From positions 3,974,501-4,038,500 of the forward strand of contig NZ_CP029488.1 of assembly GCF_003177035.1 (NCBI RefSeq): a stretch of DNA of 64,000 nucleotides, written 5' to 3'. Both the position numbers and the translations under genes were made by a program. This document shows, in pieces, positions 1 through 64,000 of this stretch; position 1 is the first letter of the stretch; each line of letters opens with the position of its first letter. The DNA is from Salinisphaera sp. LB1 (GTDB lineage Bacteria; Pseudomonadota; Gammaproteobacteria; Nevskiales; Salinisphaeraceae). The notes beneath the pieces were generated by a model. That model was not told where the DNA came from, searched no databases, and saw only the letters and a list, made by a program, of their open reading frames with translations.

Positions 1-246
1 CCCGCCGCCGATCGTTGCCTGATGCTCGCGCCCGAGGCCGACGTCGGCCTGGCCGCGCAGACGCCGGCGACCCGCATCGCGCTGTTAATCGGCCCCGAAT
101 CCGGCCTGTCGAACGACGAGATCAACCGCGCCGCCGCCGCCGGCTGGCAGCCGCTGGCGCTCGGGCCGCGCGTGCTGCGCACCGAAACCGCCGGCATGGC
201 CGCACTGGCTGCGTTGCAGACGATTTGGGGCGATCTGGCGGGCTGA
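1..246 (+). CDS. rsmE: 16S rRNA m3U1498 methyltransferase RsmE, C-terminal part (cut by window start)
   Basis: The frame is open from base 1 to a TGA at 244-246. The visible 81 residues carry the SPOUT-methyltransferase knot signature: an IGPESGLS stretch followed by LGPRVLRTETA, which forms the S-adenosylmethionine-binding trefoil knot in RsmE. RsmE methylates N3 of U1498 in 16S rRNA. The N-terminal PUA-like part lies outside the window. Gene order rsmE-gshB-yqgE-ruvX is the common gammaproteobacterial order, although here 1.7 kb of repeats and a toxin-antitoxin pair separate rsmE from gshB. Confidence 0.93.
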   Translation, partial: PAADRCLMLAPEADVGLAAQTPATRIALLIGPESGLSNDEINRAAAAGWQPLALGPRVLRTETAGMAALAALQTIWGDLAG

Positions 247-420
247 GTGGCATCGTTCTTCGAAGCAATCATCCACAGATTGACACCGATATACGCCGAT
301 TTATTCGGCTCGTTTTGCTTGGCCGATGAGAAGGCCACCGCATTCGTTTGGTGCTCACGAAACGACGGCCTGTCTTCGATCTGCGTCCGTCTGCGCGCTT
401 CTGCGGCTCACAAACTCGGC

Positions 421-640
421 GGCTTCGTTCCTGGAAGCAACCTGTCCGCAGATCGACGCAGATGGACACGGCCCGCTTTCGCTTTGCCGAAATTGAAAAG
501 CCCTTGATCTCTGTACCGGGCCCAGTGCTTCAATTCGCCTCAATTCAAATCTGTGTGAATCTGCGTACATCTGCGGATAAAAACAGATCGGCAAAGCGAA
601 GCGAGCCGAGCCGAGCCGCGCATCATTATTCCGCGGGCCC
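421..640. repeat. ~210 bp direct repeat copy 1 (ATCTGCG hairpin family)
   Basis: This segment is nearly the same as 1352-1580: both start GGCTTCGTTCC, run through CCGCAGATCGACGCAGATG, then CTTTGCCGAAATT and AAAAGCCCTTGATCTC, and end with ATCTGCGGATAAAAACAGAT and GGCAAAGCGAAGCGAGCC. The ends form inverted arms (CCGCAGATCGACGCAGAT against ATCTGCGTACATCTGCGG). With copy 2 it brackets the yefM-yoeB pair. The rest of 247-760 holds only fragments of the same repeat and no convincing gene. Confidence 0.85.
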
Positions 641-760
641 AAGGGCGATCACCGCATTGGTTCGAGGGTCGTGAAACGGCGCACGGCTGTCTTAGTCTGC
701 GGCTCGAAAAGATCGAGCTTTCGCTCCTCCGCTAAACACCCAACCCGCCGATACACGGCA

Positions 761-1015
761 TCAGTAGTGATATCGCAATTGCGCAATAAGAAGTGCGTCC
801 TCGGTTACCTTGTACACGAGCCGATGTTCGTCATTGATGCGTCGAGACCCGTATCCGGACAGGCCGTGCTTGAGCGGCTCCGGTTTGCCGATACCCTCGA
901 ACGGCGTTCGCTGAATCTCTTTGATGAGCTGATTGATGCGGCGCAGGGTCTTTTTTTCCGTTTTCTGCCAGTAGAGGTAGTCTTCCCAGGCATGCTCGGA
1001 AAAGGTGAGTTTCAT
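761..1015 (-). CDS. yoeB: YoeB-family mRNA interferase toxin
   Basis: The 84-residue product has exactly the usual YoeB length and matches the family end to end. It keeps the ribonuclease residues known from Escherichia coli YoeB: E46 in GKPEPLKH, R65 in EEHRLVY-like EHRLVY, and the C-terminal RYHY with H83 and Y84. YoeB cleaves mRNA at the ribosome A site. Its start overlaps the stop of yefM by 4 bases (ATGA), so the two are translationally coupled, antitoxin first. The pair lies between two ~210 bp direct repeats, which suggests it arrived or moves as a unit. Confidence 0.95.
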   Translation of the reverse strand: MKLTFSEHAWEDYLYWQKTEKKTLRRINQLIKEIQRTPFEGIGKPEPLKHGLSGYGSRRINDEHRLVYKVTEDALLIAQLRYHY

Positions 1016-1263
1016 TCAAGAAGCTCCCTCTCCTCGCCGCCCCCTTGTTCCAGCTCGGCAACCGATTCGAGCAGACGGCGCGCGTTCCTGGGCGCACGCA
1101 ACAGGTATGCAGTCTCCTGAAGGGCTTCATAGTCTTCCAGGGACATCATCACCACCGAAGCGGCCTTGCTTCTGGTGATGATAACGGGGGCGTGGTCGTC
1201 ACAGACCTGTTCCATTGTTTTTGCCAGGTGGGTTCTGGCGGCCGTGTAGCTGATGGCGTCCAT
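1012..1263 (-). CDS. yefM: YefM/Phd-family antitoxin
   Basis: An 83-residue protein starting MDAISYTAARTHLAKTMEQV, the standard YefM N-terminus with the DNA-binding half first, then VIITRSKAASVVMMSLEDYEAL and a toxin-binding tail rich in Glu. YefM neutralises YoeB and represses its own operon. The ATG at 1263 was chosen over an upstream in-frame start because family homology begins there. A TGTACA hexamer, the core of known YefM operators, lies 11-16 bases upstream. It overlaps yoeB by 4 bases. Confidence 0.94.
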   Translation of the reverse strand: MDAISYTAARTHLAKTMEQVCDDHAPVIITRSKAASVVMMSLEDYEALQETAYLLRAPRNARRLLESVAELEQGGGEERELLE

Positions 1264-1273
1264 AACAATGACC

Positions 1274-1279
1274 TGTACA
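1274..1279 (-). promoter_or_regulatory. Probable YefM operator core (TGTACA)
   Basis: TGTACA sits just upstream of the yefM ATG in an AT-rich stretch (1274-1308). Palindromes with this core are bound by YefM and YefM-YoeB in E. coli, which is the basis for the call; the flanking palindrome here is imperfect. Confidence 0.55.
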
Positions 1280-1351
1280 TAAATTCGGACATGTTCAATA
1301 TATAGTACGCATCCTGGCTTCAGCAAGCGATAGCTGCCGGCCGGTTTTCAG

Positions 1352-1580
1352 GGGCTTCGTTCCTTGAAGCAATCTGTCCGCAGATCGACGCAGATGCACA
1401 CAGATGGACACGGCTCGCTTCGCTTTGCCGAAATTTAAAAGCCCTTGATCTCGGTGCCGGCTCAGCGCTTCAACTCGCCTGATTTCAAATCTGCGTGAAT
1501 CTGCGTACATCTGCGTACATCTGCGGATAAAAACAGATCGGCAAAGCGAAGCGAGCCGAACCGCGCATCATCATCATTCG
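1352..1580. repeat. ~210 bp direct repeat copy 2 (ATCTGCG hairpin family)
   Basis: Second copy of the 421-640 repeat, with an extra 11-nt unit: the right arm reads ATCTGCG three times at 11-nt spacing before ATCTGCGGATAAAA. Together with copy 1 it flanks the toxin-antitoxin genes as a direct repeat. Confidence 0.85.
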
Positions 1581-1639
1581 GCGGACGAGTACATGCGGCC
1601 AGACCAAACGACGATACGCAGCTAAAGCACATTTCGCGG

Positions 1640-1890
1640 TCCACGGCTTTGTTCCTTGCATCTATCCGCAGATCGACGCAGATTCGCGCAGATGGGTCCG
1701 GCGCGTTTCGCCTTACCGGAATCGTGCCCCTCAGGTAACGCGACGAGCTGTTCTGCTGACACAGATTGCCTTTCATCTGAGTAGATCGGCGTTGATCTGC
1801 GGACAAAACCCATCTGCCGAGTTCCAATCTGTGTGAATCGGCGCACATCGGTGGACAACAAGCCGATCGGCAAAGCGTAGCGGGCTGCAC
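1640..1890. repeat. Degenerate third copy of the ATCTGCG hairpin repeat
   Basis: Starts GGCTTTGTTCCTTGC, then CCGCAGATCGACGCAGAT, and ends with AATCTGTGTGAATCGGCG, a decayed ATCTGCGG unit, and GATCGGCAAAGCGTAGCG. It is clearly the same family as copies 1 and 2 but more diverged and with an internal insertion carrying extra half units. It fills the rest of the gap up to gshB. Confidence 0.7.
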
Positions 1891-1988
1891 ACGGTCTTGC
1901 CGATCGGCGGATGAAAAAAGCTCCGGCTGCGCTACCATGCGCGGCATAGCACACTGTCCGGCGGCTCGCTCCGCCCAAGGAATCTGCA

Positions 1989-2951
1989 ATGGCGTATTCG
2001 CTCGGCGTGGTGATGGATCCGATCGAGGACATCACGCCCTACAAGGACACAACGCTGGCCCTGCTGCTCGAAGCCCAGCGCCGCGGCTACACGATCCACT
2101 ACTTCACCATGAGCGATCTGTTCGTGGCCGACGGCGTGGGCTACGGCACGGGCCGTGTCATCCGGGTTGCGGACGACAACGACGACTGGTTCGCCTTCGC
2201 CGGAGAGTCGAACACCCTGCCGCTGTCGGATCTCGACGTGATCCTGATGCGCAAGGACCCGCCCTTCGACACCGAATACATCTACGCCACCTATATTCTC
2301 GAACTGGCCGAGAACGAAGGCACGCTGGTGGTCAATCGTTGCGACGCGCTGCGCGACGTGAACGAGAAGATGGCGATCAATCGCTTCGCCCATCTGTGCG
2401 GGCCGACGCTGGTCGCCCGGCGCGCGGACGCGTTTCGGCGTTTCATCAAGCAGCACCGCGATGTCGTGCTCAAGCCGCTGGACGGCATGGGCGGCTCGCG
2501 AATCTTCCGCGTCACCGAGGGCAACGACAACACGAGCGTCATTCTCGAGGTGCTGACCGAGCATGGCACGCGATATGCCATGGCGCAGGCTTATCTGCCC
2601 GAGATCGTCGATGGCGACAAGCGCGTGTTGCTCGTGGACGGCGAACCGATCGGCTACGCCTTGGCCCGCGTTCCGGCCGAAGGCGAGCTGCGCGGCAATC
2701 TCGCGGCCGGGGGCCGTGGCGTCGGCCGCGAGCTGACCGAAGCCGATCTGAAGATCGCACGCGAAGTCGGCCCGTACGTCCGGGACAAGGGGCTGCTTTT
2801 CGTCGGTCTCGACGTCATCGGCGACAAACTCACCGAAATCAATGTCACCAGCCCCACCTGCGTGCGTGAGCTCGAGGCGCAATTCGGCATCAATATCTGC
2901 GCGAAGTTGTTCGAAGCCATCGAGAAACGGATCGAGCCCCAATCGGCATAG
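1989..2951 (+). CDS. gshB: Glutathione synthetase
   Basis: A 320-residue ATP-grasp ligase that joins gamma-glutamylcysteine and glycine with ATP, the second step of glutathione synthesis in the cytoplasm. Visible family marks are MRKDPPFD (87-94), the ATP-grasp glycine-rich strand KPLDGMGG (162-169), and a C-terminal INVTSPT segment that completes the metal site. The length is normal for prokaryotic GshB. An AAGGAAT ribosome site precedes the ATG. It opens the run gshB-yqgE-ruvX-pyrR-pyrB on the plus strand. Confidence 0.97.
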   Translation: MAYSLGVVMDPIEDITPYKDTTLALLLEAQRRGYTIHYFTMSDLFVADGVGYGTGRVIRVADDNDDWFAFAGESNTLPLSDLDVILMRKDPPFDTEYIYATYILELAENEGTLVVNRCDALRDVNEKMAINRFAHLCGPTLVARRADAFRRFIKQHRDVVLKPLDGMGGSRIFRVTEGNDNTSVILEVLTEHGTRYAMAQAYLPEIVDGDKRVLLVDGEPIGYALARVPAEGELRGNLAAGGRGVGRELTEADLKIAREVGPYVRDKGLLFVGLDVIGDKLTEINVTSPTCVRELEAQFGINICAKLFEAIEKRIEPQSA

Positions 2952-3059
2952 TCGGCGCCGGCCGGGCCGCGCTGACCGCCGGCGCGACCTGGGCTGGACG
3001 CTCGGCAACACCTGTAACAGCATTTGCCGTCGTCCCCGGCGTGGGCCGATAATCCGGAT

Positions 3060-3614
3060 ATGGAAGCAATTCAATTCAAGAACCAGTTCCTGCTCGCCAT
3101 GCCGGGTCGTGTCGAAGGCGAATTCGCCGACAGCGTCACGTTTCTCGCCGAGCACAACGACGACGGCGCGATGGGACTCGTGATCAATAAACCGAGCGAT
3201 TTCGCGGTGGCGGACATGCTGTCGCAGCTCGACATCGAAGCGCACGTCGCGCGCGATCTGCCGGTCTACTGGGGCGGCCCGGTACAGACCGAGCGCGGTT
3301 TTGTTCTGCATCGCGACGAAGGGGACTGGGAATCGAGCCTGCATCTCGACGGCGGCCTGGCGATCACCACCTCGCGCGACATTCTCGAGGCGATCGGCAA
3401 CGGGTTCGGCCCGAGCGCGTTCCTGATCACGCTCGGCTACGCCGGCTGGGGCGAAGGCCAACTCGAACAGGAGGTGCTCGCGAACAGCTGGCTCACCACA
3501 CCGGCCGACCCCCACATCATGTTCGAATCACCGATCGAGCGGCGCTGGGCGGACGCCGCCGGGCTGCTGGGCGTATCCGCGCACCAGCTATCCGGTATCG
3601 CCGGCCATGCCTGA
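3060..3614 (+). CDS. yqgE: YqgE/AlgH family protein
   Basis: A 184-residue member of the YqgE/AlgH family (DUF179), whose exact role is not settled although AlgH was first linked to alginate regulation in Pseudomonas. The N-terminal FKNQFLLAMP and the internal GLVINKP and YWGGPVQTERGFVLH segments are hallmark stretches. The ATG at 3060 was chosen because homology begins at MEAIQFKNQFLLAMP; an open frame extends a further 12 codons. It overlaps ruvX by 8 bases. Confidence 0.94.
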   Translation: MEAIQFKNQFLLAMPGRVEGEFADSVTFLAEHNDDGAMGLVINKPSDFAVADMLSQLDIEAHVARDLPVYWGGPVQTERGFVLHRDEGDWESSLHLDGGLAITTSRDILEAIGNGFGPSAFLITLGYAGWGEGQLEQEVLANSWLTTPADPHIMFESPIERRWADAAGLLGVSAHQLSGIAGHA

Positions 3615-4050
3615 CGCCGAGGTCGCCCTCGGCTTCGATTACGGCAAACGACGGGTCGGCATCGCCGTCGGCAGCACGATCACCGCCAGCGCGCAACCGC
3701 TCACGACGCTGAGCCACCACGACGGCATGCCGGACTGGACCGCGCTCGATGCACTCATCGAGGAATGGCGCCCAAGCGCGCTCGTTGTCGGCCTGCCATT
3801 GAACGCGGACGGGAAAACCCAGAAGATGACCAATCGTGCGCGCAATTTCGCCGAGGAGATCTGGGGCCGCTACCGGCTGACCGTGCACACCGTGGACGAG
3901 CGCTATACCAGCATCGAAGCCGGCGATCGACTGCGCGCCGCCCGTGCTTCGGGCAGCCGCGGCAAACGTCTGGCCAAGGGCGATGTCGACGCCATGGCCG
4001 CGCAGACGATTCTGGAAAGCTGGTTGACCGGCCAAATCGGGTCGACCTGA
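3607..4050 (+). CDS. ruvX: RuvX/YqgF family nuclease
   Basis: A 147-residue RNase H-fold protein. The first strand reads LGFDYGKRRVGIAVG, with the catalytic-type Asp, and the DERYTS motif and late GDVDAMAAQTIL helix are also typical. E. coli YqgF/RuvX acts in 16S rRNA 5' end maturation and was first proposed as a Holliday junction resolvase. The start codon lies inside the end of yqgE, indicating translational coupling. Confidence 0.94.
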   Translation: MPDAEVALGFDYGKRRVGIAVGSTITASAQPLTTLSHHDGMPDWTALDALIEEWRPSALVVGLPLNADGKTQKMTNRARNFAEEIWGRYRLTVHTVDERYTSIEAGDRLRAARASGSRGKRLAKGDVDAMAAQTILESWLTGQIGST

Positions 4051-4144
4051 TCCCGAAGCGTGCGCGGCAGCATAATACCGCCCAGCCTTCTCATCGCAGC
4101 CGCATCTCGCGCATAATTCAACGCACAAAGCCAGGGAACAGCCG

Positions 4145-4645
4145 ATGACCGATCCGTCCGAAAGCTTCGACGTCGATGCCGCGCTCGCGGCGCTGACCGC
4201 GCAGGTCGAACCGCTGATCGCCGAGCATCCGCAGGCGGTGATCGTCGGCGTCGAAACCGGCGGCGCCTGGATCGGCGAACGTCTGCACGCGCATCTCGAG
4301 CTGGCCACCCCGATGTGCACCATCAACATCAGTTTCTATCGCGACGATTTCTCGATGGTCGGGCTGCATCCCAGCGTCGGGCCCTCCAATATCCCGGCTG
4401 ATATCGACGGCAGGACCGTCATCCTGGTCGACGATGTGCTCTACACCGGGCGGACCGTGCGTGCCGCGCTCAACGAACTGTTCGATTACGGCCGCCCGGC
4501 CGCGGTGAAACTGGCCGTGCTGGTCGATCGCGGCGCGCGCGAGCTGCCATTCGCGCCCGATGCCGCCGGCCTTAATCTGGACCTCGACAAGAGTCGCCGG
4601 ATCAAACTGACCGGCCCGGAACCGCTGCGTCTGACCATGCGCTAG
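4145..4645 (+). CDS. pyrR: PyrR: pyrimidine regulator / uracil phosphoribosyltransferase family
   Basis: A 166-residue type I phosphoribosyltransferase. The PRPP-binding loop VILVDDVLYTGRT (92-104) and the preceding VGVETGGAWIGERL are characteristic of PyrR. In Bacillus PyrR binds pyr mRNA; in proteobacteria a PyrR homologue next to pyrB is common and often tied to pyrB expression. Here it is 170 bases upstream of pyrB on the same strand, in keeping with that arrangement. No clear attenuator hairpin was identified in the spacer. Confidence 0.93.
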   Translation: MTDPSESFDVDAALAALTAQVEPLIAEHPQAVIVGVETGGAWIGERLHAHLELATPMCTINISFYRDDFSMVGLHPSVGPSNIPADIDGRTVILVDDVLYTGRTVRAALNELFDYGRPAAVKLAVLVDRGARELPFAPDAAGLNLDLDKSRRIKLTGPEPLRLTMR

Positions 4646-4815
4646 CGCGATTTCACATCATGGATTGCGAGCCATTCTTCTTGCCCGCCCTGACCCGGCG
4701 ATGCCCCGCATGGCGCGAACAGGCGCCGCAATAAGACGAGGAACGGGCGTTACCGGACACCCGGGCCCGCTGCACCCGACCTATTTTCCGATTGTCACGA
4801 CTGCCAGAAAAGCGC

Positions 4816-5793
4816 ATGAACACGGATATCCAGCTCGATAGCCAGGGCGGCCTTCGCCATCTGCTGACCACCCAGGGGCTGCCGAAGCCCCTGCTCGAGC
4901 GGATACTGGATACGGCGGAATCGCTGGTACCGGAAATCGGCGCGCCGCCGAAGAAAGTGCCGCTGTTGCGCGGCAAGACCGTGTTCAACCTGTTCTTCGA
5001 AAACTCGACGCGAACCCGCACGACATTCGAACTGGCCGCCAAGCGCTTGTCCGCCGACGTGATCAACATGGATGTCGCCACCTCCTCGCGCACCAAGGGC
5101 GAGGACGATCTCGACACCCTGTTCACGCTCCAGGCCATGGGCGCGGACATCTTCGTGATCCGCCACCCCGACAACGGCGCCGCCGCACGTTTCGCCGCAA
5201 ACGCCGAGCCGCACGTCGCCATCATCAACGCCGGCGATGGCAGCCACGCTCATCCCACGCAGGGCCTGCTGGATGTGTTCACCATTCGCCGTCATCGGCC
5301 CGACTTCGAAAATCTCAAAATCGCCATCGTCGGCGATATCGCGCATTCCCGGGTCGCGCACTCGACCATTCACGCCCTGCGCACGCTCGGCACCGCCGAC
5401 ATCCGCGTCATCGGGCCCGACCGCTTCCTGCCGCCGGACCCGGCCGCGCTCGGCGTGACCGCCACCACCGATATCCGCGCCGGGCTGGCCGATGCCGATA
5501 TCGTCATGGGCCTGCGCATCCAGCGCGAACGCATCGAAGGCGACGCCCTGGCCGGCGTGGCCGACTATCACCACGACTTCGGCCTGACTCCGGCCAACCT
5601 GGCACACGCGGCGGAAAACGCCCTGATCATGCACCCCGGCCCAATCAATCGCGGCGTGGAAATTACGGCGGAGGTGGCTTACTCCGCCCAATCGCTGATC
5701 CTCGAGCAGGTGCGCAACGGTATCGGTATCCGGATGGCGGTCATGGCCATGATCGCGGATCAGACCAGGGGCGGCTCTCCCGAAGAACCGTAA
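4816..5793 (+). CDS. pyrB: Aspartate carbamoyltransferase catalytic chain
   Basis: A 325-residue enzyme that makes N-carbamoyl-aspartate from carbamoyl phosphate and aspartate, the committed step of pyrimidine synthesis. The carbamoyl-phosphate signature [13 protein letters not shown] (60-72), HPTQGLLD (146-153) and the late HPGPINRG are all present. The ATG at 4816 fits the family N-terminus; a TTG 8 codons upstream is also in frame. Its 3' end overlaps the convergent deacylase gene by 34 bases. No pyrC-like gene follows. Confidence 0.95.
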
Positions 5794-6839
5794 TCTTCGT
5801 GGTCGTCAGGCTCGTGCGCTTCCTGGTAGGCCTCGACCCGATTGGCCACTTCCTGCGCACGCTTGACCCGGGCCACGTGGTAGATGGCGTCGCCGGCGTG
5901 CGCCAGCGGGAGATAGGATCGGCCGATGACGATCCCGGCGTGCTCGGCAGTCACAGCCACTTCGTCGGCGCCGAAGGGGTCGGCGACATAGGCCAAAACC
6001 TGGTCGGTCTCGACGTACTCGCCGAGCTCGACCAGGGAGCGCAGAATGCCGGACTCGGGGGCTCGCTGCCACGATGAGTCTTCGGCGACCACCGGCTTGG
6101 GCGGGCGCTTGGATATCTTGCGGCGCGGCAGCATGCCGAGATGGCGCATGACGCCGCGGATGCCGCGGACGCCGGCACGGATCGAGAATTCGTCGAAGCG
6201 GAGCGCCTCGCCCGCCTCGTAGAGCAACAGCGGTACGCCCTTGCGATCAGCGTATTCGCGCAGCGATCCCTCGCGCAGGGACGCGTCGATGAGCAACGGG
6301 CAACCGAAGGCATCGGCCATGGCGCGGACGGTCGGCTGGGACAGGTCTGCCCGGATCTGGGGCAGGTTGGCGCGGTGGATGGCGCCGGTATGCAGGTCGA
6401 TGCCGTAATCGGAGGGCATGACGATCTCGTCGATGAACACCTTTGCCAGCCGCCCCGCCACCGAGCCGTGTTCGCTGCCGGGAAACGAACGATTGAGATC
6501 GCGCCGGTCCGGCAGATAGCGCGAGTTGCGCAGGAAGCCGTGGACGTTGACGATCGGTACGACAATCAGCGTGCCGCGCAGTTGCTTGAGCTCGCGCAGG
6601 CGCAGTACCCGCCGGATGATCTCGACACCGTTGAGTTCATCGCCGTGCACCGCGGCCGAAATGAACAATGTCGGCCCGGGCTTGCGGCTGCGAATCACGT
6701 TGACCGGCATGGTCAGCTTGGCGTGGGTGTACAGATCCGCGACCGGGATATCGATGGTCACGTTCTCGCCCGATTGCACCGTCCGGCCGGCGATCTCCAG
6801 CGGCGCGGCGCGGGATTTTCTCTTGTGGTTGTCAGTCAT
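5760..6839 (-). CDS. Succinylglutamate desuccinylase/aspartoacylase family zinc deacylase
   Basis: A 359-residue M14-type zinc hydrolase. Zinc ligands are visible as HGDE (65-68) and the His of DLHTG (149-151), with the substrate-binding DRRDLNR (111-117). The family removes acyl groups from amino-acid amides; members are frequently linked to rimK, so a role in trimming or handling glutamylated or similar conjugates is possible but unproven. The C-terminal ~100 residues form the beta-barrel usually found here. It lies 126 bases after rimK on the same strand. Confidence 0.85.
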
Positions 6840-6965
6840 GGGGCCCCGGTATTCGGCTTGCTCCACTCACGGCGTGCGGGCGACGGCCCAGACACCGCAC
6901 TCAGGCACGGGCGGGCCCTGCGCCGCAGGGCGCCCGACCGCCTTCGGCCCGCTGCACGGGGTTGG

Positions 6966-7871
6966 CTAGCCCACGCCGCGGGTGCGGGTCTTGCCGCGCT
7001 TGGAGTAATTTTCGATGAAAGCGATGATCTGGCCGGCGATGTCCTTGCCGGTGGCGCCTTCGATACCTTGCAGGCCCGGGGAGGAGTTGACCTCCATCAC
7101 CACCGGACCGTGGTTCGAGCGCAACAGATCCACACCGGCCACGTTCAGGCCCATGATCTTGGCGGCTCTGACCGCGGTCGAGCGTTCCTCCGGCGTGATC
7201 TTGACCACGCTGGCCGAGCCGCCACGATGCAGATTGGAACGGAACTCGCCTTCCTTGCCCTGGCGCTTCATGGAAGCGACGACTTTCTCGCCGATCACGA
7301 AACAACGGATATCGGCGCCCTTGGCTTCCTTGACGTATTCCTGCACCAGGAAGTGGGCATCCAGGCCGCGAAAGGCATCGATCACCGATTCGGCCGCACC
7401 GCGCGTCTCGGTGAGCACGACACCCTTGCCCTGCGTGCCCTCGGTAAGCTTGATCACGTAGGAATCACCGCCGACCAGATCGAGCAGGTCGTCGGTATCG
7501 TCCGGCGAATGCGCAAAGCCGGTCACCGGCAGACCGATGCCCTTGCGCGAGAGCAGCTGCATCGAGCGCAGCTTGTCGCGGGAGCGCGAGATCGCCACGG
7601 ATTCGTTGAGCGGGTAGACCCCGATCATCTCGAACTGACGCAACACCGCCGTGCCATAGAAGGTGATCGAGGCGCCAATGCGCGGGATGATCGCGTCGAT
7701 GCCCTCGAGCTTCTTGCCCTTGTAATGGATCTCCGGCGCGTGCGGCACGATGTTCATATAGCAACGCAGCGGGTCGACCACCATCACCTCGTGGCCCCGC
7801 CCCTTGGCCGCCTCGGTGAGCCGGGAGGTGGAATACAGGTTCCTGTTGCGGGACATGATGACGATCTGCAT
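6966..7871 (-). CDS. rimK: RimK: ribosomal protein S6 glutamate ligase
   Basis: A 301-residue ATP-grasp ligase that adds glutamate residues to the C-terminus of ribosomal protein S6. Its marks are [13 protein letters not shown] (141-153) and the metal-binding [13 protein letters not shown] (259-271). The length matches E. coli RimK. It is preceded on the same strand by a RimB-type protease gene and followed by an aspartoacylase-family gene, a grouping also seen in pseudomonads, where rim genes shape the ribosome for adaptation. Confidence 0.95.
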
Positions 7872-7978
7872 AACTCAACCTCAGCGTCGACGACTCGTGC
7901 GCGGGCCCGGCGCACCCGGGGCTGCATCATCGGGCGAACAACCCCGCGCGACGCAACGGCCGCCGGCAAGGCCCGACG

Positions 7979-8437
7979 CTACGCCCAGGGCGGTCGGCCG
8001 GTCAGAAACGAAACAGTCGGATCGACGCACAGCGCCGACATCGCGGTGCGCCCGACCAGCATACGGAACAACATTGTATCGCGTGCGGTCAGCGTGATCT
8101 CGACCGGCCAGCGCCGGCCCGACATCATCAGATCGGTGGCGATGACATGACGCCATTCGCGATGACCGCCGGAATCGCGCACATTGCGCTCATCGACGAT
8201 CGGCGCCTGACACCAGACGACGTGTTCGGTATTGCCCTGATATGGATGAACGCCGAATCGCGCGACGCGCTGGCCGTGTTCCTGCCCGGTTTCGAGCGAG
8301 AAGGTGTGCAATGCTGACGTTCTGGCGCCAGTGTCGATCTTGGCCTTGATCCAGTCAATGCCCAGATCGGGCAGGCTCACCCACTCGCGCCAGCCCACAT
8401 GGGTCCGGGCGGGCGTTGGGTTGTTGGTCTCATGCAT
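7979..8437 (-). CDS. rimB: RimB-like retropepsin-fold protease (DUF785 family)
   Basis: A 152-residue protein of the family annotated as ATP-dependent zinc protease or RimB. The KIDTGARTSALHT stretch (33-45) holds the single DTGA aspartate of retropepsin-like proteases, followed by a strand-rich domain ending VGRTAMSALCVDP. In Pseudomonas fluorescens RimB works with RimK. Its stop lies 107 bases upstream of rimK and its start 37 bases after the last pilus ATPase gene, so it may be read with either. Confidence 0.85.
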   Translation of the reverse strand: MHETNNPTPARTHVGWREWVSLPDLGIDWIKAKIDTGARTSALHTFSLETGQEHGQRVARFGVHPYQGNTEHVVWCQAPIVDERNVRDSGGHREWRHVIATDLMMSGRRWPVEITLTARDTMLFRMLVGRTAMSALCVDPTVSFLTGRPPWA

Positions 8438-8474
8438 GTCGCATCGCTCGCAGAAATCGGGCCGGGCTGGCGAA

Positions 8475-9557
8475 TCAGTGGCTTGCGAAAGCCAACCGGC
8501 TCTGAAGATTATCGCGCGAGTCGGCCTGGTCGAGGGCTTCGTCCACCGCGATATGGCCTGACTTGACCCGAGCCAGCAACGAGTCGTCGAAAGTCACTGC
8601 GCCGCTTGCCGGGTCGGCGTCGGCCAGCGCCTCGGCGACTTTTTCCAGCCGCCCCTTGAGAATCAGGTCGGCGATGTAGGCCGTGTTCAGCAGGATTTCG
8701 TAGACCGCCACACGCCCGCCATCCTTGCCCGCGACCAGCCGCTGGGAAACGATCGCCCGCAGGTTCATCGACAAATCCATGTACAGCGACTCGCGCTGGG
8801 ATTCGGGAAACAGCGATACCAGCCGCTGCAGGCATTGATAGGCGTTGGCGGCGTGCATGGTCGCCATGGCCAGATGGCCGGTCCCGGCAAGCTGAACGCA
8901 GGCGTCGGCGGTCTCCAGGTCGCGAATCTCGCCGACCTGGACCACGTCGGGCGCCTCGCGCATGGCCGAGCGCAGGGCGCGGGCGAAACTGCGGGTATCC
9001 GTGCCGAGTTCGCGCTGGTTCACGATCGAGCGCTTGTGGCGGTGCATGAACTCGACCGGATCCTCGATGGTGAGGATATGCCCGGCCGCATTCTCGTTAC
9101 GATGATTGACCATCGCCCCGAGTGTGGTCGACTTGCCCGATCCGGTCGCCCCGACCACCAGCACCAGCCCGCGCTTGAGCAGCGCCAGCCGCTTGAGCAC
9201 GTCCGGCATGTCGAAATCGGCCATCGTCGGCACGTTGCCGATGTTGCGCAGCACCATCGCCACCGAGCCACGCTGACGGAACACGTTGACGCGAAAGCGG
9301 CCCGTGGTGCCGAAGCGAAACGCGAAATCCAGCTCGCGTTCGGTCGCGAACTCGGCCTGTTGCGCCTCGCTCATGAGCGAATGCGCGAGTTTCTCGATAT
9401 AGGCCGGCGTGAGCGTGTGTTCGGCTGCCGCCCGAATCGGGTAGATCTGGCCGTCGATGCGGAGGGTGACCGGGGCATGCGTGGTGAAATAGATATCCGA
9501 CGCCTGCTTGTCCATCGCGAGCTGCAGAAACGCCTCGATGCGGGGGTTATTGTCCAT
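8475..9557 (-). CDS. Third PilT/PilU-type secretion ATPase paralogue
   Basis: A 360-residue type IV pilus retraction-type ATPase. It has the N-terminal PAS-like domain with SDIYFTTHAPVTLRIDG (20-36), Walker A GATGSGKST (136-144), a Walker B/Asp-box region VGEIRDLETADA, and a PilU-like C-terminus ending in NLQSRLAF. It is closer in layout to PilU than to PilT and lacks the AIRNLIRE motif. It overlaps the upstream pilU by 11 bases. Most gammaproteobacteria have only pilT and pilU here, so this is an extra copy of unknown role. Confidence 0.88.
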   Translation of the reverse strand: MDNNPRIEAFLQLAMDKQASDIYFTTHAPVTLRIDGQIYPIRAAAEHTLTPAYIEKLAHSLMSEAQQAEFATERELDFAFRFGTTGRFRVNVFRQRGSVAMVLRNIGNVPTMADFDMPDVLKRLALLKRGLVLVVGATGSGKSTTLGAMVNHRNENAAGHILTIEDPVEFMHRHKRSIVNQRELGTDTRSFARALRSAMREAPDVVQVGEIRDLETADACVQLAGTGHLAMATMHAANAYQCLQRLVSLFPESQRESLYMDLSMNLRAIVSQRLVAGKDGGRVAVYEILLNTAYIADLILKGRLEKVAEALADADPASGAVTFDDSLLARVKSGHIAVDEALDQADSRDNLQSRLAFASH

Positions 9558-10731
9558 GCGGATCCCCGGAGTCGCCGCGCCGTGCGCCGTCTTCGTGCTC
9601 GGCCATGGTCAGCGAGCGCACCTCCGGGTCCATCGACAGGTTCTGGCGCGCCCGGGTGCTGTTGAGCTTGATGTTCAGGCGCAGTTCGTTCTGCGAATCG
9701 GCGTGGCGCAGCGCCTCGGCGTAGTCGATCAACCCGTCTTCGAACAGCTGGAACAAGTGCTGATCGAAGGTCTGCATGCCCAACTCCGTGCCGCGCGCCA
9801 TGACATCGCGCAGTTCGGCGACCTTGCCCTTGAAGACCAGGTCGGTCACCAGCGGCGTGTTGAGCAACACCTCGACCGCCGCCGCACGACCGCCGCCGAC
9901 CTTGCGCACCAGACGCTGGGAAATGATTGCGCGCATGTTGAGCGACAGATCCATGAGCACCTGTTCGCGCTTGCCCTCGTCGAAGAAATTGATCACTCGG
10001 TCGAGCGCCTGGTTGGCGTTGTTCGCATGCAGCGTGCACAGCACCAGATGCCCGGTCTCGGCGAAGTTGAGCGCGTATTCCATGGTCTCGCGCGTGCGCA
10101 CCTCGCCCACCAGGATCACGTTGGGCGCCTGACGCAGCGTATTCTTGAGCGCGTTCTCCCAGGACTGGGTGTCCACGCCGACCTCGCGCTGGGTCACGAT
10201 GGACTTGCGATGCCGGTGCACGAACTCGATCGGGTCCTCGATGGTGATGATGTGGCCGGCCTGATTGGCATTGCGATGGCCGAGCATGGCCGCGAGCGAG
10301 GTCGATTTGCCCGAGCCGGTCGCGCCGACGAAGATCACCAGGCCGCGCTCGGCCATGACCACATCCTTGAGGATCGGCGGCAGGCCCAGATCGTCGAACT
10401 CGGGGATTTCGGTGTTGATCACGCGGAGCACCGCGCCCACCCGGCCCTGCTGCACGAACGCCGAAACGCGAAAACGCCCTGACGACGGCGAGATCGCGAA
10501 CTGCGCCTCCTTGAACTCGTCGAACTCGCGCGCCTGCCGATCGTTCATGAGCGATCGCACCATCAGCGCCGATTGTTCCTCGGTGAGCGGACGCTCCATG
10601 AGGGGCGTGAGCTGGCCGTCCTTCTTGATTGCGGGCGCGAAGCCGGCGGTGATGAACAGATCCGAGCCGCCGTCGGCAATCAGCCGTTCCAGCAACACGG
10701 TCACGAGTTTGGTGGCCTGGGCGCGATCCAT
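9547..10731 (-). CDS. pilU: PilU: PilT-dependent type IV pilus retraction ATPase
   Basis: A 394-residue hexameric ATPase. Features are GGSDLFITAGFAPAIKKDG (21-39), FAISPSSGRFRVSAF (78-92), Walker A GATGSGKST (136-144), TLRQAPNVILVGEVRTRETM and a GMQTFDQHLF block, all as in Pseudomonas PilU. PilU assists PilT in pilus retraction at the inner membrane. The last ~35 residues (NLSMDPEVR onward) extend beyond the usual PilU end. It starts 34 bases after pilT and overlaps the next ATPase gene by 11 bases. Confidence 0.93.
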   Translation of the reverse strand: MDRAQATKLVTVLLERLIADGGSDLFITAGFAPAIKKDGQLTPLMERPLTEEQSALMVRSLMNDRQAREFDEFKEAQFAISPSSGRFRVSAFVQQGRVGAVLRVINTEIPEFDDLGLPPILKDVVMAERGLVIFVGATGSGKSTSLAAMLGHRNANQAGHIITIEDPIEFVHRHRKSIVTQREVGVDTQSWENALKNTLRQAPNVILVGEVRTRETMEYALNFAETGHLVLCTLHANNANQALDRVINFFDEGKREQVLMDLSLNMRAIISQRLVRKVGGGRAAAVEVLLNTPLVTDLVFKGKVAELRDVMARGTELGMQTFDQHLFQLFEDGLIDYAEALRHADSQNELRLNIKLNSTRARQNLSMDPEVRSLTMAEHEDGARRGDSGDPHGQ

Positions 10732-10765
10732 AAGCGATTACTGCGAAATCAAGACAACACGGGCG

Positions 10766-11800
10766 TCAGATCGAATCCTTGTTGGCCGCCTTGCGGGCGG
10801 CCTCCTCGCGATCGACCATACCGCGCTGAACCAGTCGCTGCAGGCATTGATCGAGTGTCTGCATGCCCGCCTGCTGGCCGGTCTGGATCGCCGAATACAT
10901 CTGCGCGGTCTTGCCCTCGCGAATCAGGTTACGAATCGCCGGCGTGCCCATCATGATCTCGTGCGCGGCCAGCCGGCCGCCCGGCTTTTTCTTGAGCAGC
11001 GCCTGCGAAATCACCGCGCGCAACGACTCCGACAGCATCGCGCGCACCATTTCCTTCTCCTCGCCGGGGAACACATCGATGATGCGGTCGATGGTCTTGG
11101 CCGCGGACGAGGTATGCAGCGTACCCAGCACCAGATGCCCGGTTTCGGCCGCGGTCAAGGCCAGCCGGATGGTTTCCAGATCGCGCAGCTCGCCGACCAG
11201 GATGGTATCCGGATCCTCACGCAGCGCGGATCTGAGTGCTGCGCTGAAGGAGTGCGTATCGCGCGAGATTTCGCGCTGATTGACCAGGCACTTGCGCGAG
11301 CTGTGCACGAATTCGATCGGATCCTCGATGGTGAGGATATGCCCAAGCTCGGTGTCGTTCTTGTGATTGACCATCGCCGCCAGCGTGGTCGACTTGCCGG
11401 AGCCGGTCGGCCCGGTGACCAGCACCAGCCCGCGCGGCAACGACGCGATCTCGCGAAAGATCGGCGGCGCTTCCAGATCCTCCAGCGACAGCACGTCCGC
11501 GGGAATGGTACGAAACACCGCGGCCGCGCCGCGATTCTGATTGTAGGCGTTGACGCGAAAGCGCGCCAGGCCGCTGATCTCGAACGAGAAGTCCGTTTCC
11601 AGATGCTCGTCGAAATCACGCCGCTGGCGATCGGTCATGATGTCGTAGATGAGATCGAAGACTTCCTTGTCTTCCATCGACGGCAGGTTGATGCGGCGGA
11701 TATCGCCATCCACGCGAATCATCGGCGGCAGCCCCGCCGACAGGTGCAGATCGGAGGCGCCCTGTTTGACCGAGAACGCCAGCAGCTGCGAAATATCCAT
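10766..11800 (-). CDS. pilT: PilT: type IV pilus retraction ATPase
   Basis: A 344-residue retraction motor. It shows SDLHLSAGLPPMIRVDG (16-32), Walker A GPTGSGKST (130-138), VGELRDLETIRLAL, and the PilT-specific AIRNLIRE motif (288-295) needed for retraction. The ATG at 11800 gives the standard N-terminus MDISQLLAFSV; an upstream open extension of 19 codons has no homology. It is divergent from yggS, with ~100 bases between, as in E. coli yggR-yggS. No pilus structural gene is in the window. Confidence 0.96.
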   Translation of the reverse strand: MDISQLLAFSVKQGASDLHLSAGLPPMIRVDGDIRRINLPSMEDKEVFDLIYDIMTDRQRRDFDEHLETDFSFEISGLARFRVNAYNQNRGAAAVFRTIPADVLSLEDLEAPPIFREIASLPRGLVLVTGPTGSGKSTTLAAMVNHKNDTELGHILTIEDPIEFVHSSRKCLVNQREISRDTHSFSAALRSALREDPDTILVGELRDLETIRLALTAAETGHLVLGTLHTSSAAKTIDRIIDVFPGEEKEMVRAMLSESLRAVISQALLKKKPGGRLAAHEIMMGTPAIRNLIREGKTAQMYSAIQTGQQAGMQTLDQCLQRLVQRGMVDREEAARKAANKDSI

Positions 11801-11903
11801 GCAATTTCTCCCCGAAACGCGCGTACGTTCTTTCCCCCGCCCGCACGACACGAACACGTTATCCTACCCATATCGGCCGGCCCCTGCTGTACTGGAGAAT
11901 CGA

Positions 11904-12623
11904 ATGTCCCGAACCGCTGATTCGAGCCCCGCAGAGGGCGTCGACGTTGCCGCCCGACTGGCCGATGTCCGGCATCGCATCGACCAGGCCGCGGCCCGCT
12001 TCGATCGCGACCCCGCCACCATTCATCTGGTGGCGATCAGCAAGACCAAGCCGGCGGCGATGGTCGCAGCCGCCGTCGAGGCCGGGCAACGCGACTTCGG
12101 CGAAAACTACCTGCAGGACGCGCTGCCCAAGATCGATGCCCTGGCCGACCGTGATATCGCCTGGCATTTCGTCGGCGATATCCAATCCAACAAGACCCGC
12201 GACATCGCCGCCCACTTCGCCTGGGCGCACGCGGTGGATCGCTTCAAGATCGCACGCCGCCTGTCCGAACAGCGCCCCGAGGGGGCCGCGCCGCTCAATG
12301 TCTGCATCCAGGTGAATATCGACGCCGAAGCCAGCAAGTCCGGCCTCGCGCCCGATGAGGTTGCCGAGCTGGCAGACCGGATGGCCGCGTTGCCCGGCAT
12401 TCGACTGCGCGGGCTGATGGCATTGCCGGCGGCCACCGACGATCTCGCGGCCCAGCGCCGGCCGTTCGCCGCGCTGCGTGCGTTACGCGACGATCTGAAC
12501 ACGGGCGGCCATACACTGGATGTGCTGTCGATGGGCATGAGCGCCGACATGGAGGCCGCCATCGCCGAAGGCGCGACGCATGTGCGCATCGGCACCGCCA
12601 TCTTCGGCCCGCGCGAGCGCTGA
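11904..12623 (+). CDS. yggS: YggS/PROSC family pyridoxal phosphate homeostasis protein
   Basis: A 239-residue alanine-racemase-fold PLP protein. The PLP lysine is in HLVAISKTKP (K47), and FGENYLQDAL, WHFVGDIQSNK, LSMGMSADMEAAI and RIGTAIFG are diagnostic. YggS balances free PLP and has no known catalytic activity. The ATG at 11904 has a GGAG ribosome site; the frame is open much further upstream across pilT, but that part is antisense to it. Confidence 0.96.
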   Translation: MSRTADSSPAEGVDVAARLADVRHRIDQAAARFDRDPATIHLVAISKTKPAAMVAAAVEAGQRDFGENYLQDALPKIDALADRDIAWHFVGDIQSNKTRDIAAHFAWAHAVDRFKIARRLSEQRPEGAAPLNVCIQVNIDAEASKSGLAPDEVAELADRMAALPGIRLRGLMALPAATDDLAAQRRPFAALRALRDDLNTGGHTLDVLSMGMSADMEAAIAEGATHVRIGTAIFGPRER

Positions 12624-12701
12624 ACGCCGAGCCGTTCGAACGATTTATGCCGGCGCCGTTGCGGGCTACACTGCACGTCGTTACCGAACCTGGCCATCGA
12701 T

Positions 12702-13364
12702 ATGAATTCCAGCGACCAAGCCAAGCGCGCCGCGGCCGAAGCGGCCTACGAGTTTCTCGTCGAGGACGATTACATCGGCATCGGCACCGGCTCCACGGTC
12801 AATCACTTCATCGACGTGATGGCCGAGCGCAAGCCCTCGATCCGGGCCTGTGTCTCGAGCTCCGAGGCCACCAGCGCGAAACTCAAGAAAGCCGGGTTCG
12901 AGATCGAGGAGCTCAACTACACCGGCAATCTGCCGGTGTATTTCGACGGCGCGGACGAAATCAACAAGCATTTCGAGATGATCAAGGGCGGCGGCGGCGC
13001 GCTCACCCGCGAGAAGATCATCGCCAGTGTCTCGCGGCGCTTCGTTTGCATGGTCGACGAATCCAAGCGGGTCGATCCGCTCGGCAACTTCCCGCTCCCG
13101 GTCGAGGTGATCGAGATGGGCCGCAGCGCGGTGGCACGCCAGCTCGTCAAGCTCGGTGGCTCGCCGGAACTGCGCCCGAACGTGCGCAGCGACAACGGCA
13201 ACCCGATCCTGGATGTCTACAATCTGGATCTGTCCAACGCCATCGCGATGGAAGACAAGATCAACGCCATCCCCGGCGTGGTGACGGTCGGCCTGTTCGC
13301 GCGCCGCCCGGCCGACGTGCTGGTCGTTGCCGGCAAGCACGGCGTGGAAACGCTGACGCGCTGA
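12702..13364 (+). CDS. rpiA: Ribose-5-phosphate isomerase A
   Basis: A 220-residue enzyme interconverting ribose 5-phosphate and ribulose 5-phosphate. IGIGTGSTVNHFID, SSEATSAKLKKAG, YFDGADEIN (phosphate and catalytic Asp region), KGGGGALTREKI and NPILDVYNL follow the RpiA pattern along the whole length, which matches E. coli RpiA (219 residues). Confidence 0.97.
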   Translation: MNSSDQAKRAAAEAAYEFLVEDDYIGIGTGSTVNHFIDVMAERKPSIRACVSSSEATSAKLKKAGFEIEELNYTGNLPVYFDGADEINKHFEMIKGGGGALTREKIIASVSRRFVCMVDESKRVDPLGNFPLPVEVIEMGRSAVARQLVKLGGSPELRPNVRSDNGNPILDVYNLDLSNAIAMEDKINAIPGVVTVGLFARRPADVLVVAGKHGVETLTR

Positions 13365-13392
13365 TTTCACTCCGACGTGCCGGCCGGGCCGA

Positions 13393-14616
13393 TTGCGCCC
13401 GGCACAGGCCGCGTCCACAACCGTACCGCTATTCGTGACCCACTCCCGGCAAATCGCGCTGACGCCGTCGGCGCCGCTCGTGCAACTCATGGCCGTGGCC
13501 TGCGGGCTGGCCGTCGCCAACATCTATTACGCCCAGCCGCTGCTGGACCTGCTCACCCGCAGTTTCGGCATCACCAGCAGCACCGCATCGTTGATCGTCA
13601 CGGTCACCCAGATCGGCTACGCCGCGGGCCTGGTTTTCATCGTGCCACTGGGCGACCAGCTCGACCGGCGCCGATTGATCGCCTGGGTCGCCGCCGGCAC
13701 CGGTGCCGCATCCGTCTCGGCCATGATCAGCCCGGGCATTGCCTGGTTCGTGGCATCCAGCTTTTTCATCGGGCTGACCGCGACCAGTGCCCAGATCATG
13801 GTGCCGATGGCCGCGCATCTGGCGGCCGAGGCCAAGCGCGGCGCCGTGGTCGGCCGCGTGATGAGCGGTTTGTTGATCGGCATTCTGCTGGCGCGGGCGT
13901 TCTCCGGCATCGTCGCCGACGCCGCGGGCTGGCGCGCCGTGTTCGGGATCGCGGCCGTGCTCATGTTCGGGCTGGCCGTGGTGCTCTACCGCGCGCTGCC
14001 GGCCGAAGCGGCCCCGGCGTCGCGTCCGTCCTACGGCGCCACGCTGGTGTCGGTAGCCCGACTTCTGGCCGAGGAACCGATCCTGCGCCGGCGCATCGTC
14101 TATGGCGGCTGCGGCTTCGCCGGTTTCACCATCGTCTGGACCGCGCTGCCCTTCCTGCTCGCCAACGCGCCCTATCACTACAGCGAAACCCTGATCGGGC
14201 TGTTCAGTCTGCTCGGGGCCGCAGGCGCGCTGGGCGCCAACGCCGCCGGCCGGCTGCACGACAGCGGGCTCGGCCAGCGCGCCGTCGCCGGTTTCATGCT
14301 GGCGGCCATTCTGTCGTTCGTGGGCATGGGGCTGTTCAGCACCCACCTGGTCGCGATCATGCTCGGGCTGTTCTTCATGGACCTGGGCGTACAGGGCGTG
14401 CAGATTCTCAACCAGAGCACGATCTACGCGCTGCGACCGGACGCCCGAAGCCGCATCACCACCGCCTACATGAGCTGCTTTTTCGTCGCGGGTGCCCTCG
14501 GCTCCGCGCTGGCGGGTGTGAGTTACCAGCTCGGTGGTTGGCCGGGCACCATGGCGGTCGCCGGGGTGCTCGAAACGACCGCGCTCGTGTTCTGGATGAC
14601 CGAACGTTCGCCTTGA
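13393..14616 (+). CDS. Major facilitator superfamily transporter (drug/sugar efflux type)
   Basis: About 407 residues with twelve hydrophobic segments. The first helix reads GLAVANIYYAQPLLDLL, a stretch typical of a widespread proton-driven efflux subgroup of MFS proteins, and the loop between helices 2 and 3 has LGDQLDRRRLI, the superfamily loop motif. The start is uncertain: TTG at 13393 or GTG at 13435, neither with a strong ribosome site. The substrate cannot be told from sequence. It follows rpiA by 28 bases. Confidence 0.82.
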   Translation: MRPAQAASTTVPLFVTHSRQIALTPSAPLVQLMAVACGLAVANIYYAQPLLDLLTRSFGITSSTASLIVTVTQIGYAAGLVFIVPLGDQLDRRRLIAWVAAGTGAASVSAMISPGIAWFVASSFFIGLTATSAQIMVPMAAHLAAEAKRGAVVGRVMSGLLIGILLARAFSGIVADAAGWRAVFGIAAVLMFGLAVVLYRALPAEAAPASRPSYGATLVSVARLLAEEPILRRRIVYGGCGFAGFTIVWTALPFLLANAPYHYSETLIGLFSLLGAAGALGANAAGRLHDSGLGQRAVAGFMLAAILSFVGMGLFSTHLVAIMLGLFFMDLGVQGVQILNQSTIYALRPDARSRITTAYMSCFFVAGALGSALAGVSYQLGGWPGTMAVAGVLETTALVFWMTERSP

Positions 14617-14713
14617 AAGCATCGGGCCACCGGTTGCACCGCGCGTCGCAGACCCTCATCTTGACCGATGCGACAGCCGGCCCGCAGACCGGCAAGGATA
14701 AGGACAGACCGTT

Positions 14714-15424
14714 ATGGCCGAAACCATCGACGTTTTGCTGGAATGCCACGGCGCGCTGAGCGAGCACATGGGCGGCGACACGGTCGGGCTCGCGCTGGAC
14801 GCGCCGCATACGATTGATCATCTCCTGGCCCGCGCCCAGACCCGATGGCCGGAGGCGGCCAGCCTACTGTCGCGCACGGCCTGTGCGCGCGGCGATGCGC
14901 TGCTGCCGCCCGAGACGGAAGTCGGGGCGGGCGACCGCATCGCGCTCATTCCGCCGGTTTCCGGCGGCGCGCCCGCCAGCGAGCCGTCATCGCATCTGAC
15001 CGTGGACCCACTCGATCTCGACGCGCTAATGGCCGAAACCGAGGACGCACGCTGCGGCGCACTGGTGGTGTTCGGCGGTACCGTACGGTTGACCAACGCG
15101 GGCCGCACGGTCGAATCGATGGATTATTCTGCCTACGGCCCGCTCGCCGCGCGCACCATGGCCGACATCGAACACGAAACCATCGACGCCTTCGATATCC
15201 ATGCCTGCCGACTGCAGCATCGCACCGGCCGCCTCGGCCTCGGCGAGATGAGCGTTTATGTCGTGGTGCGCGCGGTGCATCGCGCGCCGGCCTTCGATGC
15301 CGCGCGATATGCCCTGGAACAGCTCAAGGCCCGCGTCGCCGTATGGAAGAACGAATACTATAGCGACGGCACCCACGCCTATCTGGAAGGCACCGAAGTG
15401 CCCCACCCCGAGCGGCCGCGCTGA
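14714..15424 (+). CDS. MoaD-MoaE fusion: molybdopterin synthase in one chain
   Basis: A 236-residue protein. Residues 1-85 are a MoaD ubiquitin-like domain ending in IALIPPVSGG, with the Gly-Gly (84-85) that normally forms the free C-terminus bearing the thiocarboxylate sulfur. After a short linker (APASEPSS) residues 95-236 are MoaE, with GRLGLGE, HR and LKARVAVWKNEYY holding the active-site lysines. Molybdopterin synthase converts cPMP to molybdopterin. In the mycobacterial fusion MoaX, cleavage after the Gly-Gly frees MoaD; the same must be presumed here. Confidence 0.93.
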   Translation: MAETIDVLLECHGALSEHMGGDTVGLALDAPHTIDHLLARAQTRWPEAASLLSRTACARGDALLPPETEVGAGDRIALIPPVSGGAPASEPSSHLTVDPLDLDALMAETEDARCGALVVFGGTVRLTNAGRTVESMDYSAYGPLAARTMADIEHETIDAFDIHACRLQHRTGRLGLGEMSVYVVVRAVHRAPAFDAARYALEQLKARVAVWKNEYYSDGTHAYLEGTEVPHPERPR

Positions 15425-15478
15425 GCCGGCCTGCCGGCCCCAGCCCTGGCTCGTTATCGACCCTGAGGATCGTAGCCT

Positions 15479-16396
15479 GTGAAAAACGTAGGCATGAAAC
15501 CTGACACCCTGCGCTCGGCCGTGGCCGCGGCGCGCTTTTATGCGCCCCAGCATTGCCTGCAGCGCATCGCTTCGCGCGACACCGAAAAAGGCGACCCCCA
15601 GGCCTCGGCCCGCATCGCCGGCATTCTCGCCGCCAAGCGCACCGACGAACTGCTGCCGCTGTGCCACCCCCTGCCGATTCATGCCGCCGAGGTGCACTTC
15701 GCCATCGAGGCCGATCACGTGGCGATCGAAGCCGAAGTGCATACCATCGGCCCCACCGGCGTCGAAATGGAAGCGCTGACCGCGGCGAGCATGGCCGCGC
15801 TGACGCTCTACGACATGCTCAAGCCCTATGCCGAACCAGCTGAGCTGCGCATCGGCGATACCCATCTCCTCGAAAAACAGGGCGGCAAGAGCCATTATTC
15901 GCGCCGGCTCAAGACCTCCCTGCCCGCCACCGTGCTCATGGTCTCCACCCCGGTTGCCGATGGCCACAAGAGCGATGCGGCCGGGCGCAGCGTGGCCGAC
16001 GGCCTCGCCCAGGCCGGTTTCGACCCGATCGACTATCGCGTGCTACCGGACGACCCCGGCGCCGTGGATGCCGTAATCAACAAAGCCGTTTCCTGGGAGA
16101 CCCCGCTGATCGTGACCGTGGGCGGTACCGGCATCGGGCCGAAGGACAAGGTCGTCGAAACGGTCGAACCGAAACTGACCACGCCGATGCCGGGCCTGAT
16201 GGAAGCCGCCCGCGCCTTCGGCCTGAAGCGCACGCCCTACGCCGCGCTCTCACGCGGGGTCGCCGGCTTTATCGGATCGAGTCTCACACTGACCTTCCCC
16301 GGCAGTCGCGCCGGCGCCGAGGAAACGCTGGCCGCCGTACTGCCCAGCCTGATCCATATCGTGGAAATTCATCGGCGGTTCGCGGGCAAGAGCTGA
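15479..16396 (+). CDS. moaCB: MoaC-MoaB fusion: cPMP synthase / molybdopterin adenylyltransferase-like
   Basis: A 305-residue bifunctional protein. Residues 1-~148 are MoaC (cyclic pyranopterin monophosphate synthase accessory enzyme) with LCHPLPI (61-67), GVEMEALTAAS (94-104) and LLEKQGGKSH (130-139). Residues ~150-305 are MoaB/Mog-like, with TVGGTGIGPKD (213-223) for MPT-AMP binding. MoaCB fusions are known in other bacteria. The GTG start at 15479 has a GAGGA site 9 bases upstream, while the ATG five codons later is too far from it. It follows the MoaD-MoaE gene by 54 bases. Confidence 0.93.
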   Translation: MKNVGMKPDTLRSAVAAARFYAPQHCLQRIASRDTEKGDPQASARIAGILAAKRTDELLPLCHPLPIHAAEVHFAIEADHVAIEAEVHTIGPTGVEMEALTAASMAALTLYDMLKPYAEPAELRIGDTHLLEKQGGKSHYSRRLKTSLPATVLMVSTPVADGHKSDAAGRSVADGLAQAGFDPIDYRVLPDDPGAVDAVINKAVSWETPLIVTVGGTGIGPKDKVVETVEPKLTTPMPGLMEAARAFGLKRTPYAALSRGVAGFIGSSLTLTFPGSRAGAEETLAAVLPSLIHIVEIHRRFAGKS

Positions 16397-16444
16397 ATGG
16401 CATGTCCCCCGTCATCGTCTACTTGCGCCGGCCCCGATGACGCC

Positions 16445-16684
16445 GTGTCGGATTACGCGCGTTGCGCTAATCCGACCTACACAGACGGTGCCGACACGCG
16501 CCAACCGCAGGTCGGATCGGATACTTGCATCGTAATCCGGCAATCCCCAGCCACAGAACCACGCCCGTCCCATCCGGTTACGCCACGGGCGAATAAGGTC
16601 GCCACGCCGAGCCGGCACACCCCACACGCCGGCCACACACCCCCAGCCGCAGGTCGGATTAGATGCTCGCATCGTAATCCGACA
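16445..16684. repeat. Cluster of three GTCGGATTA palindromic repeats
   Basis: Between moaCB and the end of modC lie three copies of a palindrome: 16445-16484 (GTCGGATTACGCGCG with the complement GCTAATCCGACCTAC), 16508-16545 (degenerate) and 16648-16684 (CAGGTCGGATTAGATGC with CATCGTAATCCGACA). Each can fold into a hairpin. Because two convergent operons end here they could act as terminators or mRNA stabilisers, but there is no U-tract. No gene is seen in 16397-16773. Confidence 0.8.
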
Positions 16685-16773
16685 ACACCGAACCCGCACC
16701 TCGCCGCACGCCAGTCAATTATTGGGTTTGACCTGCAAAACGGCCACACCGCCACGGATAAGCGCGCGAATCG

Positions 16774-17883
16774 CTACAGCCCACCCAGCCGCTGCCAGGC
16801 CTGTTCGGCCAGCGCCAGGGACTTGATCACGGCATGCAGCGTCTCGCCCGGCTGCGGGTCGAGCGCGGCGGCCGAGCGGCGCGTGATGCGTGCGTCCAGG
16901 CGCTGGCCGTCGATATCGAGCACCACATCCACCGCGTAATCATTGTCGTCGGGATGCACGCCGATGACCACGCCGGCCAGCTGGTTGAGGGCGCTGGTCT
17001 GCTCGGGCGGCTTGCGGGCCAGAATCACGTCGCGCGCCCGCACGTGTACGGTCACCGATTCGCCCACGCGATGTTCAGTCAGCTGTGGCACATACAGTTT
17101 CTGGTGCGGGCAGGCCAGCACACTCAACCCGTATTCGGTTTCGTGCGAAACGAGCCGCGCGTTGAGCAAAACACCCGCCGCGGGCCCGGCATCTTCGCCG
17201 AGCAGATCCGGCCGGGCCAGGAATTCCGCGGTGGCGCCCGAAAACACGATCCGACCATCGCGGATCGCGGCGACATGCCGGTTGGCCAGGCGCAGCAACT
17301 CGTCGAGCTGGTGGCTGACGAACACGATCGGTAGCGCACTTTCAGCGCTGAGCCGTTCGATGTAAGGCAGCACCTCGCGTTTGCGCGGCGCGTCCAGCGA
17401 GGCCAGCGGCTCGTCCAGCAGCAACAGGTCGGGATCGGACAACAGCGCCCGTCCGATCGCCACACGCTGGCTCTCGCCACCGGACAGATCGCGCGTGCGC
17501 CGGGCCAGCAGATGGCCGATGTCGAGCATGTCCACCACCTGATCGAAGCGGGCCCGGCTCGGCCGTTGCCGGCTGAACCAGCCGCCATAATCCAGGTTGT
17601 GCCGCACATTGAAATGCGGAAACAGCCGCGACTGCTGAAACACCACCCCGATGCGCCGCCGATGCGCCGGCACGTGCAGACGACGCACGCTGTCGAACAC
17701 ACAGCGCCCGGCGATCTCGATGCGCCCGGTGTCGGGCCGGGCCAGCCCCGAGATCACCCGCAGCAATGAACTCTTGCCCGCACCCGATGGGCCGAACAAG
17801 CCCACCACCCGCTCGTTGGATTCCAGTTCGCAGGCCAGCTCGAAATCGCCCTGGCGCAAACGCACGTCGAGCGACAACGTCAT
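16774..17883 (-). CDS. modC: Molybdate ABC transporter ATPase ModC
   Basis: A 369-residue ATPase. Walker A is GPSGAGKSS (31-39), the signature LSGGESQRVAIGRALL, and Walker B LLLLDEPLASLDAP. The C-terminal ~75 residues form a TOBE/MOP molybdate-binding domain, as usual in ModC. The ATG at 17883 was chosen because homology begins at MTLSLDVRL; the frame is open further upstream across modB but without homology. Overlaps the modB stop by 4 bases (ATGA). Confidence 0.95.
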   Translation of the reverse strand: MTLSLDVRLRQGDFELACELESNERVVGLFGPSGAGKSSLLRVISGLARPDTGRIEIAGRCVFDSVRRLHVPAHRRRIGVVFQQSRLFPHFNVRHNLDYGGWFSRQRPSRARFDQVVDMLDIGHLLARRTRDLSGGESQRVAIGRALLSDPDLLLLDEPLASLDAPRKREVLPYIERLSAESALPIVFVSHQLDELLRLANRHVAAIRDGRIVFSGATAEFLARPDLLGEDAGPAAGVLLNARLVSHETEYGLSVLACPHQKLYVPQLTEHRVGESVTVHVRARDVILARKPPEQTSALNQLAGVVIGVHPDDNDYAVDVVLDIDGQRLDARITRRSAAALDPQPGETLHAVIKSLALAEQAWQRLGGL

Positions 17884-18563
17884 GCCTGCAACCGTTTGAC
17901 GCGCCGCGCGATCAGCTCGGAGACGACGAGTGCACCGAGCGACACCACCACCGAAATCACGATCAACTGCGCGGCCTGTCCTTCGCCGCCGGGCACCTGG
18001 ATGAAGGTGTAGATGGCCAGCGGCAGCGTGCGCGTCTCTCCCGGAATATTCGAAGCAAAGGTAATGGTGGCGCCGAACTCGCCGAGCGCGCGCGCGAACG
18101 CCAGCACCAGCCCGGCAATCACGCCCGGCAGGGCCAGCGGCACGGTTACGGTCAGCCAGACCAGAATCGGCCGGGCGCCGAGCGTGGCCGCGGCGGCTTC
18201 CACGCGCGGGTCGATCGCCTCCAGCGAAAGCCGGATCGGGCGCACCATCAAGGGAAAGCCCATGATGCCGCCGGCCAGCGCCGCGCCCGTCCAGTGAAAC
18301 GCGAACACCAGCCCCAGATGCTCCGCCAACCAACCGCCGATCAGCCCACGCCGCCCGAGCACGATCAACAACAGATAACCCGTCACCACCGGCGGCAGCA
18401 CCAGCGGTAGATGCACCAGGGCATCCACCGCCATCTTCAGCCGCGAACGCGAGCGCGCCAGAAACCAGGCCACGACCAACGCCAGCGGCAGGCTGAAGGC
18501 CACCGCCGTGCCGGCCACCCTCAGGCTGAGTTCAAGAACCTGGAGTTGATTGGCGTCGAGCAC
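17880..18563 (-). CDS. modB: Molybdate ABC transporter permease ModB
   Basis: A 227-residue inner-membrane permease with about five hydrophobic segments. The EAA loop region reads EAAAATLGARPILVWLTVTVPLALPGVIAG, the site that contacts ModC. LPLVLPPVVTGYLLL is also typical of ModB. It is encoded between modA and modC, in the order modA-modB-modC on the minus strand. Confidence 0.95.
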   Translation of the reverse strand: MLDANQLQVLELSLRVAGTAVAFSLPLALVVAWFLARSRSRLKMAVDALVHLPLVLPPVVTGYLLLIVLGRRGLIGGWLAEHLGLVFAFHWTGAALAGGIMGFPLMVRPIRLSLEAIDPRVEAAAATLGARPILVWLTVTVPLALPGVIAGLVLAFARALGEFGATITFASNIPGETRTLPLAIYTFIQVPGGEGQAAQLIVISVVVSLGALVVSELIARRVKRLQA

Positions 18564-18670
18564 GCGTCTCCTCGGATCGGATCATACCGGCTGGCTCCCG
18601 GCACGCCGTCGCCGGGCCGCGGCGAACGCGGACTCGCCCCGGCCCGCCGAACCAGCGTCATAACCACCGC

Positions 18671-19492
18671 TTACTGGCCGGCAACCACCTTGAAGCCCCA
18701 GCGCTTGAATATCTTCGCCGCCGTATCCGATTTCAAAAAGGCCAGGAAATCGGCATCCTGAGGATTGTGGCTGTCGGCGGTGGCGGCGGCCGGATAGATG
18801 ATCGGCTTGTGGCTCGCTGGCGGAAAGGTATCCACCACACGCACGCCCTTGTCGGCGACCGCGTCAGATGAGTACACCACACCGAGCGGCGATTCCCCAC
18901 GCGAAACCAGCGCCAGCGCGGCGCGCACGTCGTCGCCCTGGGCGATATGGCCCTGCATCCGCGACCACACACCCAGCCATTGCAGCGCATGCTTGCCGTA
19001 GATGCCGGCCGGCACGGCGTCGGTATTGGCCATCGCCAGATAATTGCCCTGGCCGAGCTTGGCCAACAGATTGACGTGTTTTTTCAGCGTGACCTGTACA
19101 TCGCTGCTCTTCGGCGCCACCAAAACCAGCGAGTTGCCCAGCAGGTTGTAGCGGCTGGATTTGTCGATCAGCCCATCGCTGGCGAGTTTGTCCATCCACT
19201 GCTGGTTGGCCGAAACATACACGTCGGCCGGCGCCCCGGCCTCGATCTGACGGGCCAGCGTGGAACTGCCCGCGTAGCTCACCTTCACATCGGCGCCATC
19301 GTGGCTCTTGTCATAGGCCTGGGCCACGCCGTCCATCGCGTTCTTCAGGCTGGCCGCCGCGAACACGATCAGCGGCTTATCCTGTGTTTTCGCGCCCTCG
19401 GCCCAGGCAGACTGGGCGAGACCCGCGGCCGCCAGCGCCACGACGGCCAGGGCCAAAAGCCCCCGCCGCACTATCCCTTCATGAATATGCAT
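18671..19492 (-). CDS. modA: Periplasmic molybdate-binding protein ModA
   Basis: A 273-residue secreted protein. The signal peptide runs MHIHEGIVRRGLLALAVVAL to a probable cut at AWA-EG (residue 31). The mature part has the oxyanion-binding FAAASLKNAMDGV and YAGSSTLARQIEAGAPADVYVSA segments of ModA. It binds molybdate or tungstate and delivers it to ModB. The ATG at 19492 was chosen because it gives a proper signal peptide. A ModE-type operator lies 61-88 bases upstream. Confidence 0.96.
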   Translation of the reverse strand: MHIHEGIVRRGLLALAVVALAAAGLAQSAWAEGAKTQDKPLIVFAAASLKNAMDGVAQAYDKSHDGADVKVSYAGSSTLARQIEAGAPADVYVSANQQWMDKLASDGLIDKSSRYNLLGNSLVLVAPKSSDVQVTLKKHVNLLAKLGQGNYLAMANTDAVPAGIYGKHALQWLGVWSRMQGHIAQGDDVRAALALVSRGESPLGVVYSSDAVADKGVRVVDTFPPASHKPIIYPAAATADSHNPQDADFLAFLKSDTAAKIFKRWGFKVVAGQ

Positions 19493-19552
19493 CGATCGTT
19501 TTCCGATTGGGTAGAGCCGAACCCGGTGCGAACGCGCGCACGACAGGCCATG

Positions 19553-19580
19553 AACGATATATACGCTACTACATAGCGAT
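19553..19580 (-). promoter_or_regulatory. ModE-type operator upstream of modABC
   Basis: Read on the minus strand the site is ATCGCTATGTA, six bases, then TATATATCGTT. The E. coli ModE consensus is ATCGNTATATA-N6-TATATANCGAT, so both half-sites match nearly completely at the right spacing. ModE with bound molybdate would repress the operon. No modE gene is in the window. Confidence 0.85.
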
Positions 19581-19691
19581 GGCATCGCAAAGACCATTGA
19601 AACTTCAGCGCGCCAAACCGGTCTGAACAGTCAGGGCCAGCCCGGGCCCGAGTTGCCCGCGCGCCCCACCCGTTCGACCCAGGAGCCCCTT

Positions 19692-20213
19692 ATGCCGATT
19701 CGCCCGAGACGCGCCCGCCCGCCAGCGCGGCTGACCATCGTCGCGGCGCTCGCCGCGCTCGCGATGGCCGCCCCGGCGTTCGCCCAGACCACCAGCCCAG
19801 GTAGCCAGGCGTCGCCGGACGGTAGCACCCAGTCGCCGCAACCCATCCAGAGCAGCCTATTGAATACGGGCGACCAGGGCACCGCGGGCAGTAACGAGCC
19901 GTCGGCGCCGAACGCCAACGGCAACGCCACTGCGCCCTCGCAGTCATTGCCCGAACCCAAACCCAGCGACTACGGCGCCGCCAACTTCAACGCCCCAAGC
20001 GATGTGCAGCTGGCTCAGTTCATCGCCACCCATCAACGGCCGTCCGACAATTCCGACAATTTGGGCAATGCCAACAACGGCGACAACGGCGCCGCCGCAT
20101 CGAGCAGCGACACAACCATGCAGACCATGGGCGCGGCCGCTGCAGCGAACGGCCACAACGGCATGCCGGCCACCGCGACCGGCTCGCCCTCCAACACCAA
20201 CAATACGAACTGA
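19692..20213 (+). CDS. Secreted low-complexity hypothetical protein
   Basis: A 173-residue protein not recognised from any family. It has an AGGAG ribosome site 6 bases before the ATG and a clear signal peptide (PIRPRRARPPARLTI, then a hydrophobic core ending AAPAFA-QTT). The mature chain is rich in Asn, Ser, Ala, Gly and Pro, with runs such as NLGNANNGDNGAAASSSD, so it is probably disordered and periplasmic or surface-exposed. It lies between modA (divergent) and the cytochrome b gene (same strand). No cysteines are seen in the mature part. Confidence 0.7.
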   Translation: MPIRPRRARPPARLTIVAALAALAMAAPAFAQTTSPGSQASPDGSTQSPQPIQSSLLNTGDQGTAGSNEPSAPNANGNATAPSQSLPEPKPSDYGAANFNAPSDVQLAQFIATHQRPSDNSDNLGNANNGDNGAAASSSDTTMQTMGAAAAANGHNGMPATATGSPSNTNNTN

Positions 20214-20356
20214 CCGGCTCATACCGCCAGGCGCCCTTTCACCGCAGCTGCTGGGATGAACCGATTCCCGACGCTGTCGACTGCCTGGAACAATTGCATC
20301 CCCGCCGCGCGGGACGCCGTATAATACTTCGTAAGTAGTCCGCAACCGGCTTTGCC

Positions 20357-21223
20357 ATGGCGAAGGACGTTGAATCGACGGTCCGTGCCTCCCGCGTGAT
20401 TCGTCGCCATGGCTGGGCCACCCGGCTGTGGCACTGGATCAACGCGCTGTGTCTGCTCGTGCTGCTCATGAGCGGGCTGCAAATCTTTAACGCGCATCCG
20501 GCGCTGTACTGGGGCCACGGTTCCAGCTTCAACCACCCCTTCCTGTCGATCGGCGCCGAGCGTGACGCCAGCGGCGACCCCATGGGTTACGTGAATATCG
20601 AGGGGCTGCAGATCCCCACGACCGGCGTTCTCGGCTGGTCGCGCGTCGGGGGACAAATGCAGGCCCGCGCCTTTCCCGCCTGGGCCACGCTGCCGGGCCC
20701 GCAATGGCTGGCGCTCGGCCGGCAATGGCATTTCACCGCCGCCTGGGTATTCGGCGTAATGCTTGTTCTATATCTGATCTATTCCATCATCAGCCGCCGC
20801 CGGCGGCGATTGATCGGCGTCCACCGCGGCGAGTTGGGCCAGTTTGGCCACGAAGCAGTCGAACACGCCAAATTCCGTTTTCCGCGGGTCCGCGATTACA
20901 ACATCATCCAGAAGCTGACCTATCTGCTCGTTTTGTTCGGGCTGCTGCCGCTGATGGTGCTCACAGGGCTGACGATGTCGCCGACCATGGACGCCGCCTG
21001 GCCGTGGCTGACGTATGTGTTCGGCGGCCACCAGAGCGCCCGCACCCTCCACTTTCTGTGCGCTTTCGCGCTGGTGGGCTTTTTCATCGTCCACCTGGCG
21101 CTCGTGCTCGTCTCCGGCGTGGTAAACAACATGCGCGCGATGATCACCGGCGGCTACAAGATAGACGAGCCGCCGGCAACCGAAGCTGTCGCCGATGGCG
21201 AGGAGCGCGATCATGGCAAATGA
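20357..21223 (+). CDS. Cytochrome b561-type membrane subunit partnered with a molybdoenzyme
   Basis: A 288-residue di-haem-type membrane cytochrome. Helix 1 reads RLWHWINALCLLVLLMSG, with histidines suited to haem binding, and further helices fall near 118-138, 185-207, 216-225 and 231-255, with His in WHFTAAW and RTLHFLCAFALVGFFIVH. It resembles the cytochrome b subunits of hydrogenases and formate dehydrogenases. Its stop overlaps the start of the molybdopterin oxidoreductase gene by 11 bases, so it most likely passes electrons between that enzyme and the quinone pool. Confidence 0.88.
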   Translation: MAKDVESTVRASRVIRRHGWATRLWHWINALCLLVLLMSGLQIFNAHPALYWGHGSSFNHPFLSIGAERDASGDPMGYVNIEGLQIPTTGVLGWSRVGGQMQARAFPAWATLPGPQWLALGRQWHFTAAWVFGVMLVLYLIYSIISRRRRRLIGVHRGELGQFGHEAVEHAKFRFPRVRDYNIIQKLTYLLVLFGLLPLMVLTGLTMSPTMDAAWPWLTYVFGGHQSARTLHFLCAFALVGFFIVHLALVLVSGVVNNMRAMITGGYKIDEPPATEAVADGEERDHGK

Positions 21224-22001
21224 CGACCGCCACACGGGGCTACCGAGCCGGGCCCGCCGCCGTGTCCTGACCGGGCTGAGCGCGTTCGGCGCCGCCGGCC
21301 TGCTCTCCGGCTGCGACTGGACCCAGAGCCAACCGGTGCGCCATTTCCTCGGGCGTACCGAGAAACTCACCCAGGCCGCCCAGCGCCTGGTCGCCTCGCG
21401 CGAATCGCTGGCACGGGAATACAGCCCGAGCGACATCGCGCCAACCTTCAAACCCAACGGCACGATCAACCCGCAAAGCGCGGCCTACCGGCAGCTCGTC
21501 GACACCCACTTCGCGAACTACCGGCTCGATATCCACGGCCTGGTGGCGCAGCCGGCCTCGTTCTCGCTCGCCGAGCTCAAGGCCATGCCCTCGCGCACCC
21601 AGATCACCCGGCACGACTGCGTCGAGGGCTGGTCGTGCATCGGCCAATGGACCGGCGTGGTGCTGAGCCACCTGCTGGATCGCGTGCAGCCGACAGACAA
21701 CGCCCGCTTCGTGGTTTTCCACTGCGCCGACCACCTTTACGGCTCGCCGCAGCCCTACTACGAAAGCCTCGACATGATCGAAGCCCGGCACCCGCAGACG
21801 ATTCTGGCCTACGGCCTGAACGGCGCCGACCTGCCGGTGGCCAACGGCGCCCCCATCCGCCTGCGCGCCGAACGCCAGCTCGGCTATAAAATGGCCAAGT
21901 ACGTCATGCATATCGAACTGGTCGACAGCTTCGCCAACATCCAGGGCGGCCACGGCGGTTATTGGGAAGATCGCGGCTACGACTGGTGGGCCGGCATCTG
22001 A
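21213..22001 (+). CDS. Molybdopterin-dependent oxidoreductase (sulfite oxidase/YedY fold), exported lipoprotein
   Basis: A 262-residue protein of the oxidoreductase molybdopterin-binding domain family. The motif RHDCVEGWSCIGQWTGV includes the conserved Cys expected to ligate molybdenum, and YGLNGADLPVANGAPIRLRAERQLGYK is the cofactor-binding end. The N-terminus SRARRRVLTGLSAFGAAGLL ending in LSGC looks like a Tat-type signal with a lipobox, so it should sit outside the inner membrane. The substrate is unknown; relatives act on sulfite or on oxidised methionine. The ATG at 21213 lies within the cytochrome gene's end. Confidence 0.9.
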   Translation: MANDDRHTGLPSRARRRVLTGLSAFGAAGLLSGCDWTQSQPVRHFLGRTEKLTQAAQRLVASRESLAREYSPSDIAPTFKPNGTINPQSAAYRQLVDTHFANYRLDIHGLVAQPASFSLAELKAMPSRTQITRHDCVEGWSCIGQWTGVVLSHLLDRVQPTDNARFVVFHCADHLYGSPQPYYESLDMIEARHPQTILAYGLNGADLPVANGAPIRLRAERQLGYKMAKYVMHIELVDSFANIQGGHGGYWEDRGYDWWAGI

Positions 22002-22058
22002 AACAGCCGCCGGCCCGGGACGGGCCGTGACCGATGACGACTTCGATAAACCGCCCAC

Positions 22059-22150
22059 TGTCGGCTTACGGCCTTCGGCCCAAGCCGACCTACAAAGAGC
22101 CGATCCAACTCGTGCCCCATAGGTGGATTAGCCAACGGCGTAATCCGACA
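22059..22150. repeat. Two GTCGGATTA-family palindromes
   Basis: 22059-22094 is TGTCGGCTTACGGCC with its complement GCCGACCTACA; 22119-22150 is a second diverged copy (GTGGATTAGCC with GGCGTAATCCGACA). They occupy the 321-base gap between the molybdoenzyme and the ABC exporter. No gene is seen in that gap. Confidence 0.7.
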
Positions 22151-22322
22151 GCCACGCCCCGTGCGTCATCCAGTAGCCTCCATGCGCCGACCCAAGCCCG
22201 CACAGGTCGGCACCCGATCGCACGCCCAGCCACGCGGCCCCGCCGCTATCGAAGCCGATGCACAACGCGGTTAGACTACTTCGCCTTGCCGACGACGCCG
22301 CGCCCTCGCGACCGACCCGCCC

Positions 22323-24182
22323 ATGTTCCAGTTCTTCGAACGGCTCGTCGATCCGTTTCCCGACGACGACCGCACGCCGCCCGAGACCAGCATCCCGCGT
22401 TTCATCGCCTTCTACGCGCGGCCGGTTTGGAAACTGCTGATCGCAACCGCCGTGCTCACCGCGGCCTCCTCGATCATCGAGGTGTCGCTGTACGGTTTTC
22501 TCGGCCATATCGTCGATTGGTTCTCGACCAGCGATCGCGCGCATTTCATCGCCGATAACGCCTGGCCGCTCGTCGGCATGGCAATCGTTGTGCTGGTGCT
22601 GCTGCCCGCGCTGGTCTTCGGCCAGGGGCTGACCACCTTCCAGGCGATGGCACCGAATGTGCCCATGCGCTTTCGCTGGCAGGTCCACCGCTGGTTGCTG
22701 GACCAATCGCTGACGTATTTCCAGGACGATTTCGCCGGCCGCATCGCCTCCAAGATGATGCAAACCGCCCTGGCCATCCGCGAAGTGATGATGAAGTTCG
22801 TGGACGTGTTGCTCTATGTGGCGGTCTATTTCGGCGGCGTCGTCGTCATGGTGGCCGGGGCGGACTGGCGGCTCGCGTTGCCGTTCGGCGGCTGGCTGGT
22901 CGGCTATATCGCGCTACTCAGGTATTTTCTGCCGCGCCTACAATCGATCGCCGAAGCCCAGGCCAATGCACGGGCCGAAATGACCGGGCGCGTGGTTGAT
23001 GCCTATACCAACATCGGCACGGTGAAACTGTTCGCCCATACCGAGCGCGAATCCGACTACGCGCGGGCCAGCATGTCGTCGTTCCTGTCGACCGTGTACA
23101 CCCAGATGCGGCGCATCAACGGCTTCTACGCCAGCCTGTATCTGTTGAACGCCCTGCTGCTGTTCGCCGTCACCGGGCTGGGTATTGTGTTCTGGAGCGA
23201 GCGTGCGATCACCGCCGGCGCTGTCGCCACCGCTGTCGGGCTGGTTTTGCAGATCAACGGCATGAGCCAGTGGATCATGTGGGAAGTGTCCAACCTGTTC
23301 GAGCACATCGGCACCATCCGCGACGGCATGGGCAGCTTCACCCGCAACCGAGCGATCGTGGATGCCCCGGACGCGCGCCCGCTGCAGGTCGCCGATGGCG
23401 CGACCGCCTTCGAGGACATCTCCTTCCATTACGGTCGCGACGACGCCGGCATCATCTCCAACTTCTCACTGTCGATCGCGCCGGGCGAAAAAATCGGCCT
23501 CGTGGGGCGCTCCGGTGCCGGCAAGTCCACCCTGCTCGCACTGCTGCTGCGCTTCCACGAACTCGAGAACGGCCGCATCACCATCGACGGCCAGGACATC
23601 ACCGGCGTCACCCAGGCCTCGCTGCGCGAAGCGATCGGCATGGTCACCCAGGACACCGCCCTGCTGCACCGCTCGATCGCCGACAACATCCGCTACGGCC
23701 GCCCCGACGCCACCGAGGCCGAACTCTGGGCAGCGATCGACGCGGCCCATGCCGGGTTCGTCTACGACCTGACCGACAACAAGGGCCGCCGCGGGCTCGA
23801 CGCCCACGTCGGCGAACGCGGCGTAAAACTCTCCGGCGGCCAGCGCCAGCGCGTCGCACTCGCCCGCGTCATGCTCAAGAACGCCCCCATCCTGCTGCTC
23901 GACGAAGCCACCGCCGCGCTCGATTCCGAAATCGAAGCCGCCATCACCGAAAACCTGCACACCATCATGCAAGGCAAGACCGTGATCGCCGTCGCCCATC
24001 GGCTATCCACCATCGCCGAACTCGACCGCCTGGTCGTCATCGACCGCGGCGCCATCGTCGAAACCGGCACCCACGACCAACTGATCGCGCACAACGGCCT
24101 GTACGCGCGCCTGTGGGCCATGCAGTCCGGTGGGTTTCTCGGGGCAGCATCTGGCGTAAGCGCAGAGAACGCAATGCGCTAA
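22323..24182 (+). CDS. ABC exporter, fused membrane and ATPase domains (MsbA/MDR type)
   Basis: A 619-residue half-transporter. Residues ~35-330 carry six membrane helices. The ATPase domain has Walker A GRSGAGKST near 395, signature LSGGQRQRVALARV, Walker B ILLLDEATAALDSE and the H-loop AHRLSTI. It would work as a homodimer exporting lipids, peptides or drugs; the substrate cannot be told. The C-terminus ends 50 bases before the first CRISPR repeat. Confidence 0.92.
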   Translation: MFQFFERLVDPFPDDDRTPPETSIPRFIAFYARPVWKLLIATAVLTAASSIIEVSLYGFLGHIVDWFSTSDRAHFIADNAWPLVGMAIVVLVLLPALVFGQGLTTFQAMAPNVPMRFRWQVHRWLLDQSLTYFQDDFAGRIASKMMQTALAIREVMMKFVDVLLYVAVYFGGVVVMVAGADWRLALPFGGWLVGYIALLRYFLPRLQSIAEAQANARAEMTGRVVDAYTNIGTVKLFAHTERESDYARASMSSFLSTVYTQMRRINGFYASLYLLNALLLFAVTGLGIVFWSERAITAGAVATAVGLVLQINGMSQWIMWEVSNLFEHIGTIRDGMGSFTRNRAIVDAPDARPLQVADGATAFEDISFHYGRDDAGIISNFSLSIAPGEKIGLVGRSGAGKSTLLALLLRFHELENGRITIDGQDITGVTQASLREAIGMVTQDTALLHRSIADNIRYGRPDATEAELWAAIDAAHAGFVYDLTDNKGRRGLDAHVGERGVKLSGGQRQRVALARVMLKNAPILLLDEATAALDSEIEAAITENLHTIMQGKTVIAVAHRLSTIAELDRLVVIDRGAIVETGTHDQLIAHNGLYARLWAMQSGGFLGAASGVSAENAMR

Positions 24183-24232
24183 TCCACGAGCCCCAAACTA
24201 CCTTTCAACACGCGCGCCGCCGTACGCACGGT

Positions 24233-24442
24233 TGGTTCATCAGCGCGCCTGCGGGGAACGGCCAGCTGCGCACGGCGTCTTCCTCGGCATGGTCGGTTCA
24301 TCCCCGCGCCTGCGGGGAACGGGCAGGGTTTGCCAATGCGCCGATTACGATTCCGCGGTTCATCCCCGCGCCTGCGGGGAACGGGCCGGTTAGAATTTCG
24401 TCGCTCATATCGGTTTCCGGTTCATCCCCGCGCCTGCGGGGA
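24233..24442 (-). CRISPR. CRISPR array, leader-distal part (4 repeats, 3 spacers), cut off by an insertion
   Basis: Type I-E-like repeats start at 24233, 24294, 24356 and 24418, in units of 61-62 bases. The repeat is CGGTTCATCCCCGCG followed by CCTGCGGGGAACG. Read on the minus strand it ends in ATGAACCG, which matches the I-E crRNA 5' handle, so transcription should run leftward. The leftmost repeat is degenerate (CATCAGCG), as expected of a trailer end. The rightmost repeat stops after 25 bases at ...GCGGGGA, where the 24443-28550 insertion begins. Confidence 0.93.
24439..24442. repeat. Left copy of 4-bp target duplication (GGGA)
   Basis: GGGA, last bases of the interrupted CRISPR repeat before the insertion. 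The same GGGA follows the right end at 28551-28554. Joining 24418-24442 to 28555-28558 restores an exact 29-nt repeat. Confidence 0.75.
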
Positions 24443-24467
24443 TGGAAGCCAACAATAAAGTCTGTCG
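24443..24467 (+). repeat. Left terminal inverted repeat of the element
   Basis: Matches the reverse complement of 28526-28550 at 20 of 25 positions, including an unbroken CCAACAATAAAG core. An AT-rich stretch follows to about 24560. 24468-24701 holds no gene. Confidence 0.75.
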
Positions 24468-24701
24468 ATTTGCAGATTATAAGCAGTTGTTTTTATTGAC
24501 TTCAAAAAGAGGACAAGTCGTCTAAAGTCTGTCCAGTAATTTGCGCCTTTTAATCATATAGTTACCGGGCAATCCGTGGATACCTCCGGCACACTTGGCG
24601 CCACTCGACTACAGCGGTATACGACCCAAAGCCGACATTCGCGGCAAGCTAAATTGACCCACGTGATAGCCCGCAGAGGAACTCGTCAGATTCGGACAGA
24701 T

Positions 24702-25643
24702 TCAAGTCCGCCATGGGATCCGAGGCGGCATCAGACGTTCGCCGTCGAACCCTGTCACGGATCCGAATCGATCGCTACCGTTCTCCCATTGATGCTGTGC
24801 CTCACTGATCTCGGCCTTGCTGTGACCGACGAAGTTCCACCAGATGAAGATGTCTTCGTCGAGCGGTTCGCCGCCCAGCAACAACACTCGGGTATTTGCC
24901 TCGAGTTCCAGAGTAATGTCGTCGAGACCGCAACCTAGATAGGCGAGCTCGTTCGGTGCGAACGTATCCTGATCGATACGCAGAGCGCCTTCCAGGACCA
25001 GCACGCCATACTCAAAATCATTACGCACGGCCAGTTTGAAAGTGCTGGCATCCGGGCTGACCATGTCAGCTCCGACCAATGGCGAGAACGCCAGCGTCGG
25101 GGCCTCGCGGCCATTCAGGCACCCACTGAGCAGCGTGATATCAGCGCCCTGCTCTTGCCATCGCGGCAGACCGGGGTAATGGTCGAATCGTGGCTGCGTG
25201 TCGCGATCTGCGTATGGCAACGCGATCCAGAGTTGTGCCGCATGAAGCGTGGACGCATTCGCAGTCGACTCCTCCGTATGGGCGATGCCGTGGCCGGCGG
25301 TCATAAGATTCAATTCACCCGGCCGAATGACCTGTTCGCTACCGAGACTGTCCCGGTGAAGCACTTCGCCGGACAGCATCCAGGTAAAGGTCTGAAGCCC
25401 GGTATGCGGATGCGGGCCGACGCGCAGGCCGGTACTGTCGGCCGAAAATACCGCCGGGCCCGCATGATCGAGAAAACACCAGGCGCCGATCATGCGGCGG
25501 CCGCGCTGTGGCATGACCCGGTTGACCGGGATGCTGCCGACATCGGCCGTGCGGGCAGCGAGATGCTGGATCAATCGATGGCCGTCAACCACCGGGCACT
25601 CGCGTGACTCATACAGGCTTGGATTGTGCTCGGTATTGCTCAT
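24702..25643 (-). CDS. Pirin family protein
   Basis: A 313-residue bicupin. The metal ligands of pirins are conserved: H78 and H80 in GPHPHTG, H122 and E124 in GIAHTEE. Some bacterial pirins are quercetin dioxygenases and others bind partner enzymes, so the activity here is open. It is the last gene of the leftward set pirin-ycaC-pirin on the insertion element, and its transcript would run on toward the stranded CRISPR repeats. Confidence 0.92.
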   Translation of the reverse strand: MSNTEHNPSLYESRECPVVDGHRLIQHLAARTADVGSIPVNRVMPQRGRRMIGAWCFLDHAGPAVFSADSTGLRVGPHPHTGLQTFTWMLSGEVLHRDSLGSEQVIRPGELNLMTAGHGIAHTEESTANASTLHAAQLWIALPYADRDTQPRFDHYPGLPRWQEQGADITLLSGCLNGREAPTLAFSPLVGADMVSPDASTFKLAVRNDFEYGVLVLEGALRIDQDTFAPNELAYLGCGLDDITLELEANTRVLLLGGEPLDEDIFIWWNFVGHSKAEISEAQHQWENGSDRFGSVTGFDGERLMPPRIPWRT

Positions 25644-25712
25644 GGCATTCTCCGCGCTCGGTAAAACGATGCCGCCGCCGGCACAACGGCCAGCGGCGCC
25701 AATGAGCCCTTG

Positions 25713-26339
25713 TCAGCTTTCGTTCAGTGCTGCATCACGGCTTTGAATCAGGTTCGAGTAATGCGGCAAGTGGCTGGCAAGTATGCCCCCGAAGGCTTCG
25801 ATATCGTTACGCCAATCGCGGTGTAATTCGCTGGCGACTGAAAACCAGTTCATCAGCTGTACGCCCGCCTGCGACATGCGATGCCAGGCGGCGTCACGCA
25901 CCGCCGGGTTGAAAGTGCCCGACGCGTCGGTGACCACGAATACGTCGTAGCCAGCTTCAATCGCAGACAACGCCGGAAACGCAACGCAAACGTCGGTCAC
26001 GACACCAGCGATCAGGACCTGGCTGTTGCCTGTATCCTTGATCGCCTGCACGAATTCCTCGTTGTCCCAGGCGTTGATCTGGCCAGGCCGCGCAATGTAG
26101 GGCGCGTTCGGAAACGCTTCCTTGAGCTCTGGCACCATCGGGCCGTTCGGCCCATCTTCGAAGCTGGTCGTCAAAATGGTAGGCAGTTCGAAGAATTTGG
26201 CGATATCGGCCAGCGCGAGGACGTTGTTTTTGAACTCGTCGGGCTGGAAATCCCGCACGAGCGAGAGCAGCCCCGCCTGATGGTCGACCATGAGAAGCGT
26301 TACGTCGTTCTTGTCGAGTCGTTTATAGGTGAAGGACAT
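25713..26339 (-). CDS. ycaC: YcaC-type isochorismatase-like hydrolase
   Basis: A 208-residue cysteine hydrolase, the same length as E. coli YcaC and very similar along its whole length. Visible are LLMVDHQAGLLSLVRD with the catalytic Asp (D19) and AGVVTDVCVAFPALSA with the nucleophile Cys (C118). The physiological substrate of YcaC is unknown. The ATG at 26339 was chosen because homology begins at MSFTYKRLDKND; a 19-codon extension upstream has no homology. It sits between the two pirin genes, a pairing seen in other proteobacteria. Confidence 0.95.
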   Translation of the reverse strand: MSFTYKRLDKNDVTLLMVDHQAGLLSLVRDFQPDEFKNNVLALADIAKFFELPTILTTSFEDGPNGPMVPELKEAFPNAPYIARPGQINAWDNEEFVQAIKDTGNSQVLIAGVVTDVCVAFPALSAIEAGYDVFVVTDASGTFNPAVRDAAWHRMSQAGVQLMNWFSVASELHRDWRNDIEAFGGILASHLPHYSNLIQSRDAALNES

Positions 26340-26435
26340 CGCACACCTCCGGTGCTTGGTGATAAAAGCGGGTCGTCCACACGGGCAACCCGCCACATAG
26401 AGTCATCGGTCCAGATTACGATGACTGGTTTTCGA

Positions 26436-27291
26436 TTAGGAAGCCTGGCCGAAATGACCGGTTTGAAAGCCTCGAATCGAGTCTTCGATTTCTTCGGTCG
26501 AATTCATTACAAACGGCCCGTGGCCAACCACCGGCTCATCGATCGGTTGGCCGGTGAGCACCAGCAATTTGGCGTCGTTGTTGGTCTCAAGCTGGATCTC
26601 CGAGCCTGCGCGATCGAACAGAACCAGCTCGGCTTCACGCGCGATCTTGCTGTCGTTGACCTGCACAGTGCCGCTGAGCACGGCGACCATGGCCGTGTGG
26701 CCGTCCGGCACCTCCAGCGTCGTAGCGCCATCGCGGTTGAGCCGCAGGTCCCAGACGTTGATTGGGCTGAAGGTTTTTGCCGGCCCCTTGTGGCCGGCAT
26801 AATCGCCGGCAATCACGTTGATCATGCCCGCTTCATCGGCGAGCTCGACGCCCGGAATGTCAGCGGCCTTAATTGATTGATAGCGCGGTTCGGCGGACTT
26901 GTCGGCCGCCCGCAGGTTCACCCAGAGCTGCACCATCTCAAAGCGTCCACCAGTGCGGGTGTAGGCCGGAGAATGGAACTCCTCGTGGACGATGCCGTTG
27001 CCAGCGGTCATCCACTGCACGTCACCCTTGCCGATCACGCCGCCACCGCCGGTCGAATCGCGATGGGCGACTTCGCCGTCGTACACGATCGTCACGGTCT
27101 CGAAACCGCGGTGCGGATGGGCGCCGACACCGCGCGCCCTCTTCGTGGGCGCGAACTCCCGCGGCGCCGCGTAATCGAGCATGAGAAACGGGGTGACGTG
27201 ATGGGCGCCCATGCGGTCGTAGGTGAACAGCGAGCGCACCGGAAAGCCGTCCCCGACCCAGTGCGGAATAAATCCCCGTAATCGTTTTCAT
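26436..27291 (-). pseudogene. Pirin family gene with an N-terminal frameshift
   Basis: Reading from the ATG at 27291 gives the normal pirin start MKTITGIYS, but the rest of the family N-terminus, HWVGDGFPVRSLFTYDRMGAHH, continues in another frame. The break falls at about 27260-27267, where several bases (around APRR) seem to be missing. The downstream frame 26436-27239 is intact, keeps the metal ligands (AHPHRG and VHEEFH) and could start at a GTG at 27239, making a shortened 267-residue protein. It may be a true mutation, a truncated but active gene, or a sequencing error. Confidence 0.75.
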
Positions 27292-27409
27292 GATCGTCTC
27301 CTGCCGAACGTTCGGCATTGAATGCTGATGCCGGTCATCCTATGCCTGAGACGCACATTTGATTAGCGGGCTAGAATCAAACGCACCGTCTTACTGATGG
27401 AACGATCAC

Positions 27410-28342
27410 ATGCAGGATCTCAACGATCTGTTCTATTTCGTTCAGGTCATCGATCATGGCGGCTTTGCGCCGGCAGCTCGCGCGATCGGCGTGCCGAAGT
27501 CGAAACTCAGTCGCCGGGTCGCACAGCTCGAAAAACGGCTGGGGGTTGGGCTTATCCATCGCAGCACGCGTAATCTGGCGGTCACGGAACTGGGCCAAGC
27601 CTATTACGAGCACTGTGCGGCTATGCTGCTGGAGGCCGAAGCCGCCCAGGAAACGATAGACCGCTCAATCGCACAGCCTCAAGGGCTGATCCGCATGAGC
27701 TGCCCGCCGGGAATGCTGTGTTTCGTCGTGGCGGAGCAGCTTTCGATCTTCATGGCGCGTTACCCGCGCGTACGGGTCGAACTGGAAGCGTCGGGGCGAC
27801 GTGTCGATGTCGTTCGAGAGGGATTCGATCTCGCGATCCGGGTGCGGTTCCCGCCACTCGAAGACAGCGAACTGAACGTGCGCGTGCTATCCGCCAGCCC
27901 GCAGCTACTCATGGCCGCGCCGTCACTATTCGAGGATTATTCGAGGCCCAAGGTGCCGGGCGATCTCAACGGGCTGCCGTCACTCGACTGGGTGCGGCCG
28001 GGCCATACGCATACCTGGTGTCTGGAGGGACCGCACGGCGCCAGCACACAGATCGATCATCGCCCGCGTCTCGTGACCGACGATCTCATCACGTTGCACC
28101 GCACTGCGCTCGCCGGCCTCGGCATCGTTCAACTGCCGTTGCTGGTCGGCGGACGACATATTACCGAGGGCACACTCGTCGATGCACTCCCAGGCTGGGC
28201 ACCGCGCGGCGGCGTCGTTCAGGCGGTTTTCCCCTCTCGACGCGGTCTGCTACCCGCCGTGCGCGCGTTGATCGACTTCCTGGCGGAGCGCTTCGCGGAT
28301 CAGGACTGTCTTACCGAGACCCATCGCGAAAATGGACTTTGA
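27410..28342 (+). CDS. LysR family transcriptional regulator
   Basis: A 310-residue regulator with an N-terminal winged helix (LFYFVQVIDHGGFAPAARAIGVPKSKLSRRVAQLE, near 8-42) and a C-terminal effector domain. It is divergent from the pirin-ycaC-pirin set with ~118 bases between the starts, the classic layout for LysR control of a neighbour. The effector is unknown. It is the rightmost gene on the insertion element; 28343-28525 beyond it holds no gene. Confidence 0.92.
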   Translation: MQDLNDLFYFVQVIDHGGFAPAARAIGVPKSKLSRRVAQLEKRLGVGLIHRSTRNLAVTELGQAYYEHCAAMLLEAEAAQETIDRSIAQPQGLIRMSCPPGMLCFVVAEQLSIFMARYPRVRVELEASGRRVDVVREGFDLAIRVRFPPLEDSELNVRVLSASPQLLMAAPSLFEDYSRPKVPGDLNGLPSLDWVRPGHTHTWCLEGPHGASTQIDHRPRLVTDDLITLHRTALAGLGIVQLPLLVGGRHITEGTLVDALPGWAPRGGVVQAVFPSRRGLLPAVRALIDFLAERFADQDCLTETHRENGL

Positions 28343-28525
28343 TCTCGCTTATCGCCGGGCGACTGCACTGCCACGTCTCGGCCGGGTCACTGTGCGACTA
28401 CTTACGCAGGTGGTAGCCAAGCCATCATTGCAGGGTCCGTGCAGAAAAATTTTCGCAACGGACTACCAAAAATTTGTCGACATTTTCGCCCCCTTTTAAA
28501 AATCATATCTTTAGAGACGACATTG

Positions 28526-28550
28526 CGATGGTCTTTATTGTTGGTTTTCA
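28526..28550 (-). repeat. Right terminal inverted repeat of the element
   Basis: Ends ...CTTTATTGTTGGTTTTCA, the inverted partner of the left end at 24443. It abuts the leftover repeat tail GGGAACGG at 28551-28558. Confidence 0.75.
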
Positions 28551-28554
28551 GGGA
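28551..28554. repeat. Right copy of 4-bp target duplication (GGGA)
   Basis: GGGA directly after the right terminus, matching 24439-24442. It continues into ACGG, the missing end of the split CRISPR repeat. Confidence 0.75.
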
Positions 28555-29716
28555 ACGGGTAACGATCACATACACAAGCGCGCCGAGCCTCGGTTCATCC
28601 CCGCGCCTGCGGGGAACCGTGTTCGTTCTCGTTCTGGTGCGGCTTCGGCTGCGGTTCATCCCCGCGCCTGCGGGGAACGGCTTGTGACTCAAGATTTGTC
28701 GCAGGTTTCTAACGGTTCATCCCCGCGCCTGCGGGGAACGGTGACCGCCACACTTTCCACAACATCGGAAAATCGGTTCATCCCCGCGCCTGCGGGGAAC
28801 GGGTCACACGCGAACCCGCCACGTTGCAATACAACGGTTCATCCCCGCGCCTGCGGGGAACGGTACGGCGCCATAGCCATTGGAATCGACGTTACCGGTT
28901 CATCCCCGCGCCTGCGGGGAACGGTCCCCTGATGTGGCTGACGTTCTTCGCGGCGACGGTTCATCCCCGCGCCTGCGGGGAACGGCTCGGTGGCGCCGGT
29001 AGTGCCGCTGTTTGTGGCGGTTCATCCCCGCGCCTGCGGGGAACGGCGCAGAAACTCGTTGTAGCTGTTGCGTTCCAGCGGTTCATCCCCGCGCCTGCGG
29101 GGAACGGCCACTACGACTACCGGCGCGGATTACACCACGCGGTTCATCCCCGCGCCTGCGGGGAACGGATACACCGTGTCGATATCCGCCTGGATCGCCT
29201 CGGTTCATCCCCGCGCCTGCGGGGAACGGAATGAAGCCTTCGGCCACGTCCATCATGGATTCGGTTCATCCCCGCGCCTGCGGGGAACGGCGATAGCGGC
29301 GCGGTCGGTGGGGTCGTGTTGCCGGTTCATCCCCGCGCCTGCGGGGAACGCTAGTGATGTCTGAAGATTGCTAATATCGGTTGCGGTTCATCCCCGCGCC
29401 TGCGGGGAACGCCTCATGACGATGCCGTGCGTGCGGTCCGTGGCCGGTTCGTCCCCGCGCCTGCGGGGAACGCGAGCGCGGCTTGTATGCGGCCGACGTG
29501 GATATCGGTTCATCCCCGCGCCTGCGGGGAACGCCTGGTTCCGGGTCCAGACCACCCGGCCGAATGCGGTTCATCCCCGCGCCTGCGGGGAACGCGCCGC
29601 TATACCGATCGCCGTAGGCATGGTGTCCGGTTCATCCCCGCGCCTGCGGGGAACGCAACGGCGCCAACATCAACATCCGCAAAACCGACGGTTCATCCCC
29701 GCGCCTGCGGGGAACG
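28551..29716 (-). CRISPR. CRISPR array, leader-proximal part (19 full repeats plus one split repeat tail)
   Basis: Repeats start at 28591 and every 61 bases up to 29689 without exception, giving 18 complete spacers of 32-33 bases. A further 32-base spacer (28559-28590) lies between the repeat tail GGGAACGG and the first full repeat. The repeat matches array 24233-24442 and has the I-E handle ATGAACCG on the minus strand, so the leader should be at the right. The base after AACG is G in the left repeats and C in the seven repeats from 29323 on. Variants: the 28591 repeat ends GAACCG and the 29445 repeat has GTTCGTCC. No cas gene is in the window. Confidence 0.97.
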
Positions 29717-29815
29717 CTAAAAATACATCGCTGTTTTAACAGGGATTTTAAAGACAGACCAAAAGTACCAACCTGAACGCCGGTATTTCAGTGCTGTTAA
29801 AGAGCGCCATCTGTG
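29717..29815 (-). promoter_or_regulatory. Probable CRISPR leader
   Basis: About 100 AT-rich bases (CTAAAAATACATCGCTGTTTT onward, with TTTTAAAGACAG) border the last repeat at 29716 on the side predicted by the crRNA handle. The promoter and integration site should lie here. The match to known leaders is only in composition. Confidence 0.6.
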
Positions 29816-29897
29816 GTCGTATTTGTCGTTCGACGACCTTACCGAGGGTAGCCTCTCCGGTTGCGTCTCGCTCGTAAAATGTCCGCCGGGGCGGCAA

Positions 29898-30734
29898 TCA
29901 ACCCAGCGTGATCAGCGTAATCGCCACGGCGGCGGCCAGGAGCCCGCAGGCCTGCGCCGCGTTCCATCGTTCGCCGAGGAAAATGCGGGCGAGAAGGATG
30001 GTGACGGCCGGATAGAGCGCTGTCAGCACAGCGACGATCGACAATGGGCCACGCCCGGTGGCGGTCAAAAACAATAGATCGGCCGCGCCGCCGAACACGC
30101 CGGCCGTAAGCAGGAGTGCGAGAGCGGCGGTATCGACACGGATGGGGCGCGGCTCTTTCAGAGCGAACGGCAGGATCAGCACGCCGGCCAGGGCAAGGCC
30201 CGGCACGAGCGGCCAGAATCCGGCCGCGGCGCCTGCCTGATCCAGCGCAATGAACAAAACGGCGAACCCGGCGCCGCTGATCAAACCCTCAAGCACGCCC
30301 GGGCGCGTCTTGGTTTTCGCCGCTGTATCGCGATGCCAGGAGACGAGCCCGATCGCAGGCAACGCGAAGACGAGGCCCAGGCCGGCCAGCGATGTGAGAT
30401 GCTCGCCCAGAGCAATCCCCGTGAGCGCGGGGACAACGGCGGCCACCACCGCCGACAATGGCGCCACGACGCTGATGCGCCCGACGACGAACCCGCGATA
30501 CAGCGCCATCGTGCCCGCGGCGCAACCGACGCCGGCAACCAGCCCCCACCCTAACGCCGATGCCGTGAAACCGTGATGCGCCCCTACCGTCACGGCGATC
30601 ACCGCCATCAGAAAGGCCACGATCTGCACGAACAATGCGACCACACCCGCGCCCAGCCGCCGCCCGCCCACACCGGCGGCGAAATCGCTCGCGCCGTAGG
30701 CTACTGCCGCCAGCAATCCCAGAATAACGGCCAT
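29898..30734 (-). CDS. EamA/DMT family transporter
   Basis: A 278-residue membrane protein with ten hydrophobic segments in two repeats of five, the drug/metabolite transporter layout. The second repeat ends YPAVTILLARIFLGERWNAAQACGLLAAAVAI, the classic EamA closing motif with the conserved Glu. The substrate is unknown. The coding end faces the CRISPR leader across ~180 bases. 30735-30999 has no gene that I can support. Confidence 0.88.
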   Translation of the reverse strand: MAVILGLLAAVAYGASDFAAGVGGRRLGAGVVALFVQIVAFLMAVIAVTVGAHHGFTASALGWGLVAGVGCAAGTMALYRGFVVGRISVVAPLSAVVAAVVPALTGIALGEHLTSLAGLGLVFALPAIGLVSWHRDTAAKTKTRPGVLEGLISGAGFAVLFIALDQAGAAAGFWPLVPGLALAGVLILPFALKEPRPIRVDTAALALLLTAGVFGGAADLLFLTATGRGPLSIVAVLTALYPAVTILLARIFLGERWNAAQACGLLAAAVAITLITLG

Positions 30735-30999
30735 GTTGACGGCTGGACTGAAAACCAGGGGCGAAGACCGTATCAGAAAGCGCCTGGCCGTAGCCGGCCG
30801 CGCTCAACGTCGCAGATGAAACCTCCCTTCCTTGATCCGCCTCCGACTGGATGAGTCCGGCGATACGGCCGGCGCGGTTTATCCCAGGCCCCGGGCCGTC
30901 CCGGGCGCAACGACGGGGCCAACCTGGCGCCCACCCTAGCCCCGCAGACGCGGCTGTGATCAAAAGACCAGCACATGTTGGCGGGACTGGACAGCTAGC

Positions 31000-31380
31000 T
31001 CATGCGCCGCGCTGTTTCTCCCCGACATCCTTCAAGGCCGGAAACATACGACAGGCAAGCATCAGCTGCATTCGCCCGTAGCAACAAACGAGGTCTTGGT
31101 CGTCGGGGGCCTCGCCCTGCGAATGCAGGGCCAGCATATGCTCCAGCGCGCAGTACAGGTTATGTATCACTTGCGGGGCACACTCCGCCCCGACGACCTG
31201 TCGTTCCAGCTCCGAGATAGGGCTATGCTGTCCACCGCAGGCGTGCGGCCGGTTTCGAACGGTTGTACCTAATGGCTTCTCCGGCTCATTGTTTCGGGGT
31301 ACTTGCATATCGCGGCCAGCCAGTTTGTCGCGTTGTTTGTTAGCGCGCTGAGCAATGCTCACCGCCTGCCACGCAGCCAA
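31000..31380 (-). CDS. Possible small hypothetical protein
   Basis: An open frame of up to 126 residues, perhaps starting at the inner ATG at 31308 (102 residues). It resembles nothing I recognise. The stretch PISELERQVVGAECAPQVIHNLYCALEHMLAL looks like amphipathic helix and the residue mix is protein-like, with five cysteines. No clear ribosome site was found, so it may be a chance frame. It lies in a lower-GC gap next to an XRE regulator. Confidence 0.35.
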   Translation of the reverse strand: MAAWQAVSIAQRANKQRDKLAGRDMQVPRNNEPEKPLGTTVRNRPHACGGQHSPISELERQVVGAECAPQVIHNLYCALEHMLALHSQGEAPDDQDLVCCYGRMQLMLACRMFPALKDVGEKQRGA

Positions 31381-31817
31381 GCGAGCATCGCCATACTAAA
31401 GCGTGAGCACTTTACTACTCATCACATTTATACATCAAGCACTATATTACTTACCTTAGGCTCTACGGATCAATACCCGACGCGACCCCCGGAGACTTTA
31501 GACGCCAGCGGACTCGGGCCTGCGGCCTGATTGCGTGCGATAGAAGAAAGCAAAAAGCCGCCAGGCTTTCCCATGAACAGCCACGGACAACCATTTCTTG
31601 CGGAACGCGGCGCAATCGGTCACACCTCAGCCCATCGCCACAGCATATTGCGAAGACAAACACCGCCGACCCCCGTCAGGACCGCTCGAAAGGATTAGAG
31701 CGCACACAGGACAAGGCGCCAGAGGCCGCACCACATCGTCATGAGCGAATAACAGCGCCGAAAGCGAACGCTCACAATCACCAGCCCTTCGTGTTGCGTA
31801 ACACGGCGAAAGGACCC
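31381..31817. other. Gene-free interval
   Basis: 437 bases of mixed composition with an AT-rich stretch (31401-31460). I see no convincing gene, RNA or repeat. The same holds for 32208-32638 on the other side of the XRE gene. Confidence 0.5.
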
Positions 31818-32207
31818 TTAGACTGCCCCGGATCCGCCCTGCTCGCCACCAGGCCCGATATTCCGGCCATAATAGGCTTCGCGCTCAGCGACACGGTCGA
31901 TGTAATGCCGCCCCTGGTCGGAGGCCTTGGTGTAACACAGGAGCAGATGCTCGACTGACGGCAAATTAACCAGCTGCTCGGGCAGGCGCGGCAGCATCAC
32001 ATGCCATATATTCAGATCGAAGGCGGCGGCCAGCTTGTCCACGGTTGCCAGAGTGGGCTGTTTTTCCTGATTCAGGATATTGCTGATGCTTTTCTGGCTG
32101 ACACCGCTTTTTTGCGATAAGCGCCCCTGCGACCAGCCCTTGAGGCCCATCAAATGTCGCAGATTATGCGCAAGAACCTCCCGCGGGTCGGGACGGGCGT
32201 CACCCAT
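31818..32207 (-). CDS. XRE family helix-turn-helix regulator
   Basis: A 129-residue protein. The Cro/C1-type helix-turn-helix is NLRHLMGLKGWSQGRLSQKSGVSQKSISNILN (about 15-46), followed by QPTLATVDKLAAAFDLNIWHVMLP. The C-terminal ~60 residues are unrecognised. The ATG at 32207 has an AAGG ribosome site 8 bases upstream, better placed than the GTG three codons earlier. Such proteins often come from phages or islands; no phage genes are nearby. Confidence 0.85.
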   Translation of the reverse strand: MGDARPDPREVLAHNLRHLMGLKGWSQGRLSQKSGVSQKSISNILNQEKQPTLATVDKLAAAFDLNIWHVMLPRLPEQLVNLPSVEHLLLCYTKASDQGRHYIDRVAEREAYYGRNIGPGGEQGGSGAV

Positions 32208-32638
32208 GCAGAGCACCTTGATTGTCGATCACTTACCCCGTCGCTCATGCTATGCCCCCGGCCCAGTACTAGGGTGTCGCCTTTTTCAGTATTAAGGTAC
32301 TGGCCGATCATTGAAAGATTCCTCGCGCGCTGCTGCTTCACACCCCGGCATTGCTATCGCGGCCCAAGTGTTGTCAGCCGTGGCTGACGCCATGGCGCGG
32401 CCCATGACGATGCATGACGCGCAGCCACACCCCACACATACACGACGATTGTCGCGGTTTCGCTATTGGTCAACGCATCGAAGCGCCCGAGTGCCCCCTA
32501 TAGCCAAACGGCTATCGCGCCCTTCAGCCGCTGTATATGGCATCGCGCGGTGCGCTTACTGAATTGGCCGCGGCGGCCAACCCGCAACGGTTCGCAACGA
32601 CAGGATAGCCAGCGTGCTTGCTCAGCCTAACAACCGCG

Positions 32639-33493
32639 TCACGACCGGTGCTCGTCCGGCTGCTCATCCAGAGCCAGCCCCACCGCGACGGTCAACGCCT
32701 GGGCCAGGCACATCGATGCCGTGAGCGAGCGGAAATTATGCATCTCGGCGTCGTGGACTTCGAGACAGACCGTAGCGTGTGCGGCCACCGGACTGAGCGG
32801 GCTGTCGGTGAGTACGACGACCGGCGTGCCCTGTTCGGTGGCGTGCCGAATGGTTTCGGCGGTCTCCTCAGCATAAGGATGAAACGAGACCGCGAACAAT
32901 ACATCATCGGGCCGTACGCGCGCGGTCTGCTGCGCCAGCATGCCGCCAAGCCCGTCGAGCAGGCAGGCATTAGCCTGAATCCGGCTGAGCGCATAGGCCA
33001 TGTAGGTCACCACCGGGAACGACCGGCGATGCCCGCAGAGATGGATGCACTCAGCGCCGGCCATGATCCGCGCCGCCGACGCCAGGCCTTCGGCATCGAT
33101 CTCGTCGGCGAGATGATCGAGCGCCATGCGATTGGCCTGGCAGAACTGGCGCAACACGCCGTGGGGCGTGAGCGCCTGGGTATCGTTTTCTTCTTCGCGG
33201 CGCAGCCGGCGCAGGCGCTCGCTATAGCTGGACGCGGTTTCGGCCAACCGGGTCTGGTACACCCGCTGCAGCTCGGAGAACCCGGAATAGCCGAACGCCT
33301 TGGCGAAACGGATGATCGCCGAGGGCTGCACACCGGCCCGGTCGGCGATAACCGCCGTGGTTTCCAGCGCCATGTCGTTGGGATGGTCGACAGCGAACTG
33401 AGCGATCTGCTGCAGTCGCTTACTCAGGTTCTTGTATTCGGCCAATATCCGGCGCTGTAGCTCGGACGGCGTTTCCGGTGCCTGTTCGGTCAT
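32639..33493 (-). CDS. MurR/RpiR family regulator, probable IolR
   Basis: A 284-residue regulator with an N-terminal RpiR helix-turn-helix (ADRAGVQPSAIIRFAKAFGYSGFSELQRVYQ, about 50-80) and a C-terminal SIS sugar-phosphate isomerase domain (HLCGHRRSFPVVTYMAYAL; FAVSFHPYAEETAE). RpiR-type IolR proteins repress inositol genes in Sinorhizobium and Salmonella, and this gene borders the inositol locus. Its upstream region carries TTATTTTCT and AATCAAATAATC stretches shared with other promoters in the locus, which suggests self-control. Confidence 0.88.
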   Translation of the reverse strand: MTEQAPETPSELQRRILAEYKNLSKRLQQIAQFAVDHPNDMALETTAVIADRAGVQPSAIIRFAKAFGYSGFSELQRVYQTRLAETASSYSERLRRLRREEENDTQALTPHGVLRQFCQANRMALDHLADEIDAEGLASAARIMAGAECIHLCGHRRSFPVVTYMAYALSRIQANACLLDGLGGMLAQQTARVRPDDVLFAVSFHPYAEETAETIRHATEQGTPVVVLTDSPLSPVAAHATVCLEVHDAEMHNFRSLTASMCLAQALTVAVGLALDEQPDEHRS

Positions 33494-33550
33494 GACTGGG
33501 TCGGGATCCTCGGGTAGTGTATCGACGCGCGCTCGGCGCGTGCCCCCTGC

Positions 33551-33600
33551 ACATACTTATTTTCTGGAATAAATGCATCACAAATCAAATAATCGGTTCA
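33551..33600 (-). promoter_or_regulatory. Putative IolR operator upstream of the RpiR gene
   Basis: Contains TTATTTTCTGGAATAA (33557-33572, a near palindrome) and AATCAAATAATC (33583-33594). The latter 12 bases recur exactly at 60742-60753 upstream of iolB. TTATTTTCT also recurs at 57912-57920. Confidence 0.5.
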
Positions 33601-33742
33601 AGCAGAACGCGCTTCATGCCCGAAACAGGCGCCGTATCCGTAATTTTTTAATGCTTTTTTGGCGACGATAATACATCGCGCTTTTGGCATGTTTATATCA
33701 ATACCAATAGCCACGTATCTGTGATTTCGCGCCAAGAGGGCA

Positions 33743-34753
33743 TCACATATTCCACGGTGTGACGATGACCGCGCGGCTGGCCTCGCTTTCGGCAGCCCGG
33801 CCATGCCGACGGAAACACAGCAGGTGCTGGATCGCCCGCGCGGCGTCGGCCTGCAGGTCGTGATCGACCACGGCGTCGATGCGCCCGGCGCGCAGCAAGC
33901 CGCGGTTTTCGTCGTCGAGATCGTGACCCACGAAAACCACATCGCGATCGCCCGCTTCATCCAGCGCGCGCAACAACCCGCGGTTGCCACCGCCCATGCT
34001 ATAGATGCCGGCGATGGGCCCACGTGCCGTACGCGTGGCACGGGTGAGTTCGTAGGTTGCCTGATCGAGGCCATAGCCGCCGTCGATGACAGCCACCTCG
34101 GCGCGCGGGCAGCGCGCGGCCATGAAGTCGGCGAAGCCGCGCCAGCGATCGTGCTCGCCGTGAAAACCGCGGCTGCCGAGGTTCGCCAGCACCATGCCGT
34201 CCCGCTGGCCAAGAAAACGCGATAACAGGAAAGCCGCGGTCCGCCCGGCCGCGGCGTTGTCGATACCGACATATGCAAGGCGGCCGCTGGCGCCGATATC
34301 GGTGGCAAAGGTAACGACCGGAATGCCGCGCGCCGCCAGCGACTCGACCGCCGCGACGACCGCCGGGTGTTCGGGCGCCTTGAGTATCACGCCATGCGTG
34401 GCCTTGCGTTCCAATGCGTCCAGATCAGCCGCGATGCGCTCGGGGCTGATGCGTTCGTCGGCATGGAAACGCGGCGCGATACGCAGCGGCGCCATAGCGG
34501 CAGCGGCCGCCACGAATGCGCGGCGCACCGCCTGGCTGAACCGTTCCGGGCTGTTGAGCACCACTTCGAACGTCAGCCCGAGGCCAGCGGGGATGCCGGC
34601 TTCGGCCTGCTCTTCGAGTTCCCGGATCGCCGCGTCCACTCGGCGCCGTGTCTGCTCGTGGACGTGCGCACGGCCATGGCGCACCCGATCCACCGTGGCT
34701 GCGCTCACACCGGCCTGGGCCGCGATCTGTTTAACGGTGAACCGGTGCGTCAC
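33743..34753 (-). CDS. LacI family transcriptional regulator
   Basis: A 336-residue repressor. The N-terminal helix-turn-helix is FTVKQIAAQAGVSAATVDRVRHGRAHVHEQTRRRVDAAI (5-43), followed by a periplasmic-binding-type effector domain (VTFATDIGASGRLAYVGIDNAAAGRTAAFLL). The effector may be an inositol or a derivative. It lies 21 bases after the PhyH gene on the same strand, so the two are probably co-transcribed. Confidence 0.92.
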   Translation of the reverse strand: MTHRFTVKQIAAQAGVSAATVDRVRHGRAHVHEQTRRRVDAAIRELEEQAEAGIPAGLGLTFEVVLNSPERFSQAVRRAFVAAAAAMAPLRIAPRFHADERISPERIAADLDALERKATHGVILKAPEHPAVVAAVESLAARGIPVVTFATDIGASGRLAYVGIDNAAAGRTAAFLLSRFLGQRDGMVLANLGSRGFHGEHDRWRGFADFMAARCPRAEVAVIDGGYGLDQATYELTRATRTARGPIAGIYSMGGGNRGLLRALDEAGDRDVVFVGHDLDDENRGLLRAGRIDAVVDHDLQADAARAIQHLLCFRRHGRAAESEASRAVIVTPWNM

Positions 34754-34774
34754 GCGTTTTCGCCGAGCGGCCCG

Positions 34775-35974
34775 TCAGTCGACCCGACGGCGGTCGAGCT
34801 GCGCGGCAAGTTGCGACTCGAACGTATCCGCATCGAGCTGTTCGCCGACCGCGCGGATCAATAGTTCACATTGCGTCTCCGGCGCCAGACCGGCGGTCGG
34901 CTGATCGCGGTCCAGATTGGTGGGAAAACCATAGCCCTCGGCCGTAGCCTTGGCGGTGCGCACGACCGTATCGCGCTCGCCCTGGCGTTCGCGCCGGCAG
35001 AGCTCGGCATAGATCGCGCGGCACATCCGCGCCCGGTCCAGGCTGCCCATCGCCCGCCCGAAAGCGGAGGAAATCTGGAGCAGGTTCGCCATCCGGCGGA
35101 TATCGGCCGAGCGATTGCTGCCGGCGGCATGAAACAACGCGGGATTGAAGAACACCGCATCGCCCGCCGCCAACGGCAGCTGTACGTGATGCTCGCTAAA
35201 GTAGCGCTGGAATTCGGGGCGGCCGGTGGCAAGAAAACCCAACTCATAGCGCTGGGAATACGGCAGATACAGCGTCGGCCCACTCTCCACGGGCATGTCG
35301 CAGTGCGCGACCGCGCCCTGGAGCGTCAGCTGCGAGGCAAAGCGATGGATATGCGCGGGGAAGCGTTCCGCCTGCTCGGTCGACATGAAGCCAAGATGAT
35401 AATCGCGGTGCGCGCTCTGGGCGTCGCCACCCGGGTTCACCACGTTCAGATCGGAAGTGACCTGATACATCGGCCCGAGCCAGGCCTCGCTGATCAGCTC
35501 AATGACCGGGTTGGCGTAGTAGTCGACATAAGCCGCGGGGTCGCGCTCGGCCAGCTTCTGCTGCACCCGCCAAACGCGATCATTGGCCCCCGGCTTGGCG
35601 AAATGGTCGCCGCCGGCCACGCCGGCCTTACGCTGTTCCGCGATCATTTCATGAAAACGCGCAGTGGCCCCGCCGAGCGCGTAATCATCAAACGCACCGC
35701 TGAATACTACAATGCCCGGCCCCTCGAGCATGGCCTCGACCAGCTCGGCCTGCAGATCGGCGCGGGCCTCGGCCGGGAGCGCGTCCACGTGGCGACCGTT
35801 GTAGATCGGTACGTTCTGTTCGATGCGTTCGGCCAACGGATAGTCTTCGGGCCGCGTGGCGCAGTCGAGACTGGCCACGAAATCCTCGAGGTTGCAATCG
35901 TCGGCGTGCAGCCAGACACGGCTGGCTGGAGTGGTATGAGTTGTCGCGTTCTGATTCTTATCGTGGGCCAGCAT
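34775..35974 (-). CDS. Phytanoyl-CoA dioxygenase (PhyH) family oxygenase
   Basis: A 399-residue non-haem iron 2-oxoglutarate-type oxygenase. The iron triad is visible as H189 and D191 (AHRDYHLGF) and H282 (LFHAAGSN), with R288 nearby for the co-substrate. The ATG at 35974 has a strong AGGAGG site, so the longer open frame upstream was not used. The substrate is unknown; its place in an inositol locus makes a sugar-alcohol derivative, such as an O-methyl inositol, a reasonable guess and no more. Confidence 0.88.
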   Translation of the reverse strand: MLAHDKNQNATTHTTPASRVWLHADDCNLEDFVASLDCATRPEDYPLAERIEQNVPIYNGRHVDALPAEARADLQAELVEAMLEGPGIVVFSGAFDDYALGGATARFHEMIAEQRKAGVAGGDHFAKPGANDRVWRVQQKLAERDPAAYVDYYANPVIELISEAWLGPMYQVTSDLNVVNPGGDAQSAHRDYHLGFMSTEQAERFPAHIHRFASQLTLQGAVAHCDMPVESGPTLYLPYSQRYELGFLATGRPEFQRYFSEHHVQLPLAAGDAVFFNPALFHAAGSNRSADIRRMANLLQISSAFGRAMGSLDRARMCRAIYAELCRRERQGERDTVVRTAKATAEGYGFPTNLDRDQPTAGLAPETQCELLIRAVGEQLDADTFESQLAAQLDRRRVD

Positions 35975-36316
35975 GGCGCTCCTCCTGTCGTCGCGGGGAT
36001 CGGATCGATGTCGTGATTCGATTATTTGAGCCGAGCCGGGCCGCGACAACGCGAAAAGCCATCAAAAATACCTCAGGGCGGATAACGGCCGCCCTGATTA
36101 CGGTCGAATCCTCAATTTAACTTTTACGCTCGAGCCGAGCGTCGGATTACGCGACCTAACATATCGACTTGGACCTGTAGCAGCTCGTTCATTTACAGGC
36201 CGCTTATTCCAAGATTATTCATATTTATCAGATATTTTAATAATTAATATCGAGTGAGTCGACGGTCCATAGCATCGGCTGCTACTTTGAAAAATAAATT
36301 ATCTTTTTAAATCTTT

Positions 36317-36522
36317 GAGGGTGTAGACAAAATAACTGCCGGTAATAAAAGCAATATCAGACAGTTACGTAGGTCGGATTAGGTGCTTGCACCGTAATCC
36401 GACAGCCAAGCCTCAAAACCCACGGATTGAGCGTCGGATTACGCGCTGCGCGCTAATCCGACCTACTTTTAAGGCATTGTTTTCCAAGTAGTTAGACAGA
36501 GTAAGGGTTTGTCTACACCCTC
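36317..36522. mobile_element. MITE-like element with 15-bp perfect inverted ends
   Basis: GAGGGTGTAGACAAA at 36317-36331 is matched exactly in inverse by TTTGTCTACACCCTC at 36508-36522. TTT borders both ends and could be a short target duplication. Inside are two GTCGGATTA palindromes (36368-36407 and 36430-36466). It is 206 bases long and has no coding capacity. The right half (AAGGCATTGTTTT to AAGGGTTTGT) recurs in degenerate form at 59454-59505. The rest of 35975-36590 is AT-rich with no gene. Confidence 0.7.
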
Positions 36523-36590
36523 TTTGCCATCTATGCAATCTGCGAATAAAACAAAGAAAAACCGCATGGGAGAAATGTGCCGCGATCGTC

Positions 36591-37373
36591 TCAGCGTTTC
36601 ATCTCGTGTTCGAGCGCATCAAGCCCGGCGCCACCGGCCATCTGGAAAATCAGATCGTCCAGCGATAGATCCTTGCGCGGCGCATCCAGGTCCATCTCGC
36701 CTCGGCTCAACACGATGAAGTGGTCGCCAACCAGATAGGCATGGTGGGGATTATGAGTGATGAAGATTACGCCCACGCCGTGTTCTCGCGCGGCGGAGGC
36801 AATGTACTTGAGTACAAGCCCCGACTGATGCACGCCGAGCGCCGCGGTGGGTTCGTCGAGTATCAGCACACGCGCCCCAAAGTGAATCGCGCGGGCGATG
36901 GCCACTACCTGCTTCTGGCCGCCGGACAGCGTGCCGACGTGCTGTTCCAGATCCTCCAGCTCGATGCCCATCTTGCGCAGGGCCTCGTCGGTTTCGGACC
37001 ACATGGTGTCGCGGTCCATGCGCGTGAACGGCCAGACCCCATTGGTGATTTCCGAGCCGAGGAAGAAATTGCGCCAGACCGGCATCAGCGGCACCAGGGC
37101 CAGGTTCTGGTAGACCGCCGCGATGCCCAGATCCAGCGCCTCGCGCGGCGAGGTGAACTTCATCGGCTTGCCGTCGACCCGGTACTCGCCCGAGGAATGC
37201 TCGGTAAGCCCGGCGATCACGCTGATCAACGTCGACTTCCCCGCGCCATTGTCGCCGAGAATGCAGGTGACTTCGCCCTGCTTGACCTTGAAGCTGACGT
37301 CGGACAACGCATGCACGTTGCCGTAGTTCTTGCCGACGCCTTCAAGTTCGATGATGGCAGTTTCGTCGGTCAT
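36591..37373 (-). CDS. Sugar ABC transporter ATPase (inositol importer type)
   Basis: A 260-residue single-domain ATPase with Walker A GDNGAGKST (40-48), signature LSGGQKQVVAIARAI and Walker B VLILDEPTAALG. Having one ATPase domain instead of the two usual in ribose-type systems is typical of FrcA/IatA-like importers. It is the last gene of the binding protein-permease-ATPase operon; its start follows the permease stop by 4 bases. It corresponds in role to Caulobacter IatA. Confidence 0.9.
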   Translation of the reverse strand: MTDETAIIELEGVGKNYGNVHALSDVSFKVKQGEVTCILGDNGAGKSTLISVIAGLTEHSSGEYRVDGKPMKFTSPREALDLGIAAVYQNLALVPLMPVWRNFFLGSEITNGVWPFTRMDRDTMWSETDEALRKMGIELEDLEQHVGTLSGGQKQVVAIARAIHFGARVLILDEPTAALGVHQSGLVLKYIASAAREHGVGVIFITHNPHHAYLVGDHFIVLSRGEMDLDAPRKDLSLDDLIFQMAGGAGLDALEHEMKR

Positions 37374-37377
37374 TTCA

Positions 37378-38466
37378 TTACCCCTGCGATGCGCGAACGC
37401 GGATCCACGTATTGACCACGGTGGCCATCAGCAGCATCGCGCCCACGAAAAACATGAACCAGTCGGAATCCCAGCCGGCATAGATCACGCCTTCCGTGGT
37501 CATGCCGAAGATAAACGCGCCCAGTGCGGAGCCCACTGCCGAGCCGTAGCCGCCGGTAAGCAGACATCCCCCCACCACCGAGGCCGCGATATACAGCAGT
37601 TCGTTGCCGACGCCGGCACCGGATTGCACGGTGTTGTAGGCGAACAGCATGTGCATCGCCAGGAACCACACGCAGAAACCCACGCCCATGAACAGGGCGA
37701 TTTTCATTGCACGAACCGGCACGCCCACCGCCCTGGCGGCATCGGGATCACCGCCGACGGCGAAGATCCAGTTGCCGACCTTCGTACGTAACAGCAACCA
37801 GGTTGCGATCAGCACCAGAAGAATCCAGTAAACGATGGCGATACTGAGATCGAAATCGCCGATCGGGATGTCCGAGGCGAACACGGCGTGGGCCGAGGCA
37901 AAGCCGGGCATGGAACTGATGTCGCCGGTCGCGACCCCGCCAGTGATCAGCTTGGTGAGCGCGATGTTCAGCCCCTGCAGCATGAGGAATGTCGACAGGG
38001 TCACCAGAAAACTATGCAGCTTGGTCTTGATCAGCAACCAGCCATTCAACGCCCCGAGCGCCAGCGAGAACACTAAGGCAAAGGCCACGCCGGTCCAGAT
38101 ATTGCCGCCGATCTGGGTGGCGAACATCGAAGCGGCCAATGAGGAACTGATGACTGCCACGCCAGCGGTCAGATCGAACTCGCCGCCGATCATCAACAGC
38201 GACACGCCCACTGCGGGAATACCGAGAATGGCCGCCTGGTAGAGCACCGTCGAGAACGCCGGCATGGTGCGAAACGGGGGCGCCACGATGCAGAACAATA
38301 CAAACACCAGGATGGCACCGCCGAGCGCCCCAGCCTCGGGCCGCTTGAGGACCTTTTTCCAGACCGGGTCCCTGGAAATGCGTTGTTTGGTCTTCTTGGG
38401 GGGAGCGCTGGCATCGTCGAGCGTCGAAGCGCCGCGCACTGCGTCGTCGTCCATGGTAGCTGCCAT
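37378..38466 (-). CDS. Sugar ABC transporter permease (inositol importer type)
   Basis: A 362-residue RbsC-type permease with about ten hydrophobic segments. Typical stretches are GIPAVGVSLLMIGGEFDLTAGV, HSFLVTLSTFLMLQGLNIA, GGDPDAARAVGVPV and ASVVGGCLLTGGYGSAVGSALGA. The first ~55 residues are a charged cytoplasmic extension. The ATG at 38466 has a GGAGGA site 7 bases upstream. It lies between the binding protein and ATPase genes. Confidence 0.92.
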   Translation of the reverse strand: MAATMDDDAVRGASTLDDASAPPKKTKQRISRDPVWKKVLKRPEAGALGGAILVFVLFCIVAPPFRTMPAFSTVLYQAAILGIPAVGVSLLMIGGEFDLTAGVAVISSSLAASMFATQIGGNIWTGVAFALVFSLALGALNGWLLIKTKLHSFLVTLSTFLMLQGLNIALTKLITGGVATGDISSMPGFASAHAVFASDIPIGDFDLSIAIVYWILLVLIATWLLLRTKVGNWIFAVGGDPDAARAVGVPVRAMKIALFMGVGFCVWFLAMHMLFAYNTVQSGAGVGNELLYIAASVVGGCLLTGGYGSAVGSALGAFIFGMTTEGVIYAGWDSDWFMFFVGAMLLMATVVNTWIRVRASQG

Positions 38467-38530
38467 AGGTTGATCCTCCGAGTGCAGCCCGGCAGCCGCA
38501 GCCGCCGGGCTCACGAGTCTTGCGCGCGGC

Positions 38531-39505
38531 TTATCGCGTACCGCGTTTGACGTACTTCATGACCTTGTCGATGTTGTCCTGGGTCACGAAGGCCGGCCCG
38601 GTGAGCACGGCATTGCCGCCGCCGAGCGTGTCGCCATTGGTGAGATTCAGATACAACAGGTCGACCGCTTCATAACCCTGCAGCCACGGCTGCTGGTCGA
38701 CCGCCCATTTCACCTTGCCTTCCTTGACCAGTTTCGCGGTACGCGGGTTGAGGTCGAAGGTCACGACACTGGCCTTGCTGTGCGCCTTCCTGGCCGCATC
38801 CACCGCGACCGGGGCAAACGGCGCACCCAGGGTGACCACGGTATCGATCTGCGGGTCCTGCATGAGCTTGGCCATGATGCGCGAACGCGCCTTGCTCATG
38901 TCGTAGCCTTCCAGATACAGCGTTTCCGACTTGCCCTTGAAGGTATCGGCGACGCCCTTGCAGCGAGCCGCGAGTTGTACCGCGCCCTGCTGCTGATTCA
39001 CGCAGAGCTCGTTCTTGGCCCCCTCTTTGTTCAGGCGCTTGCCGATGGCCTGGCCGGCCAGCGTTTCATCCTGGCCCACATACATGGGAATGCCCATCGA
39101 CTTCCAGGTGGAAAAGCCGGAATTCACGCCGACCACCGGGATACCGTCCTTCAGCGCCTGCTGGACCAGCGGCTTCATCGCGTCGGGGAAAGCGAGAGTG
39201 AGCGCAATACCGTCGACGTGCTGGGTGATCACGTTCTGAAGCTTCGCGGCCTGCTTGTCCGGCGAGTCGCCATGCAGATAGATCAGATCGACATTGTCCT
39301 TCTTCGCCGCCGCGGTGGCGCCCTTGCGCACCAGATCCCAGAACGTGTCGCCGGCTTGAGCGTGAGTGATAAGCGCTATCTTGTACTGCTTGGCATGGCT
39401 GTCCGCCGCCCATGCCGTGGCCGCGCTACCCACCGCGGCGAGCCCGAGTACCAGAGCGGCCGCAATCAGGCGTGTACGCCCCCGGCCATTGGTGAACAAT
39501 CGCAT
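38531..39505 (-). CDS. Periplasmic sugar-binding protein (inositol importer type)
   Basis: A 324-residue RbsB-type protein. The signal peptide is RLIAAALVLGLAAVGSAATAWA with a probable cut after residue 33. The mature domain starts YKIALITHAQAGDTFWDLVRKGA, the ribose-binding fold, and keeps DGIALTLAFPDAM and VVTFDLNPRT. Caulobacter IbpA is the best-known relative of this type in an inositol operon. First gene of the importer operon. Confidence 0.92.
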   Translation of the reverse strand: MRLFTNGRGRTRLIAAALVLGLAAVGSAATAWAADSHAKQYKIALITHAQAGDTFWDLVRKGATAAAKKDNVDLIYLHGDSPDKQAAKLQNVITQHVDGIALTLAFPDAMKPLVQQALKDGIPVVGVNSGFSTWKSMGIPMYVGQDETLAGQAIGKRLNKEGAKNELCVNQQQGAVQLAARCKGVADTFKGKSETLYLEGYDMSKARSRIMAKLMQDPQIDTVVTLGAPFAPVAVDAARKAHSKASVVTFDLNPRTAKLVKEGKVKWAVDQQPWLQGYEAVDLLYLNLTNGDTLGGGNAVLTGPAFVTQDNIDKVMKYVKRGTR

Positions 39506-40010
39506 ATCGGATCTCCTCCTTCGTGCTGCTTTTTTGGTCTTGATGCGACGCCAACGGCAGAAATCGATGACGTGCTACTGATCGAGCGCGGCCACATCGA
39601 CGATGAGGCATCTGCCCTTGCCCATGACAATGATGGAACGTATATATCGCCGCAACTATTTTTGAAATTTTTAGGCTAATCCATTGGTCGAATGAAAGCC
39701 GGTGCGCGCGACGAATCGAACAAACCGCTCTTTGTTCAATACCCTACGGCGCATTCAAGAAATGAGGAGACGCTGCGAACGAATACGAACCCACGCCCCG
39801 CGGCCGCCCGATTTGGCGATGCGAGAGGCAAGGCGGGATATACGCGCAAATTCGAGCGCTTTCCGAAAGACCGAACACGGGCAACGGCAGCGTCGCGTTC
39901 TGGGACAGGGTCTTCGAGCTGTCGGCTCTGCAACATCGCCGGTGCCACGGGCGCCGCTCACCCGAGAATCACTGGCGACGGCGATGCGTCGAAACGATCC
40001 GGCCTACGGC
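39506..40010. other. 505-base interval upstream of the inositol importer operon
   Basis: The near part (39640-39680) is AT-rich (CTATTTTTGAAATTTTTAGG) and probably holds the importer promoter. The distal part (39760-40010) is GC-rich. No gene, RNA or known repeat is seen. Confidence 0.5.
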
Positions 40011-41426
40011 TCAGGCAAACCGACGACGTATCTGGCTTTCGAACGCTTCCAGCGATTTGCCGCGTGTTTCAGGCACCATCGCGACGGTGAAGATCAGCCC
40101 GAGGATCGAAATACCCGAGAAGATGAAGAATGTGGGACCGACGCCCAGGGCCGCCACCACCGGCGGAAAACCGAACGCCACGAGCGCATTGGCCAACCAA
40201 AGCACGAACACGCAAATGCCCATGGCGAGGCTTCGAATCTTCAGTGGGAAAATCTCCGAAAGCATCAACCACACCAATGGCCCCAGCGTGCCCTGCATGC
40301 AAAACACGAATGCCACTACGAAGACCAGTACCAGATACGGTTTGATCGCCACAGCCGGCATGAACATCGCCGATAGCCCGACGAGCACGTGGAACAATGC
40401 GATCAGGGCGAAGCCGCCGATCAGCATCGTGCGCCGGTCGAGCTTGTTGATCAGCAGAATGCCGACGGTGATGCCGAGCACACTGAACAGGCCGTTGAGC
40501 GTATTGGCAACCACAGCCCCGTTGTTTGAAAAACCGGAACTCTCCAGCAGCTGCGTGCCGTAATACATGATCGCGTTGATGCCGGTAAATTGCTGGAATA
40601 TACCGAGCACGGCACCGATGAGGATCAGGCGCCGAACCCACGGCACGGTGAGATCCGACCACTGCCCACACCGACTTTTCTGCTCGTGTTCAACCAGCGA
40701 ATCGACTTCGGCGATCTCGGCCTCGGCGCGCTCCGGCGAGCGGATTTGCTTGAGCACGTCGAGCGCGTCGTCGCGCCGGTTCTGCTCGCTCAGCCAGCGC
40801 GGGCTTTCCGGCACACGCAGCATGCCGATCAACAGCGCGAACGCCGGCAACACGCCGATCACGAGCATGTAACGCCAGATACCGGGGTAATCGCCCCATA
40901 CCGTCATGATCACGGCGTTGATGATGAAAGCCGCGAACTGGCCCGAGACGATCATGATTTCGTTGCGCGTCACCAGGCTGCCCCGTCTTTCGGTCGGCGC
41001 CACTTCGGCGAGATACACCGGAACAGTGGTAGACGCACCGCCCACCGCCAGCCCGAGAACGAATCGGGATACCGACAGCACCTGCCAGCTGGGTGAAATG
41101 GCCTCACCGACCGTACCGACGATGAAAACACCCGACAGCATGAGAATGGTGTATCGCCGGCCGGATACATCCGAAATCTTGCCGCCAATGGCGGCGCCGA
41201 GGGCGGCACCGAAGATCAGAATGCTCACGGCAAAACCCTGGGTCAGCGGCGTAAGGCCCAGATCGATTTTCATCGGGTTCACGGCGCCATTGATCACGCC
41301 GGTGTCGTAACCGAACAACAGCCCGCCGAACGTCGCGATGAATGCGATCGTTCCCAATTTGCGGGTGTGAGATCCCGGCTGGTTCAAAGCAGCGGTCACC
41401 TGAGCTGAAGACGCTCGAGTATTCAC
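40011..41426 (-). CDS. MFS sugar porter, IolT-like inositol transporter
   Basis: A 471-residue twelve-helix symporter of the sugar porter family. Diagnostic motifs are GGLLFGYDTGVINGA, DVSGRRYTIL, RFVLGLAVGGASTTVPVYLAEVAP, PESPRWL, QQFTGINAIMYYG and VPETRGKSLE. The GTG start at 41426 has GGAGG 7-8 bases upstream; the frame is open for 19 more codons without homology. Given the context it most likely imports myo-inositol with protons. It is divergent from the Gfo/Idh gene at 41823. Confidence 0.9.
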   Translation of the reverse strand: MNTRASSAQVTAALNQPGSHTRKLGTIAFIATFGGLLFGYDTGVINGAVNPMKIDLGLTPLTQGFAVSILIFGAALGAAIGGKISDVSGRRYTILMLSGVFIVGTVGEAISPSWQVLSVSRFVLGLAVGGASTTVPVYLAEVAPTERRGSLVTRNEIMIVSGQFAAFIINAVIMTVWGDYPGIWRYMLVIGVLPAFALLIGMLRVPESPRWLSEQNRRDDALDVLKQIRSPERAEAEIAEVDSLVEHEQKSRCGQWSDLTVPWVRRLILIGAVLGIFQQFTGINAIMYYGTQLLESSGFSNNGAVVANTLNGLFSVLGITVGILLINKLDRRTMLIGGFALIALFHVLVGLSAMFMPAVAIKPYLVLVFVVAFVFCMQGTLGPLVWLMLSEIFPLKIRSLAMGICVFVLWLANALVAFGFPPVVAALGVGPTFFIFSGISILGLIFTVAMVPETRGKSLEAFESQIRRRFA

Positions 41427-41726
41427 GCAAATATCCTCCAAGACGACCCCTAGGGCTGATTCGGGAACGACTGAAAGCGCCATCCGTGCGTGCGAAGTGG
41501 CTGTGCCACAGTCCGGGAGAGCCGAACCACGGCAGCCGAAGCGCGCTGCGTCAGGCTACTTTCGGGCCGCCCGGTATCGACTCCGCCGCGGCCCGGCCCA
41601 TGCGATCGTCGCGCCGACTTGCACACACGCGTGACGACGACAGTCATTGTCGGTATTCAATGCCAATGGAAGCTACTTGGCTCGCCCGCGAATAGTCAAA
41701 CCTTTTATTTCATCATTTTGTCTCAT

Positions 41727-41740
41727 GGAATTTATTTTCC
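41727..41740 (+). promoter_or_regulatory. GGAA-N6-TTCC motif, putative IolR operator
   Basis: GGAATTTATTTTCC lies within ATGGAATTTATTTTCCATA, a near-perfect palindrome. It fits the GGAA-N6-TTCC pattern described for RpiR-type IolR in Sinorhizobium. It sits 83 bases before the ATG at 41823 and could also serve the divergent transporter gene. 57907-57920 has the same core (AGAATTTATTTTCT). Confidence 0.65.
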
Positions 41741-41822
41741 ATACTTGTTTCAATCGGCTCATCTCGAATCCGGAGAGCGCTTTGCGCCGGCTTCCCATAA
41801 GCACAAATCCAGGGATTTCGAT

Positions 41823-42833
41823 ATGAACAAAACACGCATTGGCATTTTCGGCGCCGGATACATCGCCTCGGTTCATGCCGACATTCTCGGCCAGGACGAC
41901 CGGGTCGAACTGGTCGGTGTGGCCGACATGGTCGAAGCCAACGCCACGCGCCTCGCTACTCAGGTCGGCAACGCCCGGACCGGCACAACGCTCGAGGAGC
42001 TGTTCCGCATGGACGTCGACACGGTCTACATCACCACACCGAACACCACTCATGTCGAGCCGGTCGTCGCCGCGCTCGGCGAAGGGCTGAACGTGTTCTG
42101 TGAAAAACCGATGGCGACCGACCTGGCCGGCGGAGAACGCATCCGGGAGGCTGCGCTGGCCTCAACCGGCGTCTACAACCTGGGCATGAATCGTCGGTAT
42201 GCCTATACCCACGACAAGCTCAAGTCGCTGATCGAGACGGGCGATCTCATGCCGTACAGCGCACAGTTCAAGCTCAACCGCGGTGAGCTATTGCGCCCCG
42301 CCTGGACCGCCGACCCGAGCAAGACCGGCGGTTTCCTCTACGAAACGACGATTCACCAGATCGACCTGCTGCAATACCTTTTCGGCTCTATCGCCACGCT
42401 GCGATGCGCGGCCCGCAGCGCCATATCGGACGCCGAGTTCGATGACTTTTCCATGCTATTCACATTCGAATCCGGCGTGGTTGCAACGCTCAGTTCGTCG
42501 GCACATTCAGGCTGGAGCTTCCCGTTCGAGCGCGTCGAGATCTACGGCCGCTACGCCACGGCGGCGACCGAAGAGCTGGAACGCGTGCGCTACGCGCTCG
42601 ATCTCGATCAGACCATCCACAGCGAGGACTACACCCATATCCCCTTCGCGGAGAAAGGCGGTTACGTCAAGGAAGACCGGTTGTTCGTCGACGCGCTGGT
42701 CGACGGGGGCACGCCGCCGGTGGGCATCGACGACGCATGGGCGCTGAATCTGTTGTTGGCCGCGATTTACGAAAGTGCTCGGGAAAACAAGGAGATCGAT
42801 TTCGCCCAGCGCGTCCGCGCGGCCATCGGCTAG
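41823..42833 (+). CDS. Gfo/Idh/MocA family dehydrogenase 1 (inositol dehydrogenase-like)
   Basis: A 336-residue NAD(P)-dependent dehydrogenase. The Rossmann glycines are GAGYIA (10-15), and FCEKPM (93-97) has the catalytic-type EKP Lys. GGFLYETTIHQIDLLQYL gives the substrate-site Asp/His region. The sequence groups it with inositol dehydrogenases, but the exact isomer is unknown. It is the only Gfo/Idh gene here on the plus strand and lies behind a GGAA-N6-TTCC site. The frame is open far upstream without homology. Confidence 0.88.
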   Translation: MNKTRIGIFGAGYIASVHADILGQDDRVELVGVADMVEANATRLATQVGNARTGTTLEELFRMDVDTVYITTPNTTHVEPVVAALGEGLNVFCEKPMATDLAGGERIREAALASTGVYNLGMNRRYAYTHDKLKSLIETGDLMPYSAQFKLNRGELLRPAWTADPSKTGGFLYETTIHQIDLLQYLFGSIATLRCAARSAISDAEFDDFSMLFTFESGVVATLSSSAHSGWSFPFERVEIYGRYATAATEELERVRYALDLDQTIHSEDYTHIPFAEKGGYVKEDRLFVDALVDGGTPPVGIDDAWALNLLLAAIYESARENKEIDFAQRVRAAIG

Positions 42834-42902
42834 TGGGTGTCTTACCGGCCGCTGCCCGCGTGAGGGCCGGTGCTATTCGTTAATTCGGCGCGGGCTTCGA
42901 TC

Positions 42903-42936
42903 CGTCGGATTACGCCGTTGGCTAATTCGACCTACG
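42903..42936. repeat. GTCGGATTA-family palindrome
   Basis: CGTCGGATTACGCC with GGCTAATTCGACCTACG. A partial second copy (CAGGTCGGATTA) is at 43041-43054. Confidence 0.65.
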
Positions 42937-43067
42937 CGAACTATTTTTCGCGGTATGACGCCGTCCTTCGACACCCGTTTCATCTGCCTGAATCCGCGTC
43001 GATTCTGCGGACAAACTTCGTTCAAACACAGACCGATGCCGCAGGTCGGATTAAACCGTGATCCAAC

Positions 43068-43200
43068 GCCCGGCTCGGCAACGCTCATCAATGGCTTCGA
43101 GAATCCGCTGGTGGTGGGCGCCAAAGGCGAAGTTCGAATAGCAATCGTTGCCGTCGGCGATGACGGTGACGAGGTCGTACACATCGACATCACCCGGGTA
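43068..43200 (-). pseudogene. Remnant of a Gfo/Idh dehydrogenase C-terminus
   Basis: On the minus strand this reads VYDLVTVIADGNDCYSNFAF, then GAHHQRILEAIDERC, which lines up with CDLVTGVASPDDCYPNFDFGARNQRILEAIGESC at the end of the dehydrogenase at 45845. The DNA is alike too (GGCTTCGAGAATCCGCTGGT). No matching N-terminal part is nearby, so this is the leftover of a deleted duplicate. The rest of 42834-43268 shows only palindromic repeats. Confidence 0.75.
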
Positions 43201-43268
43201 TCGTGGAAACCGAACCGTATGCCCCACGGCCGCTTTGTTCGCGGGTCAATCCAGCGGCGTCTTCGTAA

Positions 43269-44396
43269 TCAACCGACCACGGTCCACCGGCCGTCCCGAA
43301 CCGAAGCCAGCGCCGCATCGACCACGCGATGCACGTACACGGCGTCGGCGAAGGTCGGCCAAAGCTTGGGCTGTTCGCCCGTGATGGCCGCGATCAGGTC
43401 GCGTACCTCCACCGTCACCGTGTCGTTATAGCCGGTCCCGTGGCCCGGCGCCGGGCAGAAATCGCCGTAGTCGGGATGGCTCGGCCCCATCGGGATGCGC
43501 CGGAAACCCTGGGTGCGGGCGTCGTCGCGGCGCGAATAGAACTGGATCTCGCTCAGCCGTTCCTGATCGAACACGATGGTGCCTTCGGTGCCGGTGACCT
43601 CGTAGGACAGCCCCATCTTGTGACCCGTGCCGACGCGTGAGACATAGAGCGAGCCGGAGACATCGCTTTTGAACCGCACCAGCAGCTCGGCCTGATCGTC
43701 GTTTTCCACCGCGACGCGCTCGCCGGAGTCCGGGGCCGGGCGATGAGCATGCACGATGCGCGTCTCGGCCATGACCTCGCGAATCGGCCCGAGCAGCCAA
43801 TGCGCCATTCCGATGCAATGTGAGCCCAGATCGCCCAGCGCGCCTGCCTCGCCGGCTTCGGCTCGCCGCATGCGCCAATCCATCGGCAAATCCGGATCGG
43901 CCAGGAAATCCTCGACGTGCGCACAGCGAAAGGACACGATCTCACCGAGCGCGCCTTCGTCGATCAACTGGCGGGCGAACTGCGAGGCCGGGGTCTTGGG
44001 ATAATTGAACCCCACCATGCACACCACGCCCGCCTGCTCGGCGGCGACCTGCATGGCCGCAGCTTCCCCGGTATTCGTGGCCAGCGGCTTTTCGCAGAGC
44101 ACGTGCTTGCCATGGGCGATCGCTTCCAGAACCATCTCGCGATGCGGCAGCGGCGCACAAACCGTGACTACGTCGATCGCCGGATCGCGCACCAGTTCGC
44201 GCCAGTCACCGGTATGCCGGGCAAAGCCCAGGCGTTTCGCGGCGCGCGCCGCCGAATCGTCCGAACTGGTTGCGATCATGTCGACCACCGGGCGTGTTTC
44301 GAGCCCAAACACGGCAGCCACCGAATGCAGGGCCAACGCATGCGCCTTGCCCATGAAACCGGCGCCGATCACGCCGAAGTAAAGTTCACGCGACAT
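43269..44396 (-). CDS. Gfo/Idh/MocA family dehydrogenase 2
   Basis: A 375-residue oxidoreductase. The NAD-binding start is GVIGAGFMGKAHALAL, followed by CEKPLATN and GALGDLGSHCIGMAHWLLG. It is close in layout to the dehydrogenase at 45845 (same GFMG..HA start and HPDYGDFCPAPGHGTGYND against the corresponding GGG loop), so the two are probably old duplicates. The ATG at 44396 was chosen by homology. It follows gene 3 by 46 bases on the same strand. Confidence 0.9.
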   Translation of the reverse strand: MSRELYFGVIGAGFMGKAHALALHSVAAVFGLETRPVVDMIATSSDDSAARAAKRLGFARHTGDWRELVRDPAIDVVTVCAPLPHREMVLEAIAHGKHVLCEKPLATNTGEAAAMQVAAEQAGVVCMVGFNYPKTPASQFARQLIDEGALGEIVSFRCAHVEDFLADPDLPMDWRMRRAEAGEAGALGDLGSHCIGMAHWLLGPIREVMAETRIVHAHRPAPDSGERVAVENDDQAELLVRFKSDVSGSLYVSRVGTGHKMGLSYEVTGTEGTIVFDQERLSEIQFYSRRDDARTQGFRRIPMGPSHPDYGDFCPAPGHGTGYNDTVTVEVRDLIAAITGEQPKLWPTFADAVYVHRVVDAALASVRDGRWTVVG

Positions 44397-44442
44397 CGCG
44401 TTTTCCCCTCTTATCGCCGAGCGGCACAGCGCGTCGCCGGCT

Positions 44443-45615
44443 TTATAGTTCCACCCGGCCGACGGCCGTCCAGCGGCCATCCGCGGCCGCCGACGAGCGC
44501 ACCGCGTCCACGAACTGCAGCCCCAGCACACCGTCGGCCGTGCTCGGATAGGCCAATTCATCGCGCGCCGGGCGGCTGCCTGTGCGCGTCGCCGCGATCG
44601 CCTCGGCGGCCTCGGAATAGATGTTGGCGAAGGATTCGAGGAAGCCTTCCGGATGACCGAGGCCGATTCGCGTCAGTTCATCGGCATCCGCCGAAAGCGT
44701 CGCCCCACCCTGGGCAAGCACTTCACGCCGGCCATCGGGATACAACAGCTGCAGATGGTGCGGGTCTTCGTGACGCCATTCGAGCGAGGCCCTGGAACCG
44801 ACCACGCGCAGGCGCAGCCCGTGCTCGGCGCCGGTAGCGGCCATGGTGATCCACAGTGCGCCGCGTGCGCCGCCCGCGAAACGCAGCATGACGTTGGCGT
44901 TGTCGTAGACCCGGCGATTCGGCACCACGGTCGACAGATCGGCGGCCAGCGATTCGAGCTCGAGGCCCGACACATACCGGACGAGATGATGGATATGCGT
45001 GCCCAGATCGTAGACAACGCTGGCCTCACCGGCCTGGCCGGGATCGGTACGCCAGGCGGCCTGCTTGTTGTCGACCTCTCGCTCGACCTCGCCGGCTGCC
45101 CAGCCCGACGCGAACTCGCCCTGAACCATCCGCAGCGTGCCGAGATCGCCGCGGCGCACGCGCCGGGCGGCTTCGCGCACCATGGCATGGCTGGCGTAGT
45201 TGTGGGTGAGCGTGAACACCAACCCCCGCGACTCGGCCAGCCGGTGCAGTTCCAGCGCCTTGTCGAAGTCGTCGGTCAGCGGCTTGTCGCAAATGACATG
45301 AATGCCGTGTTCGAGAAACACCTTCGACACGGGATGGTGACTGGCATTGGGCGTCACGACGGCCACTGCCTCGATGCCATCCTCGCGGGCGGCTTCGGCG
45401 ACGGCCATTGCGTCATAGCTGGCATAGACTCGCGATTCGTCGACGCCGAGTTCACGCGCTGCCTGGCGCGATTTGTCCAGATCGCGCGAAAACACGCCGG
45501 CGACCAGATCGTAGCGACCATCCATGCGCAGGCCGGCACGGTGAGCGGTCGCAATACCCGCGCCCGGGCCGCCGCCGACCATGCCGATGCGGATCGGCTG
45601 TTCGAATACTTTCAT
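44443..45615 (-). CDS. Gfo/Idh/MocA family dehydrogenase 3
   Basis: A 390-residue oxidoreductase. The N-terminus has GMVGGGPGAGIATAHRAGLR, a variant Rossmann loop, then CDKPLTDDFDKA in place of the usual CEKP. SVVYDLGTHIHHLVRYVSGL is the substrate region. Relatives are often found in inositol and uronate gene sets. The ATG at 45615 has a nearby AGAGGAG site. The repeat-filled gap upstream separates it from gene 4. Confidence 0.9.
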   Translation of the reverse strand: MKVFEQPIRIGMVGGGPGAGIATAHRAGLRMDGRYDLVAGVFSRDLDKSRQAARELGVDESRVYASYDAMAVAEAAREDGIEAVAVVTPNASHHPVSKVFLEHGIHVICDKPLTDDFDKALELHRLAESRGLVFTLTHNYASHAMVREAARRVRRGDLGTLRMVQGEFASGWAAGEVEREVDNKQAAWRTDPGQAGEASVVYDLGTHIHHLVRYVSGLELESLAADLSTVVPNRRVYDNANVMLRFAGGARGALWITMAATGAEHGLRLRVVGSRASLEWRHEDPHHLQLLYPDGRREVLAQGGATLSADADELTRIGLGHPEGFLESFANIYSEAAEAIAATRTGSRPARDELAYPSTADGVLGLQFVDAVRSSAAADGRWTAVGRVEL

Positions 45616-45647
45616 GGTTACTCCTCTGAGAAGTTTCGTTCTTTTTA

Positions 45648-45838
45648 TTTGTCCGCAGATCGATGCAGATAAACGCAGATTTAAAACAGGCATGGGCGAA
45701 TGCGGCCACGCACCGCACGATCCCGCGTCGCGAACCTCCACCGCGCTGGGGCGCCATGATCGAGTCCCGCGCTCAATCGCCGGTTCGAAACCCGTTACCG
45801 ATCCATCTGCGTCAATCAGCGTTCATCTGCGGATAAAT
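45648..45838. repeat. ATCTGCG hairpin repeat
   Basis: Left arm 45648-45685 (GTCCGCAGATCGATGCAGAT, then AAACGCAGATTTAAAA) and right arm 45804-45838 (CATCTGCGTCAATCAGCG, then TTCATCTGCGGATAAA) are inverted and built of ~11-nt units. The element fills the gap between two dehydrogenase genes and ends 7 bases before the stop of one of them. Confidence 0.75.
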
Positions 45839-45844
45839 TCACGC

Positions 45845-47008
45845 TCAAACGGTCACCCAGGATTCCGACTGGCAGGACTCGCCGATGGCTTCGAGAATCC
45901 GCTGGTTGCGGGCGCCGAAGTCGAAGTTCGGATAGCAGTCGTCCGGGCTGGCGACGCCGGTGACCAGATCGCAGATGTCGATCACCTTGGCGTCGTAAAA
46001 ACCCAGCGAACCGCCGCCGAAATCGAAGGGGAAGAAGCCGGCATACTGGGGCACCTGGGAGCCGGCGAGCAGGGTCTTGAAGCCGCGGTCGCGCTTGTCG
46101 TCGCCCATGCGGAAGACCTGCAGCTCGTTGAACCGCTCGCCGTTCATGATGATCGTACCTTCGGTGCCGGAGATCTCCCATTCCACGCCCATGATCTTGC
46201 CGGCCGCGATGCGTGAGGACTCGACCACCCCGGCGGCACCGCACTTGAACTTCACCAGGCACTGGGTCTGGTCGTCGTTTTCGACTTCCCGCCATTCGGC
46301 ATCGGCGCCGGCCTTGGTCGAATAGCCGGCACCGGCATCGGCCACCGGGCGCTTATCGAAAATAATCTGGGACTGGCCGCAGACGCGGTCGAAATCGCCG
46401 AGCAGATACTGGGCCACGCCGATCACATGCGCGCCGAGATCACCGAGCGAACCGGTGCCAGCGGCCGCACGCGAGCAGCGCCAGGACCACGGCAATTCCG
46501 GATCGTTGAAGAAACCCTGGTCGAAGGTGCCGCGGAAACGGGTCAGCCGGCCGATCTCGCCGCGATCAATGATCTGCTTGGCGAGCATCGCCGCGGGTGT
46601 CTTGATGTTGTTGAACGAGACCATGGTCTTTACGCCGGCTTTTTCAGCCGCATCGCGCATCTCGTTGGCCTCGGCCGTGGACATCGCCATCGGCTTTTCG
46701 CAGTAGACATGCTTGCCGGCCGCGATCGCCGCCAGCGCCATTTCGTGATGGAACTGGTTCGGCGAGGTGATATCCACCACATGCACATTCGGGTCGGCGA
46801 TCATCGCCCGCCAGTCGTCATAGGCCTTGTCGAAGTTGAAACGCGTCTTCGCCGCCTCGGCCAGCTCGCGGCTGATGTCGGCCACCGCATACAGATGCGG
46901 ACGCATTGCCAGATCGGTGTAAAGCGCGGCACAGCGCCAGAACGCCTCGGCGTGGGCGCGGCCCATGAAGCCGGTGCCAATGATGCCGATATTCAGTTGT
47001 TCTGCCAT
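45845..47008 (-). CDS. Gfo/Idh/MocA family dehydrogenase 4
   Basis: A 387-residue NAD-dependent dehydrogenase starting MAEQLNIGIIGTGFMGRAHA. EKPMAMSTAEANEM holds the EKP Lys and GSLGDLGAHVIGVAQYLLGD the substrate site. A GGAGATCACGGAA ribosome region precedes the ATG. It is the intact relative of the fragment at 43068-43200. The isomer specificity is unknown. ATCTGCG hairpin repeats border it on both sides. Confidence 0.92.
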   Translation of the reverse strand: MAEQLNIGIIGTGFMGRAHAEAFWRCAALYTDLAMRPHLYAVADISRELAEAAKTRFNFDKAYDDWRAMIADPNVHVVDITSPNQFHHEMALAAIAAGKHVYCEKPMAMSTAEANEMRDAAEKAGVKTMVSFNNIKTPAAMLAKQIIDRGEIGRLTRFRGTFDQGFFNDPELPWSWRCSRAAAGTGSLGDLGAHVIGVAQYLLGDFDRVCGQSQIIFDKRPVADAGAGYSTKAGADAEWREVENDDQTQCLVKFKCGAAGVVESSRIAAGKIMGVEWEISGTEGTIIMNGERFNELQVFRMGDDKRDRGFKTLLAGSQVPQYAGFFPFDFGGGSLGFYDAKVIDICDLVTGVASPDDCYPNFDFGARNQRILEAIGESCQSESWVTV

Positions 47009-47029
47009 TTCCGTGATCTCCTCAGAATT

Positions 47030-47177
47030 CTTTTATCCGCAGATCGACACAGATGCACGCAGATCTAAAAACAGATGGTTGTTTTTCATCGGGTCGCACT
47101 GCGCGTCCTCGAAACACCGGGCTATTCGAAGCATTCTTTCTTATCTGCGTTAATCTGCGTCGATCTGCGGACAATTT
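47030..47177. repeat. ATCTGCG hairpin repeat
   Basis: Left arm 47030-47068 (TTATCCGCAGATCGACACAG, then ATGCACGCAGATCTAAAA) and right arm 47141-47177 (TTATCTGCGTTAATCTGCG, then TCGATCTGCGGACAATTTC). It fills the gap between the dehydrogenase at 45845 and iolE. Confidence 0.75.
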
Positions 47178-47186
47178 CTTCATGAA

Positions 47187-48158
47187 CTAGCCGCCAAAGA
47201 ACGAGCGCACCGTGCGCATCGCTTTGTCGGCGTATTCGACCGACGGCGCCTGGGCCGGGTCCTGCTCGGCCTCGACCACCAGCCAGCCGTTGTAGGCTTC
47301 GCTTTTGGCGAAATCGATCACCGGCGCGTAGTCGATGGTGCCATCGCCGGGCACCGTGAACATGCCGGCGCGCACCCCGGTGTTGAACGACTCGTCGCGC
47401 TCGCGGATGCCGGCGAAGACATCCCGGCGGATGTCCTTTAGATGGATGTGGTTGATGCGATGGCCATGGTTAGCCAGTACGCGACCCAGATCGCCGCCGC
47501 CGGCCACGATGTGTCCGGTGTCGAACAGTAACCCCACCGAGTCGCCGGTCTCGGCCATCAGCCGGTCGATTTCAGCCTCGCTCTCGGCGACCATCATCAG
47601 ATGGGCGTGGTAGGCGAGCCGGATACCGTAATCGTCTTCCAGCGCCTCGGCGAACTCGGTCAACCGTTGGCCGTAACCAGGCCACTCGCGATCGGGTACC
47701 ACGGGCGTCGCCGATAACGGCTCGTTGAGCGGGTCGTCGCCCGGCATCAGACCAGTTTCGCCGTAGACCAGGACGCGCGCGCCGTTCTCGGCGAGCACGC
47801 GCGCGTGACGGGCGACGTTTTTGAGTTCTTCGGCCACACTGATTTCACCCAGTCGACCGGAATACCAGCCGGATACGAGATCCACCCCACCCTCGGCCAG
47901 AAGGCGGCCGACCGCCGCCGGTTCGGTCGGAAACTTGCGGCCCATCTCGACGCCTTCATAGCCGCAGGCCGCGGCCTCGGCGATGAAGGTCTCGGCTGAC
48001 GTATCGTCGCCGAACTCGGTGATCACATCGTTGGTCCAGCCCAGCGGGTTGATGCCGAGTCGCAGCCCATACGGCGCCAGCAGGTCGCGGGTCGCGATCT
48101 GGGATGCCTGCCATTCGCGCGCAGGACTGCTGCGCACGTCGGATGCCGTCGTGCTCAT
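47187..48158 (-). CDS. iolE: IolE-family inosose dehydratase, divergent paralogue
   Basis: A 323-residue AP-endonuclease-type TIM barrel. LGINPLGWTNDVITEFGDD, CGYEGVEMGRKFP, SGWYSG, LAYHAHLMMV, LLFDTGHIVAGGGD and INHIHLKDIR show IolE metal-site strands. IolE dehydrates scyllo-inosose. Compared with the copy at 49746 it has an extra ~20-residue N-terminus and a changed TNDDLP segment, so it may prefer another isomer. The ATG has GAGGAG upstream. Confidence 0.88.
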   Translation of the reverse strand: MSTTASDVRSSPAREWQASQIATRDLLAPYGLRLGINPLGWTNDVITEFGDDTSAETFIAEAAACGYEGVEMGRKFPTEPAAVGRLLAEGGVDLVSGWYSGRLGEISVAEELKNVARHARVLAENGARVLVYGETGLMPGDDPLNEPLSATPVVPDREWPGYGQRLTEFAEALEDDYGIRLAYHAHLMMVAESEAEIDRLMAETGDSVGLLFDTGHIVAGGGDLGRVLANHGHRINHIHLKDIRRDVFAGIRERDESFNTGVRAGMFTVPGDGTIDYAPVIDFAKSEAYNGWLVVEAEQDPAQAPSVEYADKAMRTVRSFFGG

Positions 48159-48207
48159 GTTGTTCTCCTCGAAGCAGACGCCGGGCGCTCAGCGCCCGGC
48201 GGGTAAG

Positions 48208-49707
48208 CTAATGCGTCGGCATCGTGAAGGCGTTGCCCTGCGAGACGTTGTCTTTCGGCCAGCGCGCGGTCACGGTCTTCAGCCGGGTGTAGAAGCGCAC
48301 GCCGTCGGCGCCGTGGACATGCAACGGGCCGAACAGGCTCCGCTTCCAGCCGCCGAAGGAATGGAAGGCCATCGGTACCGGAATCGGCACGTTGATGCCG
48401 ACCATGCCGACCTCGATGCGCTCGGCGAAATTACGCCCGGCGTGACCGGACTCGGTGAAGATCGAGGTGCCGTTGGCAAACGGGTTGGCGTTGATCAGAT
48501 CGATCGCCTCGTCGAGCGATCCGGTCCGGCTGATGCACAGCACGGGCCCGAAAATCTCTTCGTCGTAGACGCGCATGCCGGGCTTGGTGTGATCGATCAG
48601 CGAGCCGCCGATGAAATAGCCGTCCGGATGGGTGGAGAAATCCTTCTCGCGGCCGTCGACCACCAGTTCGGCCTCCTCGGCGCCGATGCCGACATAGTTC
48701 GCGACCTTGTCGCGATGCTCGGCCGAGACCAGCGGGCCCATGTCGTTGTCCTTGCCGTCGACCAGCGACGGGCCAACCTGCAGATTCTCCAGCCGCTCGA
48801 CCAGGGCCGCGCGCAGTTTCTCGGCGGTTTCCTTGCCGACCGGCACGGCCACCGAAATCGCCATGCAGCGCTCGCCGGCACTGCCATAGGCCGCGCCCAT
48901 CAGCGCATCGGCGGCGCCGTCGATATCGGCATCCGGCATCACGACTAGATGGTTCTTGGCCCCGCCGAGCGCCTGAACGCGCTTCTCGGCGGCCGAGGCG
49001 GTTTCGTAGATATGCTTGGCGATCGGCGTGGAGCCGACGAAGCTCACCGCCGATACATCGGCGTGGGTAATCAGATGGTTCACCGCCTCGGCCCGGCCGT
49101 GCACGACGTTGAACACGCCGTCCGGCAACCCGGCGTCCTTGAGCAGGCGGGCCATCAGGTTGGCGGCCGAAGGGTCCTTGTCGGCGGGCTTGAGCACGAA
49201 GGTGTTGCCGGCCGCCAGCGCGATCGGATACATCCACATGGGCACCATCGCCGGGAAGTTGAACGGCGTGATGCCCGCACAGACGCCGACCGGCTGATAC
49301 AGGGAATAGCTGTCGACGCCGGTGCCGACGTTCATCGAGTGCTCGCCTTTCTGCAGATGCGGCATGCCACAAGCGAATTCGACCACTTCGATGCCGCGGG
49401 TGACCTCGCCCTGGGCATCCGAGAACACCTTGCCGTGCTCGGAGGCAATCAGGCGCGCCATGTCGTCGCGGTGTTCGTCGAGCAGCGCCTTGTACTTGAA
49501 CAGGATGCGGGCCCGGCGCAACGGCGTGGTCGCCGACCATCCCGGCAGCGCGGCCTTGGCCGCTGCCACGGCGGCGTCGACATCGGCGGGGGTGCCGAGT
49601 ACAACCTCGGCTTGTTGCTCGCCGGTGGTCGGGTTGAATACGGCCCCACGCTCGGCGTTGGCGCCGGCCGTGGGCTCGCCGTTGATGAAGTGCAGAATCT
49701 CGCGCAT
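48208..49707 (-). CDS. iolA: Methylmalonate-semialdehyde dehydrogenase (CoA-acylating)
   Basis: A 499-residue aldehyde dehydrogenase. VGVCAGITPFNFPAMVPMWM, GAKNHLVVMPDADID with the general-base region, and GSAGERCMAISVAV with the catalytic Cys are diagnostic of MMSDH (IolA/MmsA). It turns malonate semialdehyde to acetyl-CoA, the end of the inositol pathway, and can also serve valine breakdown. It lies 38 bases after the IolE gene at 49746. Confidence 0.96.
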   Translation of the reverse strand: MREILHFINGEPTAGANAERGAVFNPTTGEQQAEVVLGTPADVDAAVAAAKAALPGWSATTPLRRARILFKYKALLDEHRDDMARLIASEHGKVFSDAQGEVTRGIEVVEFACGMPHLQKGEHSMNVGTGVDSYSLYQPVGVCAGITPFNFPAMVPMWMYPIALAAGNTFVLKPADKDPSAANLMARLLKDAGLPDGVFNVVHGRAEAVNHLITHADVSAVSFVGSTPIAKHIYETASAAEKRVQALGGAKNHLVVMPDADIDGAADALMGAAYGSAGERCMAISVAVPVGKETAEKLRAALVERLENLQVGPSLVDGKDNDMGPLVSAEHRDKVANYVGIGAEEAELVVDGREKDFSTHPDGYFIGGSLIDHTKPGMRVYDEEIFGPVLCISRTGSLDEAIDLINANPFANGTSIFTESGHAGRNFAERIEVGMVGINVPIPVPMAFHSFGGWKRSLFGPLHVHGADGVRFYTRLKTVTARWPKDNVSQGNAFTMPTH

Positions 49708-49745
49708 ATCGTAGGTCCTTTGAATCGTGTCCGGTGCGATGGAAA

Positions 49746-50654
49746 TCAGGCCGCCGCGGCCAGCGCGAAGCCAGCGCGGCGCGCCGTATCGCGTAGATAA
49801 CGATAGCTGCGCTCGGCCAGCGGCCAGGAGGGCGATACCGACGGGTCGGTTTCGGCTTCGGTGATCAGCCAGCCGTCGTAACCGGTGGCCGCCAGCCGCG
49901 TCAGGATTGCGTCGAAATCGAGGCTACCGTCGCCGGGGATGGCGAATACGCCATCGACCACGGCATTCAGGAAACTGGCGTTGCGATTATGCGAGCGCTC
50001 GACCACGGCCTGGCGTACGTCCTTGCAGTGCGCATGCACGACGCGCTCGCCCCAGCGATCGAGCCAGTCGAGCGGGTCGCCGTCGGCGAACGCACAGTGG
50101 CCGGCATCGAACAGCAGCCCGACGTTGTCGCCCGTTTCGTCCATGAGCCGGGCAACGTCATCGGTGGACTGAATCGCGGTGCCCATGTGGTGGTGATAGG
50201 CCATGCGAATGCCCTCGCCGGCCAGATAATCGGCGATCGCATCGAGCCGCGGCGCCAGCCGCTGCCAGTCGGATTCGGTCAGTCGCGGCCGACGCGAAAC
50301 CGGCATCGAGCGATCGAGATGCACACAGCGCGCGGTCTCGCAGAACACCATCGCGCTCACGCCGGCGGCCTTCATCAGGGCAAGATGCCCCTGCATGGCC
50401 TCGATTTCGTCGTTGACGTCGCGGGCCAGCAGGTTCGACGAATACCAGCCCGAGGCCAGCGCCAGGTCTTCGTGGGCGAGCAGCGGGCCGAGTTCGTCGA
50501 ACGTGGTCGGGAACTTGCGGCCCATCTCCACACCCTCGTAGCCGGCCCGTTTGGCCTCGGCCAGACACTGGGTGAGCGGCGTTTCGTCGCCGAGCAGCGG
50601 CAGGTCGTCGTTGGTCCAGAGCAGCGGGTTCACACCCAGTCGAACGGTCATCAT
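49746..50654 (-). CDS. iolE: IolE: myo-inosose-2 dehydratase
   Basis: A 302-residue TIM-barrel enzyme of normal IolE length. VRLGVNPLLWTNDDLPLLGDETPLTQCL and AGYEGVEMGRKFPTTFDEL match typical IolE closely, and YHHHMGTAIQS, LLFDAGHC and VHAHCKDVR form the metal site. The start is one of two adjacent ATGs (50654 or 50651) behind an AGGAG site. It lies 22 bases after iolD, in the order iolC-iolD-iolE-iolA. Confidence 0.93.
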   Translation of the reverse strand: MMTVRLGVNPLLWTNDDLPLLGDETPLTQCLAEAKRAGYEGVEMGRKFPTTFDELGPLLAHEDLALASGWYSSNLLARDVNDEIEAMQGHLALMKAAGVSAMVFCETARCVHLDRSMPVSRRPRLTESDWQRLAPRLDAIADYLAGEGIRMAYHHHMGTAIQSTDDVARLMDETGDNVGLLFDAGHCAFADGDPLDWLDRWGERVVHAHCKDVRQAVVERSHNRNASFLNAVVDGVFAIPGDGSLDFDAILTRLAATGYDGWLITEAETDPSVSPSWPLAERSYRYLRDTARRAGFALAAAA

Positions 50655-50676
50655 TGCATCTCCTTTGCGCGACGGC

Positions 50677-52533
50677 TCAGCGCTGACGCTGCTTGTTGTT
50701 GTCGTAGCCCGCGCGGCGCTCGAGCACGGCCTCGCGGCTGGATACCTCGGCCACCGGCACGTCCCACCAGGTGCCGCCCTCGGCGGTCGCCTTGTCCGCA
50801 TCGGTCTTGAGTGCGATCAGGTACGTCTTGTCGGCGGCCCGGGCGCGCTCCAGCGCAGCTTCGAGCCCGCCGATGCCATCGACCCATTCCGCCTCGCAGC
50901 CGAGTGCTCTGGCATGGGCGGCGAAATCGATCTCCGGCGCGCCATCGGGCGCGGTGTGGCAGCCCTCGAACAGATTGTTGAATTCCACGCCCACGGTCGC
51001 GCCCTGCAACCGATGGATACAGCCGTAACCGCGATTATCAAGCAGCACGACGATCAGCTTGTGGCCGAGCATCACCGATGTCGCCAGCTCCGAATTGAGC
51101 ATCAGATAGCTGCCGTCGCCGACCATTACGCAGACGTCGCGCTCGGGTGCCGCCATCTTCACGCCCATGCCGCCTGCGATTTCATAGCCCATGCAGGAAA
51201 AGCCGTATTCGACGTGATAGCTGCCCGGCCCGGTGGTCTGGTAAAGCTTGTGCAGCTCGCCCGGCAACCCGCCGGCGGCACAGACGACCGTGCCGTTCTC
51301 GCCGGCCGCGCGGTTGACCGCCCCCAGCACCTGGCTGTCGGCCGGCAGCACCCCGCCGTCGTCCGCGGTCACGCGTTCGACGACGGCGAGCCAGTCGCGA
51401 CGCTCGTCGGCCAGCTTCCGCCGCCAGGCGGCATCCGATTGCCAATCGGCAAGTCCCGCTTCGAGTGCCGCGAGCGCGACGGCGGCGTCGCCCACCAGCG
51501 ACTGGCCGCCGTGCTTGGCCGCATCGAATCGGGCCACATTGATACCGAGCAGCGCGGGGCCGTGATCCATGTAAAGAGCGCGCGAGCCGGTGGTGAAATC
51601 CTGCAGTCGCGTGCCGAGCGCGACGATGACGTCGGCTTGTTCGGCCAGCGCGTTGGCGGCGGTCGAACCGGTCACGCCGATCGCGCCGACGTTGTTCGGG
51701 TGATCGGCGCGCAGGCTGCCCTTGCCGGCCTGGGTTTCGGCCACCGGGATACCGTGGCGCTCGGCGAAAGCGGCGAGCCGGTCGCAGGCATCCGCGGAAT
51801 ACAGCACGCCCCCGCCGGCAATGAGCAGCGGCCGTGCGGCGCTCTTGAGGGTTTCGACGGCAGCGGCGAGCTCGGCCTCATCGAGTCCCGGGCGGCGAAT
51901 CCGATGCACGCGCTCGTCGAAGAATGCGGCCGGGAAATCGTAGGCCTCGGCCTGAACGTCCTGCGGCAGCGCCAGCGTGGCCGGGCCGCAATCGATCGGA
52001 TCGAGCAGCGTATCGATCGCTGCCGGCAGGCTGGTCAGCAATTGCTCCGGCCGCGTGATGCGGTCGAAATAGCGCGAGACCGGCACAAACGCATCATTGA
52101 CCGTGGTCGACGGCGCGCCGTAGTGCTCGACCTGTTGCAGCACCGGATCTGGCCTGCGGGTGGCAAACGTATCGCCCGGCAGCAACAGCACCGGCAGCCG
52201 GTTGGCGTGCGCCAGGCCGGCGGCGGTGACCATATTGAGCGCGCCCGGACCGATGGAGGTGGTGCAGGCCATCATGCGCCGGCGCCGATGCTGTTTGGCG
52301 AAGGCAACGGCGGCATGCGTCATGCCCTGCTCGTTATGGGCGCGCCAGGTCGGGAATGTCTCGCGCTCGGCATAGAGCGCCTCGCCCATGCCGGCCACAT
52401 TGCCGTGGCCGAAGATGGCGAAGCAGCCTTCGAACAGGCGCTCGTGCCAGCCGTCGATCTCGATGCGCTGCGCCGCGAGATACCGGACGAGCGCCTGCGC
52501 CATGGTCAGGCGAATGGTGTTCGGTCGGCTCAT
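50677..52533 (-). CDS. iolD: IolD: 3D-trihydroxycyclohexane-1,2-dione hydrolase
   Basis: A 618-residue thiamine diphosphate enzyme that opens the ring to 5-deoxy-glucuronate. The catalytic Glu region GHGNVAGMGEAL is near 42-53, and the ThDP site is VMVGDGSYLMLNSELATS near residue 480. The ATG at 52533 overlaps the end of iolC by 4 bases (ATGA). The frame is open to 53181 on the iolC antisense side but homology begins at MSRPNTIRLTMAQALVRYL. Confidence 0.96.
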   Translation of the reverse strand: MSRPNTIRLTMAQALVRYLAAQRIEIDGWHERLFEGCFAIFGHGNVAGMGEALYAERETFPTWRAHNEQGMTHAAVAFAKQHRRRRMMACTTSIGPGALNMVTAAGLAHANRLPVLLLPGDTFATRRPDPVLQQVEHYGAPSTTVNDAFVPVSRYFDRITRPEQLLTSLPAAIDTLLDPIDCGPATLALPQDVQAEAYDFPAAFFDERVHRIRRPGLDEAELAAAVETLKSAARPLLIAGGGVLYSADACDRLAAFAERHGIPVAETQAGKGSLRADHPNNVGAIGVTGSTAANALAEQADVIVALGTRLQDFTTGSRALYMDHGPALLGINVARFDAAKHGGQSLVGDAAVALAALEAGLADWQSDAAWRRKLADERRDWLAVVERVTADDGGVLPADSQVLGAVNRAAGENGTVVCAAGGLPGELHKLYQTTGPGSYHVEYGFSCMGYEIAGGMGVKMAAPERDVCVMVGDGSYLMLNSELATSVMLGHKLIVVLLDNRGYGCIHRLQGATVGVEFNNLFEGCHTAPDGAPEIDFAAHARALGCEAEWVDGIGGLEAALERARAADKTYLIALKTDADKATAEGGTWWDVPVAEVSSREAVLERRAGYDNNKQRQR

Positions 52534-54476
52534 GCGAAAGCTCCTGCGGAACGTGGGTTGTCCGTTTCGCCGGCGGCATCGCGCCAGGTGGTGATCAGCT
52601 CGGCATAGTTGTCCGACACGGCGGCGACGAATCCCTCGTCGTCGAGCTCGCCGGCCAGCCACTCGCGTGCCGGCCCGGCAAACAGCGTTCGCCCGATCGT
52701 GAACCCGCGACAGATTTCGGACGCGCTGGCCTCGCGGAAGCCGGCCTTGACGTCTTCCATGGGCGCGTCGAGACCCAGGAGAACCACGCCACGACAATGA
52801 TCGTCGTGGCGCTCGATCACACCGCGCACGGCCCGCCAGGCAGCCGCACTCATCGGCGGCAGCTTCCACCAGTCGGGCCGGATGCCCAGGTGATAGAACC
52901 GCTGCAGGCTGCGCGCGACAGTGGCGTCGTCGGCGGCCATATCCTTGGGCGGAATCACTTCGACCAGCAGTTCGTGGCCGGTGACGCGGCGGGCTTCGTC
53001 GAGCTGGCGGAGCTTGTCTTCCTGCTCCAGGCGCAGCCCGATTTCGTCGTCCGGGTGATAGAACACGAGACACTTGATGATGTGCTCGGCCGGCCAGCTG
53101 ATGAGCTGGCTGCCGATATCGTCGCCGTGCTGGAACCGCAGCGGACGCGAGCCGGGTTCTTCCACCGGTCGGCCAATCCACCAGTCGCGGCCGGTCATGG
53201 CGTTGAGCGCGTCCTGACCGATGACGTCGTCGCAGAGCACCGCCGGCGTGCCGGAAACACCCGCTTTTGCAAGGCCTTGTTCGGCCGCGGCCACCAGCAG
53301 CTCCTTGAGCGGCGACAGACGGGCCGCGTCCACGCCCAGCTCACCGACCATGTCGAACAGCTGCAGGCGATGATCGAAGGCCAGGCCATAGATCGGCCCC
53401 CATTCGGCCGGGTGGCGCGTGGTCTTGGCGTGCAGATCGTTGAGGCGCTCGTCGCGATCCGGGCGCGGGACGTCGCCCCGGGGGGCCAGATAATCAAACA
53501 GCTCGGCTTCGGTCGGCATCGCCGGCGCACAGCCGTGGCGGGACACCACGAGCGCGCCGCAGGCATTGGCATAGGTCGCGCACGTCTCCCACGACTCGCC
53601 GCGCAGATAGCCCCGCAGGAAACCGGAGATGAACGCATCGCCCGCGCCCAGCACGTTGAGCACCTCGACCTTCACACCTTCGACCAGCACACCGTCGTGC
53701 ACCGAATCGCCCACCGGGCCTTCGAAGATCGTGCAGCCCAACGCGCCGAGCTTGCAGACCAGGACGGCGTCGGTGAGCTCGCGCACCTTTTGCAGGGCGG
53801 CGATGGTATCGGTGGTGCCGCCGGCGATATGGAATTCCTCCTCTGTACCCACGATGAGATCGAAATCGCCGATCCAGCGCTGCAGATGGGCCGTGGTTTC
53901 GGCATCGTCGACATAGCGGGTTTCACCGTCGCCGAGCTCGGCCAGCCCCCAGAGTACCGGGCGATAGTCGATATCCAGAATGCGCTTGAGCCCATGTTTC
54001 TCCGCCGCATCGAGCGCGGCGCGGCAGGCGCCCTGGGTGGTCTCGGTCGACAGATGGGTACCCGTGATCGCCAGGGCGCGGCTGCTAGCGATCCACTCGG
54101 CATCGACATCCTCGGCGGCAATCGCCATGTCCGCGCAATCCTTGCGGTAGAACAGCAGCGGGAAAGTATCGCGATCCTTGATCGCGAGAATGGCCAGCGC
54201 GGTAAAGCGATTCTTGTCCACCGGCATGTGCGAGGTATCGACCCCGGCACGCTGGAATTCCTCGACCACGAAGTTGCCGAACTGTTCGTTACCCACCCGG
54301 GTCAGCATGGCCGACTTCAGCCCGAGCCGCGCACTGCCATAGGCACAGTTGCCCGAGCTGCCGCCGAGATACTTGGCAAAGCTGGAGACATCCTCCAACC
54401 GAGCCCCAATCTGCTGGGCATAGAGATCGACCGCGGCCCGACCGAGGCAGATGACGTCGAGTGGCTTGTGGTTCAT
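52530..54476 (-). CDS. iolC: IolC-DUF2090 fusion: 5-dehydro-2-deoxygluconokinase with putative aldolase domain
   Basis: A 648-residue two-domain protein. Residues 1-~325 are a PfkB-type kinase (IolC): LGGSSGNCAYGSARLG, DIDYRP (168-173) and the catalytic GAGDAF (277-282). Residues ~345-630 are DUF2090, a TIM-barrel domain annotated in databases as a 5-dehydro-2-deoxyphosphogluconate aldolase and often fused to IolC. No separate iolJ is seen, so the fusion probably covers both steps. First gene of the iolC-D-E-A run. Confidence 0.94.
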   Translation of the reverse strand: MNHKPLDVICLGRAAVDLYAQQIGARLEDVSSFAKYLGGSSGNCAYGSARLGLKSAMLTRVGNEQFGNFVVEEFQRAGVDTSHMPVDKNRFTALAILAIKDRDTFPLLFYRKDCADMAIAAEDVDAEWIASSRALAITGTHLSTETTQGACRAALDAAEKHGLKRILDIDYRPVLWGLAELGDGETRYVDDAETTAHLQRWIGDFDLIVGTEEEFHIAGGTTDTIAALQKVRELTDAVLVCKLGALGCTIFEGPVGDSVHDGVLVEGVKVEVLNVLGAGDAFISGFLRGYLRGESWETCATYANACGALVVSRHGCAPAMPTEAELFDYLAPRGDVPRPDRDERLNDLHAKTTRHPAEWGPIYGLAFDHRLQLFDMVGELGVDAARLSPLKELLVAAAEQGLAKAGVSGTPAVLCDDVIGQDALNAMTGRDWWIGRPVEEPGSRPLRFQHGDDIGSQLISWPAEHIIKCLVFYHPDDEIGLRLEQEDKLRQLDEARRVTGHELLVEVIPPKDMAADDATVARSLQRFYHLGIRPDWWKLPPMSAAAWRAVRGVIERHDDHCRGVVLLGLDAPMEDVKAGFREASASEICRGFTIGRTLFAGPAREWLAGELDDEGFVAAVSDNYAELITTWRDAAGETDNPRSAGAFA

Positions 54477-54786
54477 CGGCTTCTCCGAAATCCGGGAACG
54501 AGTATTTCAGAGCGTTCCTGAGTGGACTATTTATTCTAAATTCTGCCGAGATGGAATCCCGTTTTCAATGGTTTTGCGACTAAAGTCGGCGCTTTAACCT
54601 GCTGCCAAGCGATCATCGGGCCTATCGCCCAAAAAGCGTCCGCAAATGAACGCTGATAAACGCAAACAAAAACAACGCAGCAAAGGTCGATGACGCCTTT
54701 CGCGTTCGGCGCATGTCCACGTGGACGGGATAACCCGGCACGCTGGAAATTCGCGGGCGCTCATGGCCAGGCTGCCGGGCGCGCAA
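54477..54786. other. iolC promoter region with degenerate repeat arm
   Basis: The near side (54525-54590) is AT-rich, with TTTATTCTAAATTCT and GGAATCCCGTTTTC, a one-mismatch GGAA-N6-TTCC candidate. 54638-54672 (GTCCGCAAATGAACGCTG, then ATAAACGCAAAC) is a lone arm of the ATCTGCG family. No gene is seen. Confidence 0.5.
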
Positions 54787-55806
54787 TCAGCCATACAACA
54801 TCGGCTTGGGGCCCAGTTCGATCGGGATCGTCTCGCCGCCCTCCTGCGCCTTTACACCCGCCTCGCAGCAGACCGCCGCGGCATAGCCATCCCAGGCACT
54901 CGGACCGTCCGGGGCCTCGCCGGCGCGCAGACGATTCACCCAGCCCTGGAACTCGGTATCGAAGGCCGCCGCGAAGCGCTGTTCGAAACCGGGCGTTACT
55001 TCCCCGCCCCAGCGGCCCGCCGAGCGGACGTACGCACCCTCGTCGTTACCGATATCGACGATGCCGCGCTCGAATACGGCCTCGGTGTGCACCTGGTAGC
55101 CGAACAACGCGTTGACGAAGATCTCGACATCGACCAGAACGCCCGACTCGGTACGCATGAGTATTTGCTGCGGATCCGATAGACGGCCGTTTGCGCTGGA
55201 AGTCGCCCGGCCCTTGCGTACCGAGATCTCGGTGATCTCTTCGCCGGTGAAATAACGCACACCGTCGATTTCATGGACCACCGAGTCGTAGATCATCAAT
55301 GCGTCGGTGAAATTCGGCGGCGGGTCGGGATTGCGATGCCGGCAATGCAGCATGAGCGGCGTACCGAGCGAGCCGTCTTCAAAGAACGCACGCAGGCGCT
55401 GGTACCCGCTATCGTAGCGGCGCATGAAACCGACCTGGATCAGACGATGGCCCAGCCCGGCCTCGGTCTCCACGATCGCGCGCGCGGTGGTGGCATCGGC
55501 CGTCAACGGCTTCTCGCAGAATACCGGCAATCGCTTGCCGAGCGCGTCCATAAGCACGTCGTAGTGCAGCATGCCGGGCGTGGTGAGCACGAAGGCGTCG
55601 TACTCGCCGCTGGCAAGCGCAGCGTGCGGATCGTCCCAGATTTTCGCGTGGTCGCCAGCCAGGGCCGCCGCCGTGTTTGCGCGCTCGGCGTCGATATCGA
55701 CCACGCCGGTGACATCCGCGCCGGCGATGCGATGGGTGAGGCGCTTGATATGGTCGGTGCCCATACGGCCGGTGCCGATGACGGCGATGCGCAGATTGTT
55801 TGCCAT
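54787..55806 (-). CDS. iolG: IolG-type inositol 2-dehydrogenase
   Basis: A 339-residue Gfo/Idh dehydrogenase. GTGRMGTDHIKRL (11-23), FCEKPLTAD, LHCRHRNPDPPPNFTDAL and MIYDSVVHEIDGVRYF are typical of one large IolG subgroup found in actinobacteria and proteobacteria. It oxidises myo-inositol to scyllo-inosose. CAGGAGACG precedes the ATG. Last of three dehydrogenase genes in a row, 28 bases after the next. Confidence 0.9.
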   Translation of the reverse strand: MANNLRIAVIGTGRMGTDHIKRLTHRIAGADVTGVVDIDAERANTAAALAGDHAKIWDDPHAALASGEYDAFVLTTPGMLHYDVLMDALGKRLPVFCEKPLTADATTARAIVETEAGLGHRLIQVGFMRRYDSGYQRLRAFFEDGSLGTPLMLHCRHRNPDPPPNFTDALMIYDSVVHEIDGVRYFTGEEITEISVRKGRATSSANGRLSDPQQILMRTESGVLVDVEIFVNALFGYQVHTEAVFERGIVDIGNDEGAYVRSAGRWGGEVTPGFEQRFAAAFDTEFQGWVNRLRAGEAPDGPSAWDGYAAAVCCEAGVKAQEGGETIPIELGPKPMLYG

Positions 55807-55834
55807 GAGGCGTCTCCTGAAGTTCCGTGGCGCG

Positions 55835-56845
55835 CTAGCCGATCTCGCTCATTACCACGGTGCGCCCCTCGGCGAGCGACTGGGTCGCGGCCGCCGCCAG
55901 ACGCAACGACTGATAGCCGTCTTCGTGAGTCGCCTTGGGCGCGCTGCCGGCGCTCCAGGCGTCGTACAGATCGCCCAGTTCGCGGCCGTAGGCGATGCCG
56001 TAGCGTTCAAGGAAGAAGTGCTTCGGCGGCTCATCGAGCTGGCCAGCCTTGCCGGTGTAGCGCAGTCGGGTTTCGGTTTCGTTGACCGCCTGCAGCATGC
56101 CGTCGCTGCCAAAGGCCTCGATGCGCTGGTCGTAGCCGTAGGCCGTGCGGCGCGAATTCTGGATATGACACAACCGGCCCGACTCGGTGCTCAGCACCAC
56201 CATGGCGGTGTCGATATCGCCGGCCTCGCCGATCGCCGGATCGACCATTACGCTGCCGCTGGCGAACACCGAAACAATGGACTCGTCGAGCAACCAGCGC
56301 GCCACGTCGAAATCGTGAATCATCATGTCGAAGAACAGCCCGCCGGAACCCTTGATGTAATCGATGGGCGGCGGCGCCGGATCGCGGCTGATGATGGTCA
56401 GCGTCTCCAGCCGGCCGATCCGGCCAGCGTCCATCGCTTGCTTGAGTGCGGCGAACTGCGGATCGTGGCGTCGATTGAATCCGAGCGCACAGGCCACCGG
56501 ATTCGCGTTGACGACGTCGACTGCGGCTTTCGTGCGCTCGATATCCAGCGCGATGGGTTTTTCGCAGAGTACGGCCTTGCCCGCCCTGGCGGCTCGCTCG
56601 AGAAATTCGGCGTGGGTCGCGGTCGACGAGGCGATGAGCACGGCGTCGATCTGCGCGTCGTCGAAGATCGCGTCCACATCCACGCTTTGTGCACCGTAGG
56701 CTTGGGCGAGCGCATCCGCGGCCTCGGCCCGGATATCCGACACGTAGACGAGTGCGATCCGGGGATCGCGGTCGGCCGCGGCGGCGTGCACCTGGGCGAT
56801 TCGCCCGGCGCCGATGATGGCCAGGTTCATGATCCGGTCGGGCAT
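55835..56845 (-). CDS. iolG: IolG-type inositol 2-dehydrogenase, second type
   Basis: A 336-residue dehydrogenase. IIGAGRIAQVHA (10-20), CEKPIALDIE, ISRDPAPPPIDYIKGSGGLFFDMMIHDFDVARWLL matches the other common IolG subgroup. The start codon overlaps the upstream stop as TAATG, so translation is coupled. Two IolG types side by side suggest either redundancy or use of different inositol isomers. Confidence 0.92.
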   Translation of the reverse strand: MPDRIMNLAIIGAGRIAQVHAAAADRDPRIALVYVSDIRAEAADALAQAYGAQSVDVDAIFDDAQIDAVLIASSTATHAEFLERAARAGKAVLCEKPIALDIERTKAAVDVVNANPVACALGFNRRHDPQFAALKQAMDAGRIGRLETLTIISRDPAPPPIDYIKGSGGLFFDMMIHDFDVARWLLDESIVSVFASGSVMVDPAIGEAGDIDTAMVVLSTESGRLCHIQNSRRTAYGYDQRIEAFGSDGMLQAVNETETRLRYTGKAGQLDEPPKHFFLERYGIAYGRELGDLYDAWSAGSAPKATHEDGYQSLRLAAAATQSLAEGRTVVMSEIG

Positions 56846-57849
56846 TAATGTTTCTCCAGTTCAACAAGGCGGGACGTGGTCGCCGATTCGATGCAGGCGT
56901 CCAGCACCCGCATATTGGCGAGCACGTTTTCGGGTGCGTAATCGGGGACACGTGTGTGCAGCACACAATCGGCGAAGTGGGCAATGCCGTTGGGGTATTG
57001 AAACGACGTCACCCGTTCGATGCTTGTATGGCCCTCGGCATCCACAATCTCGACCGGGCCGTCGCCGTCGACCTGCGGCACGAAGGCCTTGTTCACGCGA
57101 ATCGTGCCGGCCGTGCCATAAACCTCGTAGGCATGCCGGGCCACGGCATCCATGCCGCAGTCGAAGCCGGCCTTGGCGCCGTTGTCGTAACCGAGCACGG
57201 CCGCCGCGGACATCTCCGCGTTCCGGGGCCCGGCAAAACGCGCGATCGTCGCGACCCGGTCCGGCTCGCCGAGCAGGCTGCGGATCGCGTGGATGCAGTA
57301 GCAGCCGAGATCGTAGAGGCTGCCACCGCCGGTCTCGAACGTGCCGTGGCGAAAGTCCGATAGGCTCTTTTCCAGATTGAATGTGAAATTGACGTGCACG
57401 CCGCGAACCTCACCGATCGCGCCGTCCGCAATCAATTCCCGCACACGCGCGTGCTGGGCATGGAACGGGTACATCATGGCTTCCATATACACCACGCCGG
57501 CCGCCTCACAGGCCGCGATCGCCTCGGCGGTCTGGGTCGCGTTCAGCGCGGCGGGCTTCTCGCACAGCACATGCTTGCCGGCGCGCGCCGCCTTGATTGC
57601 CCATTCGGTGTGGCGATCGTTGGGCAGCGGCAAATACACCGCGTCTACCGCCGGATCCGCCAGCAGTTCGTCGTAATCGCCGTATCCGGTCTCGAAGCCG
57701 AAGTGCTCGACCAGTTCACCCGGCACACCGCTGCGGCTGGCGAGCGCATACGCGCGGCTGTTCTCGGCCGCCAGGATCGCCGGGATCGTGTGCTCGCGGG
57801 CAATTTCGGCCGCCCCGAGCACGCCCCAGTTGATCGAAGCTCGGCTCAT
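56845..57849 (-). CDS. Gfo/Idh/MocA family dehydrogenase (first of the three-gene operon)
   Basis: A 334-residue dehydrogenase starting INWGVLGAAEIAREHTIPAI, a form found in dimeric dihydrodiol and sugar dehydrogenases. YLPLPNDRHTEWAIKAARAGKHVLCEKPAALN and GGGSLYDLGCYCIHAIRSLLG are the catalytic segments. It is probably not an IolG; the substrate is unknown. It heads the operon 56845-54787 behind the AT-rich element at 57904. Confidence 0.9.
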   Translation of the reverse strand: MSRASINWGVLGAAEIAREHTIPAILAAENSRAYALASRSGVPGELVEHFGFETGYGDYDELLADPAVDAVYLPLPNDRHTEWAIKAARAGKHVLCEKPAALNATQTAEAIAACEAAGVVYMEAMMYPFHAQHARVRELIADGAIGEVRGVHVNFTFNLEKSLSDFRHGTFETGGGSLYDLGCYCIHAIRSLLGEPDRVATIARFAGPRNAEMSAAAVLGYDNGAKAGFDCGMDAVARHAYEVYGTAGTIRVNKAFVPQVDGDGPVEIVDAEGHTSIERVTSFQYPNGIAHFADCVLHTRVPDYAPENVLANMRVLDACIESATTSRLVELEKH

Positions 57850-57903
57850 GGCTGACTCCTCGGAAACGATGACGCCCGATCAGAACGGATCAGGCCAGGC
57901 TTG

Positions 57904-57961
57904 TATAGAATTTATTTTCTATTTTTATTTTTTACAAACCTATTGTTTTATACTTTAGTCG
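57904..57961. promoter_or_regulatory. AT-rich promoter/operator element, copy A
   Basis: TATAGAATTTATTTTCTATT leads a 58-base block that aligns without gaps to 60714-60771 at about 44 of 58 positions, both ending ATACTTT[A/C]GTCG. It holds the palindrome AGAATTTATTTTCT (57907-57920), the same core as 41727-41740. It lies between divergent genes at 57849 and 58230 and may control both. The rest of 57850-58229 shows no gene. Confidence 0.65.
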
Positions 57962-58229
57962 AGCCACGGCGCTCGCACCGCTCATCAGCACCGGCTTCGC
58001 CCTTTACGGGCGCCGTGAATTCACTATTTTCGGTCGTCGATACCTTGGGTCGGCCAAATCTTCGGACATGTTTCCCGAGCGCGATGCGCACCGTTCCAGA
58101 TGAGAAAAGTTGGCCGGCGCGCAACGCCAGGATCAGCCGACTGGCGTTCAATCCCCTTGCAGCCATGGAATTTTCATTCTAATTTGCGCCAAAAGGCATT
58201 GGCCAAACAGATCACCGAGGAGATACGTG

Positions 58230-59195
58230 ATGAAGATAGGAATGGTTACCGACAGCGTCGCGAACATGGAGACGGACGCAATGCTCGACTACTGCGCCGA
58301 GCTCGGTGTCGACGCGATCGAACTCTGCGTCGGCAACTGGGGCGCGGCGGCGCATATCGGCGACGTGGACGCCCTGCTGGGCGATGCTCGACAACAACGT
58401 GAACTGGCGGCAAAGATTCGCGATCGCGGCCTCGAGATCTCGGCGTTCAACGCCAACGGCAACCCGCTTCATCCCATCGACGGCGAGCGCCAATCACAGG
58501 TGGTACATAACGCGATCCGCCTGGCCGAAATATTCGAAGTGCCACGCATCGTACTGATGTCCGGTCTGCCCGCCGGCGCGCCAGGCGATACCATGCCGAA
58601 CTGGGTGACGACCGCCTGGCCGCCGGAGACCCACGATGCCCTGCGCTATCAGTGGGAGGACGTGGCCATCCCCTATTGGCGCAAGCTGGCCGATTACGCG
58701 GAAGGGCGCGGCGTGAACCAGCTCTGCATCGAAGCGCACGGCGCCCAACTTGTGCACAACATGCCGACCTTCATGCAGCTGCGCGAGGCGGTCGGGCCGA
58801 CCGTGGGCCTGAACTTCGATCCGAGCCACTTCATCTGGATGGGCGGCGACCCGATCGCAATGATCCGCCGCTACTCGGATTGCATCTACCACGTGCACGC
58901 CAAGGACACCTACATCGACCGCCGCAACCTGGCCGAGGCCACACGGCTGGATAATCGATCGATGGATCGGGTACTGGACCGCAGCTGGTCCTATGTCACG
59001 CTCGGCTACGGCCAGCCCGAGGACTGGTGGCGCGAATTCTGCTGGCAACTCCAGGCCCGTGGCTACTCGGACGGCGTGCTCTCGATCGAGCATGAGGATC
59101 AGAATCTGTCCTGCAACGAGGGCGTGCGGCGTTCGGTCGACCTGTTGCGACGCGTGATGCCCTATGAACAACCGGATTATCGGCTACCCGGCTGA
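58230..59195 (+). CDS. Sugar phosphate isomerase/epimerase family TIM barrel
   Basis: A 321-residue AP-endonuclease-2-type barrel. Metal-site stretches are CIEAHGAQLVHNMPTF, LNFDPSHFIWMGGDP, IYHVHAKDTYID and LSIEHEDQ. The family includes IolE, IolI and ketose epimerases. It is not a typical IolE; IolI-like inosose isomerase or keto-sugar epimerase is possible. GAGGAG precedes the ATG. It is divergent from the dehydrogenase operon. Confidence 0.88.
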   Translation: MKIGMVTDSVANMETDAMLDYCAELGVDAIELCVGNWGAAAHIGDVDALLGDARQQRELAAKIRDRGLEISAFNANGNPLHPIDGERQSQVVHNAIRLAEIFEVPRIVLMSGLPAGAPGDTMPNWVTTAWPPETHDALRYQWEDVAIPYWRKLADYAEGRGVNQLCIEAHGAQLVHNMPTFMQLREAVGPTVGLNFDPSHFIWMGGDPIAMIRRYSDCIYHVHAKDTYIDRRNLAEATRLDNRSMDRVLDRSWSYVTLGYGQPEDWWREFCWQLQARGYSDGVLSIEHEDQNLSCNEGVRRSVDLLRRVMPYEQPDYRLPG

Positions 59196-59219
59196 TTCAG
59201 CGCGCTCGGCAAATCCTGA

Positions 59220-59247
59220 AGCCCCGGGTCGCAAGCCGGGGCTTTTT
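59220..59247 (+). terminator. Rho-independent terminator
   Basis: AGCCCCGGG, loop TCGCAA, GCCGGGGCT, then TTTTT, 24 bases after the stop at 59195. Confidence 0.9.
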
Positions 59248-59416
59248 CGGTTCGCCGGCCGCGTGATTTTCGGCTTGAACGGGCAGCGACAAACCGGCGC
59301 CACGAGTTTCCTTCGCCATACAGAACGCAACGGGTAACAAGACCTCTACAAAACCGTTCCTTTCTCCGGCAAGGCCGGATTCAGGGCTTACAACATAGCG
59401 CACCGCCGATAGGCCC

Positions 59417-59505
59417 GACGTCGGATTACGCGCTGCGCGCCAATCCAACCTGCTGCTAAGTCATTGTTTTTTTAATTTTTCAGGTGGGCAAGGGTTTGTT
59501 ACGCT
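59417..59505. repeat. GTCGGATTA palindrome with partial MITE-like end
   Basis: 59417-59453 is CGACGTCGGATTACGCGCTG with GCGCCAATCCAACCTG. It is followed by AAGTCATTGTTTT and AAGGGTTTGTTAC, a decayed copy of the right half of the element at 36317-36522. No gene is seen in 59248-59524. Confidence 0.6.
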
Positions 59506-59524
59506 CTCGAAGCCGCTGCCCCCC

Positions 59525-59557
59525 AAAAAAAAACCGGCTGGCGAAGCCAGCCGGTTT
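59525..59557 (-). terminator. Rho-independent terminator for the minus strand
   Basis: On the minus strand: AAACCGGCTGGC, loop TTCG, GCCAGCCGG, then nine T residues (59525-59533 read as A on plus). It ends the iolB and small-protein transcript. Confidence 0.92.
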
Positions 59558-59651
59558 GAACGCCGTCGAAGCAACCCGTCGGGGCCCGCTTTGGGTCCGG
59601 TACGGCGGTGGTTCGCGGCGACAGTACGGCCTATCGGCCGTAAGGCGCGAT

Positions 59652-59837
59652 TCAGTTCAGGCGTCGATCGTCAGTCGCGGGCACGATGTAGCCGGCCGCG
59701 TGGGTACCACAGAATTCAGCCACCCGTTCCATGAAAGCGCCAACACGCGCCCAGACCGGATGTTCGCTCGTCCACTGACGATCAAGCTCGGCATCGCGGT
59801 CTTTGGCAAAGACGTTATCGATACTCATGTCGCTCAT
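59652..59837 (-). CDS. Small 61-residue hypothetical protein downstream of iolB
   Basis: MSDMSIDNVFAKDRDAELDR begins the protein, which is acidic at the start and ends IVPATDDRRLN. I do not recognise it. It is supported by a well-placed GCAGGAG ribosome site, by lying 44 bases after iolB on the same strand, and by a strong terminator ~95 bases after its stop. It has no membrane segment. A role in inositol use is only a guess from position. Confidence 0.65.
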   Translation of the reverse strand: MSDMSIDNVFAKDRDAELDRQWTSEHPVWARVGAFMERVAEFCGTHAAGYIVPATDDRRLN

Positions 59838-59881
59838 GTCCGCTCCTGCTCTTCGTCAGGCGTATCGGTTTCGTACGCCCA

Positions 59882-60673
59882 CTACTTGACCAGCCACGCA
59901 AAGTCCGGATCGGTCGTGAATTTCCATTCGCGCTTCGGGCCGGCCATGACATTCAGGTAATAAAGGTCAAAGCCGTACGGCGCGCCGACCGGGTGGTACC
60001 CGCGTGGGACCAGTACACAACTACCGTCGCTGAATGCCATCGTCTCGTCTATTAAACGATCGTCGGTATAGATCCGCTGCAGCCCGAATCCCTGCGATGG
60101 GTTCAAGCGGTGGTAATAACTTTCCTCCAGGAAGGATTCGTGCGGAAGATTGTCTTCGTCGTGCTTGTGCGGCGGATAGCTCGACCAATTGCCGGCCGGC
60201 GTATAGACCTCGACCACCAACAGGCTGTCCGCGGGCTCGGTCTCGGGCAGGATGTCGTGAACATGGCGCACGTTGGCGCCCTCACCGCGCGTCGACTGTT
60301 TGACATGGCCGGGCTCGATCAGCCGTGGCGGGTGATTGCCCTGCCCCGGCGCGCCGCAGATGCCGAGCTCCACGTCCGTAAGCGCTACCACGCTGTAATC
60401 CATGTCGTTGGGCAGATAAACGGCATACGGCGCGACCTGCTCGAAAACGCTCATGCGCTCGCCGATCGCTTCAAAGGTCTGATCGCCGCAGCGCACGGTC
60501 GCCTTGCCCGACAGCAGTACGAGACACAGTTCGTGCTCGCCGCTGTTATCCGCGAACGATTCACCTTCGGCCATTTTGCGGTGACGAAAGCGGACGTATT
60601 CAAGCGGCTCGGGCGCATTGGCCGTGTCCAGCGTCTCGCCCGCGTCGACGGAGGGATTGAGCAACAGATCCAT
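59882..60673 (-). CDS. iolB: IolB: 5-deoxy-glucuronate isomerase
   Basis: A 263-residue bicupin that turns 5-deoxy-glucuronate to 2-deoxy-5-keto-gluconate. The metal site is NWSSYPPHKHDEDNLPHE (162-179) with H169, H171 and E179, followed by FLEESYYHRLNPSQGFGLQR. The ATG at 60673 has GAGG five bases before it; an upstream TTG in frame is less likely. It is set apart from the other iol genes by the isomerase gene but shares the AT-rich upstream element. Confidence 0.95.
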   Translation of the reverse strand: MDLLLNPSVDAGETLDTANAPEPLEYVRFRHRKMAEGESFADNSGEHELCLVLLSGKATVRCGDQTFEAIGERMSVFEQVAPYAVYLPNDMDYSVVALTDVELGICGAPGQGNHPPRLIEPGHVKQSTRGEGANVRHVHDILPETEPADSLLVVEVYTPAGNWSSYPPHKHDEDNLPHESFLEESYYHRLNPSQGFGLQRIYTDDRLIDETMAFSDGSCVLVPRGYHPVGAPYGFDLYYLNVMAGPKREWKFTTDPDFAWLVK

Positions 60674-60713
60674 AACGACCTCGGGTTTGAACAAACGGTT
60701 CAGGAAGAATCGG

Positions 60714-60771
60714 TATAGAACATATTTTTTATTTTGATTTTAATCAAATAATCTGTTTCATACTTTCGTCG
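60714..60771 (-). promoter_or_regulatory. AT-rich promoter/operator element, copy B (iolB)
   Basis: Gap-free homologue of 57904-57961 (about 44 of 58 identical) placed 41 bases before the iolB ATG. It includes AATCAAATAATC (60742-60753), found exactly at 33583-33594 upstream of the RpiR gene. Confidence 0.65.
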
Positions 60772-60922
60772 GTTGCGAGATCCGTTCGCCGTTCACCCGG
60801 GCCTGTCCGGGGCGCCGGGCGCCGTCCAGAGCCAACGTCGCCCACACGGCGATCACGGCCATGTTCGAGGAGCCGCGCGACAAACGCCTGCGACAGCCGC
60901 CACGCCAGGCCACGACAGCCGG

Positions 60923-61684
60923 TCACGATTTGAGCCGATAACCGGTCTTGAAGATCCAGGCCACGATGCCGATGCACACCGTCAGGAACAGGCCGATCAT
61001 GAGCACGCTCAGGCTCACGCTCACGTCGGCGGTGTTGTAGAAACTCCAGCGAAAACCCGACACCAGATAGACCACCGGGTTGATCAACGTCACCTTCTGC
61101 CAGAACGGCGGCAGCATATCCAGCGAATAGAACGTGCCGCCCAGGAACGTCAATGGTGTAACGATCAGCAGCGGGATGACCGTCAGCTTTTCGAAATTAT
61201 CCGCCCAGATGCCGATAATGAAGCCGAACAGGGCGAAGGTGATGGCGGTGAGCACGAGAAACACCACCATCCAGACCGGATGCGCGATGTGGATGTTCAC
61301 GAACAGCGTGGATGTGGCCAGGATGATCAACCCGAGCATCGCCGACTTGGTGGCGGCCGCGCCGACGTAGCTGGTCACGATCTCCACGAACGACACCGGC
61401 GCCGAGAGCAACTCGTAGACCGTACCGATGAACTTCGGGAAATAGATCGCGAACGAGGCATTGGAGATGCCCTGGGTCATCAGCGACAGCATGATCAGGC
61501 CGGGCACAATGAACGCGCCGTAGGACACGCCCTGTACCTCGCTGATGCGCGAGCCGATCGCCGAGCCGAACACAACGAAATAAAGACAGGTCGAGATGAT
61601 TGGTGAGATCACGCTCTGAAACAGCGTGCGGCCGGTTCGGGCCATCTCGGAAACATAGAGTGTCTGGATCGCGCGCCAGTTCAT
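60923..61684 (-). CDS. ABC-2 type transporter permease
   Basis: A 253-residue membrane protein with six hydrophobic segments, of the YadH-like ABC-2 family. [33 protein letters not shown] and [15 protein letters not shown] are the family's typical stretches. Its start overlaps the ATPase gene by 4 bases. It probably exports a lipid-linked or hydrophobic compound; the substrate is unknown. Confidence 0.92.
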
Positions 61685-62610
61685 TGATCGCTCCCCACGA
61701 GATTGACGAAGATCTCTTCCAGCGAACTCTGCTGCGTGTCGACATCCATGAAGGCGACATCCGCGGCGTCCAGATCGCGAAACAGTTGTTTGACGCCGGT
61801 GGTGCCGGTCGCGGCGTTGTAGACATAAACCAGTTGCCGGCCGTCATCCGACAACCGCAGTTCATAGCCGTCCAGGGTCGACGGGACGCGATCGAGCGGA
61901 TCGGCGAGCGTGATCGACAGTCTTTTCTCGCCGAGCTGATCCATCAGTGCGGCGGTTTCGTCCACGAGCCGGATCCGGCCGTCCTGGATTACGCCGATCC
62001 GGTCGGCCATCTGTTCCGCCTCTTCCAGGTAATGGGTCGTCAGCACGATGGTCACGCCCTGTTCGCGCAGGCCGCGCACCACGTTCCACATGCTGCGCCG
62101 GAGCTCGACATCCACGCCGGCGGTCGGCTCGTCCAGAAACAGTATCTCCGGCTCGTGCGCCAAGGCCTTGGCGATCATCACGCGCCGTTTCATGCCGCCG
62201 GACAGCTCGCGCGTGGCGTTACTACGCTTGTCCCAGAGCGACAGATCCTTGAGCACGCGCTCGATGTGGGCGTCGCTCTTCGGCTTGCCGAACAGCCCGC
62301 GCGAGAACGCCACCGTCGCCCGGACCTTAGAAAACGGCTCCACGGTCAACTCCTGCGGCACGAGCCCGATCTTCTGGCGCGCGGCGCGGAACTCCCGGAT
62401 CACGTCGAAGCCGCTGACGCTGGCGCTGCCGCCGGTGGGATTGACGATGCCGCACAGAATATTGATCAGGGTGGTCTTGCCGGCGCCGTTCGGCCCGAGC
62501 AGCGCGAAGATCTCACCCCGCTCGATACTCAGGTCGACGTTGTCCAATGCCTTGAAGCCGGAGTCGTAGGTCTTGCTCAGACCCCGGATATCGATCACGG
62601 GCTGGGCCAA
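61681..62610 (-). CDS. ABC-2 type transporter ATPase (YadG-like)
   Basis: A 309-residue ATPase: Walker [10 protein letters not shown] (39-47), [15 protein letters not shown] signature, [15 protein letters not shown] Walker B and [14 protein letters not shown] switch. The C-terminal ~80 residues form the extension common in this family ([13 protein letters not shown]). First gene of the pair with the permease; together they match the yadG-yadH type. Confidence 0.94.
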
Positions 62611-62725
62611 TACTGCATCCTTCGCCGCAGCCGCGGCGGTTCGTCCAATCCGCCCAGTATGCCACTGCCACGACGCCGCGGAATCGCGCTATCTTCGAAT
62701 CGGGACACCGATCGAGAAACGCCCG

Positions 62726-63508
62726 ATGAGCGACAGGATCATTCCGTTCGACAGCCAGCGCCGACGCGAGTCCGGCCACGCCGAAGCGGTATCGGCGCCA
62801 CGCCGCCGCCCGCCGGTGCCGCGCGTCCCGGATTTCGCGCGCGCCGACGCCACCTGGCTGCAGGCACGCGACATCGCGTTTCTGCTTGAGGCCGAAGGGC
62901 ACGCACCAGCCGATGGCGGGCTGATCACCGAGGGCATTCCTCCTGCGCTGGAAGCTCTGCTCGAGCGTGACGGCGTAGTGGCCCGCGTGGCCGGCGATAC
63001 CGGCGGCTGGCTCGATATCTCGCCGCATCTGTATTTCCACGTCATGCTGCGCCGCCTCCTGCCCACGCCGCGGACCTATCTGCAAAGACGCGTGCTCCGG
63101 TATCTCGCGAATCTGCTGAGCCTGTTCGTGCGCACGGACCGGCTGTATCGCATCCAGCCCGGCGAGGCGGAATCGTTCGAGTATCTGGTCGATCTGCTGG
63201 CCGAGGCCGCCGAGAGCGAGCACGAACGCCAGTTCCTCGTCCACGCCCATCTCGGCAACTATGCGCTATATCTGGCCGGGCTCGGCCGGCGCTGGATAGA
63301 GCACCGCCTGAAGTATGGCCGCAGCGCGCTCGGCCTCGATTATTACCAGGGCATGGGCCGCCGCGCGTATCGCCAGGCCGCCGATCATCGCCTGGCACGC
63401 GAACTGGAACTGCAGCCGGTGTTCGCGTATCTCGCACAGCAATTCGATCACTACGCCGATGCCCTGCTGCGTCTTGGCGCCGCGCGTGGCCCGCACATGG
63501 CCGACTAA
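62726..63508 (+). CDS. Conserved-looking hypothetical protein
   Basis: A 260-residue protein that I cannot place in a family. It begins MSDRIIPFDSQRRRES, has a basic, proline-rich first 35 residues and then a mostly helical body with many Arg, Leu and Tyr (ISPHLYFHVMLRRLLPTPRTYLQRRVLRYLANLLSLF). No signal peptide, membrane segment or metal motif is clear. It is divergent from the ABC-2 genes. Confidence 0.75.
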   Translation: MSDRIIPFDSQRRRESGHAEAVSAPRRRPPVPRVPDFARADATWLQARDIAFLLEAEGHAPADGGLITEGIPPALEALLERDGVVARVAGDTGGWLDISPHLYFHVMLRRLLPTPRTYLQRRVLRYLANLLSLFVRTDRLYRIQPGEAESFEYLVDLLAEAAESEHERQFLVHAHLGNYALYLAGLGRRWIEHRLKYGRSALGLDYYQGMGRRAYRQAADHRLARELELQPVFAYLAQQFDHYADALLRLGAARGPHMAD

Positions 63509-63543
63509 CCATGCACACCGCTGGCGGATGGCCCGCGCGCCGC

Positions 63544-64000
63544 TCAGGCGCGCGCGGCGACGCCCGGCTGGCGCTGCATGGCACAGTGCGGTATGCCGTC
63601 TTCGAGATATACGTCCGAGATAACCACGAATCCGAGCCGCTGATAGAAATCACGCAGATGCGCTTGCGCGCTCACGCTTACGGCGACATCGCCGCACAGC
63701 CAATAGGTTTCGAGCAGCCCCTCGTTCATCAGCCGATAGCCCAGGCCCCGGCCGCGAAACGCCGGCGCGATCAGCACCCGGCCGATGGCCGGGATCGCAC
63801 CGGGCACGATGCGCAGATAGCCGGCCAGCGCGTTATCGATCCGCAGGCTGAAGTGCCGGGCCACGAGATCATGCGCGTCCGTTTCCTGATAGGCGCACGC
63901 CTGTTCGACCACGAACACCGCCTCACGCAGCACGACGATCTCGTGCCACGCGGTGGCCGGCATATCGCGCAGCCACTGGCCGCTGAAACGGGATTCGCTC
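63544..64000 (-). CDS. elaA: ElaA-type GNAT acetyltransferase (cut by window end)
   Basis: The frame stays open to the end of the window, so the N-terminus is missing. The visible 151 residues match ElaA: LREAVFVVEQACAYQETDAHD, IGRVLIAPAFRGRGLGYRLM with the acetyl-CoA-binding loop, AQAHLRDFYQRLGFVVISDVYLEDGIPH. ElaA is a GNAT protein whose substrate is unknown. Confidence 0.9.
   Translation of the reverse strand, partial: SESRFSGQWLRDMPATAWHEIVVLREAVFVVEQACAYQETDAHDLVARHFSLRIDNALAGYLRIVPGAIPAIGRVLIAPAFRGRGLGYRLMNEGLLETYWLCGDVAVSVSAQAHLRDFYQRLGFVVISDVYLEDGIPHCAMQRQPGVAARA

Follow-up and report, generated by a model that had tools for sequence, protein, structure and literature searches.

Tn7-like transposons have TG...CA ends, each with an array of transposase sites of about 20 bp, carry the genes tnsA, tnsB, tnsC and tniQ/tnsD and insert at attachment sites such as the neighbourhood of glmS, where Tn7 inserts. 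Mobile insertion cassettes (MICs) are transposon ends that enclose passenger genes and no transposase. As described in PMC8649781, the ends of Tn7-like elements contain repeated sites, and CRISPR-associated transposons (CASTs) carry a CRISPR array inside the transposon, where it guides transposition. Elsewhere, the target duplication of Tn7 is given as 5 bp (PMC2918618), and the insertion of IS into cas genes is reported (PMC10359306).

Here, we describe a locus of Salinisphaera sp. LB1, within a stretch of 64,000 nucleotides that we refer to as the window, where our analysis supports the view that a transposase-less passenger element has jumped into one CRISPR repeat. As in CASTs, Tn7-like ends and CRISPR repeats occur together; here, however, the array belongs to the host and is the target that was interrupted, the element encloses pirin, YcaC, pirin and LysR genes rather than a cas effector and a guide array, and the window yielded no cas homologue when queried with the cas set of the Salinisphaera genome G002. 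As in the reported insertions into CRISPR-Cas, mobile DNA interrupts an immune locus, but those IS sit in cas genes, whereas the LB1 element is cargo-only and sits in a repeat.

The interrupted array and the inserted segment

The features of the locus are as follows (positions are those of the window):

24233..29739, plus strand: CRISPR array of 23 repeats with a 29-nt unit and GGTTCATCCCCGCGCCTGCGGGGAACG core
24439..24442, no strand: left-hand GGGA of the 4-bp target duplication
24443..28550, no strand: inserted cargo-only element, 4108 bp
24443..24466, plus strand: left terminal inverted repeat, TGGAAGCCAACAATAAAGTCTGTC
24524..24535, plus strand: second AAAGTCTGTC core copy within the left end (one mismatch relative to AAAGTCTGTCGA)
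24702..25643, minus strand: pirin gene 1 (Pfam Pirin and Pirin_C)
25713..26396, minus strand: ycaC, isochorismatase-like cysteine hydrolase (Pfam PF00857; NCBIfam NF041461, above cut-off)
26436..27239, minus strand: pirin gene 2, apparently frameshifted near its start (Pfam Pirin/Pirin_C)
27410..28342, plus strand: LysR-type regulator (Pfam HTH_1 and LysR_substrate)
28349..28550, no strand: right-end segment, 202 bp, 93% identity to the glmS-side copy
28527..28550, minus strand: right terminal inverted repeat, TGAAAACCAACAATAAAGACCATC in minus-strand reading
28551..28554, no strand: right-hand GGGA of the 4-bp target duplication

At the left junction, GGTTCATCCCCGCGCCTGCGGGGA is followed by TGGAAGCCAACAATAAAG, with the element starting at 24443; at the right junction, the element closes with CTTTATTGTTGGTTTTCA at 28550 and GGGAACGGG follows. 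The inverted TG...CA termini and the GGGA at both junctions (24439–24442 and 28551–28554), which a first-pass annotation had described, are confirmed, and the inverted ends match at 16 of 18 positions and, compared over 24, at 19. The array is broken in its fourth repeat, the first repeat being degenerate. The first-pass claim that removal of the segment restores the CRISPR repeat also holds, as the flanks joined with a single GGGA yield 23 regular repeats with spacings of 61, 62 and 62, followed by 19 spacings of 61. The inverted match by itself is within chance expectation, with 16 of 18 being reached by 21 of 69,435,000 sampled inverted 18-mer pairs lying 1–10 kb apart in the window. Chance does not account for the exact fit of both ends against the broken repeat, 4-bp duplication included, or for the recurrence of these ends as a family.

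The cargo had been given as pirin, ycaC, pirin and LysR without a transposase. Family scans bear this out, with the qualification that the second pirin gene looks frameshifted, since its expected N-terminus sits in a different frame (27022–27318); the ORF itself can be read only from 27239 onwards, at an internal GTG. The YcaC product matches Isochorismatase and the NCBIfam equivalog YcaC (379 bits, cut-off 310), and the top NCBIfam match of the LysR ORF falls under the cut-off of that family. Neither a transposase nor tnsABC/tniQ was found in the element, according to the ORF list and a family scan of the four cargo ORFs; the remaining ORFs of at least 80 aa in the insert, assessed by eye, overlap the cargo ORFs in other frames or extend into the flanks.

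The LB1 genome gives no Cas1 match, and for this reason the array is probably orphaned, perhaps a relic that offers a harmless landing place; the insertion is therefore probably near neutral. An Rfam match across the broken repeat scores 23.5 bits, far under the gathering score of 50, and a comparison of the spacers with ten sequences (the insert and nine loci) gave a single match with 7 mismatches, which we take as chance.

A family of ends in Salinisphaera

The insert belongs to a small family of cargo-only elements with common ends. A genus-wide search for the end, allowing up to 3 mismatches, gave 20 matches, 11 of which do not continue as a family end; the other 9 do, and they are spread across 4 of 14 Salinisphaera genomes. 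In a collection with one genome per species, the exact pattern has 19 matches, 17 without the family-end continuation and two in family members (GH4 and S. hydrothermalis). The right end was found in 2 of 100 relatives, namely the LB1 genome and G006, and has no match in plasmids or phages. Searches of plasmids with the left end returned one and two matches only, all by chance; among viral contigs it has three matches, none with continuation, and the right-end core has none.

In LB1 itself, there are three copies, located in the CRISPR repeat, after htpG and after glmS, so that only one is in CRISPR. The htpG copy is two-ended, spans 1.33 kb and carries a CcdA/CcdB pair; its duplication matches at 3 of 4 bases, and none of the 12 relatives that are readable at this site has an insert. 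At glmS, one family end begins 24 bp past the stop codon, compared with 25 bp for Tn7 in two E. coli records, and a second end was not recognised within about 20 kb. The right ends, that of the glmS copy included, have the sequence AAAGACC, and what they have in common with Tn7 does not exceed ACAATAAAG; the orientation at glmS is therefore not comparable with that of Tn7. Further afield, two ends in G006 are separated by a 4-bp gap, a second species has a family end within a CRISPR repeat identical in sequence, with the insertion point 9 bp away in the repeat, and another copy interrupts a different repeat array.

These recurrences, in the genome and in relatives, sustain the first-pass reading of a non-autonomous passenger element in a CRISPR repeat; because the ends are found there, the outcome named as speaking against it, their absence elsewhere, did not occur. 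Ends around other cargo, which it had proposed to look for in related genomes, exist in LB1 itself (CcdAB at htpG), and further ends occur in relatives. Its notion of a target fixed by the CRISPR repeat finds no such support: two LB1 copies are located elsewhere, and the insertion point in the second species is shifted.

Probable Tn7-type mobilisation and its alternatives

We consider it fairly probable that the insert is a non-autonomous transposon of this Salinisphaera family that was mobilised in trans by Tn7-type machinery; the action of a Tn7-type transposase in trans is the part that we infer. Compared with the tnsA-side end of Tn7, the left-end consensus has ACAATAAAGTCT at the same offset and agrees at 15 of 24 bases. 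Among 200,000 shuffled sequences, a run of 12 was reached in none and at least 15 matches in 219. Like Tn7 and Tn7-like elements, the family has TG...CA ends with ACAATAAAG(TCT) at an equal offset and toxin-antitoxin cargo. Second copies of the site core are seen in subterminal positions within the ends, and the one end recognised at glmS lies almost as far from the gene as Tn7 does. The common end motif is strong in the left ends and weaker in the right ends, which diverge from that of Tn7. A further difference is the target duplication, which is apparently 4 bp (exact at the CRISPR insert, 3 of 4 bases at htpG and a 4-bp gap in G006) instead of the 5 bp of Tn7, and the genes tnsA, tnsB, tnsC and tniQ/tnsD were found neither in the element nor elsewhere in the genome.

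In the proposed mechanism, another element would supply the Tn7-type transposase in trans (TnsA/TnsB-like, with TnsC/TniQ-type target selection), which is predicted to bind sites of the ACAATAAAG type in the left and right ends, and would then excise the segment and paste it into the CRISPR repeat of a probably orphaned array at presumably little cost. The mobilising machinery may have been lost later, or may never have been resident.

Searches for this machinery found neither a TnsB relative nor TniQ in LB1, although TniQ was detected in G002 and G008 by the same search; searches with PF08721 and PF09299 gave no signal in the controls either, and PF00665, with 20 matches in LB1, would miss a TnsB like that of G002, for which Pfam gives no match. 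The 20 PF00665 matches comprise groups of four copies (left end resolved), seven (both ends resolved) and six (no boundary), in addition to three single matches; the ends of the two resolved groups are unlike the family ends, and these groups were rejected as partners. Contig C126 of G002 has TnsA-like, TnsC/TniB-like and TniQ matches alongside a 762-aa protein that we presume to be TnsB by its place and length, and on contig C9 of G008 the presumed tnsB is apparently interrupted by a transposase ORF. Both operons were discarded as partners, with family ends being absent from about 34 kb of C126 and from all of C9. Twelve TnsB loci of the order, with flanks of up to 1.5 kb that do not always reach both transposon ends, contain no ACAATAAAGTCT within 2 mismatches; the locus scan had one match (L100, at 18464), without family-end continuation. 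Likewise, no family end was recognised beside a transposase among the 20 matches in the 14 genus genomes and the 19 in the species collection, an arrangement that the first-pass annotation had proposed to look for. Given the 4-bp duplication, the missing mobiliser and the tns operons of the genus without family ends, we describe the family as working like Tn7 and do not class it as such. Neither a Tn7-type duplication of 4 bp nor Salinisphaera in connection with transposon and CRISPR gave a match in literature searches, which does not imply absence from print.

A possible though less likely explanation is that the insert is a mobile insertion cassette of a non-Tn7 IS that has TG...CA ends, duplicates 4 bp of its target and mobilises the family in trans, the Tn7 motif and the glmS position being coincidental. 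The duplication length fits, transposase-less cassettes with IS ends have already been described, and the likeness to Tn7 by total matches is no rarer than about 1 in 1000 under shuffling. As in MICs, inverted ends and a target duplication frame passenger genes without a transposase; unlike in MICs, the ends hold repeated sites, and neither the 14 genus genomes (up to 3 mismatches) nor the species collection (exact pattern) revealed a partner IS whose ends match. Against this explanation also stand the different left ends of the two multi-copy IS groups of LB1, and it leaves the glmS distance and the repeated end sites unaccounted for.

It is unlikely that CRISPR repeats are not neutral ground but the preferred target of the family, whether for their sequence, for their structure or through a dedicated target selector. 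The chromosomal flank is known for five copies; two of them, from two species, interrupt a CRISPR repeat and have their left end towards its 5' side, and a third interrupts another repeat array; yet the two insertion points within the repeat differ, one of these two copies was selected for being in CRISPR, the htpG and glmS copies of LB1 lie outside, and without a Cas1 match the LB1 array may simply be neutral. We are similarly doubtful, if not slightly more so, of a cargo-only Tn7-type lineage with 4-bp duplications that prefers CRISPR repeats in at least two species, with the arrays being safe harbours for passenger genes and split by insertion. Finally, an assembly error or an old rearrangement without transposition is highly improbable: the locus is seen in one genome only, and a DNA search of LB1 with the insert also picks up a LysR paralogue (65–69%), but these paralogue matches are limited to LysR, the genome is a single contig, the repeat is restored exactly and with a duplication, and the same ends surround other genes and occur in other species.

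Should the ends be those of a Tn7-type transposase, as we favour, the 4-bp duplication would depart from the 5-bp rule. The locus provides a base-exact record of the movement of a transposase-free gene cassette, and the family illustrates that metabolic and toxin-antitoxin genes travel between Tn7-looking ends without tns genes. The locus also allows CRISPR arrays, active or orphaned, to be tested as landing places for mobile DNA.

A cargo element within a CRISPR repeat

The genome of Salinisphaera sp. LB1 is a single contig of 4,141,708 bases, in which the window occupies positions 3974501-4038500. Within the window, a CRISPR array is interrupted by an insert:

24233-29739: CRISPR array of 23 repeats, split in the fourth repeat by 4108 bp
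24443-28550: insert, 4108 bp

The insert starts with TGGAAGCCAACAATAAAGTCTGTC and, read inward from its opposite end, with TGAAAACCAACAATAAAGACCATC. It breaks the repeat after 24 bases and is flanked by GGGA on either side, and joining the flanks with a single GGGA restores a regular array. The inverted ends alone are within chance (21 of 69,435,000 sampled pairs were equally good); what establishes the element is that it fits the interrupted repeat to the base, is flanked by a duplication and recurs elsewhere.

Its genes encode a pirin, YcaC, a second pirin and a divergent LysR regulator. The second pirin gene (26436-27318) looks frameshifted, as judged from its reading frames, with the expected N-terminus in another frame than the rest. 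The G+C content of the insert falls to 0.55-0.56 in places (24500-26500), compared with 0.62-0.68 in the left neighbor gene.

Related copies in the genome and the genus

The right-hand 202 bp of the insert recur at 1581698-1581898 of the same genome (93% identity) and, partially, at 2077424-2077718. The latter copy lies in the interval separating htpG from the next gene and is a 1.33-kb element that has both ends and carries a CcdB/CcdA pair; the bases at its two flanks, AGGA and GGGA, agree in three of four positions. The htpG site was matched in all 14 genus genomes, in one of them (G010) over 24 bases only; the insert is absent from all 12 readable relatives, and at four loci compared (L130, L133, L137, L138) htpG continues directly into the same next gene. 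The other copy starts 24 bp past the glmS stop codon, and no second end was recognized over ~20 kb. Both ends of a single element were seen at two places only, in the window and at htpG.

Across the 14 genomes, an 18-bp end gave 20 matches at ≤3 mismatches, of which nine extend as family ends (five in LB1, two in G006, one each in G002 and G008) and 11 do not. The two in G006 lie head to tail beside a glutathione S-transferase gene with ACTT between them (C73, L067:100-150), and this arrangement resembles what a tandem insertion would leave, or a circle-type junction. In G008, the left end falls within a 19-bp repeat close in sequence to AATGTGAACGGATTTGGGA; eight copies occur at irregular intervals (C2, L065:9103-9617; none expected by chance), and the final one is broken. 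The repeat has no counterpart in the other loci compared, and its copies may represent an array of transposase sites belonging to another element. In G002, the left end, adjoining a RES/Xre-type pair, breaks a CRISPR repeat after 15 bases; the single full spacer there differs from all 22 spacers of the window array.

Likeness to Tn7 and mode of movement

For comparison, we used the tnsA-side end of Tn7, which we located in plasmid R721, 94 bp before tnsA. It matches the left-end consensus over ACAATAAAGTCT at the same offset and in 15 of 24 bases overall; among 200,000 shuffled sequences, 219 reached 15 matches and none gave a run of 12. The right ends read ACAATAAAGACC, or AAAATAAAGACC in the glmS copy, and the likeness is therefore shorter there. 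Additional copies of the site core occur within the family ends, as do repeated sites in those of Tn7-like transposons, according to PMC8649781. Furthermore, Tn7 starts 25 bp past the glmS stop codon in the two E. coli records inspected (of 113 matching), compared with 24 bp for the family copy. If the duplications are 5 bp for Tn7, as stated in PMC2918618, and 4 bp for the family, both start at the same base.

Given the left-end agreement, the repeated site cores and the start position at glmS, we think that a Tn7-type transposase, supplied in trans, moved the members of this family. Several observations speak against this: the duplication is 4 bp, the right ends diverge, the glmS copy shows no second end and no mobilizer was found. 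TniQ had no match in LB1 and matches in two of 14 genus genomes, with the named controls silent; likewise, the TnsB-like protein of G002 had no match in LB1 and matches in 11 of 85 genomes of the order. Family ends are absent from the sequence examined around the Tn7-type operons of G002 (L098, C126) and G008 (L100, C9). These operons have two TniQ-family genes apiece, and the presumed tnsB of G008 appears broken by a transposase ORF. Because of these opposing points, we describe the family as working like Tn7 mini-elements, without filing it as Tn7.

CRISPR repeats as a possible preferred target

CRISPR repeats hold two of the five copies with chromosomal flank, with the left end on the 5' side in both, which suggests that the family prefers them. 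However, the numbers are small, one of the two was picked for that very reason, and the insertion points within the repeat are not alike (15 versus 24 bases). Cas1, the Cas family searched genome-wide, has no match in LB1 and matches in 11 of 14 genus genomes (the controls gave matches in 9 of 14), so that the window array is probably an orphan, in which insertion would cost little. G002 has the window's repeat in an array on another contig than the insertion, and next to that array are a Cas1 gene and a series of open frames. We read this series as a type I-E cas set, of which the family search confirms Cas1 only; none of seven proteins from this region matches the window. In G006, a two-repeat CRISPR remnant comes after an EamA-like gene, the same setting as in the window (C8, L107:6860-8480), and is itself followed, where the contig ends, by repeats resembling a different CRISPR type.

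The insert's family was not met in the searches of genomes and literature made here. The insert is a real, well-bounded non-autonomous element, ordinary in principle; what is unusual are the Tn7-like left ends combined with a 4-bp duplication, the glmS copy and the repeated meeting with CRISPR repeats.
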